Source of the DNA: an uncultured Bacteroidales bacterium
GTDB taxonomy: Bacteria > Bacteroidota > Bacteroidia > Bacteroidales > Bacteroidaceae
Direction: 5' to 3'
Assembly (NCBI GenBank): GCA_945836755.1
Contig: CAMAMB010000005.1
Span: forward strand, 1 to 64,000
Length of the DNA: 64,000 bases
The position numbers and the translations under genes are program-made. The stretch's first letter is position 1; each line of letters opens with the position of its first letter. The notes under the pieces were generated by a model. The model saw only the letters and a program-made list of their open reading frames with translations, was not told the origin of the DNA and made no database searches. Below are positions 1-64,000 of this stretch, piece by piece.

Positions 1-70
1 GTAGTTTTTCCTAGATGTACATGTAGTTTTTCCTAGATGTACATGTAGTTCGAACCGGATGTACATGCAG
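1..70. repeat. 22-bp repeat array A (TGTACA-centred), cut by window edge
   Basis: TGTACA palindromes lie at 16-21, 38-43 and 60-65, exactly 22 bp apart, separated by T-rich linkers. The tail of another copy (GTAG) is present at position 1, so the array continues to the left of the window. The third copy has a diverged linker. The core orientation (CTAGATGTACATGTAG) matches array B at 36.2 kb. No ORF here is credible; ORF 11..229 on the minus strand is a translation of the repeat. Confidence 0.9.
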
Positions 71-216
71 GGGCATGGTGACGTAGGGTAGAGGCCCGGT
101 GATGCTTGGCAGGTTTTCTGATTGGCCTCCCACCCACTGCGCCATAGTTGTGGCAAAAACTGACAGAGATTGAGAAAAAAGCGGTACGCTATGCACGGTG
201 TGAAAAAATAAAGCCG

Positions 217-224
217 TAACTTTG
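217..224 (+). promoter_or_regulatory. Bacteroidetes-type -7 box (TAACTTTG) ahead of TetR gene
   Basis: TAACTTTG fits the TAnnTTTG -7 consensus of the Bacteroidetes primary sigma factor. It lies about 95 bp before the TetR start. No clear -33 TTTG is present at the expected spacing, so this is only a candidate. Confidence 0.45.
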
Positions 225-319
225 CACACACAACGAGGATTTGTGCTTATTGCCCCTCCCGGCGAGATAACTCCTCAGCGTCTGCGCATATCACCCCTCC
301 ACATAGCAGAGATATACCG

Positions 320-910
320 ATGACAAAGACCAGGCAACGACTCATAGAGATGGCCCGTGAGCTTTTTGCCCGCAACGGCCTTGAAGGCACTACGATGAAC
401 GACATAGCCAAGGCCTCCGGCCGTGGCCGCCGTACCCTATATACTTACTTCCGCCACAAGGAAGAGATATACTACGCCGTGATAGAGGAGGAGCTCGCCT
501 TGCTCTCAGAGAAGCTCAAGGCCGTGCAGACCATGCACGCCGAGCCCGAGGAGAAAATCTTTGCCCTTGTATACACCCACCTCAGCATCATACGCGAGAC
601 AGTGCTGCGCAACGGCTCGCTCAGAGCAGAGTTCTTCCGCAACATCTGGATGGTGGAGAAAGTGCGCCGCACATTCGACGCCCACGAGCACCGCATACTC
701 CGCGCCGTGCTGCAGGAGGGCATAGACAAGGGGCGCTTCCGCATAGAAGACGTCGGCCTCATGACCGACATCATACACTACTCCGTCAAGGGGCTCGAAG
801 TGCCCTACATCTACGACCGCTTAGGCGAAGGACTGACGGAAGACGAGACCTACCCCATCGTGAAGGGCATCCTCGTCAGAGTGCTCAACATGCCGCCGGC
901 CTTAGACTAA
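320..910 (+). CDS. TetR/AcrR family transcriptional regulator
   Basis: This 196-aa protein begins with a classical TetR helix-turn-helix at residues ~5-50 (RQRLIEMARELFARNG, then TTMNDIAKASGRGRRTLYTYF), followed by an all-helical ligand-binding/dimer region. The length is normal for the family. It probably acts as a cytoplasmic repressor whose ligand cannot be read from sequence. The gene ends 59 bp before the probable fabG start on the same strand, so co-transcription with fabG and a role in lipid metabolism are plausible but inferred. ATG start; no frame disruption. The family is certain, the target is not. Confidence 0.9.
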   Translation: MTKTRQRLIEMARELFARNGLEGTTMNDIAKASGRGRRTLYTYFRHKEEIYYAVIEEELALLSEKLKAVQTMHAEPEEKIFALVYTHLSIIRETVLRNGSLRAEFFRNIWMVEKVRRTFDAHEHRILRAVLQEGIDKGRFRIEDVGLMTDIIHYSVKGLEVPYIYDRLGEGLTEDETYPIVKGILVRVLNMPPALD

Positions 911-969
911 GGGAGACGGTGACGACACAGACCACAATTTTCACTCATACACATAACAACTTCAACACC

Positions 970-1716
970 ATGGGATTATTAACTGGTAAAACCGCCCTGA
1001 TTACAGGTGCTGCCCGCGGCATCGGTAAGGCCATAGCCGTCAAGTTCGCCGAAGAAGGCGCGAACATCGCATTTACAGACCTCGTCATCGACGAGAACGG
1101 CGAAGCCACCCGCAAGGAGATTGAAGCCAAGGGCGTGAAGTGTCAGGCATATGCCTCCAACGCCGCCAGCTTCGACGAGACCGCCGAGGTAGTGGCCAAG
1201 GTGCACGCCGACTTCGGTTCCATCGACATCCTCGTCAACAACGCAGGCATCACCAAAGACGGCCTTATGATGCGCATGTCAGAGGCACAGTGGGACGCCG
1301 TGATTGCCGTCAACCTCAAGTCGGCCTTCAACTTCATCCACGCCTGCACCCCCATCATGATGCGTCAGCGCAGCGGTTCGATCATCAATATGGCCTCGGT
1401 CGTGGGCGTTCACGGCAACGCAGGCCAGTCAAACTACGCCGCCTCTAAGGCCGGCCTCATCGCCCTGGCCAAGAGCGTGGCTCAGGAAATGGGCAGCCGC
1501 GGCGTGCGCGCCAACGCCATAGCCCCCGGCTTCATTGAGACGGCCATGACAGCCGCCCTCTCCGACGACGTGCGCAAGGAGTGGATGAAAGCTATCCCCC
1601 TGCGTCGCGGCGGACAGCCCGAAGACATCGCCAATGTGGCCACCTTCCTCGCCTCAGACCTCAGCAGCTATGTGAGCGGTCAGGTGATACAGGTGGACGG
1701 CGGCATGAATATGTAA
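970..1716 (+). CDS. fabG: 3-oxoacyl-[acyl-carrier-protein] reductase FabG
   Basis: This short-chain dehydrogenase reduces 3-oxoacyl-ACP with NADPH in type II fatty acid elongation. Starting at ATG 970 gives 248 aa, the usual FabG length. The ORF track extends to a GTG at 919, but those 17 extra residues are not FabG-like. Visible motifs are TGAARGIG (nucleotide binding), NNAGITKDGLMM, the catalytic serine in INMASVVG, and the YAASK Tyr/Lys pair. The C-terminus GQVIQVDGGMNM is typical. It lies immediately downstream of the TetR gene. The generic SDR alternative is unlikely given the motif fit. Confidence 0.9.
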   Translation: MGLLTGKTALITGAARGIGKAIAVKFAEEGANIAFTDLVIDENGEATRKEIEAKGVKCQAYASNAASFDETAEVVAKVHADFGSIDILVNNAGITKDGLMMRMSEAQWDAVIAVNLKSAFNFIHACTPIMMRQRSGSIINMASVVGVHGNAGQSNYAASKAGLIALAKSVAQEMGSRGVRANAIAPGFIETAMTAALSDDVRKEWMKAIPLRRGGQPEDIANVATFLASDLSSYVSGQVIQVDGGMNM

Positions 1717-1842
1717 GCCCCGGCAAAGCCATACCCAGAGTAGAGGTTAAGCAGTTGAGCACCCACTGCCCGCACGACGGACAGGGCGGCGCCTGACTCC
1801 TTAACCTCTGCACGCTATCTATACGGCCCTAACTACCCCTCC

Positions 1843-2508
1843 ATGGAAGTACTCTACGAAGATAACCACCTGCTCATAGTCAACAAGGCCGCCGGCGAGA
1901 TTGTGCAGGGCGACAAAACCGGCGATACCCCCCTCAGCGAGCAGCTGAAGGCATACCTCAAAGCCAAATACGCCAAACCGGGCAACGTCTTCCTCGGCGT
2001 GGTGCACAGGCTCGACCGCCCCGTAAGCGGCGTCGTGGTCTTTGCACGCACCTCGAAAGCCCTCTCGCGCCTCAGCGAAATGTTTCGACGCAAAGACGTC
2101 AGCAAGACCTACCATGCCATCGTGGAAGGATGCCCCGAACGCCCCACCGCCACCCTCGACGACTGGCTTGTGAGAAACGAGCGGCAAAACAAGTCGTACG
2201 TGGTGGCCGAAGGCACGCGCGACGCCAAACGCGCCACCCTCGACTATGAACTGCTGAGGCGCGGCGAGCGCTACTCCCTGGTCGAAGTGCACCTGCACAC
2301 CGGCCGCCACCATCAGATACGCTGCCAGCTGGCCCATGCAGGCATGACCATCAAGGGCGACCTCAAGTATGGAGCGCGCCGCTCCAACCCCGACGCCTCC
2401 ATCAGCCTCCACGCCCGCCGGATATGCTTTGAACACCCCGTCAGCCACCAATCCATCGATATCACCGCCCCTTACCCCGAAGAGTGTGCTATTTGGCAGA
2501 AGATATAG
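1843..2508 (+). CDS. RluA-family RNA pseudouridine synthase
   Basis: This 221-aa enzyme isomerises uridine to pseudouridine in rRNA or tRNA. The catalytic motif HRLDRPVSGVVVFA carries the conserved aspartate near residue 50, and the later segment VHLHTGRHHQIRCQLAH is the conserved RluA substrate-binding motif. There is no N-terminal S4 domain, so it belongs to the short RluA/TruC-like branch rather than RluC/RluD. ATG start at 1843 in CCATGG. It reads on its own, 126 bp after fabG. Which RNA position is modified cannot be decided here. Confidence 0.88.
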   Translation: MEVLYEDNHLLIVNKAAGEIVQGDKTGDTPLSEQLKAYLKAKYAKPGNVFLGVVHRLDRPVSGVVVFARTSKALSRLSEMFRRKDVSKTYHAIVEGCPERPTATLDDWLVRNERQNKSYVVAEGTRDAKRATLDYELLRRGERYSLVEVHLHTGRHHQIRCQLAHAGMTIKGDLKYGARRSNPDASISLHARRICFEHPVSHQSIDITAPYPEECAIWQKI

Positions 2509-2570
2509 TTAATAATGCTAAATTGCAAAGATGTGGGGCGGCTTGCCGCGTTACATTTTGAGCTTTGCTC

Positions 2571-2578
2571 TATCTTTG
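2571..2578 (+). promoter_or_regulatory. candidate -7 box (TATCTTTG) upstream of mtnN-luxS
   Basis: TATCTTTG fits TAnnTTTG and lies 230 bp before mtnN. It also forms the right arm of a 10-bp inverted repeat (TTGCAAAGAT at 2523-2532, ATCTTTGCAA at 2572-2581), so it might be an operator or a weak terminator of the preceding gene. No matching -33 element is seen. Confidence 0.35.
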
Positions 2579-2735
2579 CAAACGTGAACGATTAGGCTCC
2601 GGCCGTCATGCCCCTACGGCGTAATCCCGCGACCTAAGCACCCGACAGCTGCGCTGCCCCATAGCCGGGCAAGGGCATGCACGCCGTCAAGACAGCGCCA
2701 CCGCCTCCCCCTTGCGGCAGGTGCACCGCCCTCCC

Positions 2736-2788
2736 TCCGCAGATATACCGGTTCATCTCCGCAGATATTCGGGCTTATTCCGCAGATA
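2736..2788. repeat. three direct repeats TCCGCAGATA at 21-22 bp spacing before mtnN
   Basis: TCCGCAGATA occurs exactly at 2736-2745, 2758-2767 and 2779-2788, ending 19 bp before the mtnN start codon. The 22- and 21-bp spacing puts the copies on one face of the helix. This resembles an operator array in the leader or promoter of the mtnN-luxS pair. The rest of the 2509-2807 gap shows no gene. Confidence 0.75.
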
Positions 2789-2807
2789 CATTCCTCCACA
2801 CCGCCCT

Positions 2808-3512
2808 ATGACTTTTGCCATCATCAATGCCATGCACAAAGAGTTTGAACAGCTCGCCGGCGTGCTCGACGCGCTGACGACAGTGAGCCATGGCTTCCTG
2901 ACCTTCGTGGAAGGCACCCTGCATGGTCATCGCATCGTGCTGGCAGAGAGCGGTATAGGCAAGGTGAACGCTGCCGTATGTGCGGTGGAACTCATCAGCT
3001 TCTGCCATCCCGACGCCCTCATCAACACAGGCGTGGCCGGCGGCATAGACCCCGTGGCCGGGGTGATGGACGTAGTGGTGGGCGCCCGGGTGGCCTATCA
3101 CGACGTAGACTGCGGCCCGGAAGCAGCCCACGGCCAAGTGCAAGGCCTGCCGCACTATTTCGCTGCCGACGAGGCCCTGCTCAAAGTGGCCACCGCGTTG
3201 CAGACAGCCACACGCATCCATGCCGGCCTCATCTGCAGCGGCGACCAATTCGTCACCGACCGCGCCGCCCTGGACGCCATCAAGACCGCCTACCCCCAAG
3301 GGCTGGCCGTAGACATGGAGAGCGGCGCTCTGGCCCAGGTGTGTCACCTCTACAAGCTGCCCTTCCTCAGCTTCCGTATCATCAGCGACACCCCCGGAGC
3401 AGACCATCACTTCGACCAGTACGCCGACTTCTGGGCCACCATGGCCGGACGCTCGTTCGGAGTGACCCACGCCCTGCTCGAAGCCCTCACCCTGGCAGCC
3501 TCAGCCGCGTAG
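2808..3512 (+). CDS. mtnN: 5'-methylthioadenosine/S-adenosylhomocysteine nucleosidase
   Basis: This 234-aa enzyme cleaves adenine from S-adenosylhomocysteine and methylthioadenosine. The start at ATG 2808 (MTFAIINAMHKEFEQL) matches the family N-terminus; the ORF track's upstream 32 residues are translated repeats. Visible motifs are the Glu of AMHKEFEQL, SGIGKVNAA, NTGVAGGIDP, DMESGALAQVCH and the late catalytic ISDTPG aspartate. The next gene, 67 bp downstream, is luxS, whose substrate (S-ribosylhomocysteine) is this enzyme's product. The pair therefore forms the two-step SAH detoxification route. Confidence 0.95.
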   Translation: MTFAIINAMHKEFEQLAGVLDALTTVSHGFLTFVEGTLHGHRIVLAESGIGKVNAAVCAVELISFCHPDALINTGVAGGIDPVAGVMDVVVGARVAYHDVDCGPEAAHGQVQGLPHYFAADEALLKVATALQTATRIHAGLICSGDQFVTDRAALDAIKTAYPQGLAVDMESGALAQVCHLYKLPFLSFRIISDTPGADHHFDQYADFWATMAGRSFGVTHALLEALTLAASAA

Positions 3513-3579
3513 CTCCCGCCATGGGCAGTAGGCGACTGCGCCGCCCCCCTTCCCACACCCCTCAGACCCACCCACGATT

Positions 3580-4059
3580 ATGGACAAGATACCCAGCTTT
3601 ACCATCGACCACCTCCGCCTCAGGCGCGGTGTATATGTGTCGCGCCGCGATGACGTGGGCGGCGAAGTGGTGACCACCTTCGACGTGCGCATGAAGTTGC
3701 CGAACCGCGAGCCGGTGCTCGGACAGGGCGCCATACACACCATCGAACATCTGGCAGCCACCTACCTGCGCAACCGCGCCGAGTGGAAAGACCGCATCGT
3801 ATACTGGGGTCCGATGGGATGCCTCACCGGCAACTACCTGCTGGTTAAAGGCAGTCTCGAACCGCGCGACATTCTCCCCCTGCTGCGCGACACCTTCGCC
3901 TTCATAGCCGACTATGAGGGCGAGATACCGGGCGCCACTGCCAAGGACTGTGGCACTTACCTGCTCCACGACTTGCCCATGGCCCGCTACGAGAGCCGGA
4001 AGTACCTGGAAGAAGTGCTACTGAAAGCCACCGACGCCGAGCTCCATTACCCGGCCTGA
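3580..4059 (+). CDS. luxS: S-ribosylhomocysteine lyase LuxS
   Basis: This 159-aa metalloenzyme converts S-ribosylhomocysteine to homocysteine and DPD, the precursor of autoinducer-2. The zinc motif HTIEH (HxxEH) is near residue 50, the catalytic cysteine is in GPMGCLTGN, and the third metal ligand cysteine is in KDCGTYLLHDL. Length and layout are canonical. It directly follows mtnN, so both steps of the activated methyl cycle are encoded together. Nothing is truncated. Confidence 0.97.
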   Translation: MDKIPSFTIDHLRLRRGVYVSRRDDVGGEVVTTFDVRMKLPNREPVLGQGAIHTIEHLAATYLRNRAEWKDRIVYWGPMGCLTGNYLLVKGSLEPRDILPLLRDTFAFIADYEGEIPGATAKDCGTYLLHDLPMARYESRKYLEEVLLKATDAELHYPA

Positions 4060-4151
4060 GACATTGGCCGCCATAACGGGCCGGCTGCCCGACATACCGG
4101 ACTGCACGTCCGGCATACCTCAGACAATTCACCAACCACTATATACACACT

Positions 4152-5681
4152 ATGAAAAATACCCTAATCTATGCTTCAGCCCTTGTCCTGGCCCTGGCAT
4201 ATCCCGCCACGGCTGCTGCACAAGAGACAGGGCTCACGATGATTAATGAAGTGGCGGATAACCCGGAGAACGAGCCCGCTCCCGTGTTTCCCGTGCCCAC
4301 CGCACGCCAGCTCGCCTGGAACCAGACCGAGTTTTACGGCTTCTTCCACTACGGCATGAACACCTACACCGGTCTGGAGTGGGGCAATGGCGATGAGGCT
4401 GAAACACGCTTCGCTCCCACCGCCGCCCCCAACCCTCGCCAATGGCTCGAGGCCATCAAGGCAGCCGGCATGAGAGGCGGCATAGCTGTGGTGAAACACC
4501 ACGACGGCTTCTGTCTCTGGCCTACCGCCACCACCACCCACAACGTGACCAACTCAGGCAACGAGTTCGGACGGCAGACAAACATACCTCGCGACTTCGC
4601 CGCCGCCGCCAAGGACCTCGGCATGAAGTACGGCTTCTACATCTCACCCTGGGACCGCAACTCCGCCTACTGGGGCACGAAGGGCCCCGACGGCTTCTAC
4701 ACCTCCGACTATGCGGAGAAAGTCTTCCTCCCTCAGTGTGCCGAGATAGCCAAGTACGGCAACGACCAATTCGAGATGTGGTTTGACGGCGCTACCGGCG
4801 CCAGCGGCTACTATGGCGGCGCCAACGAAAACCGCACCATCGACAATGCCACACGCTACTACGACATCCCCAACCTCCGCGACTCCATCCACAACGCATG
4901 CCCGCACATCATCATGTGGGGCGTGGGAGGCGAAGCCCGCTGGATAGGCAACGAAGCCGGATGGGCCGGCGAGACCTGCTGGTCGTACGGCGACGGCACC
5001 TCAGGTGACGAGAACGCCTGGCAGTGGTTCCCCGGCGAGAGCGATGCCAAGGCCACTACCTCAGGATGGTTCTGGCACGAGGGCGAGAGCGTCAAGTCGG
5101 CCGAGACCCTCTTCAAGATGTATCTCGAAACCGTAGGCCGCAACGCCACCCTCATCCTCAACTTCCCGCCAGACAAGAGCGGTAGCCTGCCACAGGCCGA
5201 CGTGGATGAGCTCAGGAAGCTTGGCGTCATGCTCCGTGCCCGTCTTGGCACCGACCTTGCACGCCAGGCCGGCACAGAAATATCGGCCACCGTCACCCGA
5301 AGCAACGGACAGACACGCACCTACCACGCCGACAACATCATAGACGGCGACTCCACCACCTACTGGGCAGCCCCCGACGGCGAAAACACAGCCTCTATCA
5401 CCATCACCCTGCCACAGGTGCAGACCATACACTATGTAGCCCTTCAGGAGTACATACAGCTCGGCCAGCGCATCAAGGGCTTTGAAATAGAGATAAGCAC
5501 AGACGGCGCTACATGGACCAAAAAAGGTACCAACGTCATGACCACCGTGGGCTACAAGCGCATCATCCCCCTCAACGGTAGCACCTCCAACTACGGCGAT
5601 GGCTTCCAGGCCAAGTATGTGCGCATCAACATTACAGACAGCAAGGCTTGCCCCACGCTGCATACGGTCTCTGTCTTCTAA
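4152..5681 (+). CDS. GH29 alpha-L-fucosidase with C-terminal F5/8-type C domain
   Basis: This 509-aa secreted protein has an N-terminal signal peptide (MKNTLIYASALVLALAYPATAAAQ). Residues ~35-370 are a GH29 catalytic domain: FHYGMNTYTGLEW, VVKHHDGFCLW, and FEMWFDGATG, which contains the probable nucleophile aspartate. The NFPPDKSG segment that follows is typical of GH29. Residues ~380-509 resemble a discoidin/F5-8C carbohydrate-binding module (DGDSTTYWAAPDG, FEIEISTDGATW). It likely removes terminal fucose from host or dietary glycans in the periplasm or at the surface. The GH16 gene follows 19 bp later, probably co-transcribed. Confidence 0.92.
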   Translation: MKNTLIYASALVLALAYPATAAAQETGLTMINEVADNPENEPAPVFPVPTARQLAWNQTEFYGFFHYGMNTYTGLEWGNGDEAETRFAPTAAPNPRQWLEAIKAAGMRGGIAVVKHHDGFCLWPTATTTHNVTNSGNEFGRQTNIPRDFAAAAKDLGMKYGFYISPWDRNSAYWGTKGPDGFYTSDYAEKVFLPQCAEIAKYGNDQFEMWFDGATGASGYYGGANENRTIDNATRYYDIPNLRDSIHNACPHIIMWGVGGEARWIGNEAGWAGETCWSYGDGTSGDENAWQWFPGESDAKATTSGWFWHEGESVKSAETLFKMYLETVGRNATLILNFPPDKSGSLPQADVDELRKLGVMLRARLGTDLARQAGTEISATVTRSNGQTRTYHADNIIDGDSTTYWAAPDGENTASITITLPQVQTIHYVALQEYIQLGQRIKGFEIEISTDGATWTKKGTNVMTTVGYKRIIPLNGSTSNYGDGFQAKYVRINITDSKACPTLHTVSVF

Positions 5682-5700
5682 CCCCTAATACGTCCTTCTC

Positions 5701-8700
5701 ATGAAACTCAATATACTTATCGGTCTTGCTGCCCTGGCCCTGCCGCTCGCAGCTCCTGCCCAGTCACTCCTTAGCATTGACTTCGAGACAGAGGACTCTT
5801 ACAAGTCTGTGGGAGTCTATGACACCTGGGAGGCATCCCCCTTCCGCACGGGTAAACTTACAGGCAACGCCGCAGTGGTGGGAAATCCCTACAAGGTGAC
5901 TGACGACCTTCTCGGCGACATCAACAACTCCGACCGAGTGCTCGGCGTACAACGTTCGCGCTATGGCAGCAATACCTTCGGCGCCCGCATCGAATTCAAT
6001 ACCCCCATCGACCTCACCCCACAGACGGTCTATGCACATGTCAAGCTATATCGCCCGCAGCCCGGCCGCGTGATGCTCATCGGTCTTGGCAAGCGTGTGG
6101 ACCGCCCCAGCCAGCCAGAGACCGTGGTACAGTTCAACCAAATGTCTGTCAACGCCATCGGTACAGACAAATGGTATGACTGCGTCTTCCCCCTCAGCGC
6201 AGCCAAGGGCGTGCAGATATACAGCTTCGTCGTCGTGACCGACTGCGAGTCGACACACGCACTGGGAGCCGACTATGTGGCCTATATCGACGACATCGAA
6301 GTTAACAACTCATCGCTGCCCCGCGTGCAGTATGAAGACTACCCCTATAACTACAACGAAAGTTCAACCATCACACACGAAACCCGCTCCACCTCTGCCG
6401 TCAAACTCACCGATTCCAAAGGCGTGGTGCAGCAGGTGACTACCAACCAGGCAAGCAGCCGCAAACTCTACTTCGCTAAGCTCGCTGACCAGCTTCAGGC
6501 TATGGCCGGCGAGGTGGTGACTCCTGCCTTCACCAGCACCTTCTCTACCTGGATGCACTCCTACATCTATCTGGACCGCAATCGTGACGGCCGCTTCAAC
6601 ATGGACATCAACGCAGATGGCACCCCCACGGCTGAGAGCGACATCATGACCTACTCTTACTACAACGGCAAGAACAGCAAGGGCCAAAGTGCCGGTAGCT
6701 CCAACTCTCTCCAGCCTTCCAGCTTTACCATCCCCGCAGACCTGACCCCGGGCTTCTATCGCATCCGCTACAAGATAGACTGGGACGACATAGATGCAGG
6801 TGGTAGCGTAGTCTCCGGCAATGAAATCACCAGGAATGGCGGTATCATCGTTGATACCCGCCTCAACATCCACCTGGCTGAGGTGACCGTCACCCGTGGT
6901 CAGAATGCCGAGGGCACTAACGGCGAAATCCTCGATGCCGAGGGCAGGGCGCTTGACAATACCAAGGCCGAGTTTGGGAAGCCCTTCACCATCAAGGCCA
7001 AGCCCGGCGATGGCTTCTACCTCAAGCAGATAACCATCCGCCACGGTTACCTCAACAAAGACTCCCTCGTTCACTCCACCCCGCAGTATGAAGATGTCGT
7101 CGTGCCCGCCATCCGTTTCAACGACGACCTCACTTACACCATCCCCGCTAAGTGGATGGATGGCGATGTGCGTATCACCCCCGTCTTCGTAGACTCTGAC
7201 CCCGAGGCCGAGGCACAAGGCTATGAGCTGAACTTCTCCGAGGACCTTCAGATTACACGTACCGACCGCAATCTCAACAGCATCACCGTGACAGGCTCGC
7301 AGAGTGGAGAAAAGCAGTTTACCCTCACCGGCACCAACTACGTGTTTCGCAATCTGACCAATATGGCCAAGGGCGTGGTGGCCGGCGAGACCATCAACAT
7401 CGCCGTCAACTATACCGGTCGCGCCATGCACACCTATTTCTACCTTGACCGCGACCATAACGGCGCCTTCGACTGCAATCTCGGCGACAACGGCGTGCCC
7501 ACCTCCGCCAGTGAACTCCTGGCCTATTCCTGCTACAACAATCGCAACAGCCTGGGCGAAGCCATCGCCAACCCCGGTACCGTGCCCGTCAACGCCGTGC
7601 CCCAGTTCACCATTCCCGCAGACCTTGAGCCCGGCATCTATCGCGCCCGTTTCAAGATAGACTGGAACAACATCGACCCGGCCGGCCAATGGTCTGAGAA
7701 TGGGAGTAATAAGATTAACGAGAATGCCGGTTATGTGGTCGACTTCATGATGAATGTCTACGACGGTGCGGGCAAACTCGAAGTGCTCACCACCAATGGC
7801 TCCATCGTTGGCGCCGGCGTGGCAGGTCTTTCTAAGATCATCCCCTACGGGCAGGCGCTCACCGTTCGCCCCGTTCCTGCCGCCGAAGGTTATGAGGCCG
7901 ACCGTCTGGTAGTGCGCCATGGCCACGATATCGACGGCAAGCAGTTCTACAATGGCAACCGCCAGTGGAGCGAGTATACCGTAGACCTCTCCTCCGTGAC
8001 CTCGCTCACCATCCCTGCCGACAGCATCGACGGCGACGTGCGTATTTCCGCAGACTTTCAGCCCATCAACTCTGAATATGAGCTGGTGTGGAGCGATGAG
8101 TTTAATGGCGCCGACGGCACACAGCCCGACGCTGAGAAGTGGCGTCGCGACAGCCGCGCCAACCCAACGTGGAAGCGCTTCATCGCACAGACTGAAGCCG
8201 GTCAGGCAGCCACCGGTTACATCGAAGATGGTAAGTTTGTGGCCCGTTGCATTGCCACTCCAGGCGCCATGGCCGAGGCAGAAGGCAACGTAGCCATGAT
8301 CTCAGGCGCCATCAACAGCTCCAACCTCTTCAGCTGCACCTATGGTAAGATAGAGGGCCGACTTCTCACCCAGCCCTATGCGGGTAACTTCCCCGCCTTC
8401 TGGATGATGCCTCAAGACAACTCCAAAGGATGGCCCTACGCCGGAGAGATAGATATATGGGAGCAAATTGACGCTCAGAGCATCTCCTTCCATACCATCC
8501 ATACAGGCTGGGCCAATGGTGCCGGCGATGGCGGAATGGGCAACTCCAACAACCCCGTCAAGTCAGGGTCGAAGCAGGGCGTCACCCCCGGTAATTACCA
8601 CACCTTTGGCTTGGAGTGGAGCGAAGACCTCCTCTCGTGGTTTGTCGACGGCGAGAAGGTGTTCTCCTATGCCAAGCTCAAAGACAACGACTATGCCCTC

Positions 8701-9066
8701 TCTAACGGCCAATGGCCCTTCGACGCTCCCTTCTATATCATCCTTAATCAGAGTGTGGGTAATGGTGGCTGGGCTGCCAATCCCGATACAGGCTTCACTT
8801 ATGAGACCTTATTCGACTGGGTGCGTGTGTACCAGAAAGAAGGGCAGATTCACCAAACGGGCATCACTTCTCTCGAAGGACGACAGCGTCTTGACTTCTA
8901 TGCAGCTCCCGGTCGTCTCACCGTAGTAGCCCCCGACGCCACGCAGGTCTCTCTCTACGACACAGCCGGCCGCCTCGTCCTCCACACCCGCATCCAGGGC
9001 AACAAGACCCTCTTCCTTCCCTCTGGAGTCTATGTGCTCAATGGACGTAAGGTCCTCGTGCCCTAA
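5701..9066 (+). CDS. multidomain secreted GH16 glycoside hydrolase with sorting domain
   Basis: This 1121-aa protein starts with a signal peptide (MKLNILIGLAALALPLAAPAQ). Residues ~22-210 look like a beta-sandwich carbohydrate-binding region. Two homologous ~270-residue modules follow; each has a calcium-loop-like segment (YIYLDRNRDGRFNMD and TYFYLDRDHNGAFD), then TIPADL(T/E)PG and a DGDVRI ending. The GH16 catalytic domain begins near residue 795 (YELVWSDEFNGADG) and holds the active-site motif GEIDIWEQID. The last ~60 residues (SLYDTAGRLVLHTRIQG ... PSGVYVLNG) resemble a type IX secretion C-terminal domain. It probably cleaves beta-1,3/1,4-glucans or related polymers; the exact substrate is not readable. 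Confidence 0.88.
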   Translation: MKLNILIGLAALALPLAAPAQSLLSIDFETEDSYKSVGVYDTWEASPFRTGKLTGNAAVVGNPYKVTDDLLGDINNSDRVLGVQRSRYGSNTFGARIEFNTPIDLTPQTVYAHVKLYRPQPGRVMLIGLGKRVDRPSQPETVVQFNQMSVNAIGTDKWYDCVFPLSAAKGVQIYSFVVVTDCESTHALGADYVAYIDDIEVNNSSLPRVQYEDYPYNYNESSTITHETRSTSAVKLTDSKGVVQQVTTNQASSRKLYFAKLADQLQAMAGEVVTPAFTSTFSTWMHSYIYLDRNRDGRFNMDINADGTPTAESDIMTYSYYNGKNSKGQSAGSSNSLQPSSFTIPADLTPGFYRIRYKIDWDDIDAGGSVVSGNEITRNGGIIVDTRLNIHLAEVTVTRGQNAEGTNGEILDAEGRALDNTKAEFGKPFTIKAKPGDGFYLKQITIRHGYLNKDSLVHSTPQYEDVVVPAIRFNDDLTYTIPAKWMDGDVRITPVFVDSDPEAEAQGYELNFSEDLQITRTDRNLNSITVTGSQSGEKQFTLTGTNYVFRNLTNMAKGVVAGETINIAVNYTGRAMHTYFYLDRDHNGAFDCNLGDNGVPTSASELLAYSCYNNRNSLGEAIANPGTVPVNAVPQFTIPADLEPGIYRARFKIDWNNIDPAGQWSENGSNKINENAGYVVDFMMNVYDGAGKLEVLTTNGSIVGAGVAGLSKIIPYGQALTVRPVPAAEGYEADRLVVRHGHDIDGKQFYNGNRQWSEYTVDLSSVTSLTIPADSIDGDVRISADFQPINSEYELVWSDEFNGADGTQPDAEKWRRDSRANPTWKRFIAQTEAGQAATGYIEDGKFVARCIATPGAMAEAEGNVAMISGAINSSNLFSCTYGKIEGRLLTQPYAGNFPAFWMMPQDNSKGWPYAGEIDIWEQIDAQSISFHTIHTGWANGAGDGGMGNSNNPVKSGSKQGVTPGNYHTFGLEWSEDLLSWFVDGEKVFSYAKLKDNDYALSNGQWPFDAPFYIILNQSVGNGGWAANPDTGFTYETLFDWVRVYQKEGQIHQTGITSLEGRQRLDFYAAPGRLTVVAPDATQVSLYDTAGRLVLHTRIQGNKTLFLPSGVYVLNGRKVLVP

Positions 9067-9159
9067 AGGAAGCCTCCTATAATAGGCCTACCCCTTTCCG
9101 CCGCCTCACCTGCCGTACCTTCCGGCATCTTATCCGGCGCAGGCCTCACATACACCACA

Positions 9160-9205
9160 GCCCCCATGCAGTCAGACCCATTGAAGGTCTGCGCCGCATG
9201 GGGGC
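9160..9205. terminator. nested hairpin between convergent GH16 and GH20 genes
   Basis: A perfect outer stem (GCCCCCATGC at 9160-9169 with GCATGGGGGC at 9196-9205) encloses a second perfect stem, CAGACC/GGTCTG. There is no T-tract on either side. Its position between convergent genes suggests a bidirectional terminator or 3'-end stabiliser. The rest of the 9067-9404 gap holds no gene that I can see. Confidence 0.7.
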
Positions 9206-9404
9206 CGTGCGTTGTATGTCAGTCTTAACGCCCTCTTCCTTGCTCCATTGAGTGAGAAGGAAGGTCAACTTGCTGTTTGCGTCGTCGCTACGTCTTCTGC
9301 CTAATCACATGGTTTCTCAGTCCTCTTCGTGGGAGTCTGCGTAGAGGCAGAGAGATGAGGCGTTGTGTAGATATGCCTTCTGCCGGGCGGTTTATGGTCG
9401 TCAG

Positions 9405-11585
9405 TCACCTCATCCCCTCCATGGAGAAGGAGATGCCGCGTCGCTGCATGTCACGTAGAGTAGGGGCGAGGCGTAGTTTAAAGCCTTCCCAGGAGCGTAC
9501 CGCCTGCGGGCTCCATCCGGCCTCGCTCAGGGCGAGTGCGCGGGGGTAGGCCTGGTAGTAGATGCGCTCCGGGGTGTCTATACACTCGCTCCAGAGTGTC
9601 CCGGCCACGCCTAAGACGTTGTTCTTCTGGAAGTCTTCGTCCATGCCCCAGGCCGGGTCGAGGCTGTAGGTCTGTTTGAGGGTGGTGGTTGGCATACCCC
9701 AGTTCTTCTCGGGCATATCTCCGTGGGCCATGGGATAGTCTAAGTAGCAGTGTTCGCCGGGGCAGAGCAGGATTTTGGCATTGTTGGCCCGGGCTGCCAG
9801 CAGGGCAGCCTTGGTCAGTCCGTGTCGCCAGGCGAAGGTCACGCAGCCCTCGGGTATGTGTTTGAAGTCGGTCTCGTACCAGAACATGGGCACCTTGCTG
9901 TGCTGCGTCTGCAGCGTGTCGATGATGCGGCCGAAGAGGTATTCCTGTAGCCGCCAGTTGTCTGAGCGGTCGGTGGTGGTGATGCCCAGTTTGCGCTTCA
10001 GCTGTTGGCAGTTGGGGCATTCGGTCCAGCAGTCGAGGGCGGGGTTGCCGGCCTCGTCGCCCCCAAGGTGAACGTACGGCGAGGGGAAGATAGCGGCCAG
10101 TTCCCTGAACACCTGGCCGAGGAAGCGGTAGGTGAACTCACTGCCGGGGCATAGCAGTTCGTTCGACACGCCGCAGGTGGTGCGTATCGGCAGTTGTTTG
10201 GCGTGACAGGTGAGTTGTGGGAACACGTGGATGGCTGCCACCTCGTGGCCGGGCATCTCTATCTCGGGTATAAGCTCCACGTGGTATTTTTTAGCGAATT
10301 CCACGAGGTCCTTTAGCTGTTGCTGCGTGTAGTAGCCGCCGATGGGAGCCATGCTGTCGTCCATGCCCACTCGGAAGGAGGCCTTCTCTGTCAGTTCGGG
10401 GTAGGCTTTTATTTCTACGCGCCATGCCTGGTCGTCGCTGAGGTGGAGGTGGAGGGTGTTGAGCTTGTAGCGTGCCATTTCTGGGATGAAAGCCTTCAGT
10501 TCGTCGAGTGGGATGAAGTGGCGGCAGGGGTCCACCATGAGTTCGCGCATGGGCAGTCGCGGCCGGTCGTCGATGTGGAGGGCGGGCAGGGAGGCGCAGG
10601 GCAGCTCGGCACCGTTGCCTCGCAGCAGCTGGTCGAGGGTCATGAGGCCGTAGAAGACGCCGGCTGCGTCGCAGCCTTTGATGGTAACTCCCTCGGCGTC
10701 AATGTGTAGGCTGTAGGCTTCAGTGCCGCCTTCGATGGTGTCGAGCGCGAGCGTCAGGCGTGTCTGTCCCTTGCGCTTCAGCCCCGTGAGGCGGCGGTCG
10801 AGCATCTGCCGGGCTATCGCCTTTTCGTTGTCCAAGGTCTTGGGCGCAGTGATGATCCAGCGGCTTGCCACGTGCAGGGCAGGCGCTTCGGGGTTCATGA
10901 CCAAGGTGGCAGGGGCAGGCATGAGGCAAGCCGTAGGATTGCACACCGCCACTTCGGCCTTTCCTTCGCCGAAGAAGCGCTGCCATCCCTCGGCCCGGCG
11001 ATAAGCCTCGGTGGCTCCGGGCGGCAGGTGGAGTTTCACTTTCCTCACGTCAATGCCGCTGAAGGCCGTGGGTGAGAGACGAGGCGGCACGGCCGAGCGC
11101 AGGGTAAGGCTGCGCAGCGAGCTGACGCCCATGAAGGCAAAGTCGCCCACCTCGGGCGTGCCTTCTATGGTCAGGTCGGTCAGCGCCTCGCAGCGGGCAA
11201 AGGCCGACGCTTCCACGTGCCTCAGGCCGGCGGGCAGGGTGACCTCGCGCAGGGCGGTGCAGGCGTAGAAGGCTTGTGTGCCGATGGTCTCCACCTGCGC
11301 AGGCAGGCTGATGGTCTCAAGGCCGTGGCGTGAGTGGAAGGCGTTGCGGGGTATGTGGCTGCACCGAGCCCGGCTGAGGTCGAGGTGGCGCAGGTTGTGA
11401 CAGAGGTCTCTGAGTTTGCGAAAGTCAGAGTTGCCTTCCGTGGTCAGTGTGCCGTTGAGTGTGAGGTCGGTGGCGGCGGCCAGGGCTTCGGCCGAGAGTT
11501 GGCCGGTGTCGGCTACCTGCTGGCCGAGGCAGGGCGTGGCGGCAAGGCAGCAGAGGATGGTGGCGAGAAGGTGTGGCTTATACAT
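9405..11585 (-). CDS. GH20 beta-N-acetylhexosaminidase fused to BspA-type leucine-rich repeats
   Basis: This 726-aa secreted protein opens with a signal peptide (MYKPHLLATILCCLAATPCLGQ). Residues ~30-190 are BspA/TpLRR leucine-rich repeats (IPRNAFHSRHGLETISLP, IGTQAFYACTALREVTLP). A GH20b-like domain follows at ~215-345. The GH20 catalytic barrel starts near residue 350 (RLPMRELMVDPCRHFIPLDELK) and contains HLGGDEAGNP, where the DE pair is the substrate-assisted catalytic dyad. It probably releases terminal GlcNAc/GalNAc from mucin-type glycans, complementing the neighbouring fucosidase. The fusion of LRRs in front of a GH20 enzyme is unusual and may provide surface or host binding. Confidence 0.9.
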   Translation of the reverse strand: MYKPHLLATILCCLAATPCLGQQVADTGQLSAEALAAATDLTLNGTLTTEGNSDFRKLRDLCHNLRHLDLSRARCSHIPRNAFHSRHGLETISLPAQVETIGTQAFYACTALREVTLPAGLRHVEASAFARCEALTDLTIEGTPEVGDFAFMGVSSLRSLTLRSAVPPRLSPTAFSGIDVRKVKLHLPPGATEAYRRAEGWQRFFGEGKAEVAVCNPTACLMPAPATLVMNPEAPALHVASRWIITAPKTLDNEKAIARQMLDRRLTGLKRKGQTRLTLALDTIEGGTEAYSLHIDAEGVTIKGCDAAGVFYGLMTLDQLLRGNGAELPCASLPALHIDDRPRLPMRELMVDPCRHFIPLDELKAFIPEMARYKLNTLHLHLSDDQAWRVEIKAYPELTEKASFRVGMDDSMAPIGGYYTQQQLKDLVEFAKKYHVELIPEIEMPGHEVAAIHVFPQLTCHAKQLPIRTTCGVSNELLCPGSEFTYRFLGQVFRELAAIFPSPYVHLGGDEAGNPALDCWTECPNCQQLKRKLGITTTDRSDNWRLQEYLFGRIIDTLQTQHSKVPMFWYETDFKHIPEGCVTFAWRHGLTKAALLAARANNAKILLCPGEHCYLDYPMAHGDMPEKNWGMPTTTLKQTYSLDPAWGMDEDFQKNNVLGVAGTLWSECIDTPERIYYQAYPRALALSEAGWSPQAVRSWEGFKLRLAPTLRDMQRRGISFSMEGMR

Positions 11586-11628
11586 ATAATACAGATGTGG
11601 ATGGGGCTCACGGCGTGTGAGCCTGCCA

Positions 11629-11636
11629 CAAATGTA
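11629..11636 (-). promoter_or_regulatory. candidate -7 box (TACATTTG) for the GH20 gene
   Basis: On the minus strand TACATTTG fits TAnnTTTG and lies 44 bp before the GH20 start. It forms one side of the divergent 284-bp gap 11586-11869, which otherwise has only A+T-rich sequence and no gene. Confidence 0.45.
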
Positions 11637-11855
11637 CTACATATCTGTGGCAAAAGCACTTCGAGAGCGTCAAAACTCGCTCATTGTGCCGCCACCGCCC
11701 TTCTTTGATGCTCTACCAAAGCATAATCACTTGGAAAATATGCACTTTTTACCCCCCCGAATAGTGACGCTTATATTTATTCAAATCGTAAAGGTGGGGC
11801 AAGATTTTTGCCTAAATATTGGACTTTTTTTGTGTGTTTTTCACGGAAGATGTAA

Positions 11856-11863
11856 TACCTTTG
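11856..11863 (+). promoter_or_regulatory. -7 box (TACCTTTG) only 6 bp before an ATG
   Basis: TACCTTTG fits TAnnTTTG. The first credible ATG of the downstream gene is at 11870, about where transcription would begin, so the message may be leaderless. A T-run with TTTG (11829-11832) lies 23 bp upstream, slightly farther than the usual 19-21. Confidence 0.5.
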
Positions 11864-11869
11864 TCTGCC

Positions 11870-12466
11870 ATGAAACAAGAAAACCCTTACTATCCACTGC
11901 TCCGGGCGCGTGTGGAGGAGGTGATGGGCCGTTGCATGAAGCAGCACAAGGATTTCATCCTGCTGGCCACTCATATCTTCATGCGTTCTGGCGTACCCAT
12001 CAGCTCGACCACCCTCAAACGCTTCTGGGGTGTGATTGAACAAACCACCAAGCCCCATAGCATCCGTGTAACCACGCTCGACCTGCTGGCCAAGTTGTGT
12101 GGCTACATCGACTTTGCGGCATTTTGCGCAGATATAGAGGGGAATGTTGGCCAGGATATAGGCAGTGAGCCCTGCTTGGGTAAGGTGGTTCTCACCTCCT
12201 CGCTGCCCGAGGGCAGTATCTTGCGCCTCATGTGGTCGCCCAACCGCTGTGTCACCGTGAGGTACGAAGGTATGGAAGTGTTCCGTGTGCTTGAGAGCCT
12301 CGGCAGCAAGATACGCCAGGACGCCACCTTCCACTGCTCGCAGTTTGTCGAGCATCAGCCCCTGCTTCTCACCTGCCTCATCAACCCCGGAGAGAAACCC
12401 GTCAACTATGTCTGTGCCAAGCAGGAAGGAGGATTATTCATAGAATATGTACCCACACAATCTTAA
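11870..12466 (+). CDS. regulator-like protein of unknown function upstream of kinase
   Basis: This is a 198-aa cytoplasmic protein when started at ATG 11870 (MKQENPYYPL); the ORF track start at 11819 lies upstream of the promoter. The N-terminal ~80 residues contain TTLKRFWGVIEQTTKP and TTLDLLAKLCGYIDFAAFC. To my recollection this pattern recurs in many Bacteroidetes proteins and looks helical and DNA-binding-like. The C-terminal half (VLTSSLPEGSILRLMWSPNR) is beta-rich and unassigned. The gene overlaps the kinase gene by 20 bp, so translation is probably coupled and the two products likely work together. I do not recognise a precise function. Confidence 0.7.
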   Translation: MKQENPYYPLLRARVEEVMGRCMKQHKDFILLATHIFMRSGVPISSTTLKRFWGVIEQTTKPHSIRVTTLDLLAKLCGYIDFAAFCADIEGNVGQDIGSEPCLGKVVLTSSLPEGSILRLMWSPNRCVTVRYEGMEVFRVLESLGSKIRQDATFHCSQFVEHQPLLLTCLINPGEKPVNYVCAKQEGGLFIEYVPTQS

Positions 12467-14078
12467 CAGCCAATCCCTCTCCAGCGAACCTATCGAGATA
12501 GAGATGAACGACGGTTTTGCGGACATTCAGGGCAGCACCTGCACCGTAGAGCGCTTTGAAGAAGACGGGCAGACCCTCTTTCGCAAAAGACTGAAGGCCG
12601 AGCTTGCCTGTCAGGACACTTTCATCCAGAGCCTGCGCAAGGAATATGAGATAGGCATTACGCTCGACAGCGTCTACCTGCCCCGCTACATCAGGCAGGA
12701 GCACGACGAGCAAGGCCGCCCTACCTCCATCGTCATGCAGAACATCGAGGGCCTCACCCTCCTCCAGACCCTCATCCAAACCCCCGACTACTTCAACTCT
12801 AACGACAACCTCTGCAAGTTTCTCGTCCAGCTCTGCGAGGGCCTCGACTATCTGCACCAGCGGCAGATAGTGCATCTCGACCTCCAGCCGCGCAACATCA
12901 TGCTGACCCGCGTGGGCGGCGACGCGCGCATCATCGACCTGGGCTATTGCTACTCCGATATTTTTCAGACCACCTGTGGCGGGACGCCTCTCTTCATGTC
13001 GTACGACGCCCACCCCGACTGTCGCAGCGACATCTTCAGCGTAGGCCAGCTCATACACTATATCAACGCCCACAGCACCCACCGTCTGCCGGCCTCCATC
13101 ATGCGTGTGGCCAAGAAGTGTGTCGAGCCCGAGCCGTCCCGCCGTTATGCCGGTGCAGCCAAGCTCAAGCAGGCTGTCGAGGCGGCGTTGGTCAAGAAGC
13201 GCAGCCGGCTCATGGTCATGCTCAGCCTGCTCCTGCTCTGCGGCGTGGGCTTAGGCGTCTATCTGCGCGCCACCACCCGGGTGACCGACTTCACGGCATA
13301 CAGCAAAGCCGACTCCCTCTTGTTCAACTTCCATGTGATTGACCCCGACAGCGGTTGGGTAGCCCTGGTGCGCCATACAGGGACGGACAAGCCGTATGTA
13401 GGCGATGGCAGCATCTCCATCCCCGACACGGTGGAGCATGACGGCCGAAAGTATGCCGTAGTCGAGTTGGCCGACAGCTGCTTCACAGACCTCCCCCACC
13501 TCTCCATCATCACCCTGCCCCGCACCGCGCGCAAGGTAGGCGAGTATGCCGCCTACAGGTGTACCGGTTTGACGGTGCTCAACCTGCCTGACAATCTCAC
13601 CCACATAGGCAAGCGAGCCTTCCACTCCTGTGAGCATCTGCAATATCTCCGGCTGCCCCTTCACGTCAAACAGATTGAGGCCTCCGCCTTTGCCTGCTGC
13701 AACAGCCTCACCGAGGTGACGGTGCCTGAGGGCATGACGGAGCTTCAGCAAGACGTCTTTGCCTGCTGTTCGAACCTGCGCGATGTCAGCCTGCCGTCGA
13801 CCCTCACTACCCTGCAGCGCGGCGTGTTTTATCAGTGCTATGCCTTAGAGCGCATCACCATACCCGCCTCGGTCACACAGATGGGCGAGCTGCTGTTTTA
13901 CGACTGTGACGCTCTGCGCGAGGTAGTCATGTGCCCCCTGACCCCGCCGCGGGCCAGCGGCCTCTTCAGCCGCCCGTCAGCGGTCACCATCTATGTGCCC
14001 CGCGAGGCCCTCGGCGCCTACCGTGCCGCCCCCTACTGGAAAAGCCTGCGTATAGAGCCTATCGAAGAGAAGCCATGA
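12447..14078 (+). CDS. membrane Ser/Thr protein kinase with outer leucine-rich repeat domain
   Basis: This 543-aa protein has a cytoplasmic kinase domain at residues ~1-250. The catalytic loop is HLDLQPRNIML (Asp and Asn kept, the usual Arg replaced by Leu), the metal motif is IIDLGY (DLG instead of DFG), and GGTPLFMS resembles the activation/P+1 segment. The glycine-rich loop is weak; LFRKRLK may supply the ATP-binding lysine. A single transmembrane helix (RLMVMLSLLLLCGVGLGVYL) precedes an outer part with BspA-type repeats at ~330-520 (IGKRAFHSCEHLQYLRLP). The layout suggests an outside-in sensor. It follows and overlaps a regulator-like gene. Kinase activity is inferred. Confidence 0.82.
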   Translation: MYPHNLNSQSLSSEPIEIEMNDGFADIQGSTCTVERFEEDGQTLFRKRLKAELACQDTFIQSLRKEYEIGITLDSVYLPRYIRQEHDEQGRPTSIVMQNIEGLTLLQTLIQTPDYFNSNDNLCKFLVQLCEGLDYLHQRQIVHLDLQPRNIMLTRVGGDARIIDLGYCYSDIFQTTCGGTPLFMSYDAHPDCRSDIFSVGQLIHYINAHSTHRLPASIMRVAKKCVEPEPSRRYAGAAKLKQAVEAALVKKRSRLMVMLSLLLLCGVGLGVYLRATTRVTDFTAYSKADSLLFNFHVIDPDSGWVALVRHTGTDKPYVGDGSISIPDTVEHDGRKYAVVELADSCFTDLPHLSIITLPRTARKVGEYAAYRCTGLTVLNLPDNLTHIGKRAFHSCEHLQYLRLPLHVKQIEASAFACCNSLTEVTVPEGMTELQQDVFACCSNLRDVSLPSTLTTLQRGVFYQCYALERITIPASVTQMGELLFYDCDALREVVMCPLTPPRASGLFSRPSAVTIYVPREALGAYRAAPYWKSLRIEPIEEKP

Positions 14079-14128
14079 AGGCTGGCGCCGGGGCCTACGC
14101 CATGATAGCCGGCCGTCCATCAGTCTCA

Positions 14129-14164
14129 CGGGAATGCTTCCAGTTTTAACGGGGAGCATTCCCG
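14129..14164 (+). terminator. hairpin after kinase gene, containing repeat word CCCGTTAAAACTGG
   Basis: A 13-bp stem (CGGGAATGCTTCC / GGGAGCATTCCCG, one G-T pair) lies 50 bp after the kinase stop. The left arm and loop are the reverse complement of the 21-bp repeat unit found in tandem at 58529-58591, so the terminator appears to be built from, or to have given rise to, a dispersed repeat. Confidence 0.7.
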
Positions 14165-14204
14165 TTCTGCTTAGATGCCTTGGCGTGGAGAGCGGGCCGC
14201 TCCG

Positions 14205-14640
14205 GGAGCTCCCGCAGCAGTGTAAGAGGCCGTCAGTGTAAGATGGAAGGGCCCTGCCATCTATATACAGAGATGTGTACCACGATTTTACTGCCACACC
14301 TTGCACTGCTTTTGTAATCGCATGAGGCATAGCGCGTTAAGTATGTAGCGTTTGCCTTCTCCACCTGCCATTTATCTTACACAGACCTGCCATGCCGGGG
14401 TGCGGAGAGGCCGTATTCTGCCACCCATCCGCGTCACTCTCGTCCGCCGCCTCATCCCCGCGCGGCGAGGCCCGGCCGGGGTGGCAGTTCCGGCGAGGCA
14501 GAGCGCGGCAGCAGCGATGGCCGCGGAGGGTGCGTGTAAGGTGGAGTGCAAGGTGAGTGCAAGGTGGAGGAGATAAATGCTACATACGTAAGCGTCTGAG
14601 GGATAGTGTGTTCTCCTTTCAGTGCAAGGTGTGGAAGAAA
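14205..14640. repeat. mosaic intergenic repeat region with GTGCAAGGTG / GTATGTAGC words
   Basis: No gene is seen in 14079-14816. CACACCTTGCAC (14295-14306) and TTAAGTATGTAGCGTTTGC (14337-14355) are mirrored by GCTACATAC (14579-14587) and GTGCAAGGTGTG (14622-14633), giving a loose inverted arrangement about 340 bp long. Extra GTGCAAGGTG copies sit at 14545-14568. The same two blocks recur exactly at 58751-58785. The small ORFs here (14352, 14557, 14606) have no recognisable protein. Confidence 0.7.
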
Positions 14641-14749
14641 AAGAAGATGGCTGCGGCGTATAGGCGGCCGGAGCCCGTGCGCCGCCCTCTTGCCGCCCCC
14701 GAGGCTCAAAAAAACTCCCGACAAAGTGCAAGTTCCACGCCAAAGTCAG

Positions 14750-14757
14750 TATATTTG
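14750..14757 (+). promoter_or_regulatory. -7 box (TATATTTG) for the etf operon
   Basis: TATATTTG matches TAnnTTTG and lies 60 bp before etfB, giving a plausible leader of about 50 nt. No strong -33 element is seen. This is the only good match in the final 100 bp of the gap. Confidence 0.55.
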
Positions 14758-14816
14758 CTGCGCCGCTAAAGCGGCGAGACCATTCCGTCACCTTAAAAAA
14801 TCAATCATACATACAC

Positions 14817-15692
14817 ATGAGTCTAAAAATTGTAGTGCTTGCCAAGCAAGTGCCCGACACCCGGAATGTGGGTAAGGACGCCATGACCCCCGAGGGGACA
14901 GTCAACCGTGCAGCCTTGCCCGCTATTTTCAATCCTGAGGACCTGAACGCCCTCGAGCAGGCCCTCCGTCTCAAAGACCAGCATCCCGGCAGTACCGTCC
15001 ATCTGCTCACGATGGGTCCGCCGCGCGCCACCGACATTGTGCGCGAGGGCCTCTTCCGTGGCGCCGACGGCGGTTATCTGCTGACCGACCGAGCCTTTGC
15101 CGGCGCCGACACCTTAGCCACCAGCTATGCCCTCAGCCAGGCCATCAAGAAGATAGGCGCTCCCGACATCGTGCTTTGCGGACGTCAGGCCATCGACGGC
15201 GACACCGCCCAGGTGGGTCCCCAGGTGGCCCAGAAGCTCGACCTCAACCAGGTGACTTACGTGACCAACGTAGACAGCGTGGCCGACGGCAAGATAACCC
15301 TCACCCGCAGTATCGACGGCGGTATCGAACGGGTGGAAGCACCCCTGCCCATCCTGCTCACCGTCAGCGGTAACGCAGCGCCCTGCCGCCCCCGCAACGC
15401 CAAGCTCGTCATGAAATACAAGCGCGCCTCCGCCCCCATGGAACGCCCCACCGACGGCAGCCTGCCCTACGCCGAGGAGTATGAGCGCAAGCCCTACCTC
15501 AACATCGCACAGTGGAGCGTGGCCGACGTAGACGGCGACCTCGAACAGTGTGGACTCGCCGGCTCCCCCACCAAGGTGAAGGCCGTGCAGAACATCGTGT
15601 TCAAGGCCAAGGAAAGCAAGCGGCTCACCGCGGCCGACGCAGAAGTAGAAGACCTCATCAAGGAATTACTGGACAGCCACACTATTGGATAA
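14817..15692 (+). CDS. etfB: electron transfer flavoprotein subunit beta
   Basis: This 291-aa protein is the small ETF subunit. It passes electrons from acyl-CoA dehydrogenase flavin to a downstream acceptor. The N-terminus IVVLAKQVPDTRNVG and the signature region DIVLCGRQAIDGDTAQVGPQ are diagnostic. It starts a three-gene operon with etfA (6 bp downstream) and an acyl-CoA dehydrogenase. It is slightly longer than many family members, with a C-terminal extension typical of the anaerobe type. Cytoplasmic; no damage seen. Confidence 0.95.
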   Translation: MSLKIVVLAKQVPDTRNVGKDAMTPEGTVNRAALPAIFNPEDLNALEQALRLKDQHPGSTVHLLTMGPPRATDIVREGLFRGADGGYLLTDRAFAGADTLATSYALSQAIKKIGAPDIVLCGRQAIDGDTAQVGPQVAQKLDLNQVTYVTNVDSVADGKITLTRSIDGGIERVEAPLPILLTVSGNAAPCRPRNAKLVMKYKRASAPMERPTDGSLPYAEEYERKPYLNIAQWSVADVDGDLEQCGLAGSPTKVKAVQNIVFKAKESKRLTAADAEVEDLIKELLDSHTIG

Positions 15693-15698
15693 CGACCT

Positions 15699-16721
15699 AT
15701 GAACAACGTATTTGTATATTGCGAGATAGATAAGGCCACGGTCGAGGAAGTATCGTACGAACTGCTGACCAAGGGCCGCAAACTGGCCAACGAACTGGGC
15801 GTGCAGCTCGAAGCCATCGCTGCCGGCTCAGGCATCACGGGCAAGGTGGAGAAAGACATCCTCTCCTACGGCGTGGACAAGCTCCACGTGTTTGACGCCC
15901 CCGGGCTCTACCCCTATACCTCCAAGCCCCATACCAGCATACTGGTGAACCTCTTCAAGGAAGAGCAGCCCCAGATATGCCTCATGGGAGCCACCGTCAT
16001 AGGCCGCGACCTCGGCCCCCGCGTGAGCTCTTCGCTGACGAGCGGCCTGACGGCCGACTGCACCGCCTTGGAGATAGGCGACTACGACGACCGCAAAACC
16101 GGCAAACACTACGAGGGACTGCTCTACCAGATACGCCCGGCCTTCGGCGGCAACATTGTGGCCACCATCGTCAACCCCGACAACCGTCCCCAGATGGCCA
16201 CCGTGCGCAGTGGCGTGATGAAGGCCGAGAAGGTGGCCGAGTACTACAACGGCGAAATCGTCTACCAGGATGTGGCCAAGTATGTGCCCGAGACAGACTA
16301 TGTGGTCAAGGTCATAGAGCGCCACGTGGAGAAGGCCAATAACAATCTCAAGGGTGCACCCATCATCGTGGCCGGCGGCTACGGCGTGGGTTCCAAGGAA
16401 GGCTTCGACCTGCTGCGCAAGCTCGCTGCCGAGCTCCATGGCGAAGTGGGCGCCAGCCGTGCTGCCGTGGATGCAGGCTTCTGCGACCACTCGCTGCAGA
16501 TAGGCCAGACGGGTGTGACCGTGCGCCCCAAGGTCTACATAGCCTGCGGCATCAGCGGCGCCATACAGCACGTGGCCGGCATGAAGGAGAGCGGCATCGT
16601 CATCTCCATCAACACCGACCCCGAAGCGCCCATCAACCAGATAGCTGACTACGTCATTACCGGCAGCGTAGAGGACGTAGTGCCCAAGATGATTAAGTAC
16701 TATAAGCAGAACAGCAAGTAA
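15699..16721 (+). CDS. etfA: electron transfer flavoprotein subunit alpha
   Basis: This 340-aa FAD-binding ETF subunit has a C-terminal half carrying the diagnostic FAD region: GASRAAVDAGFCDHS, GQTGVTVRPKVYIACGISGA and INTDPEAPINQIADYVI. The N-terminal half packs against EtfB. No extra ferredoxin domain is present, so confurcating/bifurcating behaviour cannot be read directly from it. It sits 6 bp after etfB and 12 bp before the dehydrogenase gene, so all three are translated from one message. Confidence 0.95.
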   Translation: MNNVFVYCEIDKATVEEVSYELLTKGRKLANELGVQLEAIAAGSGITGKVEKDILSYGVDKLHVFDAPGLYPYTSKPHTSILVNLFKEEQPQICLMGATVIGRDLGPRVSSSLTSGLTADCTALEIGDYDDRKTGKHYEGLLYQIRPAFGGNIVATIVNPDNRPQMATVRSGVMKAEKVAEYYNGEIVYQDVAKYVPETDYVVKVIERHVEKANNNLKGAPIIVAGGYGVGSKEGFDLLRKLAAELHGEVGASRAAVDAGFCDHSLQIGQTGVTVRPKVYIACGISGAIQHVAGMKESGIVISINTDPEAPINQIADYVITGSVEDVVPKMIKYYKQNSK

Positions 16722-16733
16722 ATCCCGACCACA

Positions 16734-18443
16734 ATGGCAAATCATTATACTGACCACCCAGAGCTACGCTTCGAGCTCAACCACCCCCTGATGAAGCGTA
16801 TCGTCGACCTCAAAGAGCGTGACTACCGCGACAAGGACGACTATGACTATGCGCCCTTAGACTTCGACGACGCCATGGACAACTATGAGCGCGTGCTCGA
16901 CATAGCCGGCGAACTCGCAGGCACCACCATCGCCGACAATGCCGAGGGCGTAGACCTCGAAGGCCCGCACCACGTGGGCGACCGCGTCAACTACGCTTCC
17001 GGCACACAGCAGAACCTTGACGCCATGGTCAAGGCCGGCCTCAACGGCATGACCATGCCCCGCAAGTACGGCGGCCTCAACTTCCCCATTACACCTTACA
17101 CCATGTGCGCCGAGCTGGTGGCAGCCTCCGACGCAGGTTTCGGCAACATCTGGAGCCTGCAAGACTGCATCGAGACCCTTTACGAGTTTGGCGACGAAGA
17201 CCAGCACAGCCGCTTCATACCACGCATCTGCGCCGGCGAGACCATGTCGATGGACCTCACCGAGCCCGACGCCGGCAGCGACCTGCAGCGCGTCATGCTC
17301 AAGGCTACCTATGACGAGGAGAACGACTGCTGGCGACTCAATGGCGTAAAGCGCTTCATCACCAACGGCGACGCTGACCTCCACCTCGTGCTCGCACGCT
17401 CCGAAGAAGGCACGACCGACGGCCGCGGCCTCTCCATGTTCATCTACGACAAGCGCGAGGGCGGCGTCAATGTGCGCCGCATCGAGAACAAGCTCGGCAT
17501 TCACGGCAGCCCTACTTGTGAGCTCGTCTACAAGAACGCCAAGGCCGAACTCTGCGGCTCCCGCAAGCTGGGTCTCATCAAGTACGTCATGGCTCTCATG
17601 AACGGAGCACGTCTCGGCATCGCTGCCCAGAGCGTCGGCATCTCGCAGGCTGCCTACAACGAAGGACTGGCTTATGCCCGCGACCGTCAGCAGTTTGGCA
17701 AGCCCATCATTCAGATGCCCGCCGTGGCCGATATGCTGGCCACCATGAAGGCCAAGCTCGACGCCGGACGCGCCCTGCTCTACCAGTGTGCACGCTACGT
17801 CGACATCTACAAGGCTCTCGACGACATTGCCCGCGAACGCAAGCTCACCCCCGAAGAGCGCCAGGAGCAGAAGAAGTATGCCAAGCTCGCCGACTCGCTT
17901 ACTCCGCTGGCCAAGGGTATGAACTCAGAATACTGCAACCAGAACACTTACGACTCCCTGCAGATACACGGCGGTTCGGGCTTCATGCTCGACTACCCCA
18001 TCCAGCGTTACTATCGCGATGCCCGTATCACCTCTATCTACGAAGGCACAACCCAGCTTCAGGTAGTGGCTGCCATTCGCTACGTGACCAATGGCACTTA
18101 CCTCGCCCAGATGCGAGAGATGGAGGCCAACGCCGTCAGTGAAGCCCTCAAGCCTCTCCAGGCTCAGGCCAAGGCACTGGCCGACCGCTACGAAGAGGCC
18201 GTCGAAAAGGTGAAGGCTACGGAAGACGCCACCTTCCACGACCTCTGCGCACGCCACCTCGTGGAGATGGCCGCAGACGTCATCATGCTCCACCTCCTCC
18301 TCTACAACGCTACCGCCGACGCCGCCCTCTTCGAGACGAGCGCCAAGGTCTATGCCCGCCATGCAGCGATGGAAGTGGCCAAGCACCATGCCTTTGTCAT
18401 GGGCCTGCAGCCTGCCGACCTCGCCGACTATGTAGTGGAATAA
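16734..18443 (+). CDS. acyl-CoA dehydrogenase
   Basis: This 569-aa flavoprotein oxidises acyl-CoA to trans-2-enoyl-CoA, or runs in reverse in fermentation, with EtfAB as partner. Motifs are MSMDLTEPDAGSD, WRLNGVKRFITNGDADLHLV, and IHGGSGFMLDYPIQRYYRD followed by the catalytic glutamate in SIYEGTTQLQ. The ~150 residues beyond the core are a C-terminal extension seen in the longer (~570-600 aa) subfamily. It is the last gene of the etfB-etfA operon. Chain-length preference cannot be judged. Confidence 0.93.
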   Translation: MANHYTDHPELRFELNHPLMKRIVDLKERDYRDKDDYDYAPLDFDDAMDNYERVLDIAGELAGTTIADNAEGVDLEGPHHVGDRVNYASGTQQNLDAMVKAGLNGMTMPRKYGGLNFPITPYTMCAELVAASDAGFGNIWSLQDCIETLYEFGDEDQHSRFIPRICAGETMSMDLTEPDAGSDLQRVMLKATYDEENDCWRLNGVKRFITNGDADLHLVLARSEEGTTDGRGLSMFIYDKREGGVNVRRIENKLGIHGSPTCELVYKNAKAELCGSRKLGLIKYVMALMNGARLGIAAQSVGISQAAYNEGLAYARDRQQFGKPIIQMPAVADMLATMKAKLDAGRALLYQCARYVDIYKALDDIARERKLTPEERQEQKKYAKLADSLTPLAKGMNSEYCNQNTYDSLQIHGGSGFMLDYPIQRYYRDARITSIYEGTTQLQVVAAIRYVTNGTYLAQMREMEANAVSEALKPLQAQAKALADRYEEAVEKVKATEDATFHDLCARHLVEMAADVIMLHLLLYNATADAALFETSAKVYARHAAMEVAKHHAFVMGLQPADLADYVVE

Positions 18444-18563
18444 TACGATGCACGCTCGTAGGGCACAGTGGTAACCAGCCGCTGTGCCCTATACCGTAAC
18501 CTCCTCCCGGAGCGTCCCTCTCACCGCCCGCTGCGGCCGCCGCTCCGTTGCCCTGCTCCCTCC

Positions 18564-19304
18564 ATGCAAATTCTCCTTTCCTGTTCCAAGACCATGGCGG
18601 CACAGCCCCTTGCTGCGCCGGTTGAAGCCACCTCGCCCCGTTTCAAGGCTGAGGCCGAGGCGGCTGCGCGACAATTGCAGGCTCTCGACAGCGGCCGGAT
18701 AGCCTCGCTGCTGAAGGTCAAGCCGCCCCAGGCTGCCCGCGTATGGTCTGCCTATCAGGCCTTTACTGCCGCTGAGACTCCCGAGGCACCGGCCCTCGCT
18801 GCCTATACGGGAGTAGCCTTCCGCCACCTCGACCCGGCCACCCTCACCGCCGGCGACTGGCGCTTTGCCCGTCACCACCTCTTCATCACCTCTTTCCTCT
18901 ACGGCCTGCTGCGGCCCACCGACCTCATACGCCCTTACCGCTTAGAGGGCAACGTGCGGCTGCCACAGCCCGATGGTCCTACGCGTTTCGACCACTGGAA
19001 GTCTCTCCTCACCGACTATCTCATCGAGACCGTTAAGGCAGACGACGGTGTACTTTATAATCTGGCGAGTGCCGAGATGAAGCGCCTCTTCTGCTGGAAG
19101 CGTGTGGAGCAGACGCTCACCGTGGTGACGCCCGATTTCAAGGTGGTCAGTGGTGAGCGCGAGCAGTCGGTCACCGTCTATGCCAAGATGTGCCGCGGCC
19201 TGGCCGCCCGCCACCTCATCCGCCGCCGTGCCACGGGGCCCGAGGGACTGGCCGACTTCCTGCCCGATGTACATGAACAGCCTATCGTGATGTCTTTCAG
19301 ATAG
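18564..19304 (+). CDS. yaaA: YaaA family protein (peroxide stress / DUF328)
   Basis: This is a 246-aa protein when started at ATG 18564 (MQILLSCSKTM); the ORF-track extension to 18468 is non-homologous. Family hallmarks are the N-terminal LLSCSKTM, SAYQAFTAAE, FLYGLLRPTDLIRPYRLE and the C-terminal KMCRGLAARHLI. In E. coli YaaA lowers free iron under peroxide stress and binds DNA; the same role here is an inference. It stands alone between the etf operon and a glycosyltransferase gene. Confidence 0.88.
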   Translation: MQILLSCSKTMAAQPLAAPVEATSPRFKAEAEAAARQLQALDSGRIASLLKVKPPQAARVWSAYQAFTAAETPEAPALAAYTGVAFRHLDPATLTAGDWRFARHHLFITSFLYGLLRPTDLIRPYRLEGNVRLPQPDGPTRFDHWKSLLTDYLIETVKADDGVLYNLASAEMKRLFCWKRVEQTLTVVTPDFKVVSGEREQSVTVYAKMCRGLAARHLIRRRATGPEGLADFLPDVHEQPIVMSFR

Positions 19305-19340
19305 TCCATCCCTATTCTCCCATCCTCTTTCTCCCAGCCA

Positions 19341-21065
19341 GTGTATACGCTACGCCCCTCCCGTCATTACACCGAGCCGGTGTTCATCGCCCTGCTCTGT
19401 TTCTGCACCTTCTTCATCTATAACGATGTCTTCCAGCCCGACCAGCGAGAGTCTGTCTGCATGGTGATGGCCCGCGAGATGGTGGCCAACCACGACTGGC
19501 TGCATCCCACGCTCAACGGCGAGCTGTGCCTCTACCGTTCGCCCCTGCCGCCCTGGATCACCTCCTTGGTGCTGCTGAGCGGCCACGACACCCTGTCGAT
19601 GCAGCGGGGCATGGCGGCGCTGGCGGCCACCTTGTTGGTGTTCTACTTCTATGCCTTTGCCCATCGCTTCCTGCGTATGAACGCCTATTTGGCCACCCTC
19701 GTCTTTGCCTCGTCGTATCATGTGGTGCTTGCCGGGCGCACCATCAGCTGGGAGATATTCGGCTATGCCTTCATGATGGCTGCCATCTTCCACCTGCTGC
19801 GTGGGCTGAAGGCACCGCCGCACAAGAAGCGGGTGCTCTACAAGCACTACGGGCTGACGGGCCTCTGGCTCGGCCTTTCGTGGTTGAGCAATGGGTCTGT
19901 GCCCTTCTACTCCCTGCTGCTGCCCTTCCTGCTGGCCTGGTGGGCCGTGATGCCCCGCACCTGGTCCGTGCGCCGCCGGCCGCTGTGCCTCCTCCTGATA
20001 GTGGCGCTCGTTGTGGGCGGATGGTGGTACGCTTACCACTACTGGGCCTGCTCTGCCGTCAATCCTTTCCGCGAGATGGTGGCCGCCACCATCCATGGCC
20101 CGTTCCGTCACCGTCCGTTCATCTATTACTGGAACTTCTTCCTCGAGACAGGCATCTGGTGCGTGTTTCTGCTTACGTCCCTCTTTGCCCCGGCTGTCAG
20201 CGGCATCCGGCAGTGGCGTCAGCGCCGGGCCGCCCGTCCCTGCCAGCCTGCCGGCCTGAATGCCTTTCTCGAAATCTTCGACAAGGCTTACCGCTTGCCT
20301 GTGGTGTGGATGCTGCTCATCCTGCTGCTGCTGTCCCTCATGCCCGACAAGACCCACCGCCATCTCTTCCCCACGCTCATCCCTGCGGCCTATATCATGG
20401 GCTATCAGTTGCAGCACTGGGTCGAGGTGTTCAACCGCAAAGACTCGCGCCACATGCCCGAGCGCATCCTTTACCTCATCAACTCCTGCCTGCTCACCTT
20501 CGTGCCTGCGGCCATACCCTTCGTCGTGGGGTGGCTGCTGTGGCGTCCCCATCACATAGACTGGACCACGATGGCCATGGTGACCTTCGTCTGCTGGGGC
20601 CTTGTGGGCTTCATGGTGTGGAACATACGGCGGTGGCAGGTGCGTCGCGTGGTCTACGCCGTGGCCATCCTCTTCCTCTCGTCGGAGTGTTTCGGCATGT
20701 CGGTGGTCAACGACCTGCTGATGAACACCGCCCGCCGCAGTGTGGCCACGCTCAATGAGCAGCCTGGGCTTGCCGCCCTGCCTTGTTACCATTCGCGCAC
20801 CGACGCCCTGCGCATGGAGCTGGTCTACAACATTGGCCGCCCCATCCGCCCCATCGACACCGGCTCTGCCGACAGTCTCGTGGCCCATGCCCCCTGCCTG
20901 CTCATGCTCTCGCGCCCCATTGACGAGTATATGCCGCCTGCCGAGCTGAAGGCCCTGCGCCTCACTCCCTACGGGCGCTTCGACGACAACCGCCGCCCTA
21001 AGGGCCACAGCCGCTACAACCCCTTCCTCCTCCCCTATATCTATAAGATAGACAGACTACCATAG
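19341..21065 (+). CDS. GT-C (ArnT/PMT-like) integral membrane glycosyltransferase
   Basis: This 574-aa polytopic membrane protein begins at a GTG codon (MYTLRPSRHYTEP). It has about ten to twelve hydrophobic segments across its length. The first outer loop FQPDQRESVCMVMAREMV contains the acidic/Arg pattern of the GT39/GT83 (ArnT-like) active site, followed by LYRSPLPPWITSL. Such enzymes transfer sugars from polyprenyl-phosphate donors to lipids or proteins. The acceptor is unknown. There is no adjacent polysaccharide operon. The soluble C-terminal tail is short. Confidence 0.78.
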   Translation: MYTLRPSRHYTEPVFIALLCFCTFFIYNDVFQPDQRESVCMVMAREMVANHDWLHPTLNGELCLYRSPLPPWITSLVLLSGHDTLSMQRGMAALAATLLVFYFYAFAHRFLRMNAYLATLVFASSYHVVLAGRTISWEIFGYAFMMAAIFHLLRGLKAPPHKKRVLYKHYGLTGLWLGLSWLSNGSVPFYSLLLPFLLAWWAVMPRTWSVRRRPLCLLLIVALVVGGWWYAYHYWACSAVNPFREMVAATIHGPFRHRPFIYYWNFFLETGIWCVFLLTSLFAPAVSGIRQWRQRRAARPCQPAGLNAFLEIFDKAYRLPVVWMLLILLLLSLMPDKTHRHLFPTLIPAAYIMGYQLQHWVEVFNRKDSRHMPERILYLINSCLLTFVPAAIPFVVGWLLWRPHHIDWTTMAMVTFVCWGLVGFMVWNIRRWQVRRVVYAVAILFLSSECFGMSVVNDLLMNTARRSVATLNEQPGLAALPCYHSRTDALRMELVYNIGRPIRPIDTGSADSLVAHAPCLLMLSRPIDEYMPPAELKALRLTPYGRFDDNRRPKGHSRYNPFLLPYIYKIDRLP

Positions 21066-21116
21066 ACCGCCGCGTCGCGCAGCCTATACATAGCGGCCAC
21101 TGAGCCTACACACAGA

Positions 21117-21162
21117 GCCGGGGCAAGCACGTTTCACAAAGTGTGAGGGTGCTTGCCCCGGC
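21117..21162. terminator. strong hairpin between glycosyltransferase and tRNA-Pro
   Basis: A perfect 14-bp stem (GCCGGGGCAAGCAC at 21117-21130, GTGCTTGCCCCGGC at 21149-21162) lies between the end of a plus-strand gene and the 3' end of a minus-strand tRNA, so it can serve both. No long T-tract follows on either strand. Confidence 0.75.
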
Positions 21163-21167
21163 CTGTG

Positions 21168-21240
21168 TCGGAAAGAGGCGACTCGAACGCCCGACCCCTA
21201 CGTCCCGAACGTAGTGCGCTACCAACTGCGCTACTTTCCG
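21168..21240 (-). tRNA. tRNA-Pro (anticodon CGG)
   Basis: Read on the minus strand, a 73-nt cloverleaf forms: acceptor CGGAAAG/CTTTCCG with discriminator A, D-arm GCGCAGTTGGTAGCGC, anticodon stem CTACG/CGTAG around loop TTCGGGA (anticodon CGG), and T-arm GGGCGTTCGAGTCGCC. The C1-G72 pair is typical of bacterial tRNA-Pro. CCA is not encoded. Confidence 0.95.
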
Positions 21241-21344
21241 ATCTTTTGTGCCGCAAAGGTAGGGGCTTCTTTCCTAACGACCAAATTATTGGACTTAAAA
21301 CTGCCTGCTTCTCCGCCTCACCGCCTGAGAGCGCGGCCCTTTGA

Positions 21345-21600
21345 GACGGTCATGGAGGGCTGCAATGGCATGTCTGCAGCCCTGTTTGCCGTGGCTGGAA
21401 GCATTCTGCCCAAGTGGTTTCGGCCGACGCCATATCTGTTTTCGGCCGGAACCACATCTGTTTTCGGCCGAAACCACTTACTGCCAATGCTTCCCGTCAC
21501 GTCCCGGAGGTTATCAGACATGGGCCCGGGGCTTTTGAGCATGGCGCCAATGCTTCCCATCATGGCCCGGAGGCTTTCAGCCGCAGGTGGCCTCCTCCTC
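21345..21600. repeat. intergenic repeat cluster: 16-bp inverted repeat plus 35-bp direct repeats
   Basis: A perfect 16-bp inverted repeat (AAGTGGTTTCGGCCGA at 21412-21427; complement at 21464-21479) encloses copies of TGTTTTCGGCCG. Two 35-bp direct repeats (21483-21517 and 21546-21580, 30 of 35 identical) start 63 bp apart, three times 21. The ORFs reported across this stretch are translated repeats. No gene is seen between the tRNA and 21787. Confidence 0.75.
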
Positions 21601-21786
21601 ATTGCGCTCAGAGGCACCGGCACGGCCGGCCGCCCCTTCTGCCATAAAAATGCAAGGCGTCGGTGTTGGGTTATGTGGCTATTTTCGTGTACATTTGCGG
21701 CGTCAAGCCATCCGCGCATTCCATGCGCCGGCAGCCCGACAGTCTTAGTCCCCGCTTTCCTATCATCCACCCCCAATCCTCCGCCT

Positions 21787-22056
21787 GTGGACCTCCTGAC
21801 CGACTTTACCGACGAGCTCGAAGCCTATGTGGGCGAAGCCCTGCGAGCAGCCCCCGACGGCCCCGACTATGTGCGAGGCGCCGTGCGCATAGTCGACGCC
21901 CGCAACCGCCTCTTTGCGACCGACCCGAGGCAGCAGACCGATGAAGAGGAAAGCATCTACGCCCTCAGCGACCTCTGCCACCTCGACCCCGATACCCTCG
22001 AGTACAGGCCCGACCGCCGGCGCATTGCCCGTCTGGGCCGCCAGCTCCTGGCCTAA
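21787..22056 (+). CDS. small hypothetical protein
   Basis: Only the last 89 codons of the 280-aa track ORF look protein-like, from a GTG at 21787 (VDLLTDFTDELEAYVGEALR). The product is acidic and helical, with an internal region RGAVRIVDARNRLFATDPRQQ that looks conserved rather than random. No signal peptide or membrane helix is seen. It lies 63 bp before a thioesterase gene on the same strand. Function not recognised. The upstream part of the track ORF crosses repeat DNA and is rejected. Confidence 0.6.
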   Translation: MDLLTDFTDELEAYVGEALRAAPDGPDYVRGAVRIVDARNRLFATDPRQQTDEEESIYALSDLCHLDPDTLEYRPDRRRIARLGRQLLA

Positions 22057-22119
22057 TACGCCGGCCGACGCGCTGAGGCCGAGTTCACCGATGTCTCACA
22101 CTTATCCCCTCCCACTGCC

Positions 22120-22536
22120 GTGTCAGAAGTTTTTCACCATCGTATGCCCGTGCAGATACGCTTTAACGACGTAGACCACTTCGGCCATGTCAACAACAAC
22201 GCCTACTTTGCCTATTACGACCTCGGCAAGCAGGACTACCTGTTGAATGTGCTCCATGTGGACTATCGTACTGCCGAAGTGGCCCCCGTGATAGCCAACA
22301 TCAACGCCGACTTCATTGCGCCCATCTTTTACGGCGACGAGATAGTCGTGGAGACGCGTGTCTCCCACATAGGCAACAAGAGTTTCACCCTCGAGCAGAG
22401 GGCCGTCAACACGAAGACCGACCAGGTGGTCTGCACCTGCACCACCGTCATGGTCTGCTTCAACCTGCGCACGCAGCAGTCGGTCGACCTGCCCCTGGAC
22501 TACCGCGCCGCCATCGAGCGTTACGAGACAGCCTGA
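22120..22536 (+). CDS. acyl-CoA thioesterase, 4HBT hot-dog family
   Basis: This 138-aa single hot-dog domain protein has the active-site motif RFNDVDHFGHVNNNAYFAYYD, matching the YbgC/4-hydroxybenzoyl-CoA thioesterase pattern (Asp followed by GHVNN). It hydrolyses an acyl-CoA or acyl-ACP thioester; the substrate is unknown. GTG start at 22120; ATG at 22144 (MPVQIRF) is an equally reasonable start. It is followed 60 bp later by aroB. Confidence 0.88.
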   Translation: MSEVFHHRMPVQIRFNDVDHFGHVNNNAYFAYYDLGKQDYLLNVLHVDYRTAEVAPVIANINADFIAPIFYGDEIVVETRVSHIGNKSFTLEQRAVNTKTDQVVCTCTTVMVCFNLRTQQSVDLPLDYRAAIERYETA

Positions 22537-22596
22537 GCCCCGGCGCAGCCCCCTCACCCACACTCCCGCATTGACAGACTTAACCCCCTACGCCCC

Positions 22597-23640
22597 GTGC
22601 AAGATATACGTTACACCCACTCCGTGGCCGCAGAGTTAGACCATCTGCTCCCCTCTCTGTCGGCCGACCGCTTGTTTGTGCTCACCGACAGCACCACTGA
22701 GGTGGTCTGCACCCCCCTCATCGCCTCCTCCCGGCTGCTGGCCGACGCCCCCCACATTACGATAGGGGCGGGCGACACCTATAAGCACCTTGACAGCCTT
22801 GCACATGTGTGGAAGAGCCTTGGCGAGGGAGGGGCCACACGCCACTCCGCCCTCGTCTGTCTCGGCGGTGGCATGGTGACCGACCTCGGCGGCTTCGCAG
22901 CGGCCACCTTCAAGCGCGGCATCCGCTTTGTCCACGTGCCCACCACGCTGCTCAGCATGGTCGACGCGGCCGTGGGCGGAAAGACCGGCATCAACTTCAA
23001 CGGTCTGAAGAACGAGGTGGGCGCCTTCTGCAACGCCGCCGCCGTCGTGGTGTGCACCGACTTCCTGCGCAGCCTCGACGCCGGCAATCTCTGCTCCGGC
23101 TACGCTGAGATGCTCAAGCACGCCCTGCTCGAGAACAGTAGCATGCTGGCCGACCACCTGCGCTTCGACCCCTTCGAGCCCGACTACGTCGAGCTGCAGC
23201 GCTTGGTGAGGCTGAGCATACAGACCAAGCAGCGCATCGTCGAGGCCGACCCTCGCGAGCAAGGCATACGCAAGGCCCTCAACTTAGGCCACACCGTGGG
23301 CCACGCCTTTGAGAGCCTCGCCTTAGAGCGCAAGCCCGTGCTCCATGGCTACGCCGTGGCGTGGGGCATGGCCTGCGAGCTGTATCTCAGTGCCCTCACC
23401 CAAGGATTCGATACGACCACCCTCCACAGCGTGGTACACTTCATACGTGCCCACTACGGCCGCCCCGACTTCAGTTGCGACGACTACGAGCGCCTCTACG
23501 ACCTCATGCGCCACGACAAGAAGAACGTGGGCAGCACCATCTGCTTCACCCTGCTGGGCGGCGTGGGCGACGTGCGCTTAGACTGCCACGTGACCCGTGA
23601 GCAGGTGTTCGACAGCTTCGACTTCCTGCGTGAGGCTTGA
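22597..23640 (+). CDS. aroB: 3-dehydroquinate synthase
   Basis: This 347-aa enzyme performs the second shikimate step, converting DAHP to 3-dehydroquinate using NAD+ and a metal ion. NAD-binding and active-site motifs are LGGGMVTDLGGFAAATFKRGI, HVPTTLLSMVDAAVGGKTGIN and SGYAEMLKHALL. The metal ligands are in NLGHTVGHAFE and VLHGYAVAWGM. It begins at GTG 22597. It is short at the N-terminus compared with E. coli AroB, which is normal for Bacteroidetes. No other aro genes are next to it. Confidence 0.95.
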   Translation: MQDIRYTHSVAAELDHLLPSLSADRLFVLTDSTTEVVCTPLIASSRLLADAPHITIGAGDTYKHLDSLAHVWKSLGEGGATRHSALVCLGGGMVTDLGGFAAATFKRGIRFVHVPTTLLSMVDAAVGGKTGINFNGLKNEVGAFCNAAAVVVCTDFLRSLDAGNLCSGYAEMLKHALLENSSMLADHLRFDPFEPDYVELQRLVRLSIQTKQRIVEADPREQGIRKALNLGHTVGHAFESLALERKPVLHGYAVAWGMACELYLSALTQGFDTTTLHSVVHFIRAHYGRPDFSCDDYERLYDLMRHDKKNVGSTICFTLLGGVGDVRLDCHVTREQVFDSFDFLREA

Positions 23641-23720
23641 CCGCCGCCTTCCCTTCATTCCGCCGCCGCAAAGCCGGTAGCGCAAAGCCGTTTTCTACTC
23701 CATCCCATCCCTCTCCCCCT

Positions 23721-24941
23721 ATGCGCCAACGCCTTCTCCCCTATGTGAGCCAGATGGTCTCTCTGCTCCTCGTCTTCCTGATGCTGTCGGCCGCTGCTGT
23801 GTGGACAGGCAGCCTCTTCGGCCGCGCCATCGGCCCGTCGGCCTCCCTCGCAGGAGAAGAAGACCTTGCGCTGCGGCCCGACAGCCTCCTGCTCCGGCAG
23901 CTCGGGCTCTCGGCGGCGCACGTCAGCCTGACACCTGCCGACAGTGCGGCGTGGACGGTGACGGCTACCGACGGCGGCAAAGAGCTGGGCCACATTGTCT
24001 ACTCGCAGCGGTACGCCCCCGAGACAGAGGGCTTCGCCGGCCCCACACCGCTGTACATCTACATCGACGCAGCCGGCACTGTGGCCGCCGCAGCACCCGG
24101 CCCCAATGCCGAGACTGCCGACTTCTTTGCCGAAGCCTATGGCGGCATAGCCCCGGCCTACGTGGGCCTGCCCTTAGCCGAGGCGGCCGGCCGACGCCCC
24201 GACGCCGTGACGGGAGCCACCTACTCGTCGCATAGCCTTATCGAGAACTTCTACACCACCCTCAGCGCCCGCGCCAATGCCGAGGCAGCGAAGGCGTCGC
24301 GCCGGCCCTTCCTGGGGTGGCCTCGGACGGTGGCCGTGATAGGCGTGCTGCTGCTTGGCGTCATCGTCTCGTGGCGCTTTCGCAGGGTGGGCTGGATAGC
24401 CGTCGTGGTGCGGCTGCTTAATGTGGGCGTCTTAGGCTTCTGGTGCGGCCAGTTTCTCTCGCTCACCATGCTGCGCGACTGGGTGGCGCGCGGCTTCGAC
24501 CCCGTGGCAAGCCTCGGGGCGGTGGTCATGCTGATGGTGGCCGTGCTGATGCCCCTGTGCCACCGGCCTCACCACTACTGCTCGTGGACGTGCCCGTTAG
24601 GCAGCGCCCAGTGGCTGCTCGGGCGTCTGCCGCTGCCCAAGGTGCACTGCTCCGAGAGGGTGGCCCGTTTCTTCTCCCGCCTCCGCCTCGCCCTCTTCTC
24701 CCTGCTCATGCTCCTGCTGTGGGCCGGCGTGGGAGCGGAGTGGTTAGACTATGAACCCTTCAGCGCCTTCCTCGTCACCTCCGCCGCACCCGCTGTGCTG
24801 GTGCTGGCAGGCAGCATCCTCGTGGCCTCGTGTTTCGTTCCCCAACTATGGTGCAGGGCCCTGTGCCCCGTAGGTCAGCTGCTCGAACTGGCCGAGCATC
24901 GCAGCCCCTCGCTAAGGCGAGACTCCAAACTCCCGGGCTGA
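23721..24941 (+). CDS. NosR/NapH-like membrane FMN-binding 4Fe-4S protein
   Basis: This is a 406-aa protein from ATG 23721 (MRQRLLPYVSQMV). It has an N-terminal membrane anchor, then a periplasmic FMN-binding domain (~40-180) with the flavinylation motif DAVTGATYSSHS. Several membrane helices follow, with two cytoplasmic CxxxCP motifs (HHYCSWTCPLG and WCRALCPVG) of the NapH/NosR polyferredoxin type. It probably carries electrons across the membrane to an unidentified periplasmic reductase. The next gene is a nitroreductase-fold protein with an N-terminal membrane anchor, a possible electron acceptor. Confidence 0.85.
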   Translation: MRQRLLPYVSQMVSLLLVFLMLSAAAVWTGSLFGRAIGPSASLAGEEDLALRPDSLLLRQLGLSAAHVSLTPADSAAWTVTATDGGKELGHIVYSQRYAPETEGFAGPTPLYIYIDAAGTVAAAAPGPNAETADFFAEAYGGIAPAYVGLPLAEAAGRRPDAVTGATYSSHSLIENFYTTLSARANAEAAKASRRPFLGWPRTVAVIGVLLLGVIVSWRFRRVGWIAVVVRLLNVGVLGFWCGQFLSLTMLRDWVARGFDPVASLGAVVMLMVAVLMPLCHRPHHYCSWTCPLGSAQWLLGRLPLPKVHCSERVARFFSRLRLALFSLLMLLLWAGVGAEWLDYEPFSAFLVTSAAPAVLVLAGSILVASCFVPQLWCRALCPVGQLLELAEHRSPSLRRDSKLPG

Positions 24942-25032
24942 AGCGTCCGCCCCCATGATCTGGCCCGGGCAGCCGCATGGCGAACCACTCCCGTCGCATC
25001 TCCTTCTCCCTACCATTATACTTCACGCCCCT

Positions 25033-25662
25033 ATGAATAAGTTCAAAGTCGTCTCCCTCCTGCTGGCAGTCTCGCTGCTCGCCGCCCTTGTGCGCTTGGT
25101 ATGGGTGAGCCGCGACACCGCTGCCGAGCCTGCAGCCGATAAGGCAGAAACCGTCTATCAAAACCTGCTCTCGCGAAAGAGCGTGCGCTCCTACACCGAC
25201 CGTCCGGTGAGCCGTGAGACCTTAGACAGTCTGGTGCGGGTGGCCATGGCAGCCCCCACCGGCCGCGATATGCGCCCGTGGAGCTTCGTCGTGGTCAGTT
25301 CACGCAGCGTGCTCGACTCGCTCGCCGCCGCCATGCCTCGCAACAAGATGCTCGGTGAGGCGCAGGCAGCCATCGTGGTCTGCGGCAACCTCTCCGTGAC
25401 CGACGACCAAGGGAAACCCTCGCAGAACTGGACGCTCGACTGCGCGGCGGCCACCGAAAACCTCCTGCTCATGGCCGAAGCCATGGGACTCGGCGCCGTA
25501 TGGACCGCCGTCTATCCCTACGACGACCGCCTCGAACCCGTGTGCCGGGTGCTCGAACTGCCCGACCACCTCGTGCCCCTCAGCCTCGTGCCCATAGGTT
25601 ACCCCAAGGGCGACCCGAAACCCAAGGATAAGTACGACCCCGACCGCATCATATATTACTAA
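25033..25662 (+). CDS. membrane-anchored nitroreductase family protein
   Basis: This is a 209-aa protein from ATG 25033 (MNKFKVVSLLLAVSLLAALV), whose hydrophobic N-terminus is a signal anchor. The nitroreductase fold follows: SRKSVRSYTDRPVS, AAPTGRDMRPWSFVVVSS and GLGAVWTAVYPY. It is an FMN flavoprotein reducing nitro or quinone-like substrates. The periplasmic location is unusual for the family. It fits the FMN/4Fe-4S membrane protein encoded 91 bp upstream, which could feed it electrons. Substrate unknown. Confidence 0.85.
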   Translation: MNKFKVVSLLLAVSLLAALVRLVWVSRDTAAEPAADKAETVYQNLLSRKSVRSYTDRPVSRETLDSLVRVAMAAPTGRDMRPWSFVVVSSRSVLDSLAAAMPRNKMLGEAQAAIVVCGNLSVTDDQGKPSQNWTLDCAAATENLLLMAEAMGLGAVWTAVYPYDDRLEPVCRVLELPDHLVPLSLVPIGYPKGDPKPKDKYDPDRIIYY

Positions 25663-25706
25663 ACGCATAGACCCTTCGCCCCCGGCGTCAACACTTTCTC
25701 CATACT

Positions 25707-26600
25707 ATGATACACAACAAACGCGTGGCCATAGGCATTGTGGCCGGTCTCGTAGCCGCCGTGTGCTACGGCTTCATCCCATTCTTTACCCTTCCCATGA
25801 AGGTGGACAGCAGCGCCGACTACATGTCAGACGCCGCCATCCTGTTCTACCGTTTCGGGCTGGCAGCCCTGCTCGTCGGACTTGTCATGCTGGTGCGCCG
25901 CGTCAGCTTCAAGATTACCCGCGGCGAGTTGGTGACGCTCACCTATCTGGCCTTCATCAGCGACGGCTCGGCCCTCTTCCTCATAGACGGCTACAACTAC
26001 ATGTCGTCGGGCGTGGCCACCACTCTCCACTTCATGTACCCCGTAGTGACCGCCATCATCATGATGGTGTTCTACGACGAGGCCCGACGGCTGAGCACCA
26101 TCAGCGCCATCGTCATGGCCGTGGTGGGTGTGGGCATCATTTCGTGGGACCCGACGGGGCATACTACCCTGCGCGGAGTGGTCATCGTGCTGATCAGCGC
26201 CCTGTGCTATGCCCTCTACCTTATACGCGTCAACCGCTCGAGGGCGGCCACCATGAACAGCTTTACGCTCGTGTTCTACGTCATGCTCATCGGCGCCTTC
26301 ATCTTTGCCGGCGAGGCCATCCGGCAAAACAACTTCCAGATCGTGACAACGGCGGAGCAGGTGTTTGACCTCACCTCGCTGGCCATCATCTGTACCGTCG
26401 TAACCAATCTGGCGCTCGTGGTCAGCGTGAAACGCATTGGCAGCACCATGACAGCCGTCATCGGGGCCCTCGAACCCTTGACAGCCGTCGTACTGGGCTG
26501 TATCGTCTTTCGCGAAGCCTTTACCTGGCAGATTGCCACGGGCATCCTGCTCATTCTGCCGGCCGTGGTCATCATCATCCTGACCCGCCGGCGCAACTGA
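25707..26600 (+). CDS. EamA/DMT-superfamily transporter
   Basis: This 297-aa inner-membrane protein has ten predicted helices in two EamA repeats. The first begins GIVAGLVAAVCYGFIPFF and the second begins near RGVVIVLISALCYALYLIRV. The sequence ALEPLTAVVLGCIVFREAF is the typical end of the second repeat. It exports small metabolites such as amino acids; the substrate cannot be assigned. It follows the nitroreductase gene by 44 bp and ends at a strong bidirectional terminator. Confidence 0.88.
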   Translation: MIHNKRVAIGIVAGLVAAVCYGFIPFFTLPMKVDSSADYMSDAAILFYRFGLAALLVGLVMLVRRVSFKITRGELVTLTYLAFISDGSALFLIDGYNYMSSGVATTLHFMYPVVTAIIMMVFYDEARRLSTISAIVMAVVGVGIISWDPTGHTTLRGVVIVLISALCYALYLIRVNRSRAATMNSFTLVFYVMLIGAFIFAGEAIRQNNFQIVTTAEQVFDLTSLAIICTVVTNLALVVSVKRIGSTMTAVIGALEPLTAVVLGCIVFREAFTWQIATGILLILPAVVIIILTRRRN

Positions 26601-26655
26601 AGCCACGCCCCCATCGCTGCGAACGGCCGCCCCGCCACACATATATATATATAGA

Positions 26656-26701
26656 CAGCGCGCCGCGCATCTCCCGTCCGGGAAAGATGCGCGGCGCGCT
26701 G
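26656..26701. terminator. 17-bp-stem bidirectional terminator
   Basis: CAGCGCGCCGCGCATCT (26656-26672) pairs perfectly with 26685-26701 around a 12-nt loop. It lies between the convergent EamA and ferredoxin genes. An alternating AT tract (about 26639-26653) precedes it and would act as a U-rich tail only partly on the minus strand. Confidence 0.85.
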
Positions 26702-26728
26702 TGTGAAAAGCGGTGGAGGGGAACGGCC

Positions 26729-27514
26729 CTACTCTTCGGCCTCGGACGCTGCGGCTCGGCGGCCGTAGAGATACCGGCCGTGGCGGCGGCTGGTAGGGCC
26801 CCTGTCGATGGCAAAGGCGGGGCAGTGGTGGAGACAGCGCAGGCAGAGGCTGCACTGCGGCTTGGTCCATACGGGATGCCCCTCGGCGTCCGGCTCAATG
26901 GCATGTTCCGGGCAGTGGCGGGCACAGAGGCCGCAGCCGGTGCAGCGGGCAGCCTCCAAGCGGAAGGCAGAGGTGCGGCGCGCGCGGCGGTAGAAGCCGT
27001 ACTCGCAGTGGGCAATGAGCGCAGAGAGGGGGCCGACGCGGTGGGTGCGGCGTTGGTCGATGGCCTTCACTATCTCCGCTATCTGAAGTTCCGCCTCCTG
27101 CTCCCTTCGCAGGTTGGCAGCCTCATTGGTGACGTCGAACAGAGGCGTGTATACGTCGACCATCCTGACGGCATAGGCTGCGTGGAGGCGCAGACCGCAG
27201 GCCTTCAGCTCTCGACGCAGCTGGGCGGCCGGATTGCCTACCACGCTGCCATAAGTGGCCACGCAGTAGGTGAAGGGTTGCTCGTCAGGACGACAGAGCA
27301 CCTCCATGCGGTGAAGATACTGCAGGACGTAGGCCGGCAGCCCGCCGAAGTAGGAAGGGAAAACGAAGCCCCATTCCCTGTGCCCGTTCAGGTCGAGGCG
27401 GGCCGTATAGGGAGAGGCGGCTTCCTCCATGCTGAGAGCCACGTCGTGGCGTGCAGCGGCTATGGCCAGGGCTACATGACGGCTGTTGCCGGTGGCAGAA
27501 AAGTAGAGTATCAT
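26729..27514 (-). CDS. EFR1-family flavodoxin/4Fe-4S ferredoxin
   Basis: This 261-aa cytoplasmic protein has a flavodoxin-like N-terminal half (MILYFSATGNSRHVALAIA, VFPSYFGGLPAYV) and a C-terminal pair of 4Fe-4S clusters (CTGCGLCARHCP and CSLCLRCLHHCP). It matches the EFR1 family of anaerobes and probably shuttles electrons between FMN and iron-sulfur partners. It is the last gene of the recJ-recQ-ABC run, 21 bp after the ABC gene, but has no evident link to DNA repair. Confidence 0.88.
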   Translation of the reverse strand: MILYFSATGNSRHVALAIAAARHDVALSMEEAASPYTARLDLNGHREWGFVFPSYFGGLPAYVLQYLHRMEVLCRPDEQPFTYCVATYGSVVGNPAAQLRRELKACGLRLHAAYAVRMVDVYTPLFDVTNEAANLRREQEAELQIAEIVKAIDQRRTHRVGPLSALIAHCEYGFYRRARRTSAFRLEAARCTGCGLCARHCPEHAIEPDAEGHPVWTKPQCSLCLRCLHHCPAFAIDRGPTSRRHGRYLYGRRAAASEAEE

Positions 27515-27535
27515 GGGAGAGACGAGATGAGGGCA

Positions 27536-29038
27536 TTAAGAGAGGACGGCACGCTCGAGACGCAGATGGTGGTCTATGCAGGGCGGCAGTTCCTCGGGGT
27601 AGTGAGTGACCATGATGAGGGTCTTGTCGGCTTGCTGCATGTAAGCCTCAATGACGGCTCGGGCCAAGGCTCGGTGGGCAGCATCGAGCCCGTGGAAGGG
27701 CTCGTCGAGGATGAGCAGCGAAGGGTGTTTGACGAAGGCCCTCACCAGGAGGATGAGCCTTTGCTCTCCCTCGCTGAGGCTGAGATAGTCGCGATTGGCC
27801 AAGTGGCCGCACCCGAAGGTCTGCAGCCACCGGCGACAATGGTCGCGCTCGCTGTCGGTCACCCGTTTATAGAGGCCGATGGTGTCGTGGAGGCCGCTGG
27901 CGGCGATGTCGATGGCGGGCAGCGACTTGTGGTAGGTGGTAAATAGCTCCGGGGCTACGTAGCCGATGTGTTTCTTGATGTCCCAGATGCTCTCGCCCGA
28001 GCCGCGTCGATGGCCGAAGAGGGTGATGGGGGTGGCGTATGCCTGAGGGTTGTCGGCGCAAACGAGGGAGAGCAGGGTCGACTTGCCTGCGCCGTTAGGT
28101 CCGGTGAGTGCCCAGTGTTCTCCGCGCTTCACCTGCCAGTCGATGTCGCGCAGCAGGTAGTGGCCGTCGTAGCAGACGCTGACGTGGTCGAAGTGAGCCA
28201 CGATGGCAGCCTTCTCAGTGGCGGCCTCTTCGTGTCGCGCTGCCCACTGCGAGGGGCACGGGGGCAGGCTGACCGGTTGAGCCTGGACACGGGCTACGGC
28301 TGTGGCCTCGCAGGTGGTGGCGCGGGCCATGAAGTCGGCGTATGGCTCGGTGGCGACGACGTGGCCGCAATCCATGCTTACGACCTGCCGGGTGAAGGGA
28401 GGTATGTCGTCAATACGGCTTACCACCACGATGAGCGTGAGCCGCTCGGCGAGCTGGCGCAGCAGTCGGGCGAAGGTGGCGCGGGCCTCCTTGTCAAGCC
28501 CGATATAGGGGTTGTCGATCACCAGTAGCTGAGGGCGGGTGTAGAGCATACGGGCGGTCTGTAGGCGTCGCAGTTCGCCGCTGGAGAGCAGGTTGATGGG
28601 TTTGTCGAGATGGGCGAGGATGCCCGTGGCCTCCACCCACTGCTCCACCTCAGCGTCGGGCTCGTGGTCGGCTGCGGCCCTGCTTCTTTGCAAGAGCTCA
28701 GCCACACTGGGGAATGGCTGCTCGTCGGCCCTGTTCCAGCGCTGCTGATAGTAGGCAGGCTCGGCACCACCGTAGACACTGCGGAAAGAGATGCAGCGGA
28801 TGCACTCGGACAGGCGCAAAGGGCCTTCGGTGGTGGCGGCGAAGTGGGTGCGATAGGCGTCGCCGAGCAGGGCACGAGCTCCGCTTATCTGCTGGGCTAG
28901 CATCGTCTTTCCCGACCCGTTCGGGCCGTAGATGACCGTGTGTTGGCGGGGCGCGATGCTGAAGTCATAGGGGGCGGCAAGCCGGTATTGCGGGTGGCGG
29001 GCCACGCCCCGGTGTATGCTGATGAGAGGTTGCGACAT
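27536..29038 (-). CDS. tandem ATP-binding cassette protein (ModF-like)
   Basis: This is a 500-aa protein from ATG 29038 (MSQPLISIHRGVA); the track's 56-residue extension overlaps the recQ end and is rejected. It has two ABC domains in one chain. The first has Walker A GPNGSGKT, signature LLSSGELRR and an altered Walker B LLVIDNPYIGLD, with Asn where Glu is expected. The second has GPNGAGKST, SLSEGEQR and LLILDEPFHGLD. This matches the ModF/PhrA type rather than a translation ABC-F factor. No permease is adjacent, so the role is open. Confidence 0.8.
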   Translation of the reverse strand: MSQPLISIHRGVARHPQYRLAAPYDFSIAPRQHTVIYGPNGSGKTMLAQQISGARALLGDAYRTHFAATTEGPLRLSECIRCISFRSVYGGAEPAYYQQRWNRADEQPFPSVAELLQRSRAAADHEPDAEVEQWVEATGILAHLDKPINLLSSGELRRLQTARMLYTRPQLLVIDNPYIGLDKEARATFARLLRQLAERLTLIVVVSRIDDIPPFTRQVVSMDCGHVVATEPYADFMARATTCEATAVARVQAQPVSLPPCPSQWAARHEEAATEKAAIVAHFDHVSVCYDGHYLLRDIDWQVKRGEHWALTGPNGAGKSTLLSLVCADNPQAYATPITLFGHRRGSGESIWDIKKHIGYVAPELFTTYHKSLPAIDIAASGLHDTIGLYKRVTDSERDHCRRWLQTFGCGHLANRDYLSLSEGEQRLILLVRAFVKHPSLLILDEPFHGLDAAHRALARAVIEAYMQQADKTLIMVTHYPEELPPCIDHHLRLERAVLS

Positions 29039-29106
29039 AATGGAGAGAGAGAGGTGGGTGGAAGGGAGAGGGAGGCTTCGGGACCAGACCAGAGCGCCGT
29101 CGGTGT

Positions 29107-31032
29107 TCATTGGGCAAGGCCGGCGTGATACATTCCGTCGCGGCAGCAAATTTTTCCTTCGTCGAGGAGGGCTCGCAGAACGTGTCCCACGCGGGCCTCG
29201 TCCCATTGGCTGATGTCTATGTCCTGTGGAGCGAGCGGTTTCCCCTTCTCTAACATGGCCAGGATGTAGGTGCTGATTTCAGCGTCGGTGTCGGCCGGCT
29301 TTACTGGCGGTCGTGTGTCGGCGGGCTTGTTGAGGCAGATGTCACAGCCGCCGCAGTTGTCGGCGTCGTCGTCGAAGTATCTGAGCAGGTAGCGGCTTCG
29401 GCAGAGCTCTGTCTCTTTGAGGTAGCCGATCATGGCATTGACGCGTTGCTCAAATTGCTTCTTGCGCAGATCGTATACCTCTGTGGGCAGGTCGATATAC
29501 TCGGTCTTCAGACGCCGGCACAGGTAAGTGATGCGGGGCACCCTCTTGGCCGGCACGTAGTTGAGTAGGCGGTGGCGCGTGAGGCTTTTCAGTGTCTCGT
29601 ACACCCGGTGTGGGTCGAGGCCGGATGCCTCGCAGATGATAGTCTCGTTAATGGGCATGTAATCAGCAAAGACGCCGGTGCAACAGCGCAGCACCGCCTG
29701 GAGCACCCGCTCCTCGTCGCTGTTCAGATAGTCTATGTGATAGAGGTCGTCACGCCGGACAATGAACATGAGGCGCGACTGTGCCTCGTCCTCATCGCTG
29801 TAACAGATGTAGCCGGCGCGTTCCAGCAGGTGGATGGCACTCTGTACGAGGGTGGGGAAGTGGTGGAAGGTTTTGCTGAACCCCTCCAGGTTGAACTCAA
29901 AGGTGCGGTCTTCGCCTTCACCCTCGGCCACCTGCAGGTAGCATGCCACGTCCTCATACACCTGCCTGACGTAGTCGCGCGGGGGATAGTTCTCGCCCAC
30001 CCTGCGTCTGAGCAGGGCCACGTCGTGGTCGTTGCAGAGCAGCACGGCATAGCTCAGCCCGCCGTCTCGGCCTGCGCGCCCGGCTTCCTGGAAGTAGGCC
30101 TCGAGGCTGTCGGGCACGTTGTAGTGAATGACGAGCCGCACGTCGGGCTTGTCAATGCCCATGCCGAAGGCGTTGGTTGCCACCATGACCCTTGTGAGAT
30201 CGTTTTGCCAAAGCTCCTGCCGGGCGTCCTTCTCGGCCGAAGTGATACGGGCGTGATAGTGCATGGCGGTGATGCCCTTGGCCTGTAGCTCCTTCACCAG
30301 TTCGGCAGTGGCGTTGCGGTTGCGGGTATAGACGATGGCGCTCCCCCCGACGCTCCTGAGAATGTGAATGATTTCAGCGATTTTGTCGTCGGTTCTACGC
30401 ACCACGTAACGCAGGTTCTTGCGCTCGAAGCTCATGCGGAAGAGTTTCCCCTCCTTGAAAGCCAGCTTCTGCTGTATGTCCTTGCAGACGGCCGTGGTGG
30501 CCGTGGCGGTGAGGGCCAGTACAGGCACTCCGGGGAGCAGGGCGCGTATCTCGGCGATGCGCAGATAGTGAGGCCGGAAGTCATAGCCCCATTGTGAGAT
30601 GCAGTGGGCTTCGTCCACCACGAGCATGCTCACTTTGATGCTCCGCAGGCGGCTCTGAAAGAGAGGGGTGACCAGACGCTCGGGCGACACGTAGAGAAGC
30701 TTGTATGCTCCGTAGTGGGCGTTGTCTAAGTGGCGAATGATGTCCTTGTGCGTCATGCCGGAGTAGATGGCCGCTGCCATGATGCCTCGCTTGCGCAGGT
30801 TGGCCACCTGGTCCTTCATGAGGGCGATGAGGGGGGTTATCACAAGACAGGTGCCTTCCATCAGAATGGCCGGCACCTGGAACGTGATACTCTTGCCACC
30901 GCCCGTAGGCATGAGGCCGAGGGTGTCGTGACCTTCGGCTATGCTGCGGATGATGTCTGCCTGTATGCCGCGAAAGTGAGGGTATCCCCACACGCGGCGC
31001 AGTGTATCCTGATATGCCTTTGCGTCGTACAT
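29107..31032 (-). CDS. recQ: ATP-dependent DNA helicase RecQ
   Basis: This 641-aa superfamily 2 helicase unwinds recombination and repair intermediates 3' to 5'. Motifs are LMPTGGGKSITFQVP (Walker A), VVDEAHCISQWGYDFRP (DEAH plus aromatic loop), NAFGMGIDKPDVR and QEAGRAGRDG. The zinc-binding RQC region ends in CGGCDIC. The C-terminal segment after residue ~560 is short and I cannot confirm an HRDC domain. It lies between recJ and the ABC gene on one strand, so recJ-recQ form a natural resection pair. Confidence 0.95.
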   Translation of the reverse strand: MYDAKAYQDTLRRVWGYPHFRGIQADIIRSIAEGHDTLGLMPTGGGKSITFQVPAILMEGTCLVITPLIALMKDQVANLRKRGIMAAAIYSGMTHKDIIRHLDNAHYGAYKLLYVSPERLVTPLFQSRLRSIKVSMLVVDEAHCISQWGYDFRPHYLRIAEIRALLPGVPVLALTATATTAVCKDIQQKLAFKEGKLFRMSFERKNLRYVVRRTDDKIAEIIHILRSVGGSAIVYTRNRNATAELVKELQAKGITAMHYHARITSAEKDARQELWQNDLTRVMVATNAFGMGIDKPDVRLVIHYNVPDSLEAYFQEAGRAGRDGGLSYAVLLCNDHDVALLRRRVGENYPPRDYVRQVYEDVACYLQVAEGEGEDRTFEFNLEGFSKTFHHFPTLVQSAIHLLERAGYICYSDEDEAQSRLMFIVRRDDLYHIDYLNSDEERVLQAVLRCCTGVFADYMPINETIICEASGLDPHRVYETLKSLTRHRLLNYVPAKRVPRITYLCRRLKTEYIDLPTEVYDLRKKQFEQRVNAMIGYLKETELCRSRYLLRYFDDDADNCGGCDICLNKPADTRPPVKPADTDAEISTYILAMLEKGKPLAPQDIDISQWDEARVGHVLRALLDEGKICCRDGMYHAGLAQ

Positions 31033-31082
31033 GGTTGAGTGTCAAGGATGTGGGCGGGCTGCGAGCCGCGGACGGTCCGGCG

Positions 31083-32888
31083 TCAAGCCTCTGCGGGGAT
31101 GGTGGCCGGTGATTGGTCGTGGGGGGCTGCGGCGGGCTTGTCGTCGGGTAGTGCGGCCGGGTCTTGCTGCCGCTCGCGAGGTCTGATGTCAATGATCTGC
31201 AGCTGCACGTCGCCGCGCTTGTGCGTGTTCTCCTCGATGGTATAGCAGATGTCGAACGACTGTTTCGTCTTGATGTAGCGTGCCTGTGAGCTCTGGCCGA
31301 AGGCGATGCCATTCATCACGTGGTTTATCTTATCGTCCACAAGTTCCAGCTTGATGTGCTCCTGGCCACGTCCCACCACCTTGCTTGTGCCGTAGTCGTA
31401 GACCTTCTTGGTGCAAAACACGGGCTTCTCGTTCATCGGTCCGAAGGGGGCAAAGCGCCTGAGCTGCTGGTAGAAACGGAAGTTGACGTCTTTAAATTCG
31501 AGCAGGGCGTCTATGTTGAGGCTGGCCTTCGTCTGCTCGTCGAGGATGTGCTCGGCCACGTATGCCTCAAAGCGTGTGGCAAACTCTTCCACGTGCTCCA
31601 CGCGCAGGGTAAGCCCCGCGGCATAGGTGTGGCCGCCAAAGTTCTCCAGCAGGTCGGCGCAGCTTTGAATGGCCTTGTACACGTCGAAGCCTGAGACGGA
31701 GCGGGCCGACCCCGTGGCCAGTCCCTCACTACGTGTAAGCACCACCGCCGGACGATAGTACTGCTCGGTAAGTCGCGAGGCCACGATGCCGATCACACCT
31801 TTGTGCCAGTCTTCGTTGTAGATGACCACGCTGCGGCGGCTGTTCATGTCGGGCAGGGCAGCAGCTTGCTCCATGGCCTGCTCCGTAATCTGCTTGTCTA
31901 AGTCCTTGCGTGCCTCGTTGTAGAGGTTGATATGGCCGGCCATGTCGAGCGCCTTGGCATAATCCTTCTCTACGAGCAGCTCGACGGCCTCTTTGCCGTT
32001 CTGCATACGCCCCGAGGCATTGATGCGTGGGCCAATCTTAAACACGATGTCGTTCATCGTCAGCTCCTTGTCCGTCATGCCGCATATGTCGGCTATGGCC
32101 TTCAGCCCGATGCTCGGGTTGGCGTTCAGACAGCGCAGGCCGTGGTAGGCCAGCACGCGGTTCTCCCCCATGACAGGCACGATGTCTGAGGCTATGCTGA
32201 CGGCACACAGGTCGAGCAGCTGCAGGAGCTTGTTCTGCTCGATGCCGTTGCTTATGGCGAAGGCTTGCATAAACTTAAAGCCCACGCCGCAACCCGAGAG
32301 CTCGGTGTAGGGATAAGTGTTGTCGGAGCGTTTGGGGTTAAGGATGGCCACAGCGTCGGGCAGGATCTCGTCGGGCACGTGATGGTCGCAGATGATGAAG
32401 TCGATGCCTTTCTCCTTGGCGTATGCTATTTCGCGTGTCGCCTTGATGCCGCAGTCGAGCACGATGATAAGGCGCACGTCAGTCTCGGCAGCAAAGTCTA
32501 TGCCCTTGAAGCTGATGCCGTAGCCCTCCTCGTAGCGGTCGGGGATATAGTAGTCGATGTTGGAGTAGTACTGACGCAGGAAGCGATAGACGAGGGCGAC
32601 GGCGGTACATCCGTCCACGTCGTAGTCGCCATAGACCAGGATACGCTCTTTCCGTCCCATGGCCTCGTTGAGCCGGTCGACGGCCTTGTCCATGGAGTTC
32701 ATGAGGAAGGGGTCGTGCAGCTCTTGCAGGTGTGGACGGAAGAAGCGCGCCGCCTCCTCCTTGGAGCGGATGCCCCGGTCGTGGAGAAGCTTTGCCAAGG
32801 CCGGGTGTACACGTGTGGCTGCGGCCAGCTCGTGTATCTCCGCCTCGGCCTGCTCGTCGGGGGCGTCATAGTTCCATTTGTAAATCAT
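31083..32888 (-). CDS. recJ: single-stranded-DNA-specific exonuclease RecJ
   Basis: This 601-aa 5'-3' exonuclease of the DHH family has motifs VYGDYDVDGCTAVALVYRF, LDCGIKA and FIICDHHVPDE. The DHHA1 region includes GGHTYAAGLTLRV, and an OB-like domain follows. The last ~30 residues are low-complexity Pro/Ala and probably disordered. It acts in mismatch, base-excision and recombination repair. It is first in the recJ-recQ run (50-bp gap). A near-consensus -7 element TAACTTTA lies at 32977-32984 on the minus strand. Confidence 0.95.
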   Translation of the reverse strand: MIYKWNYDAPDEQAEAEIHELAAATRVHPALAKLLHDRGIRSKEEAARFFRPHLQELHDPFLMNSMDKAVDRLNEAMGRKERILVYGDYDVDGCTAVALVYRFLRQYYSNIDYYIPDRYEEGYGISFKGIDFAAETDVRLIIVLDCGIKATREIAYAKEKGIDFIICDHHVPDEILPDAVAILNPKRSDNTYPYTELSGCGVGFKFMQAFAISNGIEQNKLLQLLDLCAVSIASDIVPVMGENRVLAYHGLRCLNANPSIGLKAIADICGMTDKELTMNDIVFKIGPRINASGRMQNGKEAVELLVEKDYAKALDMAGHINLYNEARKDLDKQITEQAMEQAAALPDMNSRRSVVIYNEDWHKGVIGIVASRLTEQYYRPAVVLTRSEGLATGSARSVSGFDVYKAIQSCADLLENFGGHTYAAGLTLRVEHVEEFATRFEAYVAEHILDEQTKASLNIDALLEFKDVNFRFYQQLRRFAPFGPMNEKPVFCTKKVYDYGTSKVVGRGQEHIKLELVDDKINHVMNGIAFGQSSQARYIKTKQSFDICYTIEENTHKRGDVQLQIIDIRPRERQQDPAALPDDKPAAAPHDQSPATIPAEA

Positions 32889-33180
32889 GGTGTTATGTGG
32901 TGTTGTGATTGTCGGTGCAGGGTGGAGGTAGCCCGTCGGCCGGGGACCAACATGGCGCAGTACTCCAATTAAGCCGTAAAGTTACATACAAATGGCGAAA
33001 AAATGGCCTTCTCCCTTTCAGAAAGTGCGGTACGGGGTGGGGAGAAGGCTATGGTAAATCCCTTATCGTGGTGACACTACATAGGTTGAAGTTAAGGGAT
33101 GGAACGGGTGGGGAGGCTATTTATATATTACAGTGTCAAGTCAAGTCTTGTCTTTGTGTGGGGCGCTGAATGTGCTACAA
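32889..33180. other. gene-free gap between restriction-modification operon and recJ
   Basis: This 292-bp A+T-richer stretch contains a weak promoter-like TAACTTTA (minus strand, 32977-32984) for recJ. I see no convincing terminator for the methyltransferase gene that ends at its right edge. The 86-aa track ORF has no protein-like features. Confidence 0.5.
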
Positions 33181-34407
33181 CTAATAATTGGTGATGATTA
33201 GATGGGTGGCGTTTTTGTTGTTCCTATTCATAAAGCTCACTAAATACTCCTTGTCGAATGTCTGTATACTTATGCCGGGCTTCCGGTATAGGCTGTAAAT
33301 GAAGTCTGTATACTTGATGATGAGCATCCACTTGGCCTTGCACTCGTGCAGCAGATAGTTTGACAGCCTAACCTGGTCGTCTCGCGTAAAAGCATTTTGG
33401 GCATAAGTGTTGAACTCGCTGTCATAAGGGGGGTCAAGGAAAATGAAATCTTTGGCAGTCGGGCTCGTCTGTCGTAGGAACTCTTCGAAGTCTGCATGGT
33501 AGATGTGTGCACGTGAGAAGTGTTCCTGCAGCGGGGAGGATAGGTAGTATGCCAGTTTCTTGTCCATCAGCTTGGCATTATAAGCAATCCCGCCGTAGGG
33601 TACATTGAACTCGCCTTTGGCGCTGTAGCGGAACATGCCACTGTAGGAGTAGTTTCGTAGGAAGAAGAATAGGGCGCAGTGGACGGGGGCGTCGGGGGAG
33701 GTGTTCTCCTTATTATATATATGGCGGTAGGTCATGTAGAGGCCACTTTTGAGCGCGGCTTCCATGTTGTCGTATAGGTCCTTCTCAATGAGGGGATGCT
33801 TTTCCAGTTCCAGCTGCCTCATTCGCTTCATCTTTCGCAGTAGGTTGCCGGTTATCTGTTTGCGGAATACGTCTATGTAGATGTAGAAGTTGCCTCTCAG
33901 TATGTGGCTTATCTGTTTCTCATGGTCTGCTACGAATGTGAGGATGTCGTTTTGCAGGACCTGTTCATTGCCTTGTAGCCTGTGCGAAATATAGATGCGG
34001 TAGAGCTGATGGTCTGACAGCAGGAGCTTGCCTGTTTGCTGCCAGGCAAGGTCCATTTCTTTGACCAGGTCCATGAAGTCGGGATTGCTTGCGGCGATTT
34101 GTCGGTAGAGTGCAATCAACTCGGCCGAAAGGTCATTGATGTAGTACTCGCCGGCCTGTACAGCCATGAATACTGAGCCTCCTCCCACGAATGGCTCATA
34201 GTATCTGTGAAACTTGGGGATGTTGGGGAGAATATATTTCAGCTCTTTCTCCTTCCCTCCGGGCCATTTGATGATGGGGCGGAGTATGGTGGAAGCGAGG
34301 CCGTCTGTCGATGCCTGAGCTGAGGGGCATCTCCCATTCTCTCCGCCTTGTAGGGGAGGGGTTATGATGGTCTGGCTATGGGCCGGGCAGGTGTTACCTT
34401 GTGCCAT
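33181..34407 (-). CDS. D12-class DNA adenine (N6) methyltransferase
   Basis: This is a 408-aa protein from ATG 34407, 7 bp after the stop of the preceding methyltransferase. The D12/Dam-type core starts near residue 42: PIIKWPGGKEKEL, then the AdoMet motif YEPFVGGGSVFMA, IKYTDF and catalytic IFLDPPYDSEF. It methylates adenine and protects the host from the operon's endonuclease. The first ~40 residues (TPPLQGGENGRCPSAQA) look like translated repeat DNA and may not be native. Gene order is nuclease, methyltransferase, methyltransferase. Confidence 0.88.
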   Translation of the reverse strand: MAQGNTCPAHSQTIITPPLQGGENGRCPSAQASTDGLASTILRPIIKWPGGKEKELKYILPNIPKFHRYYEPFVGGGSVFMAVQAGEYYINDLSAELIALYRQIAASNPDFMDLVKEMDLAWQQTGKLLLSDHQLYRIYISHRLQGNEQVLQNDILTFVADHEKQISHILRGNFYIYIDVFRKQITGNLLRKMKRMRQLELEKHPLIEKDLYDNMEAALKSGLYMTYRHIYNKENTSPDAPVHCALFFFLRNYSYSGMFRYSAKGEFNVPYGGIAYNAKLMDKKLAYYLSSPLQEHFSRAHIYHADFEEFLRQTSPTAKDFIFLDPPYDSEFNTYAQNAFTRDDQVRLSNYLLHECKAKWMLIIKYTDFIYSLYRKPGISIQTFDKEYLVSFMNRNNKNATHLIITNY

Positions 34408-34414
34408 GGGGGCT

Positions 34415-35161
34415 TTACTTTTGGGTTTCCTGTATGCGCTGCAGGGTGTGGTTAATTCTATTGTATGCTGCGTCGTAATATGTGCGGTCAATCTCCACTC
34501 CTATATATCGTCGCCCGAGTTCTAAGGCAGCCACACCTACTGAGCCAACTCCCATGAAGGGGTCAAATATGATGTCATCTTCGTTGGAGGCAATTCTTAT
34601 CATCTTCTTCAGGATGGAGGTAGGCTTCTGGGTGGGATGTTTGGGTGATTTGAGGCGCTCAGGGGGCATGCAGATGGGGCTTTCTAAGAAGTTGTGCATT
34701 TCTGATTGCGATATGAAGTTCCAGGTGTGGCGCTTGTTCCAGCAGGTGAATATCATCTCGCAGCTGTTAAGAAACCCCGCCTTATATATCTTAGGTGCAG
34801 GGTTGGTCTTATGCCATACGATGAAGTTGGAGGTGTCAAACCTCTTGTCGAGACAGTTGTACCATCTCCCGATATGATTATAGGAGGTGAAGATAAATAA
34901 GTTACCTGAGGGTTTGAGTACACGTATGAAGTCGTCGGCCCATTCTTCCGGGCAGAACTCTACTTTGTCCCATTCGGCCACATCGTTGTTCATGTCTGCG
35001 CGTCCGGGAAGGGGAATGTTACCTGTAGAATGAAGTCCCAGATTATACGGCGGGTCGGTCAGGATGAAGTCGATAGAGTGGTCGGGGAGCTGCTTGATGA
35101 TAGTTCTGCTGTCGCCGTGCAGCACACTCTTGCGCCAGTGGGGGTCATGCGTCATCATCAT
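34415..35161 (-). CDS. beta-class DNA amino-methyltransferase (N6A or N4C)
   Basis: This 248-aa enzyme carries the catalytic motif DFILTDPPYNLGL before the AdoMet-binding motif DPFMGVGSVGVAALELGRRYIGVEID, which is the beta-class order of motifs. A KSPKHPTQKP segment between them is typical of this group. It belongs to a three-gene restriction-modification operon with two methyltransferases, resembling DpnII-type systems in layout. It overlaps the endonuclease stop codon by 17 bp. Whether it marks A or C cannot be settled by eye. Confidence 0.9.
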   Translation of the reverse strand: MMMTHDPHWRKSVLHGDSRTIIKQLPDHSIDFILTDPPYNLGLHSTGNIPLPGRADMNNDVAEWDKVEFCPEEWADDFIRVLKPSGNLFIFTSYNHIGRWYNCLDKRFDTSNFIVWHKTNPAPKIYKAGFLNSCEMIFTCWNKRHTWNFISQSEMHNFLESPICMPPERLKSPKHPTQKPTSILKKMIRIASNEDDIIFDPFMGVGSVGVAALELGRRYIGVEIDRTYYDAAYNRINHTLQRIQETQK

Positions 35162-35969
35162 CGGTAAGGTATGCTGCCTGTATATCGTTCAGGGCTTCTG
35201 TGATGTAATGTGCTTGCTTCTTATATTCGTCCATGACAATGTGAAAACCTTCATCCCACTTGCAGACTAAATTCCAGAAGTCGCGGCTGATGCAAAGCTC
35301 CTCGTTGGCAAAGAACTGACGTACACGGCCTTGTGTCCAAGGTCGGCCTTCTCCATAGCGGTTGTACGCTGTGGCAAATAGTATCCTGACTTTATTCTCA
35401 CCAAGCCGGTTGGTTAATATGCAATACTGCTCGAGCAGGGCTTCCTTCTCTGAGCGAGCCTTTTTGTTGTCCAGGTCACCACCAATTTTAAGCTCTATCA
35501 GGTAGTGATTCCCGCTTTCTTTGTCTATGAGGTAGTAGTCGCTCTCGTGCCTTTTGGTGTGGGCTGTACCCTGAAGCCTCGAAATGCCCTCATAGTCGCT
35601 CACTTGGGGGATACGCCTATCTTTGGGCCGTTTGTACTGCTCAAGCAGCTCGGCTATATAGTCTGTCTGCTCTTTGTAGAGTATACCCTCCACGTGTTGG
35701 CTGACCTCATAGTTCATCTTGGCTATACAGATGGCCATCCTCTCCAGCATGTTGCCCAAGGAGCTGTCTAATGAACAGGCCAAGGCTGAGTAGTACTGTA
35801 TTTCAGGGCCTAATGTCGCGATGAAGATGTTGTGTATCTTCATGTTGATCACTCCATTCTCATTATCTACTTCAGCGAGATGCCGGGTGGCAAAGCCTTC
35901 TGCGTACGACCTGACAGCGCTTTCGACAATGCAGCGAATGGCCTTTTCTTTGTCAATGCTATTTTTCAT
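35145..35969 (-). CDS. putative Type II restriction endonuclease
   Basis: This is a 274-aa protein from ATG 35969 (MKNSIDKEKAIRCIVESAV). A PD-(D/E)xK-like core is visible: HESDYYLIDKESGNHYLIELKIGGDLDNKKA, where the acidic residue plus E-L-K would bind metal. No known DNA-binding domain is recognised. Its place as first gene of an operon with two DNA methyltransferases makes restriction endonuclease the best call. An ApaLI- or TdeIII-like family is possible from memory but unproven, and it does not look like DpnII/MboI. The recognition site is unknown. The gene is A+T-richer than its neighbours, suggesting transfer. Confidence 0.72.
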   Translation of the reverse strand: MKNSIDKEKAIRCIVESAVRSYAEGFATRHLAEVDNENGVINMKIHNIFIATLGPEIQYYSALACSLDSSLGNMLERMAICIAKMNYEVSQHVEGILYKEQTDYIAELLEQYKRPKDRRIPQVSDYEGISRLQGTAHTKRHESDYYLIDKESGNHYLIELKIGGDLDNKKARSEKEALLEQYCILTNRLGENKVRILFATAYNRYGEGRPWTQGRVRQFFANEELCISRDFWNLVCKWDEGFHIVMDEYKKQAHYITEALNDIQAAYLTDDDDA

Positions 35970-36061
35970 AGACGTTTGATGGTTTGCGTGCAATCTCCAC
36001 AAGGTGGGCGGATGCGTGTGGTGAAGCGTACGAATGGGCGTCACCTATCATATTGATTGAG

Positions 36062-36091
36062 CAAATATAGTTAAAAATGTGTACATGGCAA
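36062..36091 (-). promoter_or_regulatory. promoter of restriction-modification operon (TTG-N19-TATATTTG)
   Basis: On the minus strand TTG (36089-36091) is followed after 19 bp by TATATTTG (36062-36069), a full Bacteroidetes -33/-7 promoter. Transcription would start near 36055, about 85 nt before the nuclease ATG. Confidence 0.65.
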
Positions 36092-36224
36092 TCTTGTCTG
36101 GCTAATAGTGGTGTGTGTAGATGTCCGGGGGCATGTTGTGTGGCTTGGCTGGATGGCGGCAGGCGGTGGGTGGCTCTGAGGGGGTGCTGCTTGTGCAATA
36201 TGATTTCGGGTCGTGGCTTTGGTT

Positions 36225-36332
36225 TTTCCTAGATGTACATGTAGTTTTTTCTGGATGTACATGTAGTTTTTCCTGGATGTACATGTAGTTTTTTCTAGAT
36301 GTACATGTAGTTTTTTCTAGATGTACATGTAG
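36225..36332. repeat. 22-bp repeat array B (five TGTACA cores)
   Basis: TGTACA cores at 36234, 36256, 36278, 36300 and 36322 are each exactly 22 bp apart, in CTAGATGTACATGTAG-type units joined by T-rich linkers. Two units have GG in place of AG. The array sits between the terminator of the TPR gene and the promoter of the restriction-modification operon. The large minus-strand ORF (36102-36926) that spans it is spurious. Confidence 0.92.
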
Positions 36333-36379
36333 AAAAGACTCCAATGCTGCCGGGCTTTGTCGGGAGCATTGGAGTTTTC
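36333..36379. terminator. hairpin terminator abutting array B
   Basis: ACTCCAATGCT (36338-36348) pairs with AGCATTGGAGT (36365-36375), with CCG/CGG continuing the stem. Runs of A and T flank it on both sides, so it can act in both directions. It terminates the minus-strand TPR gene, and its tail runs into the 22-bp array. Confidence 0.85.
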
Positions 36380-36481
36380 GGTGTGTGCATGGTGGCGGGC
36401 TGTCTGTGGCGGCTTTGCCTTGTAGGATGTGTGGGCGTCTTTGTGGCCCGGCCTGTGGGGGGCGTCTGTGTGGGGTTGAGG

Positions 36482-37432
36482 TCAGAAACCGTAGGGGTTC
36501 ATGGAGCGGTAGCGGTCGTTCATGGCGTTTTCCATGTTGGTGTATTCGCCGTCGGGCACTACTTCGTTGGCGGGGGCGAGTTCGAGTGCTTTTTTGAGGT
36601 CGTCGGCTGCTCCTGCGTCGTCGTGTAGGTGGTGTTTGATGGCGCCGCGCTGTTTGTAGGCTTCGGCAAAGTCGGGTTGGCATTCTATGGTGTCGTCGTA
36701 GAGTGCGAGGGCTTTGTCGTAGCGTGTGAGGGTGACGTAGAGCCGGCCTAAGGCGAGGATGGCTGTGCGTGCGAAGGGGTTGAGGGCGATGAGGTGTTCG
36801 TAGTCGGCGACTGCCTCTTCGTGGCGTCCGATGGCGGTGAGTATTTGTGCGTGGAGTGTGAGGTGGTCTTCGTCGTCGGGTTGGTTGTGTAGGAGTACTT
36901 CGGCGTCGGCGAGGGCTTCGTTCCACTGTTGCATCTCTGCCAGTATGGTGGCTCTCAGTCGGTGTGCCTGAAGCATGTTTGGCTCGTGGGTGAGGCTCTG
37001 TGTGAGGTGGGCGATGGCGGCCAGGTGGTTGCCTGTGCCGTGGTCGGCCTCGGCTGCGAGGTAGAGGGCGGCGGGATGTGTGGGCTCTTGTGCGAGGAAT
37101 TCGGATGCGGCGGTGCGTTCTTCTTCGTAGTGTCTGAGCCGGCCGAGTGTCTCTATGAGGAGTAGGTGGACACGTTTATTGGCTGCGTCGAGGCGGTGGA
37201 GTTCTTGGAGGAGGGGGAGGGCTTCTGTGTGGTTGCCCATGCGCAGGTGTGCTTCTGCCAGCAGTGCGGTGGTGGCGGGTTCGCGCTTTAGCTCGAGGGC
37301 TGCCATGAAGCATTTTACGGCGTATGGCATTTCGCCTATCTGCATGGCGCGTATGCCGTCGTCGCGCAGGGTGTTGTATTGCTGGTCGGGGGTGGGTTTT
37401 GATGTGCCGAAGATGGCGGAGAGTATGCCCAT
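36482..37432 (-). CDS. tetratricopeptide repeat protein
   Basis: This 316-aa protein has a short N-terminal segment (MGILSAIFGTSKPTPDQQYN) followed by about seven TPR units: GEMPYAVKCFMAALELKREP, GNHTEALPLLQELHRLD, GRHEEAVADYEHLIALNP and YDKALALYDDTIECQPDFA. No signal peptide or enzyme domain is present, so it is probably a cytoplasmic scaffold. The partner is unknown. It lies downstream of fabI on the same strand, separated by a hairpin terminator, and ends at the hairpin of array B. Confidence 0.88.
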   Translation of the reverse strand: MGILSAIFGTSKPTPDQQYNTLRDDGIRAMQIGEMPYAVKCFMAALELKREPATTALLAEAHLRMGNHTEALPLLQELHRLDAANKRVHLLLIETLGRLRHYEEERTAASEFLAQEPTHPAALYLAAEADHGTGNHLAAIAHLTQSLTHEPNMLQAHRLRATILAEMQQWNEALADAEVLLHNQPDDEDHLTLHAQILTAIGRHEEAVADYEHLIALNPFARTAILALGRLYVTLTRYDKALALYDDTIECQPDFAEAYKQRGAIKHHLHDDAGAADDLKKALELAPANEVVPDGEYTNMENAMNDRYRSMNPYGF

Positions 37433-37480
37433 GGTGGTTGCGTTGTGGGTAGTGGGTGTGGCCGGGTGAGGGATAAAAGC

Positions 37481-37521
37481 AGGCCGGAAGTCAGGGGGGC
37501 GGCCTCCTTGACTTCCGACCT
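37481..37521 (-). terminator. terminator of fabI
   Basis: The arms AGGcCGGAAGTCA and TGACTTCCGaCCT form a long imperfect stem. On the minus strand it is followed by GCTTTTAT, giving a U-rich tail. It lies 39 bp past the fabI stop and before the TPR gene start. Confidence 0.75.
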
Positions 37522-37559
37522 CTGTGTGGGTGTATGTGTGTCGACTTGGGCAGGGTGTA

Positions 37560-38417
37560 TTATCCGTAGATTATCTTGCCTTGTTCGTCTTCGTAGGGTG
37601 TGAGGTCTTTGGAGTACTGGTTCATGGCTCTCAGGCTCATGCCCATGCTTGAGAAGCCGCCGTCGTGGAAGAGGTTTTGCATGGTGACCTTTCGTGTGAA
37701 GTCGGAGAACATCATGACGCAATAGTTGGCGCATTCTTCTGCGTCGGCGTTGCCGAGCGGTGACATCTTGTCGGCGAAGTCCATCATGTTGTCAATGTCT
37801 TTGATGCCCTTTCCGGCAGTGGTGGCGGTGGGACTCTGTGAGATGGTGTTGACGCGCACGTGTTTTTCGCGGCCGTAGATGTATCCGAAGCTGCGTGCGA
37901 TGCTTTCGAGCATGCTCTTGGCGTCGGCCATGTCGTTGTAGCCGAAGAAGGTACGCTGTGAGGCGACGTATGTGAGGGCTACGACGGAGCCGTACTCGGC
38001 GATGGCGTCCATCTTCTTGGCTACCTGTAGCATTTTGTGGAAGGAGATGGCCGAGATATCGAGGGTCTTTTGCAGATAGCCGTAGTCGAGGTCGTCGTAG
38101 GTGCGGTGCTTGCGGACGTTGGGGCTCATGCCGATGGAGTGGAGCACGAAGTCGATTTTTCCTCCGAGTACTTTCTGGCTTTCTTCAAATACTTTCTGTA
38201 GGTCTTCCACGCTGGTGGCGTCGGCAGGAATGACGGTGGCGCCAATTTTTTCGGCGAGCTGGTCGAGTGTGCCCATACGCAGGGCCATGGCTGTGTTACT
38301 GAGGGTGAGCTGTGCGCCCTCTTCAGCAGCTTTGAGAGCCACTTTCCAGGCGATGCTGTCTTCGTTGAGCGCGCCGAAGATGATGCCGCGCTTTCCTTGC
38401 AATAAGTTGTGAGTCAT
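37560..38417 (-). CDS. fabI: enoyl-[acyl-carrier-protein] reductase FabI
   Basis: This 285-aa NAD(P)H-dependent enzyme completes each round of fatty acid elongation. The N-terminus GKRGIIFGALNEDSIAWKVA is the FabI nucleotide-binding signature. DFVLHSIGM and the catalytic YNDMADAKSM (Tyr-X6-Lys) follow, then VNTISQSPTATTAGKGI. Length is slightly above that of E. coli FabI, as usual in Bacteroidetes. It has its own strong promoter, and the upstream region carries a 42-bp minisatellite. This is the target of triclosan-class inhibitors in other bacteria. Confidence 0.96.
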   Translation of the reverse strand: MTHNLLQGKRGIIFGALNEDSIAWKVALKAAEEGAQLTLSNTAMALRMGTLDQLAEKIGATVIPADATSVEDLQKVFEESQKVLGGKIDFVLHSIGMSPNVRKHRTYDDLDYGYLQKTLDISAISFHKMLQVAKKMDAIAEYGSVVALTYVASQRTFFGYNDMADAKSMLESIARSFGYIYGREKHVRVNTISQSPTATTAGKGIKDIDNMMDFADKMSPLGNADAEECANYCVMMFSDFTRKVTMQNLFHDGGFSSMGMSLRAMNQYSKDLTPYEDEQGKIIYG

Positions 38418-38441
38418 AGATGTCTATTGTGAAATCGTGCG

Positions 38442-38473
38442 CAAAATTAGAAATTTTGTGCAACATAGCCAAA
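38442..38473 (-). promoter_or_regulatory. fabI promoter (TTTG-N20-TAATTTTG)
   Basis: On the minus strand TTTG (38470-38473) is followed after exactly 20 bp by TAATTTTG (38442-38449), an excellent Bacteroidetes promoter. Transcription would start about 18 nt before the fabI ATG. The -33 element overlaps the foot of the hairpin at 38471-38542. Confidence 0.75.
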
Positions 38474-38542
38474 TGCCCCGCGGAATACTTGCCGCCGGGC
38501 CCTTGTGGGGTGGGGTTGAGGCTGGTATGCTGCGGGGCATTT
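38471..38542 (-). terminator. hairpin between DUF1573 gene and fabI promoter
   Basis: AAATGCCCCGC (38471-38481) pairs with GCGGGGCATTT (38532-38542), and inner ATAC/GTAT extends the stem. It lies downstream of the DUF1573 gene and its minisatellite and partly overlaps the fabI -33 box, so termination and initiation could interfere. Confidence 0.65.
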
Positions 38543-38549
38543 GGGGAAT

Positions 38550-38694
38550 GCTTGTGGGCCTTCGTGGGTTGGCCGCGAGGCTTCGGGGGTTGCTTGTGGG
38601 CCTTCGTGGGTTGGCCGCGAAGCTTCGGGGGTTGCTTGTGGGCCTTCGGGAGTTGGCCGCGAGGCTTCGGGGGGTGCTTGTGGGCCTTCGCTAC
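38550..38694. repeat. 42-bp tandem repeat (about 3.4 units)
   Basis: Units at 38550-38591, 38592-38633 and 38634-38675 plus a partial unit to 38694 differ at a few positions only. The partial unit overlaps the DUF1573 stop codon (38691-38693), so the repeat may have grown from the gene end. The length 42 is divisible by three, which creates a fake repetitive ORF (14-residue period) on the plus strand. Confidence 0.9.
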
Positions 38695-39788
38695 TTGTGG
38701 ATGGTCACGTCGACGACGGTTTTCATGTGTTCGGGGTCGTTGGTGATGAGAAGTATGCGGCGTCGGCCTTTGAAGTAGTCGGAGAGGGCATTGACGCTAA
38801 TCTTCATCTTCTGCTGTTCGCCGGGTTTAAGGGTGCGCTTGCCGAGGCTGACGGAGATGCCGGGGTTGTAGACTTGCAGGGCCTTGATTACCAAGGGCGC
38901 GTTGCCCTGGTTAGAGAGCAGGAGGGTGCCCGTGGCTTTTTGTTTCTTGGGGTTGAGGGTGAGGGAGATAGCTGTGCTGTCGAGGCGGAGCCGGGGGACT
39001 TTGTTGGGGTCGCTTGCCAGGTCGCTGATGTTGGGCAGGAGGGTGGCGCTCACGTTGATCTCAGTTTCTTTGTTCACTCTGTCTCCGGCGAAGCGGCTCA
39101 GATAGATGTCGCATTGCGAGAGCCCCATGTTTTGTAGCTTCTTGCTGTCGAGGGTGAGTACAAGTCGTCCCACTCTGCCCGGTCTGATGATTTCCGGGTC
39201 GTAGTGGGCGGTGAGGTATTTAGGCAGGTGCATCAACTCTGGCTTGTATGACTTTTTTCCGGCGTTGTAGAGCAGGATGCTGTATGAGGGTTGGTCGCCT
39301 CGGTTGACGTCGTCGAATTCCACGTTGCAGGTGCTCAGGAAGTAGTCGCCTATTTGGTAGGGGAATTGCTCCGTAGTCTCGGCCTTTTGTTCAGCCACGT
39401 GGCCTATGATGCGCAGGTTGAAAGGCTCGGCCGACAGGTTGGTGTAGATGGCGAGCCCCTTGTTGAAGTGTCCCAGCAGTTCTGCGTTATAGACGACCTT
39501 GATTTGAGCTGTGCCTCCGGGGGCGATGGGTGTGCGTGGATAGTCGACGTTGGTGCAGCCGCAGTCTACCCTCACCCGGGAGATGCTTAGGCTTTCGGTC
39601 GACTTGTTGGTGAGGGTGAAGGTGGCCACTCCGGGCTGTTGCCAGAGCAGGGTGCCCATGTCGCGCGTGGTCTGGTCGAAGCTGGCGAGGGGTTGGGCGG
39701 TTGCCGCGAGGCACAGCAGCACGAGGGGGAGGCATGTGGCGGCGAGGCGATATATCAGGGAGCGGTTATGGCGGTGTAGGGAAGTCAT
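38691..39788 (-). CDS. secreted DUF1573 domain protein
   Basis: This is a 365-aa protein from ATG 39788 with a signal peptide (YRLAATCLPLVLLCLAATAQ). The DUF1573 module (residues ~35-130) shows the usual pattern: FDQTTRDMGTLLWQQPGVATF, VRVDCGCTNVDYPRTPIAPG and IKVVYNA. The rest forms further Ig-like beta-sandwich segments (VPRLRLDSTAISLTLNPK). Such proteins are exported and common in Bacteroidetes, with no firm function. Its promoter is divergent from exonuclease III. The 3' end runs directly into the minisatellite. Confidence 0.85.
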   Translation of the reverse strand: MTSLHRHNRSLIYRLAATCLPLVLLCLAATAQPLASFDQTTRDMGTLLWQQPGVATFTLTNKSTESLSISRVRVDCGCTNVDYPRTPIAPGGTAQIKVVYNAELLGHFNKGLAIYTNLSAEPFNLRIIGHVAEQKAETTEQFPYQIGDYFLSTCNVEFDDVNRGDQPSYSILLYNAGKKSYKPELMHLPKYLTAHYDPEIIRPGRVGRLVLTLDSKKLQNMGLSQCDIYLSRFAGDRVNKETEINVSATLLPNISDLASDPNKVPRLRLDSTAISLTLNPKKQKATGTLLLSNQGNAPLVIKALQVYNPGISVSLGKRTLKPGEQQKMKISVNALSDYFKGRRRILLITNDPEHMKTVVDVTIHK

Positions 39789-39905
39789 GGGGGTATGAAT
39801 AAGCGGGGGTGGAGGGTATGCAGGCGCGGCTCTGACGGTCCGCGTCAGGGGCCGGTGCAGGGCCGAGTGGCCCGGGAGGGGCTGCGGCCTTGCGCGGCTG
39901 CGGAG

Positions 39906-39913
39906 CAAAGGTA
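39906..39913 (-). promoter_or_regulatory. -7 box (TACCTTTG) for DUF1573 gene
   Basis: TACCTTTG on the minus strand fits TAnnTTTG, 118 bp before the ATG. It is divergent from the exonuclease III promoter 43 bp away. Confidence 0.5.
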
Positions 39914-39955
39914 AGAAAAAAAGGATAGATTTCACGGGGATTGGGAAAATGTAAC

Positions 39956-39963
39956 TACTTTTG
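39956..39963 (+). promoter_or_regulatory. -7 box (TACTTTTG) for exonuclease III gene
   Basis: TACTTTTG fits TAnnTTTG and lies 127 bp before the ATG at 40090. A near -33 (TTTC at about 39930) sits at a suitable distance. Confidence 0.5.
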
Positions 39964-40089
39964 CCTTCAGTTATTTACTGCCGGCGTGACGGTCTGCCGC
40001 CCTGCATGGTGGGCGGCTGTCAGCGGCGTGTGGGCTTCTGTCCCGGCGTGCCAGGCAGGTCTGTATTACTATCCCCTCTTTTCTTCCCC

Positions 40090-40848
40090 ATGAAACTTAT
40101 CTCTTGGAACGTCAATGGCTTGCGCGCATGTGCAGGCAAGGGTTTCCGCGATGCCTTCCTCCAACTCGACGCCGACTTCTTCAGCCTTCAGGAAACTAAG
40201 ATGCAGCCCGGCCAGATAGACATGGAGTTTGAGGGATGGCATTCCTATTGGCTTTCGGCCGAGAAAAAAGGCTATTCGGGCACTGCCGTCTTCACGCGCC
40301 GGCAGCCGCTGAGTGTGAGCTACGGTCTCGGCATTGAGCGCCACGACCACGAGGGCCGTGTCATTACGTTAGAGATGGAGAAGTTCTATCTCGTGACCGT
40401 CTACGTGCCCAACTCGCAGGACGAGCTGCGGCGCTTGGACTACCGCATGGAGTGGGAGGACGACTTTCGCGCCTATGTCTGCGGCCTTGACCGCGTGAAG
40501 CCCGTCATCATCTGCGGCGACCTCAACGTGGCCCACACCGAGATAGACCTCAAAAACCCGGCCACCAATCGGCGCAGTGCCGGGTTCACCGACGAAGAGA
40601 GGGCCAAGTTCAGCGCCCTATTGGACGCAGGCTTCACCGACACCTTCCGCTTCTTCCACCCCGACACGGTGGGAGCCTACTCTTACTGGTCGTACCGCTT
40701 CAGGGCGCGCGAGAAGAACGCCGGCTGGCGCATAGACTACTACGTAGTGAGCAACCGCCTCCAGCCTCTTCTGCGCGGAGCCTCCATCCATCCCGAAATC
40801 ATGGGAAGCGACCACTGCCCCGTCGAGCTGCTGATAGACATAGACTGA
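40090..40848 (+). CDS. xth: exodeoxyribonuclease III
   Basis: This is a 252-aa AP endonuclease/3'-5' exonuclease from ATG 40090 (MKLISWNVNGLRACAGKGF); the track's 43-residue extension is leader DNA. The EEP-fold motifs are all present: SWNVNGLRA, SLQETKMQPGQ, ICGDLNVAH, the SYRFRAREKNAGWRIDYYVVS block and MGSDHCPVEL. It repairs abasic sites in DNA. sppA follows 31 bp later on the same strand but is functionally unrelated. Confidence 0.95.
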   Translation: MKLISWNVNGLRACAGKGFRDAFLQLDADFFSLQETKMQPGQIDMEFEGWHSYWLSAEKKGYSGTAVFTRRQPLSVSYGLGIERHDHEGRVITLEMEKFYLVTVYVPNSQDELRRLDYRMEWEDDFRAYVCGLDRVKPVIICGDLNVAHTEIDLKNPATNRRSAGFTDEERAKFSALLDAGFTDTFRFFHPDTVGAYSYWSYRFRAREKNAGWRIDYYVVSNRLQPLLRGASIHPEIMGSDHCPVELLIDID

Positions 40849-40879
40849 TACCATCACATATTTCCTACAATATTTATTT

Positions 40880-42649
40880 ATGAAAGACTTCCTAAAATAC
40901 GCCTTAGCCTCTGCCGTCGGCATGTTGCTCGTAGGCATCTTCATGGGCATCCTCTCCTTCATCATGCTCGTCTCGGCTGCCGTGGCGGGCGGCAGTGCCA
41001 CCGCCGTGCAAGATGGCAGTGTGCTCCATCTCCGTCTCACCGGTACGCTGCAAGAGCGTGCCACCGACAATCCCTTAGCCGACATCATGGGGAACGACGT
41101 CCTCACCAACCAGGGCCTGGACACCATGATCAAGGCCATCCGTGAGGCCCAGACAAACGACAAGATATCCGGCATCTACATAGAAGCCGGAGCGCTCCAG
41201 AGCGACTACGCCTCGCTCCAAGAGCTACGCAAGGCCATCGAAGAGTTCAGGGTCAAGTCGAAGAAGTTCGTAGTGGCCTACGGCGACCAATACTCCCAGG
41301 GCACCTACTACGTGGCCTCAGCAGCCCAGCAGGTATGGGTCAATCCCTCCGGCATGATCATGTGGCAGGGTATTGCGGCCCAGCCCATCTTCTTCACCGA
41401 CCTCTTGAAGAAGATAGGCGTCAAGATGCAAGTCTTTAAGGTCGGCACGTTCAAGAGCGCCGTCGAGCCTTACATCCTGACCTCCATGAGTGAGGCCAAC
41501 CGCGAGCAGGTCGGCGCCTACATAGGCGACATCTGGCAGGCCATCGTGGCCGATGTGGCCAAGTCGCGCAAGATCTCCGCCGACAGCCTTCAGGCTTACG
41601 CCGACCGCTACACCACTTTTGCCGAAGCCAAGGACCTCGTCAGCTGCCACCTGGCCGACTCGCTCTTCTACCTTGACAACGTGCGGGCCAACCTGCGCCG
41701 CCTCAGTGGGCAGGACAAGGTGAAGCTCGTGACGCCTCAACAGCTTGCCGCAGTGGCCAAGCCCGGCAATTCGGCCAATAGCGTGGCCGTCTACTATGCT
41801 TATGGCGACATTGTGGACGAAGCCTCTGATTTCGGCCTGGGAGGTGGCGACAGCCAGATAGTGGGCAGCCGCGTGGTCAAGGAGCTTGACGACCTGGCCA
41901 ACGACGACAAGGTGAAGGCCGTGGTCATTCGCGTCAACTCCGGCGGTGGCAGTGCCTATGCCTCAGAGCAGATGTGGCGCGCCGTGCAGGAACTGAAGAA
42001 GAAGAAGCCCGTGGTCGTATCCATGGGCGGGTACGCGGCCTCGGGCGGCTACTACCTCTCGTGTGGCGCCAGCTACATTGTGGCCGAGCCCACCACGCTC
42101 ACGGGTAGCATCGGCATCTTCGGCATGGTGCCCGACGCCTCAGAGCTGCTTACCGACAAGCTGGGCCTCCACTTCGATGTGGTCAAGACCAACGAGGCTG
42201 CCGACTTCGGGGCTATGGGCCGTGCGTTCAGACCCGCCGAGGCTGAGGCCATGCAGCAGATGGTCAACCGCGGCTACCGCCTCTTCCTGAGCCGTGTGGC
42301 CGAAGGTCGCGGCATGAAGACCGAGGCCGTCGACGCCATTGCCCAAGGCCGCGTGTGGACCGGCAACCAGGCCCTGAAACACAAGCTCGTAGACCAGCTC
42401 GGCACCCTCGACGATGCTGTCACCAAGGCCGCAGCCCTGGCCAAGCTCACTGACTACGACGTGACCGCCGCCCCCGCCACCCGCACCTGGATAGAGCAAC
42501 TCCTCGACAAGGCCGGCAAGGATAAATACCTCGAGCAGAAGCTGCGCGCCACCCTCGGCGTCTACTACGAGCCCATGCGCTTTGTCAGCACCATGGCCGG
42601 CCGTCCCACCATGCAGGCCCGCATTCCCTACGTGCCCAACGTGAGGTAA
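40880..42649 (+). CDS. sppA: signal peptide peptidase SppA, 67K type
   Basis: This 589-aa membrane-anchored serine protease has an N-terminal helix (GMLLVGIFMGILSFIMLVSA). Two homologous peptidase S49 halves follow. The C-terminal half carries the nucleophile motif SMGGYAASGGYYLSCGAS, and VIRVNSGGGSAYASEQMW is the conserved core strand. It degrades cleaved signal peptides and possibly other membrane peptides. It ends 64 bp before a terminator that leads into array C. Confidence 0.93.
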   Translation: MKDFLKYALASAVGMLLVGIFMGILSFIMLVSAAVAGGSATAVQDGSVLHLRLTGTLQERATDNPLADIMGNDVLTNQGLDTMIKAIREAQTNDKISGIYIEAGALQSDYASLQELRKAIEEFRVKSKKFVVAYGDQYSQGTYYVASAAQQVWVNPSGMIMWQGIAAQPIFFTDLLKKIGVKMQVFKVGTFKSAVEPYILTSMSEANREQVGAYIGDIWQAIVADVAKSRKISADSLQAYADRYTTFAEAKDLVSCHLADSLFYLDNVRANLRRLSGQDKVKLVTPQQLAAVAKPGNSANSVAVYYAYGDIVDEASDFGLGGGDSQIVGSRVVKELDDLANDDKVKAVVIRVNSGGGSAYASEQMWRAVQELKKKKPVVVSMGGYAASGGYYLSCGASYIVAEPTTLTGSIGIFGMVPDASELLTDKLGLHFDVVKTNEAADFGAMGRAFRPAEAEAMQQMVNRGYRLFLSRVAEGRGMKTEAVDAIAQGRVWTGNQALKHKLVDQLGTLDDAVTKAAALAKLTDYDVTAAPATRTWIEQLLDKAGKDKYLEQKLRATLGVYYEPMRFVSTMAGRPTMQARIPYVPNVR

Positions 42650-42713
42650 CTCTCTCGTCTGCCCTCTGCGGCCATTGCCCGCGTGGCTCTGCCGCCGAGC
42701 CGGGGCGTTACGC

Positions 42714-42761
42714 AAAAAACTCCAGGCATGCCGGTTTCTCCCGGGTTGCTTGGAGTTTTTT
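42714..42761. terminator. sppA terminator abutting array C
   Basis: AAAAAACTCCA (42714-42724) pairs perfectly with TGGAGTTTTTT (42751-42761) around GC-rich inner pairs. The A/T ends make it bidirectional between sppA and the convergent Nudix gene. The T-tract continues straight into the first 22-bp repeat. Confidence 0.9.
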
Positions 42762-42890
42762 CTACATGTACATCTAAGAATAACTACATATACATCTAGT
42801 TTTTCCTACATGTACATCTAGTTTTTTCTACATGTACATCTAAGAATAACTACATGTACATCTAAGATTTTCTACATGTACATGTAGATT
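42761..42890. repeat. 22-bp repeat array C (six cores)
   Basis: Cores TGTACA at 42767, 42811, 42833, 42855 and 42877 and the variant TATACA at 42789 keep an exact 22-bp period. Units read CTACATGTACATCTAG, the reverse complement of arrays A and B, while the T-rich linkers stay on the same strand. Two linkers are replaced by AAGAATAA. Confidence 0.92.
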
Positions 42891-42965
42891 CTGAGAGCAG
42901 CATGCCGCCGTCTCTTTCGGCCATGGGCGGGAGCCCTTCGCCGCAGCTTTCCGCTGCCCGGCCCT

Positions 42966-42991
42966 TGCGCGCGTGCGCGCGTGCGTGTGTG
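42966..42991. repeat. 26-bp alternating pyrimidine-purine tract
   Basis: The stretch TGCGCGCGTGCGCGCGTGCG continued by TGTGTG alternates Py-Pu without a break, so it can adopt Z-DNA. It lies in the sppA/Nudix intergenic gap (42650-43035), downstream of array C. No gene is seen in that gap. Confidence 0.85.
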
Positions 42992-43035
42992 ATATATTTA
43001 ATGTGTAGGTTCCGCTGCTGGCCGAAGGGGAAAAG

Positions 43036-43548
43036 TCAGTCCGTCGGCCCATTGCCGAAGACGCGCTTCCACTCCTGCTCAAAGTTGGGAGTGAAGAAGT
43101 CCTTGCCCAGCAGTTCCGCAATCTCGGCGCGAGTGAAGAAGCGGCCGCCGTCCAGCTCGTCAGAGGGGCGCGGCATAGCCGCGGTGACGGTGCGGTAGAC
43201 ATGCACCAGCTCACGTTCGCGGGGCGAGCTGAACACATAGCGCAGCAGAAACTCCGGGCAGAACTCCGTGAGCCCCAGTTCCTCGCGGGCCTCTCGCCGG
43301 AGCGCCTCCTCAGGCGTCTCGCCCAGGTCCACATGGCCCCCGACGGCGGTATCCCACTTGTCGGGCTGTATTTCTTTCCAGGCCGGGCGGTGTTGCAGAT
43401 AGAGTGCGCCGTCGGGCCTGAACACGTGGAGGTGGACCACCGGGTGCAGCCAGAATGTGCCTCCGTGGCATTCGCCGCGGGTGGCGCGGCCTATGATGTC
43501 GCCCTGTTCGTTGACCAGGGGGAAGAGTTCAGCGCTGTTGTCTTTCAT
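43036..43548 (-). CDS. Nudix hydrolase
   Basis: This 170-aa hydrolase has the Nudix box GGHVDLGETPEEALRREAREELGL at residues ~71-94, matching GX5EX7REUXEEXGU. The N-terminus (FPLVNEQGDIIGRATRGECH) resembles the IDI-like/YfcD branch acting on diphosphate substrates. The substrate is unknown. It starts 12 bp after the queA stop on the same strand, so it is co-transcribed as the last gene of the run. Confidence 0.9.
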   Translation of the reverse strand: MKDNSAELFPLVNEQGDIIGRATRGECHGGTFWLHPVVHLHVFRPDGALYLQHRPAWKEIQPDKWDTAVGGHVDLGETPEEALRREAREELGLTEFCPEFLLRYVFSSPRERELVHVYRTVTAAMPRPSDELDGGRFFTRAEIAELLGKDFFTPNFEQEWKRVFGNGPTD

Positions 43549-43560
43549 GAGAGTGAAGGA

Positions 43561-44787
43561 TTACGGTTCGAGAAAGCAGCTATCGCCGTAGCTGAGAAAG
43601 CGGAAGTCGTGGGCCAGGGCGTAGTCGTAGGCCTCCTTCCACGCTGTACCGATCAGGGCGCAGACCAAGAGGAGGAGGGTGCTGCGCGGCTGGTGGAAGT
43701 TGGTGACTATGGCCTTGACTATGTGGTAGCGGTAGCCGGGAGCTATGATGATGCGCGTCGAGGCGTGGAGCACGGGCAGGCCGTGGCGGTCCATGTAGCT
43801 GAGCAGCTCCGAGAGTGCGTCGGCAGGCGTCAAGGCCTCGGCCTCGCCGTCTTCCTCGTAAGGCATCCATTGCGGCACGCAGAGATGGTCGGGATGGAGG
43901 TCGGGCCGGCGGTGAACCATGACGCCGAGGTAGTAGAGGCTTTCCAAGGTGCGCACGGAGGTGGTGCCCACTGCGATGCAGCGCCCGCCGTGAGCCAGCA
44001 GCCGCTCGATGCTCTGTCGCTCCACCCCGATCCACTCGGCGTGCATCTCGTGGTCGCCGATTTCGGCGCTCTTGACCGGGCGAAACGTGCCGGCGCCCAC
44101 GTGGAGCGTCACCTCGTTGCGCTCGATACCGCCCTCGTCGAGGGCTTGCAGCACCTCGGGCGTGAAGTGCAGCCCGGCGGTGGGGGCAGCCACACTCCCT
44201 TTAATCTTGCTGTATACCGTCTGGTAAGTGGTGAGGTCGGACGCCTCGGTTCGACGGTTGAGGTAAGGCGGTATGGGCAGCTCGCCGATGGCTTCAAGCA
44301 CCTCGCTGAAGGTGACGCTATCGTCGCCCCAGTCGAATGCCACCTCGTGGCCCGTGCCGCTGAGGCCCGTGCGCTCGGCGGTGAGTGTAAGGCTCCGGCC
44401 GCCCACTTCGATGACCCGTTCCAGCTTTCCGTCTTTCCATTTCTTGAGGTTGCCGATGAGGCAAGTCCATGTCACCCTGCGCGTGGTGGCGAAGCTCAGC
44501 TGGTAGTCGAGCGGGGTGTGAGGCTCGAGGCAGAAGATTTCGATGAGTGCCCCGGTCAGTTTGTGGAAGTGCAGGCGGGCCTGTATGACCTTGGTGTTGT
44601 TGAACACCATCAACTCTCCGCTGCCGATGTAGCGGGGCAGGTTGTAGAAGCGGTCCTCGCTGAGGTGGCCGTGGCGGTAGACCAGCAACTTGGAGTGGTC
44701 ACGCCGGGGCAGCGGATACTTGGCGATGCGTTCGTCGGGCAGGTGGTAGTCGAAGTCGGCAATGTGGATGTGTTGAGGAGAAGGCAT
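43561..44787 (-). CDS. queA: S-adenosylmethionine:tRNA ribosyltransferase-isomerase QueA
   Basis: This 408-aa enzyme makes epoxyqueuosine in tRNA by transferring the ribosyl moiety of SAM to preQ1. Recognition features are DFDYHLPDERIAKYPLPRRDHSKLLVY at the N-terminus, GELMVFNNTKVIQARL, AAPTAGLHFTPEVL and TTSVRTLESLYY. It is longer than E. coli QueA but similar to the Bacteroidetes type. It lies 23 bp after umuC. The link to SOS genes is only positional. Confidence 0.95.
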   Translation of the reverse strand: MPSPQHIHIADFDYHLPDERIAKYPLPRRDHSKLLVYRHGHLSEDRFYNLPRYIGSGELMVFNNTKVIQARLHFHKLTGALIEIFCLEPHTPLDYQLSFATTRRVTWTCLIGNLKKWKDGKLERVIEVGGRSLTLTAERTGLSGTGHEVAFDWGDDSVTFSEVLEAIGELPIPPYLNRRTEASDLTTYQTVYSKIKGSVAAPTAGLHFTPEVLQALDEGGIERNEVTLHVGAGTFRPVKSAEIGDHEMHAEWIGVERQSIERLLAHGGRCIAVGTTSVRTLESLYYLGVMVHRRPDLHPDHLCVPQWMPYEEDGEAEALTPADALSELLSYMDRHGLPVLHASTRIIIAPGYRYHIVKAIVTNFHQPRSTLLLLVCALIGTAWKEAYDYALAHDFRFLSYGDSCFLEP

Positions 44788-44810
44788 AGGGTGAAAGTGA
44801 AGAGAGGGTT

Positions 44811-46109
44811 CTATTTGAGGGTGATGATGTCGCTCCAGCGGGTAGTGGGGTTGGGGCTTTTGTGCTCGCGTCGCATGGCAGTCTCAAAGTTTGTGGCCTT
44901 GCCTCCACGTGGCGCGGCGGTGTATTGTCCGGCCCCGATGACCACCGTCTCGGAGCCAAATCGCTTGTTGAGGCAGTCTATGGCCCGGTCAATGCTTTTG
45001 AGACGGGCCTCGCGGGTCGGGTCATAGTCGAAGAGGTCAGTCTGTAGATACTCGTCGGGGCGGCACGACCGCACAATGACGCCCGCCCTCTTGAAGCCCA
45101 CTCCGGGACGGTAGAGCTTGCGGAGCAGGGCGCCCGCAGCTGTGCAGAGGGCAATGGTGGAAGCAGTGGGGCAGACGAGGTGCTGCTCGTCGAAGCCCAC
45201 GTATTGCTCTAAGTCTTCGCGAAAAGGGTTGGTGGCCACGAAGACTCCTATGTCGGCGGTCACGAGATGCTGCTGACGCAGTTTTTCGGCGCATCTCATG
45301 GCAAAGTTGACCACGTGGGTGCGCAGGGCGTCGATGTCGTAGATCAGTCCGTCGAAGCTGCGCGAGGTGCAAATGCTCTTCTTATGGAGCTGGGCCTCGG
45401 GCGGTATGCAGTCGTGGCCATTGAGCTCGTGCCAGGTGCGCAGCAGGCAGACGTTGCCCCCTATGTGGCGCACCCACTCCTCGTGTTTGGAGGCCAGGTC
45501 AAGGGCGGTGTGAATGTGGAGCTCGGCCATGCGTCTGGCGTAGCGGCGTCCGATGCCCCAGACGTCGGCGATAGGGGTGAGGGCCAGCGCCCTGAGTCGT
45601 TTGTCGGTGGTGTCGATGAGGCAGCAGTGGCGGTAGCCCGGGTACTTCTTGGCGAAGCGAGAGGCTATCTTGGCTAAGGTCTTGGTGGGAGCCAGTCCGA
45701 TGCTCACGGGCATGCCTACATGCTTGCGCACCTTGCGGTGGAGGGCTTCTCCCCAGGCCTTGTAGTCGGTTTCGTATCCTGCGGGGAAACTGACGAAGCA
45801 CTCGTCGATGGAGTAACGCCAGTAAAGGGGGGCCGCCTGTCGGATGAGAGAGATGATGCGTGCGGTCAGCTCGCCGTAAAGCTCGTAGTTGGATGAAAAC
45901 ACCGCGATGTCGGCATGCGGCAGTTGCTCCTTGAGGCGAAAGAAGGGGGTGCCGGCCTTGATGCCCAACGCCTTGGCCTCATTGGAACGGGCCACCACAC
46001 AGCCATCGTTGTTGCTGAGCACGACGACAGGCCGCCCCTCGAGGTCGGGGCGGAATACGCGCTCGCAGGAGACGTAGCAGTTGTCGCAGTCGATTATCCC
46101 ATGAAACAT
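44811..46109 (-). CDS. umuC: Y-family DNA polymerase V catalytic subunit UmuC
   Basis: This 432-aa translesion polymerase has motifs [35 protein letters not shown] and the catalytic YSIDECFV acidic pair. The thumb region shows [13 protein letters not shown], and the little-finger region contains [11 protein letters not shown]. It pairs with UmuD, encoded 16 bp upstream on the same strand. Together they form an SOS mutagenesis module. No clear LexA-like operator is evident by eye. Confidence 0.94.
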
Positions 46110-46125
46110 GGCGCAGCCTTCTGAG

Positions 46126-46563
46126 TTAGCGCCTGCAGGCGTGGATGGTCCAGACTACCACCCCCCACACCTCGAAGCCGTCGCCCGCGTCGATGCGCAG
46201 GGTGGGAAAGGCCTTGTTGGCAGGCTTCAGCTCGATGTAACCCTCGGCGCGGTGGGTGAGGTCGAGCACCTTGATGGTGAACTCATTGTTGACGTATGCC
46301 ACGACGATGTCGCCGTCGTGGGGCTCTAACGAGCGGTCGATGACAGCGATGTCGCCATGCTGAATGCCGGCTTCAATCATGGAGCTACCCTCTACGCGGC
46401 CGTAGAAGGTGGCCTCGGGGTGGCGGATGAAGTCGCGGTTGAAGTCGAGTGTGTCGTGCTGATAGTCTTCAGCAGGCGAGGGGAAACCGGCCTTCAGCCC
46501 CGGAGCGTAGGTCAGCGGTGCACGCACGTCAAATCGGGCGTCGAGTATGTGTATCTTGCTCAT
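46126..46563 (-). CDS. umuD: UmuD-type S24 self-cleaving protein
   Basis: This 145-aa protein has a short N-terminal arm with a probable cleavage region ([13 protein letters not shown]), the catalytic serine in [12 protein letters not shown] and the lysine in NNEFTIKVL. On RecA-ssDNA it cleaves itself to UmuD', which activates UmuC. It is encoded just before umuC. The RNA methyltransferase upstream ends inside its start codon (46560-46563 overlap), so the genes are translationally coupled. Confidence 0.94.
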
Positions 46564-47387
46564 GGCATTGTGGGGATAGGAGTGGGGGAGACTGTGGACA
46601 GGGCGTAGAAGATGACGGCCGAGGCAGCGGCCACGTTGAGAGAGTCGACGCCGTGGGACATGGGGATGCGTACCACGTAGTCGGCGCCGGCAATGACGCT
46701 GTCGGCAAGCCCGTCGCCCTCGGTGCCGAGTATAATGCCTAAACGCCCTTCGGCACAGAGTTGGGCATCGTTGGGAAGCACCGAATTGTCGCGCAGAGCC
46801 ATGGCCACCGCCTTGAAATGCAGGCGGTGAAGGTCGGCCACGGGGTCGTCAATCCATGTCCAGGGCACGAGAAACACGCTGCCCATCGACACACGCACTG
46901 CCCGCCGGTTGAGGGGATCGCAGGAGGTTCGGGTAAGCAGCACTGCGTCAATGCCCAAGGCTGCTGCGGAGCGGAAGATGGCCCCAATGTTGGTGGTGTC
47001 GGTCACTCCGTCAATGACGGCCACCCGCTGGGCTTTGCAGCAGATTTCCTCTGCTGTGGGCTCCGTGGGGCGACGCATGGCACAGAGCACGCCGCGGGTG
47101 AGCGTATAGCCGGTGAGCGAGGCCAGCAATGGGCGAGGCCCGGTGTATACAGGCAGGTCAGGATGGGCCGCAATGATAGGGGCTGCGTCGCCTGTGATGT
47201 GGCGCTCCTCGCAGAGCAGGCTGACCGGCCGGTAGCCGGCGGAGAGGGCTGTACGGATGACCTTCGGACTCTCGGCAATGAAGAGCCCATGGTCCGGGCA
47301 CAGACGGTTGCGGAGCTGGGCTTCTGTCAGCCGGCTGTAGACGGCCGTCTCGGGAAGGTCAAGGCTGGTGATGGGTATGATGGGCAT
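46560..47387 (-). CDS. TrmH/SpoU-family RNA 2'-O-methyltransferase
   Basis: This 275-aa SPOUT methyltransferase has an N-terminal substrate-binding region (RLCPDHGLFIAESPKVI) and a C-terminal knotted domain. Conserved motifs are VTDTTNIGAIFRSAAALGID, ILGTEGDGL and IPMSHGVDSLNVAAASAV. It methylates ribose 2'-OH in rRNA or tRNA; the site is not readable. Its stop overlaps the umuD start by 4 bp, an unusual pairing of an RNA modifier with SOS genes. Confidence 0.9.
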   Translation of the reverse strand: MPIIPITSLDLPETAVYSRLTEAQLRNRLCPDHGLFIAESPKVIRTALSAGYRPVSLLCEERHITGDAAPIIAAHPDLPVYTGPRPLLASLTGYTLTRGVLCAMRRPTEPTAEEICCKAQRVAVIDGVTDTTNIGAIFRSAAALGIDAVLLTRTSCDPLNRRAVRVSMGSVFLVPWTWIDDPVADLHRLHFKAVAMALRDNSVLPNDAQLCAEGRLGIILGTEGDGLADSVIAGADYVVRIPMSHGVDSLNVAAASAVIFYALSTVSPTPIPTMP

Positions 47388-47396
47388 GGGGTGCTG

Positions 47397-48866
47397 TTAC
47401 TTGGGAGTGGGGGAAGTAGGGTTGCTGTCAGGAGCATTTCCGGGGGACGGAGTGCCTTCTCTGACCTCGGCAGGACGGTCTGCCGAGCCGGGCGCCGGGT
47501 GGTGGACCGTGCTGTCCTGATGGACGGCAGGTTTGGGAGGGTGAGGAATGCCATCCTGCTGGCTCAGAAACCGCATGAACTTGCGGCAGATGCCCGGCTG
47601 ATAGGCATTGAAGATGTTGTTGGCAAAGAGTATGTCGGTTATCTTGTTGCGGCGCACGTAGTCCACCATGTTCTTGGTGAAGTAGCGGAAGTCTACCACG
47701 TGCACCTCGCTGAAGGAGTAGAACAGATAGCCCGGTAGCGCGTTGCCGAAGCTGTCTTTAAGGATGAGCACGCGGCGCGGGCTGTGGGTGTCGGTCACTA
47801 CCTTTACTATGCGCGTGTCGCCACCCATGAAGGTGCAGTAGGCTCCGCCGTTGCCGTCGCGGTAGCGGTGGAAGAAGATGCCCTTGCGAGGCTTGTGCTC
47901 CTTCGTGATTTCATAGTTCTCGTTGATGTCATAGTCTGTGGTCCAGACTTCGTAGTGGATGTGCTGAGGCACGTAGTAGACAAAGTCCTCCGGGTGGCTT
48001 TTGAGGCTGATGTCTTGCGAGTAGCCGTACATGCTACCGACGAAGCGTCTGACCACCTCGCGCTTGTAGTCGGCGAGGGGCTTGAAGGGCACTCCGGCTT
48101 CGCGGCAGAAGGCTTCCGCGGCATAGTAAGCGCCCAGCGGCGCCCAATGGTGGTCGGTGCGTAGATAGATGTCCTCGGCCTTGTGGGCGCTCAGGGCAGC
48201 GTAGGCATCCACTGCATGAACGCCGGGCTGCAGGTGGCGATGGATGTTGTCGATGGTGGCCCGCTGGTCGTTGGTCTTGTGGCGAGCCTTCTCGGGGCAG
48301 TAGAAGGCGGCCGCCGTAGGAATGACCATGCAGTAGATACGGACGTCGTCGCCGAAAGCGTTCTTGTAGGCATTGGCTGCGGCGGCGTATGCCGTGCCTC
48401 CCTTAGCGCTGCCGCCGAAAGCCATGAACGCACGCACCTGCGGCGTGTGGCTGCCCACGACGATAATGCCGTTGTGAAATATCTTGGCGTTCTCGTTGAC
48501 GGCAGAGGGAGAACCGCTTTGTGGGTCGTGCAACCCGCTGCCGGCGGCCTGGGTGAGACCGTTCGCCTCGCCATTCTCGGCAGAGTGGAACACAATGTCG
48601 TCTGCACTGCCAAGCGAGAGAGCCAGCCCCTGCTTCACCCTCATGCTGAGGGTCATGAAGCAGTCGCGGAAAGGCTCGGTGTCGCTGAACCATTGGCTCA
48701 CCTTCGAGGTGAAGACACCGCTGAGGAGTGACTGCCGGCTCAGTTCGGGGAAGGTGGCCAACTCTCTCTTCTCGAGCGGCGAGTAGGTGCTGCGGGGCAG
48801 GAAGTCGAAGACAACGGTGAACGCCGCAAACACGGAGAGTATAATATATAGGTAGGCTTTCTTCAT
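47397..48866 (-). CDS. DHHW family protein, probable polysaccharide O-acetylation factor
   Basis: This is a 489-aa protein from ATG 48866 (MKKAYLYIILSVFAAFTVVF), anchored by an N-terminal helix. It carries the family motif LRTDHHWAPLGAYYAAEAF, plus HSPRRVLILKDSFGNALPGY, which resembles the SGNH-like block of AlgJ/AlgX proteins. The C-terminal ~70 residues are Pro/Ser/Thr-rich and probably disordered. It lies 14 bp after an MBOAT acyltransferase gene and likely receives acetyl groups from it in the periplasm to decorate a glycan. The acceptor polymer is unknown. Confidence 0.85.
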   Translation of the reverse strand: MKKAYLYIILSVFAAFTVVFDFLPRSTYSPLEKRELATFPELSRQSLLSGVFTSKVSQWFSDTEPFRDCFMTLSMRVKQGLALSLGSADDIVFHSAENGEANGLTQAAGSGLHDPQSGSPSAVNENAKIFHNGIIVVGSHTPQVRAFMAFGGSAKGGTAYAAAANAYKNAFGDDVRIYCMVIPTAAAFYCPEKARHKTNDQRATIDNIHRHLQPGVHAVDAYAALSAHKAEDIYLRTDHHWAPLGAYYAAEAFCREAGVPFKPLADYKREVVRRFVGSMYGYSQDISLKSHPEDFVYYVPQHIHYEVWTTDYDINENYEITKEHKPRKGIFFHRYRDGNGGAYCTFMGGDTRIVKVVTDTHSPRRVLILKDSFGNALPGYLFYSFSEVHVVDFRYFTKNMVDYVRRNKITDILFANNIFNAYQPGICRKFMRFLSQQDGIPHPPKPAVHQDSTVHHPAPGSADRPAEVREGTPSPGNAPDSNPTSPTPK

Positions 48867-48880
48867 ATCGGAGGAGGCTG

Positions 48881-50365
48881 TCAGAAACGCGTGTAGATGA
48901 AGGCATTGTTGGTGGCGCCCACGAGAAGGGCCACGCTCAGTAGCAGGAGGACGATGCTGGTAAGGGTGCGAGTGACTACAACCAAGGTTTGACGTAAGGG
49001 AGTCTCGTGAGGCAGCCACACGGCCAGTAGCCGGCCGCAGGTGTCGTACACGGGCATGGAAAAGAGAATGGCGGTGGCCCATAGCCAGAAGTGGGAGAAG
49101 AAGGCGCTCTCTACCGTGAAGTCATGGAGGATGGAGGCATGGCCTATGAGCACGTGGAAGAAGCTGCCCATACGCCCAAAGTCGTCAAAGTAGAAAATGC
49201 CCCAGCCCACTACGATGAGAAGCAGGCTGTAGACATGGAGCAGCAGGCGGGGAAGACGGTCGTGCACCCGTAGCAGGGTATACTTCTCGACCATGACGAT
49301 GAGCCCAAAGTACAGGCCCCAGACTATGAAGTTCCAGCTGGCGCCATGCCACATGCCGGTGAGGAACCACACGATGAGAATGTTCAGCGCCTGGTGGCGA
49401 CGGTTGCCGCCGAGCGGAATGTACACATAGTCGCGGAAGAAGCTTCCGAGTGAGATATGCCAGCGCCGCCAGAACTCTGTGATGCTGCGACAGCAGTAGG
49501 GGTGGCGGAAGTTTTCGGCGAAGTGGAAGCCAAGGCAGCGCCCCAGTCCGATGGCCATATCGCTGTAGCCCGAGAAGTCAAAGAATATCTGGAAAGTGAA
49601 GGCCACGATACCTATCCAGGCACCGGTGGTGCTCAGCTCTGCCAGGTTGCCATCCAGAAAATCGCCCGCAATCTCTGAGAATTGGTTGGCCAGGATGACC
49701 TTCTTGCCTAAGCCTATCAGGAAGCGGTAGATGCCTTCGCTCAAATCGTCTGCCGTCACGTGGCGACGGCTTATCTCCTTAGCTACAAGGTCGTAGCGCA
49801 CAATGGGACCGGCGATGAGCTGTGGGAACATGGAGATGTAGAGTAGCAGGTTGACGAAGCGCCGCTGAGCGGGAGCTTGGCCGCGGTAGATGTCGATGAG
49901 GTAAGAGATGGACTGGAAGGTGTAGAAGCTGATGCCGATGGGGAGGGCAATCTGTGGATCGCGGAGGGGAAGCCCCATTGCCTGAAGTGTGGAGGCAAAG
50001 AGGCCGGCGTATTTGAAGGTGGCCAGAATGGCCAGGTTGCAGCCCAGACCTACGATGAGTGCCGTCCGGCGTCTCTTATGGCTGGCCGTGATGCCAAGGC
50101 CGGCCAGGTAGTTGACCGTCACGCTAAGGAGCAGCAACAGCACATAGATGGGTTCGCCCCATGCGTAGAACAGGAGGGAGAACACCACCAGCACGGCATT
50201 GCGCCAGGTGGTGGAACACCCGCCGCCGGCCCTGCCTTCATCGGCGGGCAGAGATGGCGCCCTGCCTCGCATCAACTGCCGCTTGTCGAGGACATAGGCC
50301 ACCAGATAGCAGCTGAAGAAGGTGGGTAGGTAGACAAAGAGGAAAAAGAGGTCGGAGAAAACCAA
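48881..50365 (-). CDS. MBOAT family membrane O-acyltransferase (AlgI/DltB-like)
   Basis: This 494-aa polytopic membrane protein has YGFDFSGYSDMA-like content (FFDFSGYSDMAIGLG), LGGNRRHQALNILIVWFLTGMWHGASWNF with the catalytic histidine in GMWHGA, and FRHPYCCRSITEFWRRWHISLG. It moves acyl groups, typically acetyl, from a cytoplasmic donor across the membrane. It sits between the DHHW and SGNH genes, so the three form an acetylation set. The DHHW partner is probably the transferase and the SGNH protein the esterase or a second transferase. Confidence 0.93.
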   Translation of the reverse strand: MVFSDLFFLFVYLPTFFSCYLVAYVLDKRQLMRGRAPSLPADEGRAGGGCSTTWRNAVLVVFSLLFYAWGEPIYVLLLLLSVTVNYLAGLGITASHKRRRTALIVGLGCNLAILATFKYAGLFASTLQAMGLPLRDPQIALPIGISFYTFQSISYLIDIYRGQAPAQRRFVNLLLYISMFPQLIAGPIVRYDLVAKEISRRHVTADDLSEGIYRFLIGLGKKVILANQFSEIAGDFLDGNLAELSTTGAWIGIVAFTFQIFFDFSGYSDMAIGLGRCLGFHFAENFRHPYCCRSITEFWRRWHISLGSFFRDYVYIPLGGNRRHQALNILIVWFLTGMWHGASWNFIVWGLYFGLIVMVEKYTLLRVHDRLPRLLLHVYSLLLIVVGWGIFYFDDFGRMGSFFHVLIGHASILHDFTVESAFFSHFWLWATAILFSMPVYDTCGRLLAVWLPHETPLRQTLVVVTRTLTSIVLLLLSVALLVGATNNAFIYTRF

Positions 50366-50400
50366 GGCTTATGGAGTGTATATGGTGATGTATGTGAAAG

Positions 50401-51207
50401 TTATAGGAGGGGTTGCACGCGGCGGGCAATGAGCCGGCCTATCTTGCGGGCAGCGGCGGCGTTCATGTGTGTGCCGTCGGTGGTGTAGGTGAGGCGGTGT
50501 CTCTCAGTGTCGTAGCGGATGCAGCCTTCGAGGTCTTGGCGTATGACAGGTATGTGTAGCAGGTGGCCACACTTCTCGATGCAGTTGGCAGCTCGTTCAA
50601 TGGCCGCTTTGCCGGCGTGGAGAGAGGGGAGGGGAGTGAGTAAGACGATGTGGGCCGCAGGGAACTTACGTTGTAAGAAGAGGCAGTCGTAGCGCACGGC
50701 CTCGGCCAGGCTGCTGAGTTGTCCAAGGCCCTTCTGCATCACCTCGTCAGTGGGTGACTGGAACGCGAGCTTGGCTTCGAGGTCTAAGCAGCCCTTGCGC
50801 TGCTTCTGATGAAACCATGCGTCGTTGGTGCCGGCGGCTATGAGTATGAGCGTAGGCTCTGCGGTACGGCCGGTCTGCACATCGGCTATCAACCGAAGGC
50901 ACTGGTTATAGATGACATTACACGGCGTAATGACCTCCGTATATTCCTCCACATTGGCGGTGGTGGCGGTGGTGTGTGTCCATGTGGCTCCGCTGCGTGC
51001 GTAGCTGCGGCAGGAGGCAGGGCGCAAGGCTTGGTTGAAATGGAAGGTCCAGCCCTCGGGCTGCTGGCATTCGTCGCCTCCAAGCCATGTGTTGGAGTCG
51101 CCGAGAATGGCTATATGTAGCGTGTCGATTGGCTGTTGTGCGCGGGCGGTGAGGGCTGTCAGCCCCGAGAGCACAAGTACAAGGAGACGTAAGAGGGTGA
51201 GTGTCAT
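50401..51207 (-). CDS. secreted SGNH/GDSL hydrolase
   Basis: This is a 268-aa protein from ATG 51207 with a signal peptide (RLLVLVLSGLTALTARAQ). SGNH blocks are HIAILGDSNTW (Ser), LIAAGTNDAWF (Gly/Asn) and TTDGTHMNAAAARKIG (Asp/His). The protein is an esterase or acetyltransferase acting in the periplasm. It is encoded 35 bp before the MBOAT gene, fitting a role in adding or removing glycan acetyl groups. The track's 53-residue extension is not homologous. Confidence 0.88.
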   Translation of the reverse strand: MTLTLLRLLVLVLSGLTALTARAQQPIDTLHIAILGDSNTWLGGDECQQPEGWTFHFNQALRPASCRSYARSGATWTHTTATTANVEEYTEVITPCNVIYNQCLRLIADVQTGRTAEPTLILIAAGTNDAWFHQKQRKGCLDLEAKLAFQSPTDEVMQKGLGQLSSLAEAVRYDCLFLQRKFPAAHIVLLTPLPSLHAGKAAIERAANCIEKCGHLLHIPVIRQDLEGCIRYDTERHRLTYTTDGTHMNAAAARKIGRLIARRVQPLL

Positions 51208-51263
51208 GCTGAGCCGGTGGGGTAATTGGTGGATCTGGTAGCCATAGGTGGAGGCACCGGGTG

Positions 51264-53351
51264 TTATTTCTTGAAGGGCTTGCGCCAGTCGCAGCCTTCC
51301 TTCCAGCGCGAACATCCATAGGCGGTGTTTCCCTTGATGACCTTGCCTTGGCCGCATTGTGGGCAAGGGCTTCCTGCCCGGATAATCTTGCGGGTAGCCT
51401 TTTTGGCCGGCGTCTCAGCTTTGGCCTCATTGGCTGCCCTCCGCGCTGAGGTTGAGGCCGAAAGGGACGGGTCGGGCTGTGCGGCTATGTGGCGGTTGGA
51501 GTTGTCGCGCAGCACCTGCATCACCAGCTCCTGCACCATGTTCTTCAGTTCATCCACAAACTGCGAGGCACTGTATGCCTTGTGCTCAATCTGCCGCAGC
51601 TTCTTTTCCCATCGTCCTGTGAGCTCAGCGCTTTTGAGCAGTTCTTCGTGGATGAGGCCTATGAGTTCAGTGCCTGTGGGGGTAGGCGCTATGGCTTTGC
51701 GGCGACGCACAATGTAGCGGCGGCGGAAGAGGGTCTCTATGATGGCGGCGCGGGTGGAGGGGCGGCCTATGCCGTTTTCTTTAAGGGCGTCGCGCAGTTC
51801 GTCGTCCTCTACGAGGCGTCCCGCTGTTTCCATGGCTCGCAGCAGGGTTGCCTCGGTGTAAGGCTTGGGCGGCAGAGTGGTCTTGCGGGTAAGGTCCGGG
51901 TAGTGAGCTCCTTGCTCACCCTTGACGAAGGTGGGCAGGGTGCGTTCCACGTCTTCCCCTTTGCTCTCTCCGTCAGCCGGCTCGGTGAGTTCCTCGGCAG
52001 TCGAGGCCACCTTGGCCGCTGTGGCGGGAACGGCTCGCCATCCTTCTTCCAGAATTTGCTTCCCGGTAGCCTTGAAGGGCAGCCCGGCCGTCTCGCCCAG
52101 TACAGTGGTGGTGGCATATTTACAGTCGGGGTAGAAAGCCATGATGAAACGGCGGGCCACGAGGTCGTAGACGTTGCGTTCCATGTCGCTGAGGGCCTGT
52201 GGGGCGACCCCGGTGGGGATGATGGCATGGTGGTCGGTCACCTTGCCGGAGTCGAACACCTTCCGGCTCTTGCGCAGGGGTGTGCCACGCAGGGGGATCA
52301 GAAGGTCGCCGTAGTGGGAGTTAATGCCGTTCAGTATTCCTTTACATTTAGGGTAGATGTCGTCGGAGAGATAGGTGGTGTCTACGCGGGGATATGTTGT
52401 CACCTTCTTTTCATAGAGGGCCTGGATGAGGGAGAGTGTCTGCTCGGCCGTGTAGGAGAACTTGCGGTTGCACTCCACTTGCAGCGAGGTGAGGTCGAAG
52501 AGGCGTGGCGGAGCCTCTGTGCCCTTCTTCTTCTCAATGCCTGTCACCGTGAACTCCTTCCCGCGTATCCGTTCGAGGGCTTCACGGCCCTCCTCCTCGG
52601 TGGTGAAGCCGCGACGCGGGCCTTCAGCCTCATCGTCATTGTCTTCAAGCACCACATTGAAGGGCACCTCGCGATACTTGGTGGTAAGCACCCAGTAGGG
52701 CTTTGGTTGGAAGTGGTCTATCTCTTCCTGCCGTCGCACGATGAGTGCCAGTGTGGGGGTCTGGACACGTCCTATGCTGAGCGGTGGACAGCCCGGTGCA
52801 CGTTGCGACCCATACTTCAGGGTGTAGAGACGTGTGGCGTTCATGCCGAGTATCCAGTCGCCGATGGCACGACAAAGCCCTGCTTCGTAGAGCGGCTGAT
52901 AGTCAGTCTGTGGCTTGAGACCTTGGAAACCTTCACGGATGCTCTCTTCCGTCAGCGACGAAATCCACAGACGCTCCACGGGACACTTGGCCCCGGCCAT
53001 CTGCATGACCCATCGCTGTATCAGTTCTCCCTCCTGGCCGGCATCGCCGCAGTTGACAATGCGCTCGGCCTGTTCCATAAGCCGTTTGATAATGGCAAAC
53101 TGTGCCTTGACACCCTTGTCGTCTTTCAGTCGAATGCCAAAGCGCTGCGGGATGAGGGGCAGAGACGAGAGGGCCCACCGGTGCCATGCCGGTGTATAGT
53201 CCTCGGGGTATTTCAGTTCACACAGGTGACCAAAGGTCCACGTGACCTGATAGCCGTTTCCCTGCCAGTAGCCTTGATGGCGCTCGGTGGCACCAAGTAC
53301 TTTGGCTATGTCTTGTGCCACACTGGGCTTTTCTGCAATGCAAACTATCAC
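51264..53351 (-). CDS. topB: DNA topoisomerase III
   Basis: This 695-aa type IA topoisomerase begins MIVCIAEKPSVAQDIAKVLG (Toprim domain) and has GQEGELIQRW, SIGRVQTPTLALIVRRQEE and TTYPRVDTTYLSDDI with the catalytic tyrosine in YPR. The C-terminal end carries one zinc-ribbon-like module (CPQCGQGKVIKGNTAYGCSR, with a later Cys in EGCDW). It decatenates DNA in replication and recombination. Its ATG overlaps the stop of the upstream ABC ATPase gene by 4 bp (ATGA), so the two are translationally coupled. Confidence 0.95.
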   Translation of the reverse strand: MIVCIAEKPSVAQDIAKVLGATERHQGYWQGNGYQVTWTFGHLCELKYPEDYTPAWHRWALSSLPLIPQRFGIRLKDDKGVKAQFAIIKRLMEQAERIVNCGDAGQEGELIQRWVMQMAGAKCPVERLWISSLTEESIREGFQGLKPQTDYQPLYEAGLCRAIGDWILGMNATRLYTLKYGSQRAPGCPPLSIGRVQTPTLALIVRRQEEIDHFQPKPYWVLTTKYREVPFNVVLEDNDDEAEGPRRGFTTEEEGREALERIRGKEFTVTGIEKKKGTEAPPRLFDLTSLQVECNRKFSYTAEQTLSLIQALYEKKVTTYPRVDTTYLSDDIYPKCKGILNGINSHYGDLLIPLRGTPLRKSRKVFDSGKVTDHHAIIPTGVAPQALSDMERNVYDLVARRFIMAFYPDCKYATTTVLGETAGLPFKATGKQILEEGWRAVPATAAKVASTAEELTEPADGESKGEDVERTLPTFVKGEQGAHYPDLTRKTTLPPKPYTEATLLRAMETAGRLVEDDELRDALKENGIGRPSTRAAIIETLFRRRYIVRRRKAIAPTPTGTELIGLIHEELLKSAELTGRWEKKLRQIEHKAYSASQFVDELKNMVQELVMQVLRDNSNRHIAAQPDPSLSASTSARRAANEAKAETPAKKATRKIIRAGSPCPQCGQGKVIKGNTAYGCSRWKEGCDWRKPFKK

Positions 53352-54166
53352 GTCGTAAGAGATTGAGAAGTGGGGATGGGGTGGGGTGTAGAGGGGGTAG
53401 AGACGGTTCTATCGGGGCGTGCCGTGAGCCGGAAGAAGTGGTTGATGGCAGCGACCCGCTCCGTCGCATCGTGGGGTGCGATCTCGATGGCCGTAGGCTT
53501 CAGGAGCCAGAGCTCGTCGGCGTAGTCGACAGCCATGTCCACCTCGTGGGTGGAGACGAGTATGGCCTTTTGCCCTTCGTGGGCCAGGTCGCGGAGTGTT
53601 TGAAAGAGCCGGAGCTTTGAGGGGTAGTCGAGAAAGGCTGAAGGCTCGTCTAAGAGTATGATGGGCGTCTGCTGGGCCAAAGCCTTGGCTATGAACACAC
53701 GTTGCCTTTCACCGTCGCTGAGCTGATTGATAGGCCGTGCGGCCAGATGGGTGATGTCGCAGCGTCTGAGTGCCTCGTCTACGATGGTCTGTTCACTCTT
53801 CCGCTCAGCGCCATCTTGTCTCAAGGTCTGCCACCACGCTCCTTCGTAGGGAAGCCTCCCAAGCTCCACCACTTCTTTGACGGTCAATGTCTCATGCACG
53901 CCGCGGTGAGTGAGCACGATGCTCAGCCTGCGGGCTAGTTCCCGGACGCTGATGTCACTGAGGTCTTGTCCGTCTATATTCACTGTCCCTCCGAGGGCCG
54001 GCTGCAAACCGGCCAGTGTGCGCAGCAAGGTGCTCTTTCCCACACCATTTGTGCCCAGCAGGGCCGTGAGCCGTCCCTGTGGCAGCGTGGCAGTGAGACC
54101 GGTACCCACGAGGTGGTTCTTCAAGCGCTGGCGATAGCCTGTGGCGAGATGGCTGATGGCGAGCAT
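53348..54166 (-). CDS. FecE-type ABC transporter ATP-binding protein (orphan)
   Basis: This 272-aa ATPase shows Walker A LGTNGVGKSTLLRTL, signature LSDGERQRVFIAKAL and Walker B IILLDEPSAFLD, with the Q-loop and a CSTHEVDMAVDYAD-like switch (VSTHEVDMAVDYADELW). The closest class is iron-siderophore/cobalamin uptake (FecE/BtuD). No permease or binding protein is nearby: upstream is the rpmA terminator and downstream is topB. It must therefore pair with a permease encoded elsewhere or have lost it. A candidate -7 box lies at 54279-54286. Confidence 0.88.
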   Translation of the reverse strand: MLAISHLATGYRQRLKNHLVGTGLTATLPQGRLTALLGTNGVGKSTLLRTLAGLQPALGGTVNIDGQDLSDISVRELARRLSIVLTHRGVHETLTVKEVVELGRLPYEGAWWQTLRQDGAERKSEQTIVDEALRRCDITHLAARPINQLSDGERQRVFIAKALAQQTPIILLDEPSAFLDYPSKLRLFQTLRDLAHEGQKAILVSTHEVDMAVDYADELWLLKPTAIEIAPHDATERVAAINHFFRLTARPDRTVSTPSTPHPIPTSQSLTT

Positions 54167-54278
54167 GGCGGTGTCGGTATTATCTATGGTATGGTGTGGG
54201 AGGGAATATGATATAGTGTAGGGGGAGGGGATAGCCCGCGCCCTTTGTCTCAGTGTGGTAAGGCAAGTGTGCGACTTG

Positions 54279-54286
54279 CAAAGTTA
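54279..54286 (-). promoter_or_regulatory. -7 box (TAACTTTG) for ABC ATPase-topB operon
   Basis: TAACTTTG on the minus strand fits TAnnTTTG, 113 bp before the ABC gene ATG. No clear -33. The rest of the 54167-54522 gap contains only the rpmA terminator and no gene. Confidence 0.5.
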
Positions 54287-54458
54287 GCTCAATTTGTACA
54301 ACTACTCCCAGCCATCCCTTCCTTTATTTGTGTCATCTCGCAAGTCGCGGCGAAGGTTTCAGTCTCCACTCCCGCCGTCGGTCTTCAGCGATGTCAGTTT
54401 CTCGGTGAAAGCGGCAGGTGATTGCCTCTTCCGGCCGGGCGGGGAGAGGGCAGCAAAA

Positions 54459-54489
54459 CGAGGGTGTGTCACAACCGGACACACCCTCG
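54459..54489 (-). terminator. rpmA terminator
   Basis: A perfect 12-bp stem CGAGGGTGTGTC/GACACACCCTCG has a 7-nt loop and, on the minus strand, is followed by TTTTGCTG. It lies 34 bp past the rpmA stop. Confidence 0.88.
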
Positions 54490-54522
54490 CTCGTAAATGG
54501 GGTTAGTTACTATACTTTAGGG

Positions 54523-54786
54523 TTAAGCTTCTGCAAACGGAGTAACGGATACCACGCTGCGGTCGCGCTGACCACGATGGAATTCTACCGTACCGTCGAC
54601 AAGTGCAAAGAGCGTGTGGTCCTTGCCCATGCCTACGTTCTTACCGGGGTAGTGTACCGTACCGCGCTGACGCACGAGGATGTTGCCTGCAATGCAGGAC
54701 TGGCCACCCCAAATCTTAACGCCTAATCTCTTGGATGCCGACTCACGGCCGTTCTTGGAACTACCAACACCTTTTTTATGTGCCAT
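54523..54786 (-). CDS. rpmA: 50S ribosomal protein L27
   Basis: This 87-aa protein begins [20 protein letters not shown] and contains [21 protein letters not shown], all canonical for L27. Its N-terminus reaches the peptidyl-transferase centre. The start is MAHKK without the cleaved extension of Firmicutes. It follows rplU by 26 bp in the conserved rplU-rpmA operon and ends before a strong terminator. Confidence 0.98.
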
Positions 54787-54812
54787 TGTTGTGTGTGTTA
54801 AAAGATTAAGGA

Positions 54813-55130
54813 TTAAGCAATTACTTGTTTGATGGAAACCTGAGTGTACTGGTGACGATAACCATTGAGCTTGCGATAGCCCTTGCGGCGCTTCTTGTGG
54901 AAGACAAGCACCTTGTCGCCCTTCACGAGGGGAGCTACTACTTCGCAGACAACCTTTGCGCCTTCTACGGTGGGAGCGCCTACGGTGATGGTACCGTCGT
55001 TGTCAATCAGGAGAACGTTCTCAAATTCAACAGTCTTGCCTTCTTCAGCGCCCTTGATGTGGTTGACAAAGAGCTTCTTGCCTTCTTCGGCCTTGAACTG
55101 CTGACCGTTAATTTCTACAATAGCGTACAT
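54813..55130 (-). CDS. rplU: 50S ribosomal protein L21
   Basis: This 105-aa protein begins [20 protein letters not shown] and ends with [23 protein letters not shown], both diagnostic of L21. It is first in the rplU-rpmA operon. An 85-nt leader contains a small hairpin, GGCTACACTTGTAGCC, that could serve autoregulation, and a good promoter lies upstream. Confidence 0.98.
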
Positions 55131-55170
55131 TTGATTAAGATATACTATAAACGGATTTTTCCGGGAGGCG

Positions 55171-55186
55171 GGCTACACTTGTAGCC
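55171..55186 (-). promoter_or_regulatory. hairpin in rplU leader
   Basis: GGCTAC/GTAGCC with a 4-nt loop lies 41 bp before rplU within the predicted 5' leader. A ribosomal-protein autoregulatory site is possible. The stem is short, so this is tentative. Confidence 0.4.
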
Positions 55187-55221
55187 GCTTGTCCAGCCCC
55201 TTCGGACTCTACAATCGGCTG

Positions 55222-55253
55222 CAAAAGTACAGCTTTTATTTATGCCGGGCAAA
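55222..55253 (-). promoter_or_regulatory. rplU-rpmA promoter (TTTG-N20-TACTTTTG)
   Basis: On the minus strand TTTG (55250-55253) precedes TACTTTTG (55222-55229) by exactly 20 bp. It is a strong Bacteroidetes promoter, as expected for ribosomal protein genes. No other feature is seen between here and 55454. Confidence 0.75.
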
Positions 55254-55454
55254 TCCTTTGTTCCTTTTTTTGCGTCCCGGCCTCACATTGCTGTGCAGCC
55301 CCGCCTCTCTGTCGCCTCTCTGAGTGTGTCCGAAGCTTCCTTTGCTCTGGTGGAAGCGAGGTCAGTTTTTTTCGTAAAGCAAGGTACGCTACCGGGAGGC
55401 AGAAAAGGCACGCCACCGGGCCGGTCAGGCTCGGCGGCATGGGTGTTGCTTAGA

Positions 55455-55640
55455 TTATAATTCGGCGAGTTGACATTCTCCTGTATGGGTGTTGACGCTT
55501 AGTATATAATGGAATTGAGTGCCATCTTTATCGGTTACATCAACTCGAACTGTCCACACACTTGAAGATTTGTCTTGTACGGAGAATGTGATGCGGGCGT
55601 TTGTGGTGATGGTTTCGGGTAGGTCTGTGGCGTGCTCCAT
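55455..55640 (-). pseudogene. C-terminal fragment of a gene interrupted by the mobile element
   Basis: A 61-codon open frame (ATDLPETITTNARITFSVQD ... SVNTHTGECQLAEL) looks like the end of a beta-rich protein. It starts just 21 bp from the left target duplication of the element at 55672. When the element is removed in silico and the two flanks are joined through one copy of the duplication, a reading frame from the right flank (58384-58232, minus) runs into this locus, but in a different frame. It is therefore probably a decayed gene rather than a complete small protein. Function not recognised. Confidence 0.45.
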
Positions 55641-55660
55641 TCCGTTGCAATTGCTTTCTC

Positions 55661-55671
55661 AGTAATTTGTT
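55661..55671. repeat. left target-site duplication AGTAATTTGTT
   Basis: An 11-bp direct repeat directly abuts the left inverted repeat and is identical to 58221-58231 at the right end. Confidence 0.9.
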
Positions 55672-55829
55672 AGGGTGTTCAAAATAGGCAGTTTCACTTC
55701 TGCTGTGTATCGGGACTTGAAGGCTTTGAGGCGTGCATCCACAGCCTTCAGTCCACTGCCAACTTTATCGCTGGCAGTGACATCGCCCAAGGTTACACGG
55801 AGCTCAACACCACACCGCACACTCGAAGA

Positions 55830-56102
55830 GTGAAGACGGTGTTCTTTGCCATGCGTCACGCTCTTGATGATATGGAAGCACGTCAGGAGTGCATGGATAT
55901 CATGCGTGAGCTGTTCCGTCAGTTTATGTCGGTACTCATACAAGAGAAACCGAGAGTCGAAGAAGAACATATCTACCTCGACCCTCGTATCTCATTCCAA
56001 GAAATAGACCGCCATTTCCTTTCAGGCTGCGCCTGTGCCTTCTTCCAAGTGGCTACGGACGTTTACACCGACCTACGCTACAATCAGGAAGAGTGGGATT
56101 AG
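55830..56102 (+). CDS. hypothetical protein, probably 5'-truncated
   Basis: The 90-codon ORF (MRHALDDMEARQECMDIMREL, HIYLDPRISFQEIDRHFLSG) begins at a GTG, but its frame is open back to 55674, inside the left inverted repeat, without an ATG. The upstream codons (GLEGFEACIHSLQSTANFIAGS) look protein-like. It is therefore likely the 3' part of a longer gene captured or cut by the element. It is more G+C-rich than the rest of the cargo. Function not recognised. The minus-strand ORF 55659-55970 is its antisense shadow. Confidence 0.5.
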   Translation: MKTVFFAMRHALDDMEARQECMDIMRELFRQFMSVLIQEKPRVEEEHIYLDPRISFQEIDRHFLSGCACAFFQVATDVYTDLRYNQEEWD

Positions 56103-56115
56103 AATATGGTGCTTC

Positions 56116-57051
56116 TTATTTAACTGCAGCTGGCATTAAAGAAATTATATCGTTAATTTCATTCTCCCAATGAGGATTCTCTACCATGATCTCTTGAGAA
56201 ACATTATTGAAATCTGTCTGAATTTGCGTTATTCTCATAGACAATGTATCTATTTCATCTTCTATTTTGTTCAACATGTTCGTGTCCTTAGATACTTTAC
56301 TTGGTATCATTTTCTTTGATAGTATTTCATATATGGAACCACCAACTATTAAACCTGTCAAGAGGCTTACACCAATAAATACATTTTCGTTTTGACTGAA
56401 GTTACTTATTATATGATAACAAATTAGGTAAACAATTACAAAAACAAGAAATGTTAAACATCCATTTGTTGTTTTCGTATTCTCTATCTCACTTTTTACT
56501 TTCTTATCATATTCACTATTGATTTTATCTATTTCCTTTTTCTTTTCTGAAATACTTTCTTTTATTTTTGTTAATTCTTCCTCTACTACTGAAGGTTTAT
56601 AACGAGACCATACGGATTTGTTGAAGGTATCTGAAAGTTTGTTTGTAGAAGCATCTTCTATTTGACGTAGAATATTCATGGCATATTCTTTGTCCTGGAT
56701 TTCATCAAGATTATCCATTGCTTCTTTTGAATATGTCAACATTGGTTTAATGAAAAGATTCATCACAAAAGTACGGAAATTTTCATTCTCCTGTTCTGTA
56801 ATTCTCTTTAATGCCAATCCCATATTAAAAATAAGGGATTTATAATATCTTTGCTTTTCTTGTCTTTCAAGTTCTTTAAGTTGATTCCGAAGAATTTTAT
56901 TTGTTGCAGCAGTGTTAGCAGACATTTCCTTCTTTAACTTCGAAATCTCTTCACACTGTGCATATTGAGCAATTAATTGCTGTTTGCTAAATGCACCAAT
57001 TTTTTCAAGAGTATAGGTTTGATATATACTCAGAGCTGTTTTTGTATCCAT
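56116..57051 (-). CDS. unrecognised coiled-coil membrane protein (transposon cargo)
   Basis: This 311-aa protein has a soluble N-terminal half rich in charged helices (LKKEMSANTAATNKILRNQL, QLKELERQEKQRYYKSLI), then a second coiled coil (ELTKIKESISEKKKEIDKIN). Two adjacent transmembrane helices follow (CLTFLVFVIVYLICYHII and FIGVSLLTGLIVGGSIYEIL), and a final coiled coil ends the protein. There is no signal peptide and I do not recognise a family. The gene is strikingly A+T-rich. It starts 4 bp after the stop of the EEP nuclease-like gene on the same strand, so the pair is surely one operon. A membrane sensor or effector with a nuclease partner is a fair guess, no more. Confidence 0.8.
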   Translation of the reverse strand: MDTKTALSIYQTYTLEKIGAFSKQQLIAQYAQCEEISKLKKEMSANTAATNKILRNQLKELERQEKQRYYKSLIFNMGLALKRITEQENENFRTFVMNLFIKPMLTYSKEAMDNLDEIQDKEYAMNILRQIEDASTNKLSDTFNKSVWSRYKPSVVEEELTKIKESISEKKKEIDKINSEYDKKVKSEIENTKTTNGCLTFLVFVIVYLICYHIISNFSQNENVFIGVSLLTGLIVGGSIYEILSKKMIPSKVSKDTNMLNKIEDEIDTLSMRITQIQTDFNNVSQEIMVENPHWENEINDIISLMPAAVK

Positions 57052-57055
57052 TATC

Positions 57056-57727
57056 TTATATTACTATTATCTGTGCATTATGGTCACTCATATTCCTTTC
57101 CCATCCGCCTATCATATAGGCAAAGAGGGGAATATTCGTGAATGTGAAATCAATGAAGAAAGGCATATCATCCTTAAACTGGTGATGATATGTGCAAGAG
57201 GTTTCCTTGCCAAATTCCTCATGGGTGCGCTCGTGGTATTCACTCCGCAACCCAAGTTCGTGCATGTATTCAATACATTGCTCGAAGGTTCCTGTCTGGT
57301 TGCTTACTCCTCCCTGTCCGATGTAGCAGTTGAAGTCACCTGTTATCATCGTTGGCATCTCTTTGATATGCCCAGAGTAAGCCTTCAGACATTCCAACAG
57401 AATTTGGGGATAGGTCTTCTTTATTCCTGGCACTATCGTAGGCCATGCTGCAAGAAGAAGCCATTTGCCATCGACAATCAGAGGAATCATGTACTTATGC
57501 TCGGCGTCAGCCCATGGCGCGACTGAGCATTTTAACGTATTCTTCCAGATAACTCCTAATCCTTTGAAGTCTGTATCACCTGCCCAAGTCATTTCATAGC
57601 CATCGGGCAGGCAGACTTGATCCGGACATGCACATTCTGGCAAGACCATAATGTCCGTGCCTCTCTTCAGGATGGAGTCTATCTTCTCCTGATTGCAACG
57701 ATGGATGTTGTAGGCCAGTATCTTCAT
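57056..57727 (-). CDS. endonuclease/exonuclease/phosphatase (EEP) fold protein (transposon cargo)
   Basis: This 223-aa protein has every catalytic block of the EEP superfamily: MKILAYNIHRCN (Asn), MVLPECACP (Glu), TMITGDFNCYIG (Asp/Asn), FFIDFTFTN (Asp) and MSDHNAQIIV (Asp-His). It is therefore probably an active Mg-dependent nuclease or phosphodiesterase. It lacks a signal peptide and is shorter than exonuclease III. It is the promoter-proximal gene of the two-gene cargo operon. DNA, RNA, nucleotide or lipid-phosphate substrates are all possible. Confidence 0.85.
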   Translation of the reverse strand: MKILAYNIHRCNQEKIDSILKRGTDIMVLPECACPDQVCLPDGYEMTWAGDTDFKGLGVIWKNTLKCSVAPWADAEHKYMIPLIVDGKWLLLAAWPTIVPGIKKTYPQILLECLKAYSGHIKEMPTMITGDFNCYIGQGGVSNQTGTFEQCIEYMHELGLRSEYHERTHEEFGKETSCTYHHQFKDDMPFFIDFTFTNIPLFAYMIGGWERNMSDHNAQIIVI

Positions 57728-58201
57728 GTCTGTTGATAAATGCCAATTTCACATCAGCAAAGTTACAAATTTCTTTGCATATTCTCGGCTTGACTAACAA
57801 TCTTATATGATTATTTATCCAAAATCAGCACATTATGCTGTCGTCAGGCAATGAAGGCAGCAGAAACCTGGAATCCACATTCTTGACTATCTAAATCGAG
57901 AAATCTCCTTCATGGATAAGAAAGAGTCGCATAACGCAAGTTCGGATACCATAGGGTCGACATTTGGAGTTACCAAAGCAAGGAAGTCTAATGACAAGCT
58001 GGCTGGAGTTACGCCTATCATACTCATGATGCCGTTGCGTCATTATTTTGCTGATAAATCCAGACGAGTTAATTTCAATTTCAAAGAACGTTTGGAGGAA
58101 GGCAGGCATCGTCGTATTAAAGAATGGACAGATGTAGCCTTTCTCCGAATCTAGGAGTCAAAAGACGTGAAACCATTGGCAAAAAATGCGTAGATTTTTG
58201 A
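57728..58201. other. right end of mobile element without clear gene
   Basis: This 474-bp stretch lies between the EEP gene and the right inverted repeat. The 80-codon plus ORF (57912-58154, ending RRIKEWTDVAFLRI) and the 72-codon minus ORF overlap each other and neither is recognised. One could be a decayed transposase end, but nothing confirms it. The promoter of the cargo operon should lie here; no TAnnTTTG site at good spacing is obvious. Confidence 0.45.
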
Positions 58202-58220
58202 TGCCTATTTTGAACACCCT

Positions 58221-58231
58221 AGTAATTTGTT
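58221..58231. repeat. right target-site duplication AGTAATTTGTT
   Basis: Identical to 55661-55671 and directly next to the right inverted repeat. Confidence 0.9.
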
Positions 58232-58384
58232 TACAGGAAGTGTTGAGGCCGACTCGCCCGTCTTTCGTTTCCATTGATAGCCGTATGAATTTGTCGTAGG
58301 CAATGGGATACACGTTGTCTGTGGGAACTGAATTATCACTTCTTGCAAATATAAATAAAATGGTTGAATGTCGGTGCGGCTCTA
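58232..58384 (-). pseudogene. possible upstream part of the gene split by the element
   Basis: On the minus strand a frame is open from 58384 to the right target duplication (residues such as SVPTDNVYPIAYDKFIRLSM, then ETKDGRVGLNTSCKQ). It looks protein-like and points into the element. After excision it would join the 55455-55640 fragment, but with a frame change. No start codon is clear. Confidence 0.35.
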
Positions 58385-58528
58385 CTTATGAATGGTTCAG
58401 GGGTAGGGAGGCAGGGTCGGGAGGGGGGCGGTGGATGATTATGCCTACACTCTCGCTGCCGGGTTCTTATCGGTAGCCCCGGTGGGGCTGTCACGGAGAT
58501 TTCAGCCTCGGGTAATGCGGGCTATCAG

Positions 58529-58591
58529 AAGCATCCCCGTTAAAACTGGAAGCATTCCCGTTAAAACTGGAAGCATCCCCGTTGTCAGTAG
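58529..58591. repeat. 21-bp tandem repeat (CCCGTTAAAACTGG word)
   Basis: Units begin at 58529, 58550 and 58571. The first two are identical except for one T/C change, and the third diverges in its second half. The reverse complement of the unit forms the terminator arm at 14129-14150. Confidence 0.88.
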
Positions 58592-58619
58592 ATGCCTGTC
58601 GGTGGGGTGGGGTGTGTAG

Positions 58620-58790
58620 GGCCGGGTTGTGCAAGATGTAGGTGCAGGTTGTGCAAGGTGTAGGTGAGGCAATTCTTATATACGTGTGTCGTTTTCAAAT
58701 AATGCTTACACATCTTACACTAATCTTGCAGATAGTTGTGGGTCAGCGATTTAAGTATGTAGCGTTTGCGGCTCACACCTTGCACAAATG
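58620..58790. repeat. mosaic intergenic repeat region, second copy
   Basis: It contains TTAAGTATGTAGCGTTTGC (58751-58769, exact match to 14337-14355) and CACACCTTGCAC (58774-58785, exact match to 14295-14306), plus TGTGCAAGGTGTAGG and related words. The blocks are in the opposite order to the 14.3-kb locus. No gene is seen in 58385-59052. Confidence 0.8.
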
Positions 58791-58956
58791 CAGCATTCGC
58801 GCCGGGGTGTGGGGCGGAGAGAGCGGGGAAGTGTGAGGTGGCGGGCAGGGTCGCAGGTCGGGGTATTGGCGGGCCGCGGGAGGAACTTAGGGCGCGTGTT
58901 TGTGGAGATTGGATGATAAAAAGTGGGATGGGGCGTGTGCATATAGAAAAAAATTG

Positions 58957-58964
58957 TAGCTTTG
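58957..58964 (+). promoter_or_regulatory. -7 box (TAGCTTTG) for nucleotidyltransferase gene
   Basis: TAGCTTTG fits TAnnTTTG, 88 bp before the ATG. No clear -33. Confidence 0.5.
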
Positions 58965-59052
58965 CGCATACATAGCAGGTCGCCCGCGGGGCGGCTGTCT
59001 ATGTCGTGTTGGTGACACTTGCTAACTTTTCCTATATTATTCACACTTTATC

Positions 59053-59964
59053 ATGAAACCTACACTCTTTCTTCTCGCTGCCGGCATGGGCAGCCGTTAT
59101 GGCGGTCTCAAGCAGCTTGACTCGCTTGGCCCTCACGGTGAAACCATCATGGACTACTCCATCTATGATGCCATCAACGCCGGTTTCGGCAAGCTGGTAT
59201 TTGTAATCAGAAAGGACTTTGAAGATGACTTCCGCCGTATCGTGCTCTCCAAGTATGAAGGCCACATTCCCTGTGAGCTGGTGTTCCAGGCTCTCGATGC
59301 GCTGCCCGAAGGCTTTACCTGTCCCGCCGACCGTACCAAGCCCTGGGGTACGAACCATGCAGTCATGATGGGTAAGGATGTTATTAAGGAGCCCTTCGCT
59401 GTGCTCAACTGTGACGACTTCTACGATCGTGATGCTTTCCAGGTAATGGGCAAGTGGCTCGCTAATCTGCCCGAAGGCTCTACGGGCAAGTATGCCATGG
59501 TGGGCTTCCGCGTGGGCAATACGCTGAGCGAGAGCGGTACCGTGAGCCGCGGCATCTGTGAGAATGACGACCAGCACCACCTGACCTCTGTGGTGGAGCG
59601 CACCAAGATACAGCGCTTCGACGGCGTGGTGAAGTATATGGATGACAATGGCGAATGGGTGGCCATACCCGACACTACGCCTGTCTCCATGAACTTCTGG
59701 GGCTTCACACCCGACTACTTCGCCCACAGCGAGGAGTACTTCAAGACCTTCCTCTCCGATCCTGCCAACATGGCCAACCTCAAGAGCGAGTTCTTCATTC
59801 CTCTCATGGTCGACAAGCTCATTAAGGACGGCACTGCCACCTGCGAGGTGCTCGACACCACGTCGAAGTGGTTTGGTGTCACTTATCCCGAGGACCGTCC
59901 TGACGTGGTGGCCAAGTTTGAGAAACTGGCTGCCGATGGCGTCTATCCCGAGAAGATGTTTTAA
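59053..59964 (+). CDS. NDP-sugar-type nucleotidyltransferase
   Basis: This 303-aa Rossmann-like enzyme has an N-terminus (FLLAAGMGSRYGGLKQLDSL) holding the GxGxR...K nucleotide-binding motif of sugar-1-phosphate nucleotidyltransferases. AVLNCDDFYDRDAF carries the metal-binding aspartates. The C-terminal half (MNFWGFTPDYFAHSEEYF) matches a Bacteroidetes family of unknown sugar. No kinase or epimerase gene is adjacent. Cytoplasmic; complete. The substrate is an open question. Confidence 0.85.
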   Translation: MKPTLFLLAAGMGSRYGGLKQLDSLGPHGETIMDYSIYDAINAGFGKLVFVIRKDFEDDFRRIVLSKYEGHIPCELVFQALDALPEGFTCPADRTKPWGTNHAVMMGKDVIKEPFAVLNCDDFYDRDAFQVMGKWLANLPEGSTGKYAMVGFRVGNTLSESGTVSRGICENDDQHHLTSVVERTKIQRFDGVVKYMDDNGEWVAIPDTTPVSMNFWGFTPDYFAHSEEYFKTFLSDPANMANLKSEFFIPLMVDKLIKDGTATCEVLDTTSKWFGVTYPEDRPDVVAKFEKLAADGVYPEKMF

Positions 59965-60040
59965 GAGACAGCTGCCCCCTTCAGTTGCCCTGTGAGGCCC
60001 TCGAGGCCGGCCGGGGCAGTGAGCGGAGGGCATCACGCAT

Positions 60041-60078
60041 AAGCGGTGCGCCGGCCTGAAGAGGCTTGCGCACCGCTT
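60041..60078. terminator. hairpin between convergent nucleotidyltransferase and tamL
   Basis: AAGCGGTGCGC (60041-60051) pairs with GCGCACCGCTT (60068-60078), with an inner GCC/GGC. No T-tract. The 59965-60237 gap also holds GCTACATA and GTGCAAGGT words of the mosaic repeat family (about 60086 and 60160) and no gene. Confidence 0.7.
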
Positions 60079-60237
60079 GGTGTATGCTACATAGATGGTA
60101 GGTGGGCCGGCGAAATGCTAAATGCCTAACCGCCTGAGTGTGAGCGCTGTGAAGAGGAAGTGCAAGGTTGTAAGTGAGAAGGGGAAACTACGCAGTATGG
60201 GGGAGGAAGGGGCTTGCCGGGCGGCGCGGCCATGGGC

Positions 60238-62748
60238 TTAGAAGGGGTAACCTATGGCAAAGTGGATGCCCAGGCCGTCTTTGAATTTTTCGAGGTTGTA
60301 GAAGCCCGACTTAGAGGTGGTGTAGGGCGTGTGTAGGCCAATGCCCACGTCGAGACGTATGACGAGGAAGTCGAGGTCGTAGCGTATGCCGGCGCCGGTG
60401 CCCACGGCTATGCGCGAGAGGGTGGAGGCCGTCAGCTGCCCGCCGGGACGTGCGGGGTCGTTGCGCAGCAGCCAGACGTTGCCGGCGTCGAGGAAGACGG
60501 CACCGTGGAGGTCGCCCATGAGGCGTGCGCGCAGTTCTGCATTCACCTCGAGGCGCACGTCGCCGGTCTGGTCCATGTAGGCGTACTTGCCTCCGGCGGG
60601 CCGGTAGGATCCGGGGCCGATGCTTCTGACGGTGAAGGCGCGTATGCTGTTGGCTCCGCCCACGTAGAACTGCTCCGAGTAGGGCGCGCTGAGACTGTTG
60701 CCGTAGCTGTAAATGATGCCGGCGAAGGCCCTGGTGGCCACGGAGAGGCTGCGTGAGAGGCGCATGGTTCGGCGGTACTCGGCGGTGGCCTTTACGAACT
60801 GGGCGAAGGGGTTCTGGAAGAGCTGCTTGTTGGGCTTGGAGTACTTCTCGCCGCTGAGGGCATAGATGGTGGAGGTGAGGGCGGCGGCCTCCTTCAGGCT
60901 GAACTGCATCCACTGCTTGTGGCGCCGTGACTTGGGCGACTGGTAAGTGAAGGTGTAGGCGAGGGATGGCACGAACTGGTCGCGCATGGAGATGTAGAGA
61001 GCCTGGTTGCGGTCCATGATTTGGTCGAAGGTGGCCGTGGTCGAGAGCAGCTTGTCGAAGTCGAGGCTGAAGAGGGTGAGGCTGTGGTTGTAGTTCTGCC
61101 TCTTGTGCCAGTCGTAGGTGGCGCTGACGCCTATGCTGACCATCTGGAAGAAGTTGGAGCGGTTTTTCCAATCGGCGTCTATGGCAAAGGCGGTGGTGGC
61201 CGGGAAGCGTACTCGCCGACGGCTGAAGCCCGGGAAGACGATGCGTGGGAATTCAAAGGTGAGCGAGGTGCCGAGCTCGTAGGAGTTGAGCAGGGAGTTT
61301 CCGCCCTTGGCGCCTGAGCCTGTCTGCCACTCGTAGGAGCCGAAGAGCTTGAACGAGACCTTTTCGCCGCCTCTGAAGGCATTGCGCTTAGATAGCTCGT
61401 AGCTTACGCCCGGTCCCACCTGCTGGTTGCTCTTGAGGGTGGCGTTCATCTCGAAGGTGCTGTCGTAGAGCTTGTCCATCACGGCGCTGATGACGATGTC
61501 GAGGCTGTCGCAGTCGGGTGTGGTGTCGCGGGGCACGTAAGCAATGTCCATCTGGCTGAGTACGCCCATGGCTCCAATCTTCTCGACCGTGGTGCGCTGG
61601 TCGCTGAGTTTGTAGGTTTCGCCTCGGCGGTGGGCGATGGCGTGTCGCCACATGCCGGCTCTCAGAGGCATTTTTCGGCCGGAGTATCGGTAGGTGTAGG
61701 CGCGGCGGGTGCGGGTCTGGTCAGGTACGTCGGCCTCGTTGCGGCGTATGGTGATGAAGGTCTGTCCGATGTACCAGGGGTGGTCAGCGGTCTCGGGCCT
61801 TGCCGCTGCGGGCATCACCTGCAGCTGCACCTGCTGCGGACGCATGAGGGTGTCGGCTCTGAAGGTGGTGTAGGCGGGCTTGAAGAAGTAGTAGCCGTTT
61901 TCCTTGAGAAGGGTCTCTATGCGTGACTGTTCGCCGGAGAGGTTGACCACGCTGAAGGCGTCACCCGACCGGAGCAGACGCCGGCTTTGGTTGGCGCGGA
62001 GTATGGAGTCCATGCGGGCGGGGTAGCCGAGGTAGGCCACGGAGTCGAGGCGGTAGAGCGGGCCGGGCTGCACGTGATAGGCCACCTTGGCCTTCTTCTT
62101 GTTGCGGGCATGGGGGAGGACTTCGTAACCCACCTTGCCGCGGAAGTAACCATAGTTGTGGAGCGTGTTAGTGGCCACCTTGGTGCGCATCTCCGGGCTG
62201 ACGCTGCTGATGAGCACGGGGGTGGTGCCGAAGTGTTTGAGCAGCCACTTCTTCATCTTGCCGCCTGAGCCGGAACAGCTGTTGTGGATCCACAGACCTA
62301 TCTGCCAGGGCCACGACATGGACGAGGAACCGAAGATGGCATTGTTGGGCGGATAGGCCAGCACGGCCTCCACTTCTTCCTTGGCTGCGGCGAAGTCTTG
62401 CTCGGCGCGGGCCTGCTGTAGCTTCTGCTGCTTGCGTTCCTCCTTGGTGAGCGTGGTGTGGCGACTGTTGTCGAGGTCGGCCTCTGTGAGCTGGGTTTTT
62501 CCTTCGAGCACGTCGCTGATGGTGGTGACGGCGTCGGCCACTGCTGTGATGACGCCCGTGGTGTCGGCGTTGCTCTTCTTCAGCAGGGTGTGCGGGTCGT
62601 CGGTGAAGGTAATCTCCTTGATGCCGGTGTAGAGCTGCTCGTCGTCGGGCAGGGCCCTGGTGGTGGAGCATGCCGTGAGCGCCAGCAGGAGGACGACGGG
62701 TAGCAGGCGGGCGAGGAGGCGTATGGGGAGGGTGGGGTTACTGGTCAT
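60238..62748 (-). CDS. tamL: TamL/BamA-family outer-membrane translocation lipoprotein
   Basis: This is an 836-aa protein from ATG 62748 with a lipobox signal (LLPVVLLLALTAC, then STTR). A long N-terminal region with POTRA-like strands (SRIETLLKENGYYFFKPAY, RTTVEKIGAMGVLSQMDIAY) precedes a C-terminal 16-strand barrel. The barrel shows FYVGGANSIRAFTVRSIGPG, the conserved Omp85 lid motif region, and ends in the aromatic DGLGIHFAIGYPF. With TamB it moves proteins or lipids to the outer membrane; in Bacteroidetes the lipid-anchored TamA replaces the classical form. Its start overlaps the end of tamB by 11 bp. Confidence 0.92.
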   Translation of the reverse strand: MTSNPTLPIRLLARLLPVVLLLALTACSTTRALPDDEQLYTGIKEITFTDDPHTLLKKSNADTTGVITAVADAVTTISDVLEGKTQLTEADLDNSRHTTLTKEERKQQKLQQARAEQDFAAAKEEVEAVLAYPPNNAIFGSSSMSWPWQIGLWIHNSCSGSGGKMKKWLLKHFGTTPVLISSVSPEMRTKVATNTLHNYGYFRGKVGYEVLPHARNKKKAKVAYHVQPGPLYRLDSVAYLGYPARMDSILRANQSRRLLRSGDAFSVVNLSGEQSRIETLLKENGYYFFKPAYTTFRADTLMRPQQVQLQVMPAAARPETADHPWYIGQTFITIRRNEADVPDQTRTRRAYTYRYSGRKMPLRAGMWRHAIAHRRGETYKLSDQRTTVEKIGAMGVLSQMDIAYVPRDTTPDCDSLDIVISAVMDKLYDSTFEMNATLKSNQQVGPGVSYELSKRNAFRGGEKVSFKLFGSYEWQTGSGAKGGNSLLNSYELGTSLTFEFPRIVFPGFSRRRVRFPATTAFAIDADWKNRSNFFQMVSIGVSATYDWHKRQNYNHSLTLFSLDFDKLLSTTATFDQIMDRNQALYISMRDQFVPSLAYTFTYQSPKSRRHKQWMQFSLKEAAALTSTIYALSGEKYSKPNKQLFQNPFAQFVKATAEYRRTMRLSRSLSVATRAFAGIIYSYGNSLSAPYSEQFYVGGANSIRAFTVRSIGPGSYRPAGGKYAYMDQTGDVRLEVNAELRARLMGDLHGAVFLDAGNVWLLRNDPARPGGQLTASTLSRIAVGTGAGIRYDLDFLVIRLDVGIGLHTPYTTSKSGFYNLEKFKDGLGIHFAIGYPF

Positions 62749-64000
62749 GGGTGGCGTTGACGGTTTTCTTTTTCTTGAAGATGAAGAGCTCGCCGAGGCG
62801 GTCGGTCTTGCGGCGCAGCACGAGGCCGGCGCCGGTGCGTGTGAGTGCACCTTCGAGGGGGTCCTGGGTATCTCGGTCGTAGAAGACCTTGACGTAGCGT
62901 GTGGCGCCTCGGTCGAGGCGATACTCCACGGAGACGTTGTTGATGAAGCTCTCGGTGGAGTTTTGAGCGTCAGCCCCGGTGCTCACCTTGCCTCCGACGA
63001 TGACGCTGACACGGTTGCCCCAGAAGCGTTTTGCAAACTGGAAGGAATAGTCGGTCGTGGTGGTGCCCACTTCCGAGGTGCCGCTCTCTACGCCGAGGCT
63101 GATGTCTACGGTTTTGAGGGCCGATCCGGCGATTTGCTGTATCTCACTTTGGAGGAAGGCGTTGAGGGCGTTGTTAGCCTTGAAGCCGCTGCCCTGCATC
63201 ATGCTCTCTTCAGACATGTACATGCCTGTGGCCATGAGGGTGACGGCCGCCTTGCCGCGCTGTTCGGCCGACATGGCGGCGAGCTCATTCTGTATGCTGA
63301 GGTCTTCGGGTGCTTCGATGGTGAACTCGAGTCCCATGTCGTTGAGCGGCTTGGTGAGTTTGACGCCCACGTCGAAGGCTACGGATCGCTGTCGGTCGTC
63401 TTCGGTGACGACGGCCTTGGTGCGTTCCTTGGCTGTGATGTGGAGGGTGGGGTTCATCATGTCGCCTGTAAATTCGACGTAGCTGCCCTGTTCGAGTTTG
63501 AAGGTCTTGAGCGGTATGACGGGCAGGGCGTATTTCATTTCGCCGCTGTTGACGGTGAAGCGGCCGGTGAGGCTCATGTCGCCGCTGTCTGTCATGCGCA
63601 TGGTGAGGTCGCCGCCGCCTTCGAGGTCTACATAGCTCTGTCCGTCTTCACTGAGGTTGCAGTGGAAGATGGCAGCGTCGCTCACGCTGATGCCCATGAC
63701 GAGGTTGAAGGATGCGGCGGGCTCGAGCGGCTCTTCGGGCCTGGCGAGGGTGTCGGTAAAGCTGACAAACTGTACGAGGTTGTGGAGGCGGTCGTCGACG
63801 CTCAGGGGCGAGTCTTTGAGTATGTAGGTCATGTTGGTGCGGTTGAGCACTTCCAGCCGGCCGCGTATGCTGAGATTGTCGGTAGTGCCTTTGACGGAGG
63901 CATTGATGTGGCTGTAGACTTTGCCGTAGACCATGGACTGCGCCTTCTTCTTCGTGTTGATAAGCTCGAAGTTGGAGGCCTTGGCGGTGAAGTCCATTTG
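62738..64000 (-). CDS. tamB: TamB (DUF490) C-terminal part, gene runs off window
   Basis: At least 419 C-terminal residues of an AsmA/TamB-type protein are encoded; the 5' part lies beyond position 64000. The visible region is beta-helical and ends in the conserved TamB tail (SVIVGGKVSTGADAQNS, VEYRLDRGATRYVKVFYDRD, EGALTRTGAGLVLRRKTDRL). It spans the periplasm and works with TamL. The track start ATG at 63997 is internal. The TamL gene overlaps its stop by 11 bp. Confidence 0.9.
   Translation of the reverse strand, partial: QMDFTAKASNFELINTKKKAQSMVYGKVYSHINASVKGTTDNLSIRGRLEVLNRTNMTYILKDSPLSVDDRLHNLVQFVSFTDTLARPEEPLEPAASFNLVMGISVSDAAIFHCNLSEDGQSYVDLEGGGDLTMRMTDSGDMSLTGRFTVNSGEMKYALPVIPLKTFKLEQGSYVEFTGDMMNPTLHITAKERTKAVVTEDDRQRSVAFDVGVKLTKPLNDMGLEFTIEAPEDLSIQNELAAMSAEQRGKAAVTLMATGMYMSEESMMQGSGFKANNALNAFLQSEIQQIAGSALKTVDISLGVESGTSEVGTTTTDYSFQFAKRFWGNRVSVIVGGKVSTGADAQNSTESFINNVSVEYRLDRGATRYVKVFYDRDTQDPLEGALTRTGAGLVLRRKTDRLGELFIFKKKKTVNATHDQ

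Follow-up and report, generated by a model that had tools for sequence, protein, structure and literature searches.

The window, by which we mean the whole 64,000-nucleotide stretch of DNA analysed, holds a genuine and intact Type II restriction-modification operon. It consists of three intact minus-strand genes that run from 35969 to 33181 and encode a TdeIII-family nuclease, then a beta-class and then a D12 adenine methyltransferase. Both the nuclease family and the paired alpha/beta logic are already known, and the layout, whose two methyltransferases recur in dozens of genomes from Bacteroidales and Treponema, is a variant of a known system. The explanation we prefer, in which our belief and our doubt are about evenly matched, is a mobile operon whose homodimeric nuclease would act on an adenine-containing 5-bp interrupted palindrome, with GANTC or a closely similar sequence the likeliest. 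At that site the beta and D12 enzymes would be redundant; they would have been fused in the Bacteroidales branch and separated again here.

The gene for the type II restriction endonuclease occupies 35145..35969 on the minus strand. Its open frame extends from a GTG at 36044 to 35145 (299 aa); because the homology of relatives begins mostly at residues 24-33, the start is probably the ATG at 35969, which gives 274 aa. There is a 17 bp overlap with the gene for the beta-class adenine-N6 methyltransferase, a CcrM/DpnA/YhdJ-like enzyme of 248 aa (34415..35161, minus strand). In the window sequence, a 7-bp gap (34408..34414) separates the beta stop from the ATG of the D12 (alpha-class, Dam-like) adenine-N6 methyltransferase (33181..34407, minus strand), which has 408 aa from this ATG and an open frame that reaches back to 34491. 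The original prediction of three genes, overlapping or 7 bp apart, is borne out, with all the minus-strand reading frames present. It had also given the operon its own promoter, and a pattern scan found a candidate of the Bacteroidales type before the operon (36062..36093, minus strand), with the box TATATTTG at 36069-36062 and ATTG 19 bp upstream of it. Since TTG-N18-21-TAnnTTTG pairs are so few (just 5 when both strands of the window are counted, the operon candidate included), an own promoter is plausible by pattern, although unproven. A sigma-70 scan stayed near shuffle level. A 22-bp unit built on CTAGATGTACATGTAGTTTTTT is tandemly repeated in at least three places of the window (1-67, 36222-36332 and 42754-42890), one of them just upstream of the operon. 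A search of Rfam returned nothing.

A profile search of the nuclease placed it clearly, with 116 bits (2.3e-33) to Pfam PF09520 (RE_TdeIII) against a curated cut-off of 27.2 bits. The same profile is matched by 30 of the 30 aligned nuclease relatives, and profile-profile comparison with canonical TdeIII proteins gave a probability of 98.5%. The ELK-type core noticed earlier is confirmed as D169...E184-L-K186 (ExK), invariant across 63 relatives. Likewise, the nuclease was correctly said not to resemble DpnII: it does not match the nuclease family of DpnII, and RE_TdeIII is the sole restriction family over its Pfam cut-off. What did not hold is the view that the nuclease was unplaced or belonged to an under-described family. 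Judged by its PF09520 matches and its invariant core, it is a placed, intact PD-(D/E)xK-type enzyme of the catalogued TdeIII family, with which it shares its length and a co-linear catalytic core. Weaker matches among the 30 aligned relatives, to EcoO109I (14/30), HinfI (18/30, best 3.4e-5) and HpyAIV (6/30), suggest distant kinship with these three enzymes. The similarity to HinfI and HpyAIV is weak and co-linear through the catalytic core, and the HinfI-family scores of the relatives, 13-20 bits, lie far below the curated cut-off (NF045831, 175 bits; 160-175 bits for the HinfI and HpyAIV nuclease families). A PDB sequence search with the nuclease gave no meaningful match, and Foldseek of its model (pLDDT 84) against the PDB found nothing significant.

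Both methyltransferases retain the DPPY and SAM motifs, and we regard them as m6A-type because the motif is DPPY. The beta enzyme matches Pfam N6_N4_Mtase (PF01555, 1.7e-40) and the D12 enzyme matches MethyltransfD12 (PF02086, 4.2e-35) and TIGR00571 dam (3.4e-45), so that the predicted pair of beta and D12 (alpha) adenine methyltransferases, after the gene logic of DpnII, proved right. PDB matches of the beta enzyme are CcrM and, nearest, an H. pylori chain named 'DpnA', which we take to be M1.HpyAVI; the C-terminal DNA-binding domain of CcrM is absent. Among the best PDB matches of the D12 enzyme are DpnM and E. coli Dam. In the alignment of D12 relatives, K9, R124 and P134, which read DNA in E. 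coli Dam, are kept and R137 is replaced.

The pairing invites a division of labour as in DpnII, in which D12 would protect double-stranded DNA and beta would methylate single-stranded DNA, guarding incoming transforming DNA, much as the original suggestion of single-strand protection during uptake would have it. We find this very doubtful. In its favour, CcrM is active on double- and single-stranded DNA, and the PDB chain closest to the beta enzyme bears the name DpnA, although that H. pylori enzyme has its name from annotation only. Like the window, the DpnII and MboI systems (GATC) have a single nuclease together with two adenine methyltransferases, one alpha (D12) and one beta, the classes being paired as in DpnM and DpnA, and DpnA methylates single-stranded DNA (PMC3573125). 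Their nuclease is of a different family, however, and the window's order is nuclease-beta-D12, with methyltransferases that are often fused in its group. Fusion ties both activities to an equal dose, whereas dpnA, not dpnM, is induced in competence (PMC3573125). Moreover, in loci with the beta enzyme alone, described below, no methylase would then be there to protect the double-stranded chromosome.

The target of TdeIII is GGNCC. Next to the canonical TdeIII nucleases that we sampled, a single SPPY (m4C-type) methyltransferase of ~490 aa, Pfam N6_N4_Mtase, occurs in 24 of 27 loci, which is consistent with cytosine-N4 methylation of GGNCC. This companion, a habit of the family, is missing in the window's branch, which has two DPPY enzymes instead. 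The original reading is therefore contradicted only by half: the nuclease family is known, but its sampled canonical members carry a single SPPY enzyme and not the two-methyltransferase layout. Given two m6A-type companions, the target of the window's branch should contain adenine, and the branch appears to have moved to such a target. Cleavage of GGNCC by the window nuclease is unlikely because GGNCC has no fixed adenine for m6A-type enzymes. The new specificity proposed originally gains indirect support, relative to GGNCC, from a protection that would need adenine in the target.

Our best guess for this target, GANTC or a close variant, draws on CcrM-core residues in a sister clade and on the HinfI-like features of the nuclease. 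In that clade, where D12 is accompanied by a different beta enzyme, the latter has a CcrM core (E 3e-113), and the CcrM residues R44, Y93, H94, R129 and H134 are kept in 9/9 beta sequences; in the CcrM structure, R44, Y93, H94 and R129 read G1 and T4 of GANTC. HinfI cuts G|ANTC (PMC4081073). The likeness of the window's system to HinfI and HpyAIV, both of them G|ANTC systems, lies in the nuclease core and in a CcrM-type beta enzyme, strongest in the sister clade, and the window differs in its extra D12, in a beta enzyme without the CcrM C-terminal domain and in its low family scores. Its beta enzyme does not have the CcrM reading residues but L44, N94, G129 and C134, an equally conserved set, so the GANTC guess reaches the window solely through conservation of the nuclease (about 60% identity). 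In avoidance statistics covering every 4-bp palindrome and every N-centred one of 5 bp, GANTC did not separate genomes with the nuclease from those without it. GATC occurs at 0.12-0.57 of expectation in Bacteroidales, and because GATC and CTAG are depleted group-wide regardless of the nuclease, motif avoidance is uninformative on the target. Given these avoidance data and a beta enzyme that does not carry the CcrM reading residues, GANTC can only count as an inferred specificity for the window's system. In the literature searched, no paper dealt with TdeIII in connection with restriction endonucleases, and none with GANTC methylomes of Prevotella.

A scan of 84,980 genomes yielded 67 nuclease loci with several layouts. 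A beta-D12 fusion of ~670 aa adjoins the nuclease in 25 of them (Bacteroidales). Separate genes, beta then D12, stand beside the nuclease in the window, in Treponema and in others, and D12 followed by the different beta enzyme in Patescibacteria, Saprospiraceae and others. By manual sorting, the nuclease is accompanied by beta alone in 12 loci, some at contig ends, and by D12 alone on plasmid pA3H9 and in Prevotella sp. HAN020 (L054/G479). One locus (L038, 5109-6807) has the nuclease gene twice in tandem, followed by one fused methyltransferase. In a Bacteroides locus (L064, 5152-8883) the nuclease comes without either methyltransferase, and a 363-aa ORF and an apparent C5-cytosine methyltransferase lie downstream. 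A contig from a viral collection carries the nuclease with the beta-D12 fusion, and a search of a phage collection gave no nuclease match. In the literature searched (outside REBASE), we found no description of the fused layout with a TdeIII-lineage nuclease.

Where the window has its 7-bp gap, most close relatives have an open frame that codes for a linker joining beta and D12, and the order in the fusion, beta then D12, is that of the window genes. The nuclease tree, with moderate support values and several branches unsettled, nests the window among fused relatives, with Prevotella aurantiaca as sister. Because of this nesting we read the separate genes as a secondary split: the two methyltransferase genes of the window probably arose by fission of a fused gene. 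The conserved linker tail of the fused relatives is missing at the window junction. An assembly frameshift was considered, as the frames overlap by ~77 nt and one indel could join them; since there is no such linker and no run of one base exceeds 4, it is disfavoured and fission is preferred, though unproven. A dispersed repeat that split the fused gene was rejected, as a search of the genome gave no further copy.

We infer that the nuclease, a member of the TdeIII/HinfI superfamily, is most likely a homodimer that would cut an unmethylated, interrupted 5-bp palindrome containing adenine. Beta and D12 would both place m6A on this same target, where either alone could protect and the two together would do so redundantly; the Bacteroidales branch would have joined them in one polypeptide, which the window genome probably separated again. 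The single-enzyme loci are what point to a palindromic site and to redundancy, if those systems work. In the finished Desulfurella chromosome and in eight draft genomes, the nuclease occurs with beta, and a genome-wide search finds no relative of D12. In Prevotella sp. HAN020 it occurs with D12 alone, and the best beta match elsewhere reaches 28 bits. Such loci speak more for a palindrome open to protection by either enzyme than for a strand-by-strand division. They may be decaying or changed in target, and for pA3H9 the search covered the plasmid alone.

The division of strands that these loci speak against would have beta methylate one strand and D12 the other, with a nuclease that cuts an asymmetric unmethylated site. 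To our knowledge, all named relatives of the window nuclease cut interrupted palindromes, which also argues against it. In its favour, most loci retain both classes, and do so with either of two different beta families; fusion would also come naturally to two methyltransferases that are always required jointly. Moreover, M12.MhoVII of Mycoplasma hominis is a beta (YhdJ-type)-D12 fusion in the same order as most close relatives of the window, with halves that methylate GATG and CATC on opposite strands of an asymmetric target (PMC12898733). Such a fusion is found in 25 relatives, and the genes are separate in the window itself. The MhoVII nuclease, at 524 aa and AlwI-related (PMC12898733), is set apart by its size and by that paper's description from the TdeIII-type enzyme of 274 aa in the window. 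As the fusion order matches, though the nuclease differs, we keep a division of strands as a serious minority reading.

Beta alone might instead be the cognate protector, with D12 a captured accessory methyltransferase for another motif, e.g. GATC. Beta-only loci are common, and in all two-enzyme comparisons between same-type relatives D12 diverges faster (60% identity) than the nuclease and beta (about 80%). Neither redundancy nor a division of strands explains this divergence well. However, the nuclease also occurs with D12 only, both in L054/G479, which has no close beta relative, and on plasmid L002 (pA3H9), and D12 is retained with two different beta families; an accessory role thus seems rather unlikely. 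Returning to redundant protection, we suggest a fuller history, tentatively and with somewhat more doubt than belief. A TdeIII branch, originally with cytosine-methylated GGNCC as its target, would have gained CcrM-like and Dam-like methyltransferases and so moved to a GANTC-like palindrome methylated at adenine; the two methyltransferases were then fused into a bifunctional enzyme; the two classes would act redundantly on the same palindrome, unlike the strand-splitting MhoVII.

Within the genus, the nuclease is present in just 2 of 58 genomes, and horizontal spread fits this distribution. The operon sits amid housekeeping genes, with recJ and recQ downstream and a TPR protein and fabI upstream (window 29107-32888 and 36482-38417). 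In an empty-site comparison, the FabI-TPR linkage is retained in congeners, and no recJ turned up in the 1.5 kb visible beyond it. Prevotella nigrescens (NZ_CP082843.1; L003 4992-5279) has a short gene, annotated hypothetical, with 64% identity to nuclease residues 32-81; lying between pyrI and sppA, it is apparently a decayed remnant of the nuclease.

The operon makes it possible to follow a restriction system as it changes its target chemistry, and probably its target sequence too, while the nuclease lineage stays. The natural series of loci with beta only, D12 only, both separate and both fused lends itself to testing why there are two methyltransferases per nuclease. For work on gut or oral Bacteroidales, the operon names a likely restriction barrier.
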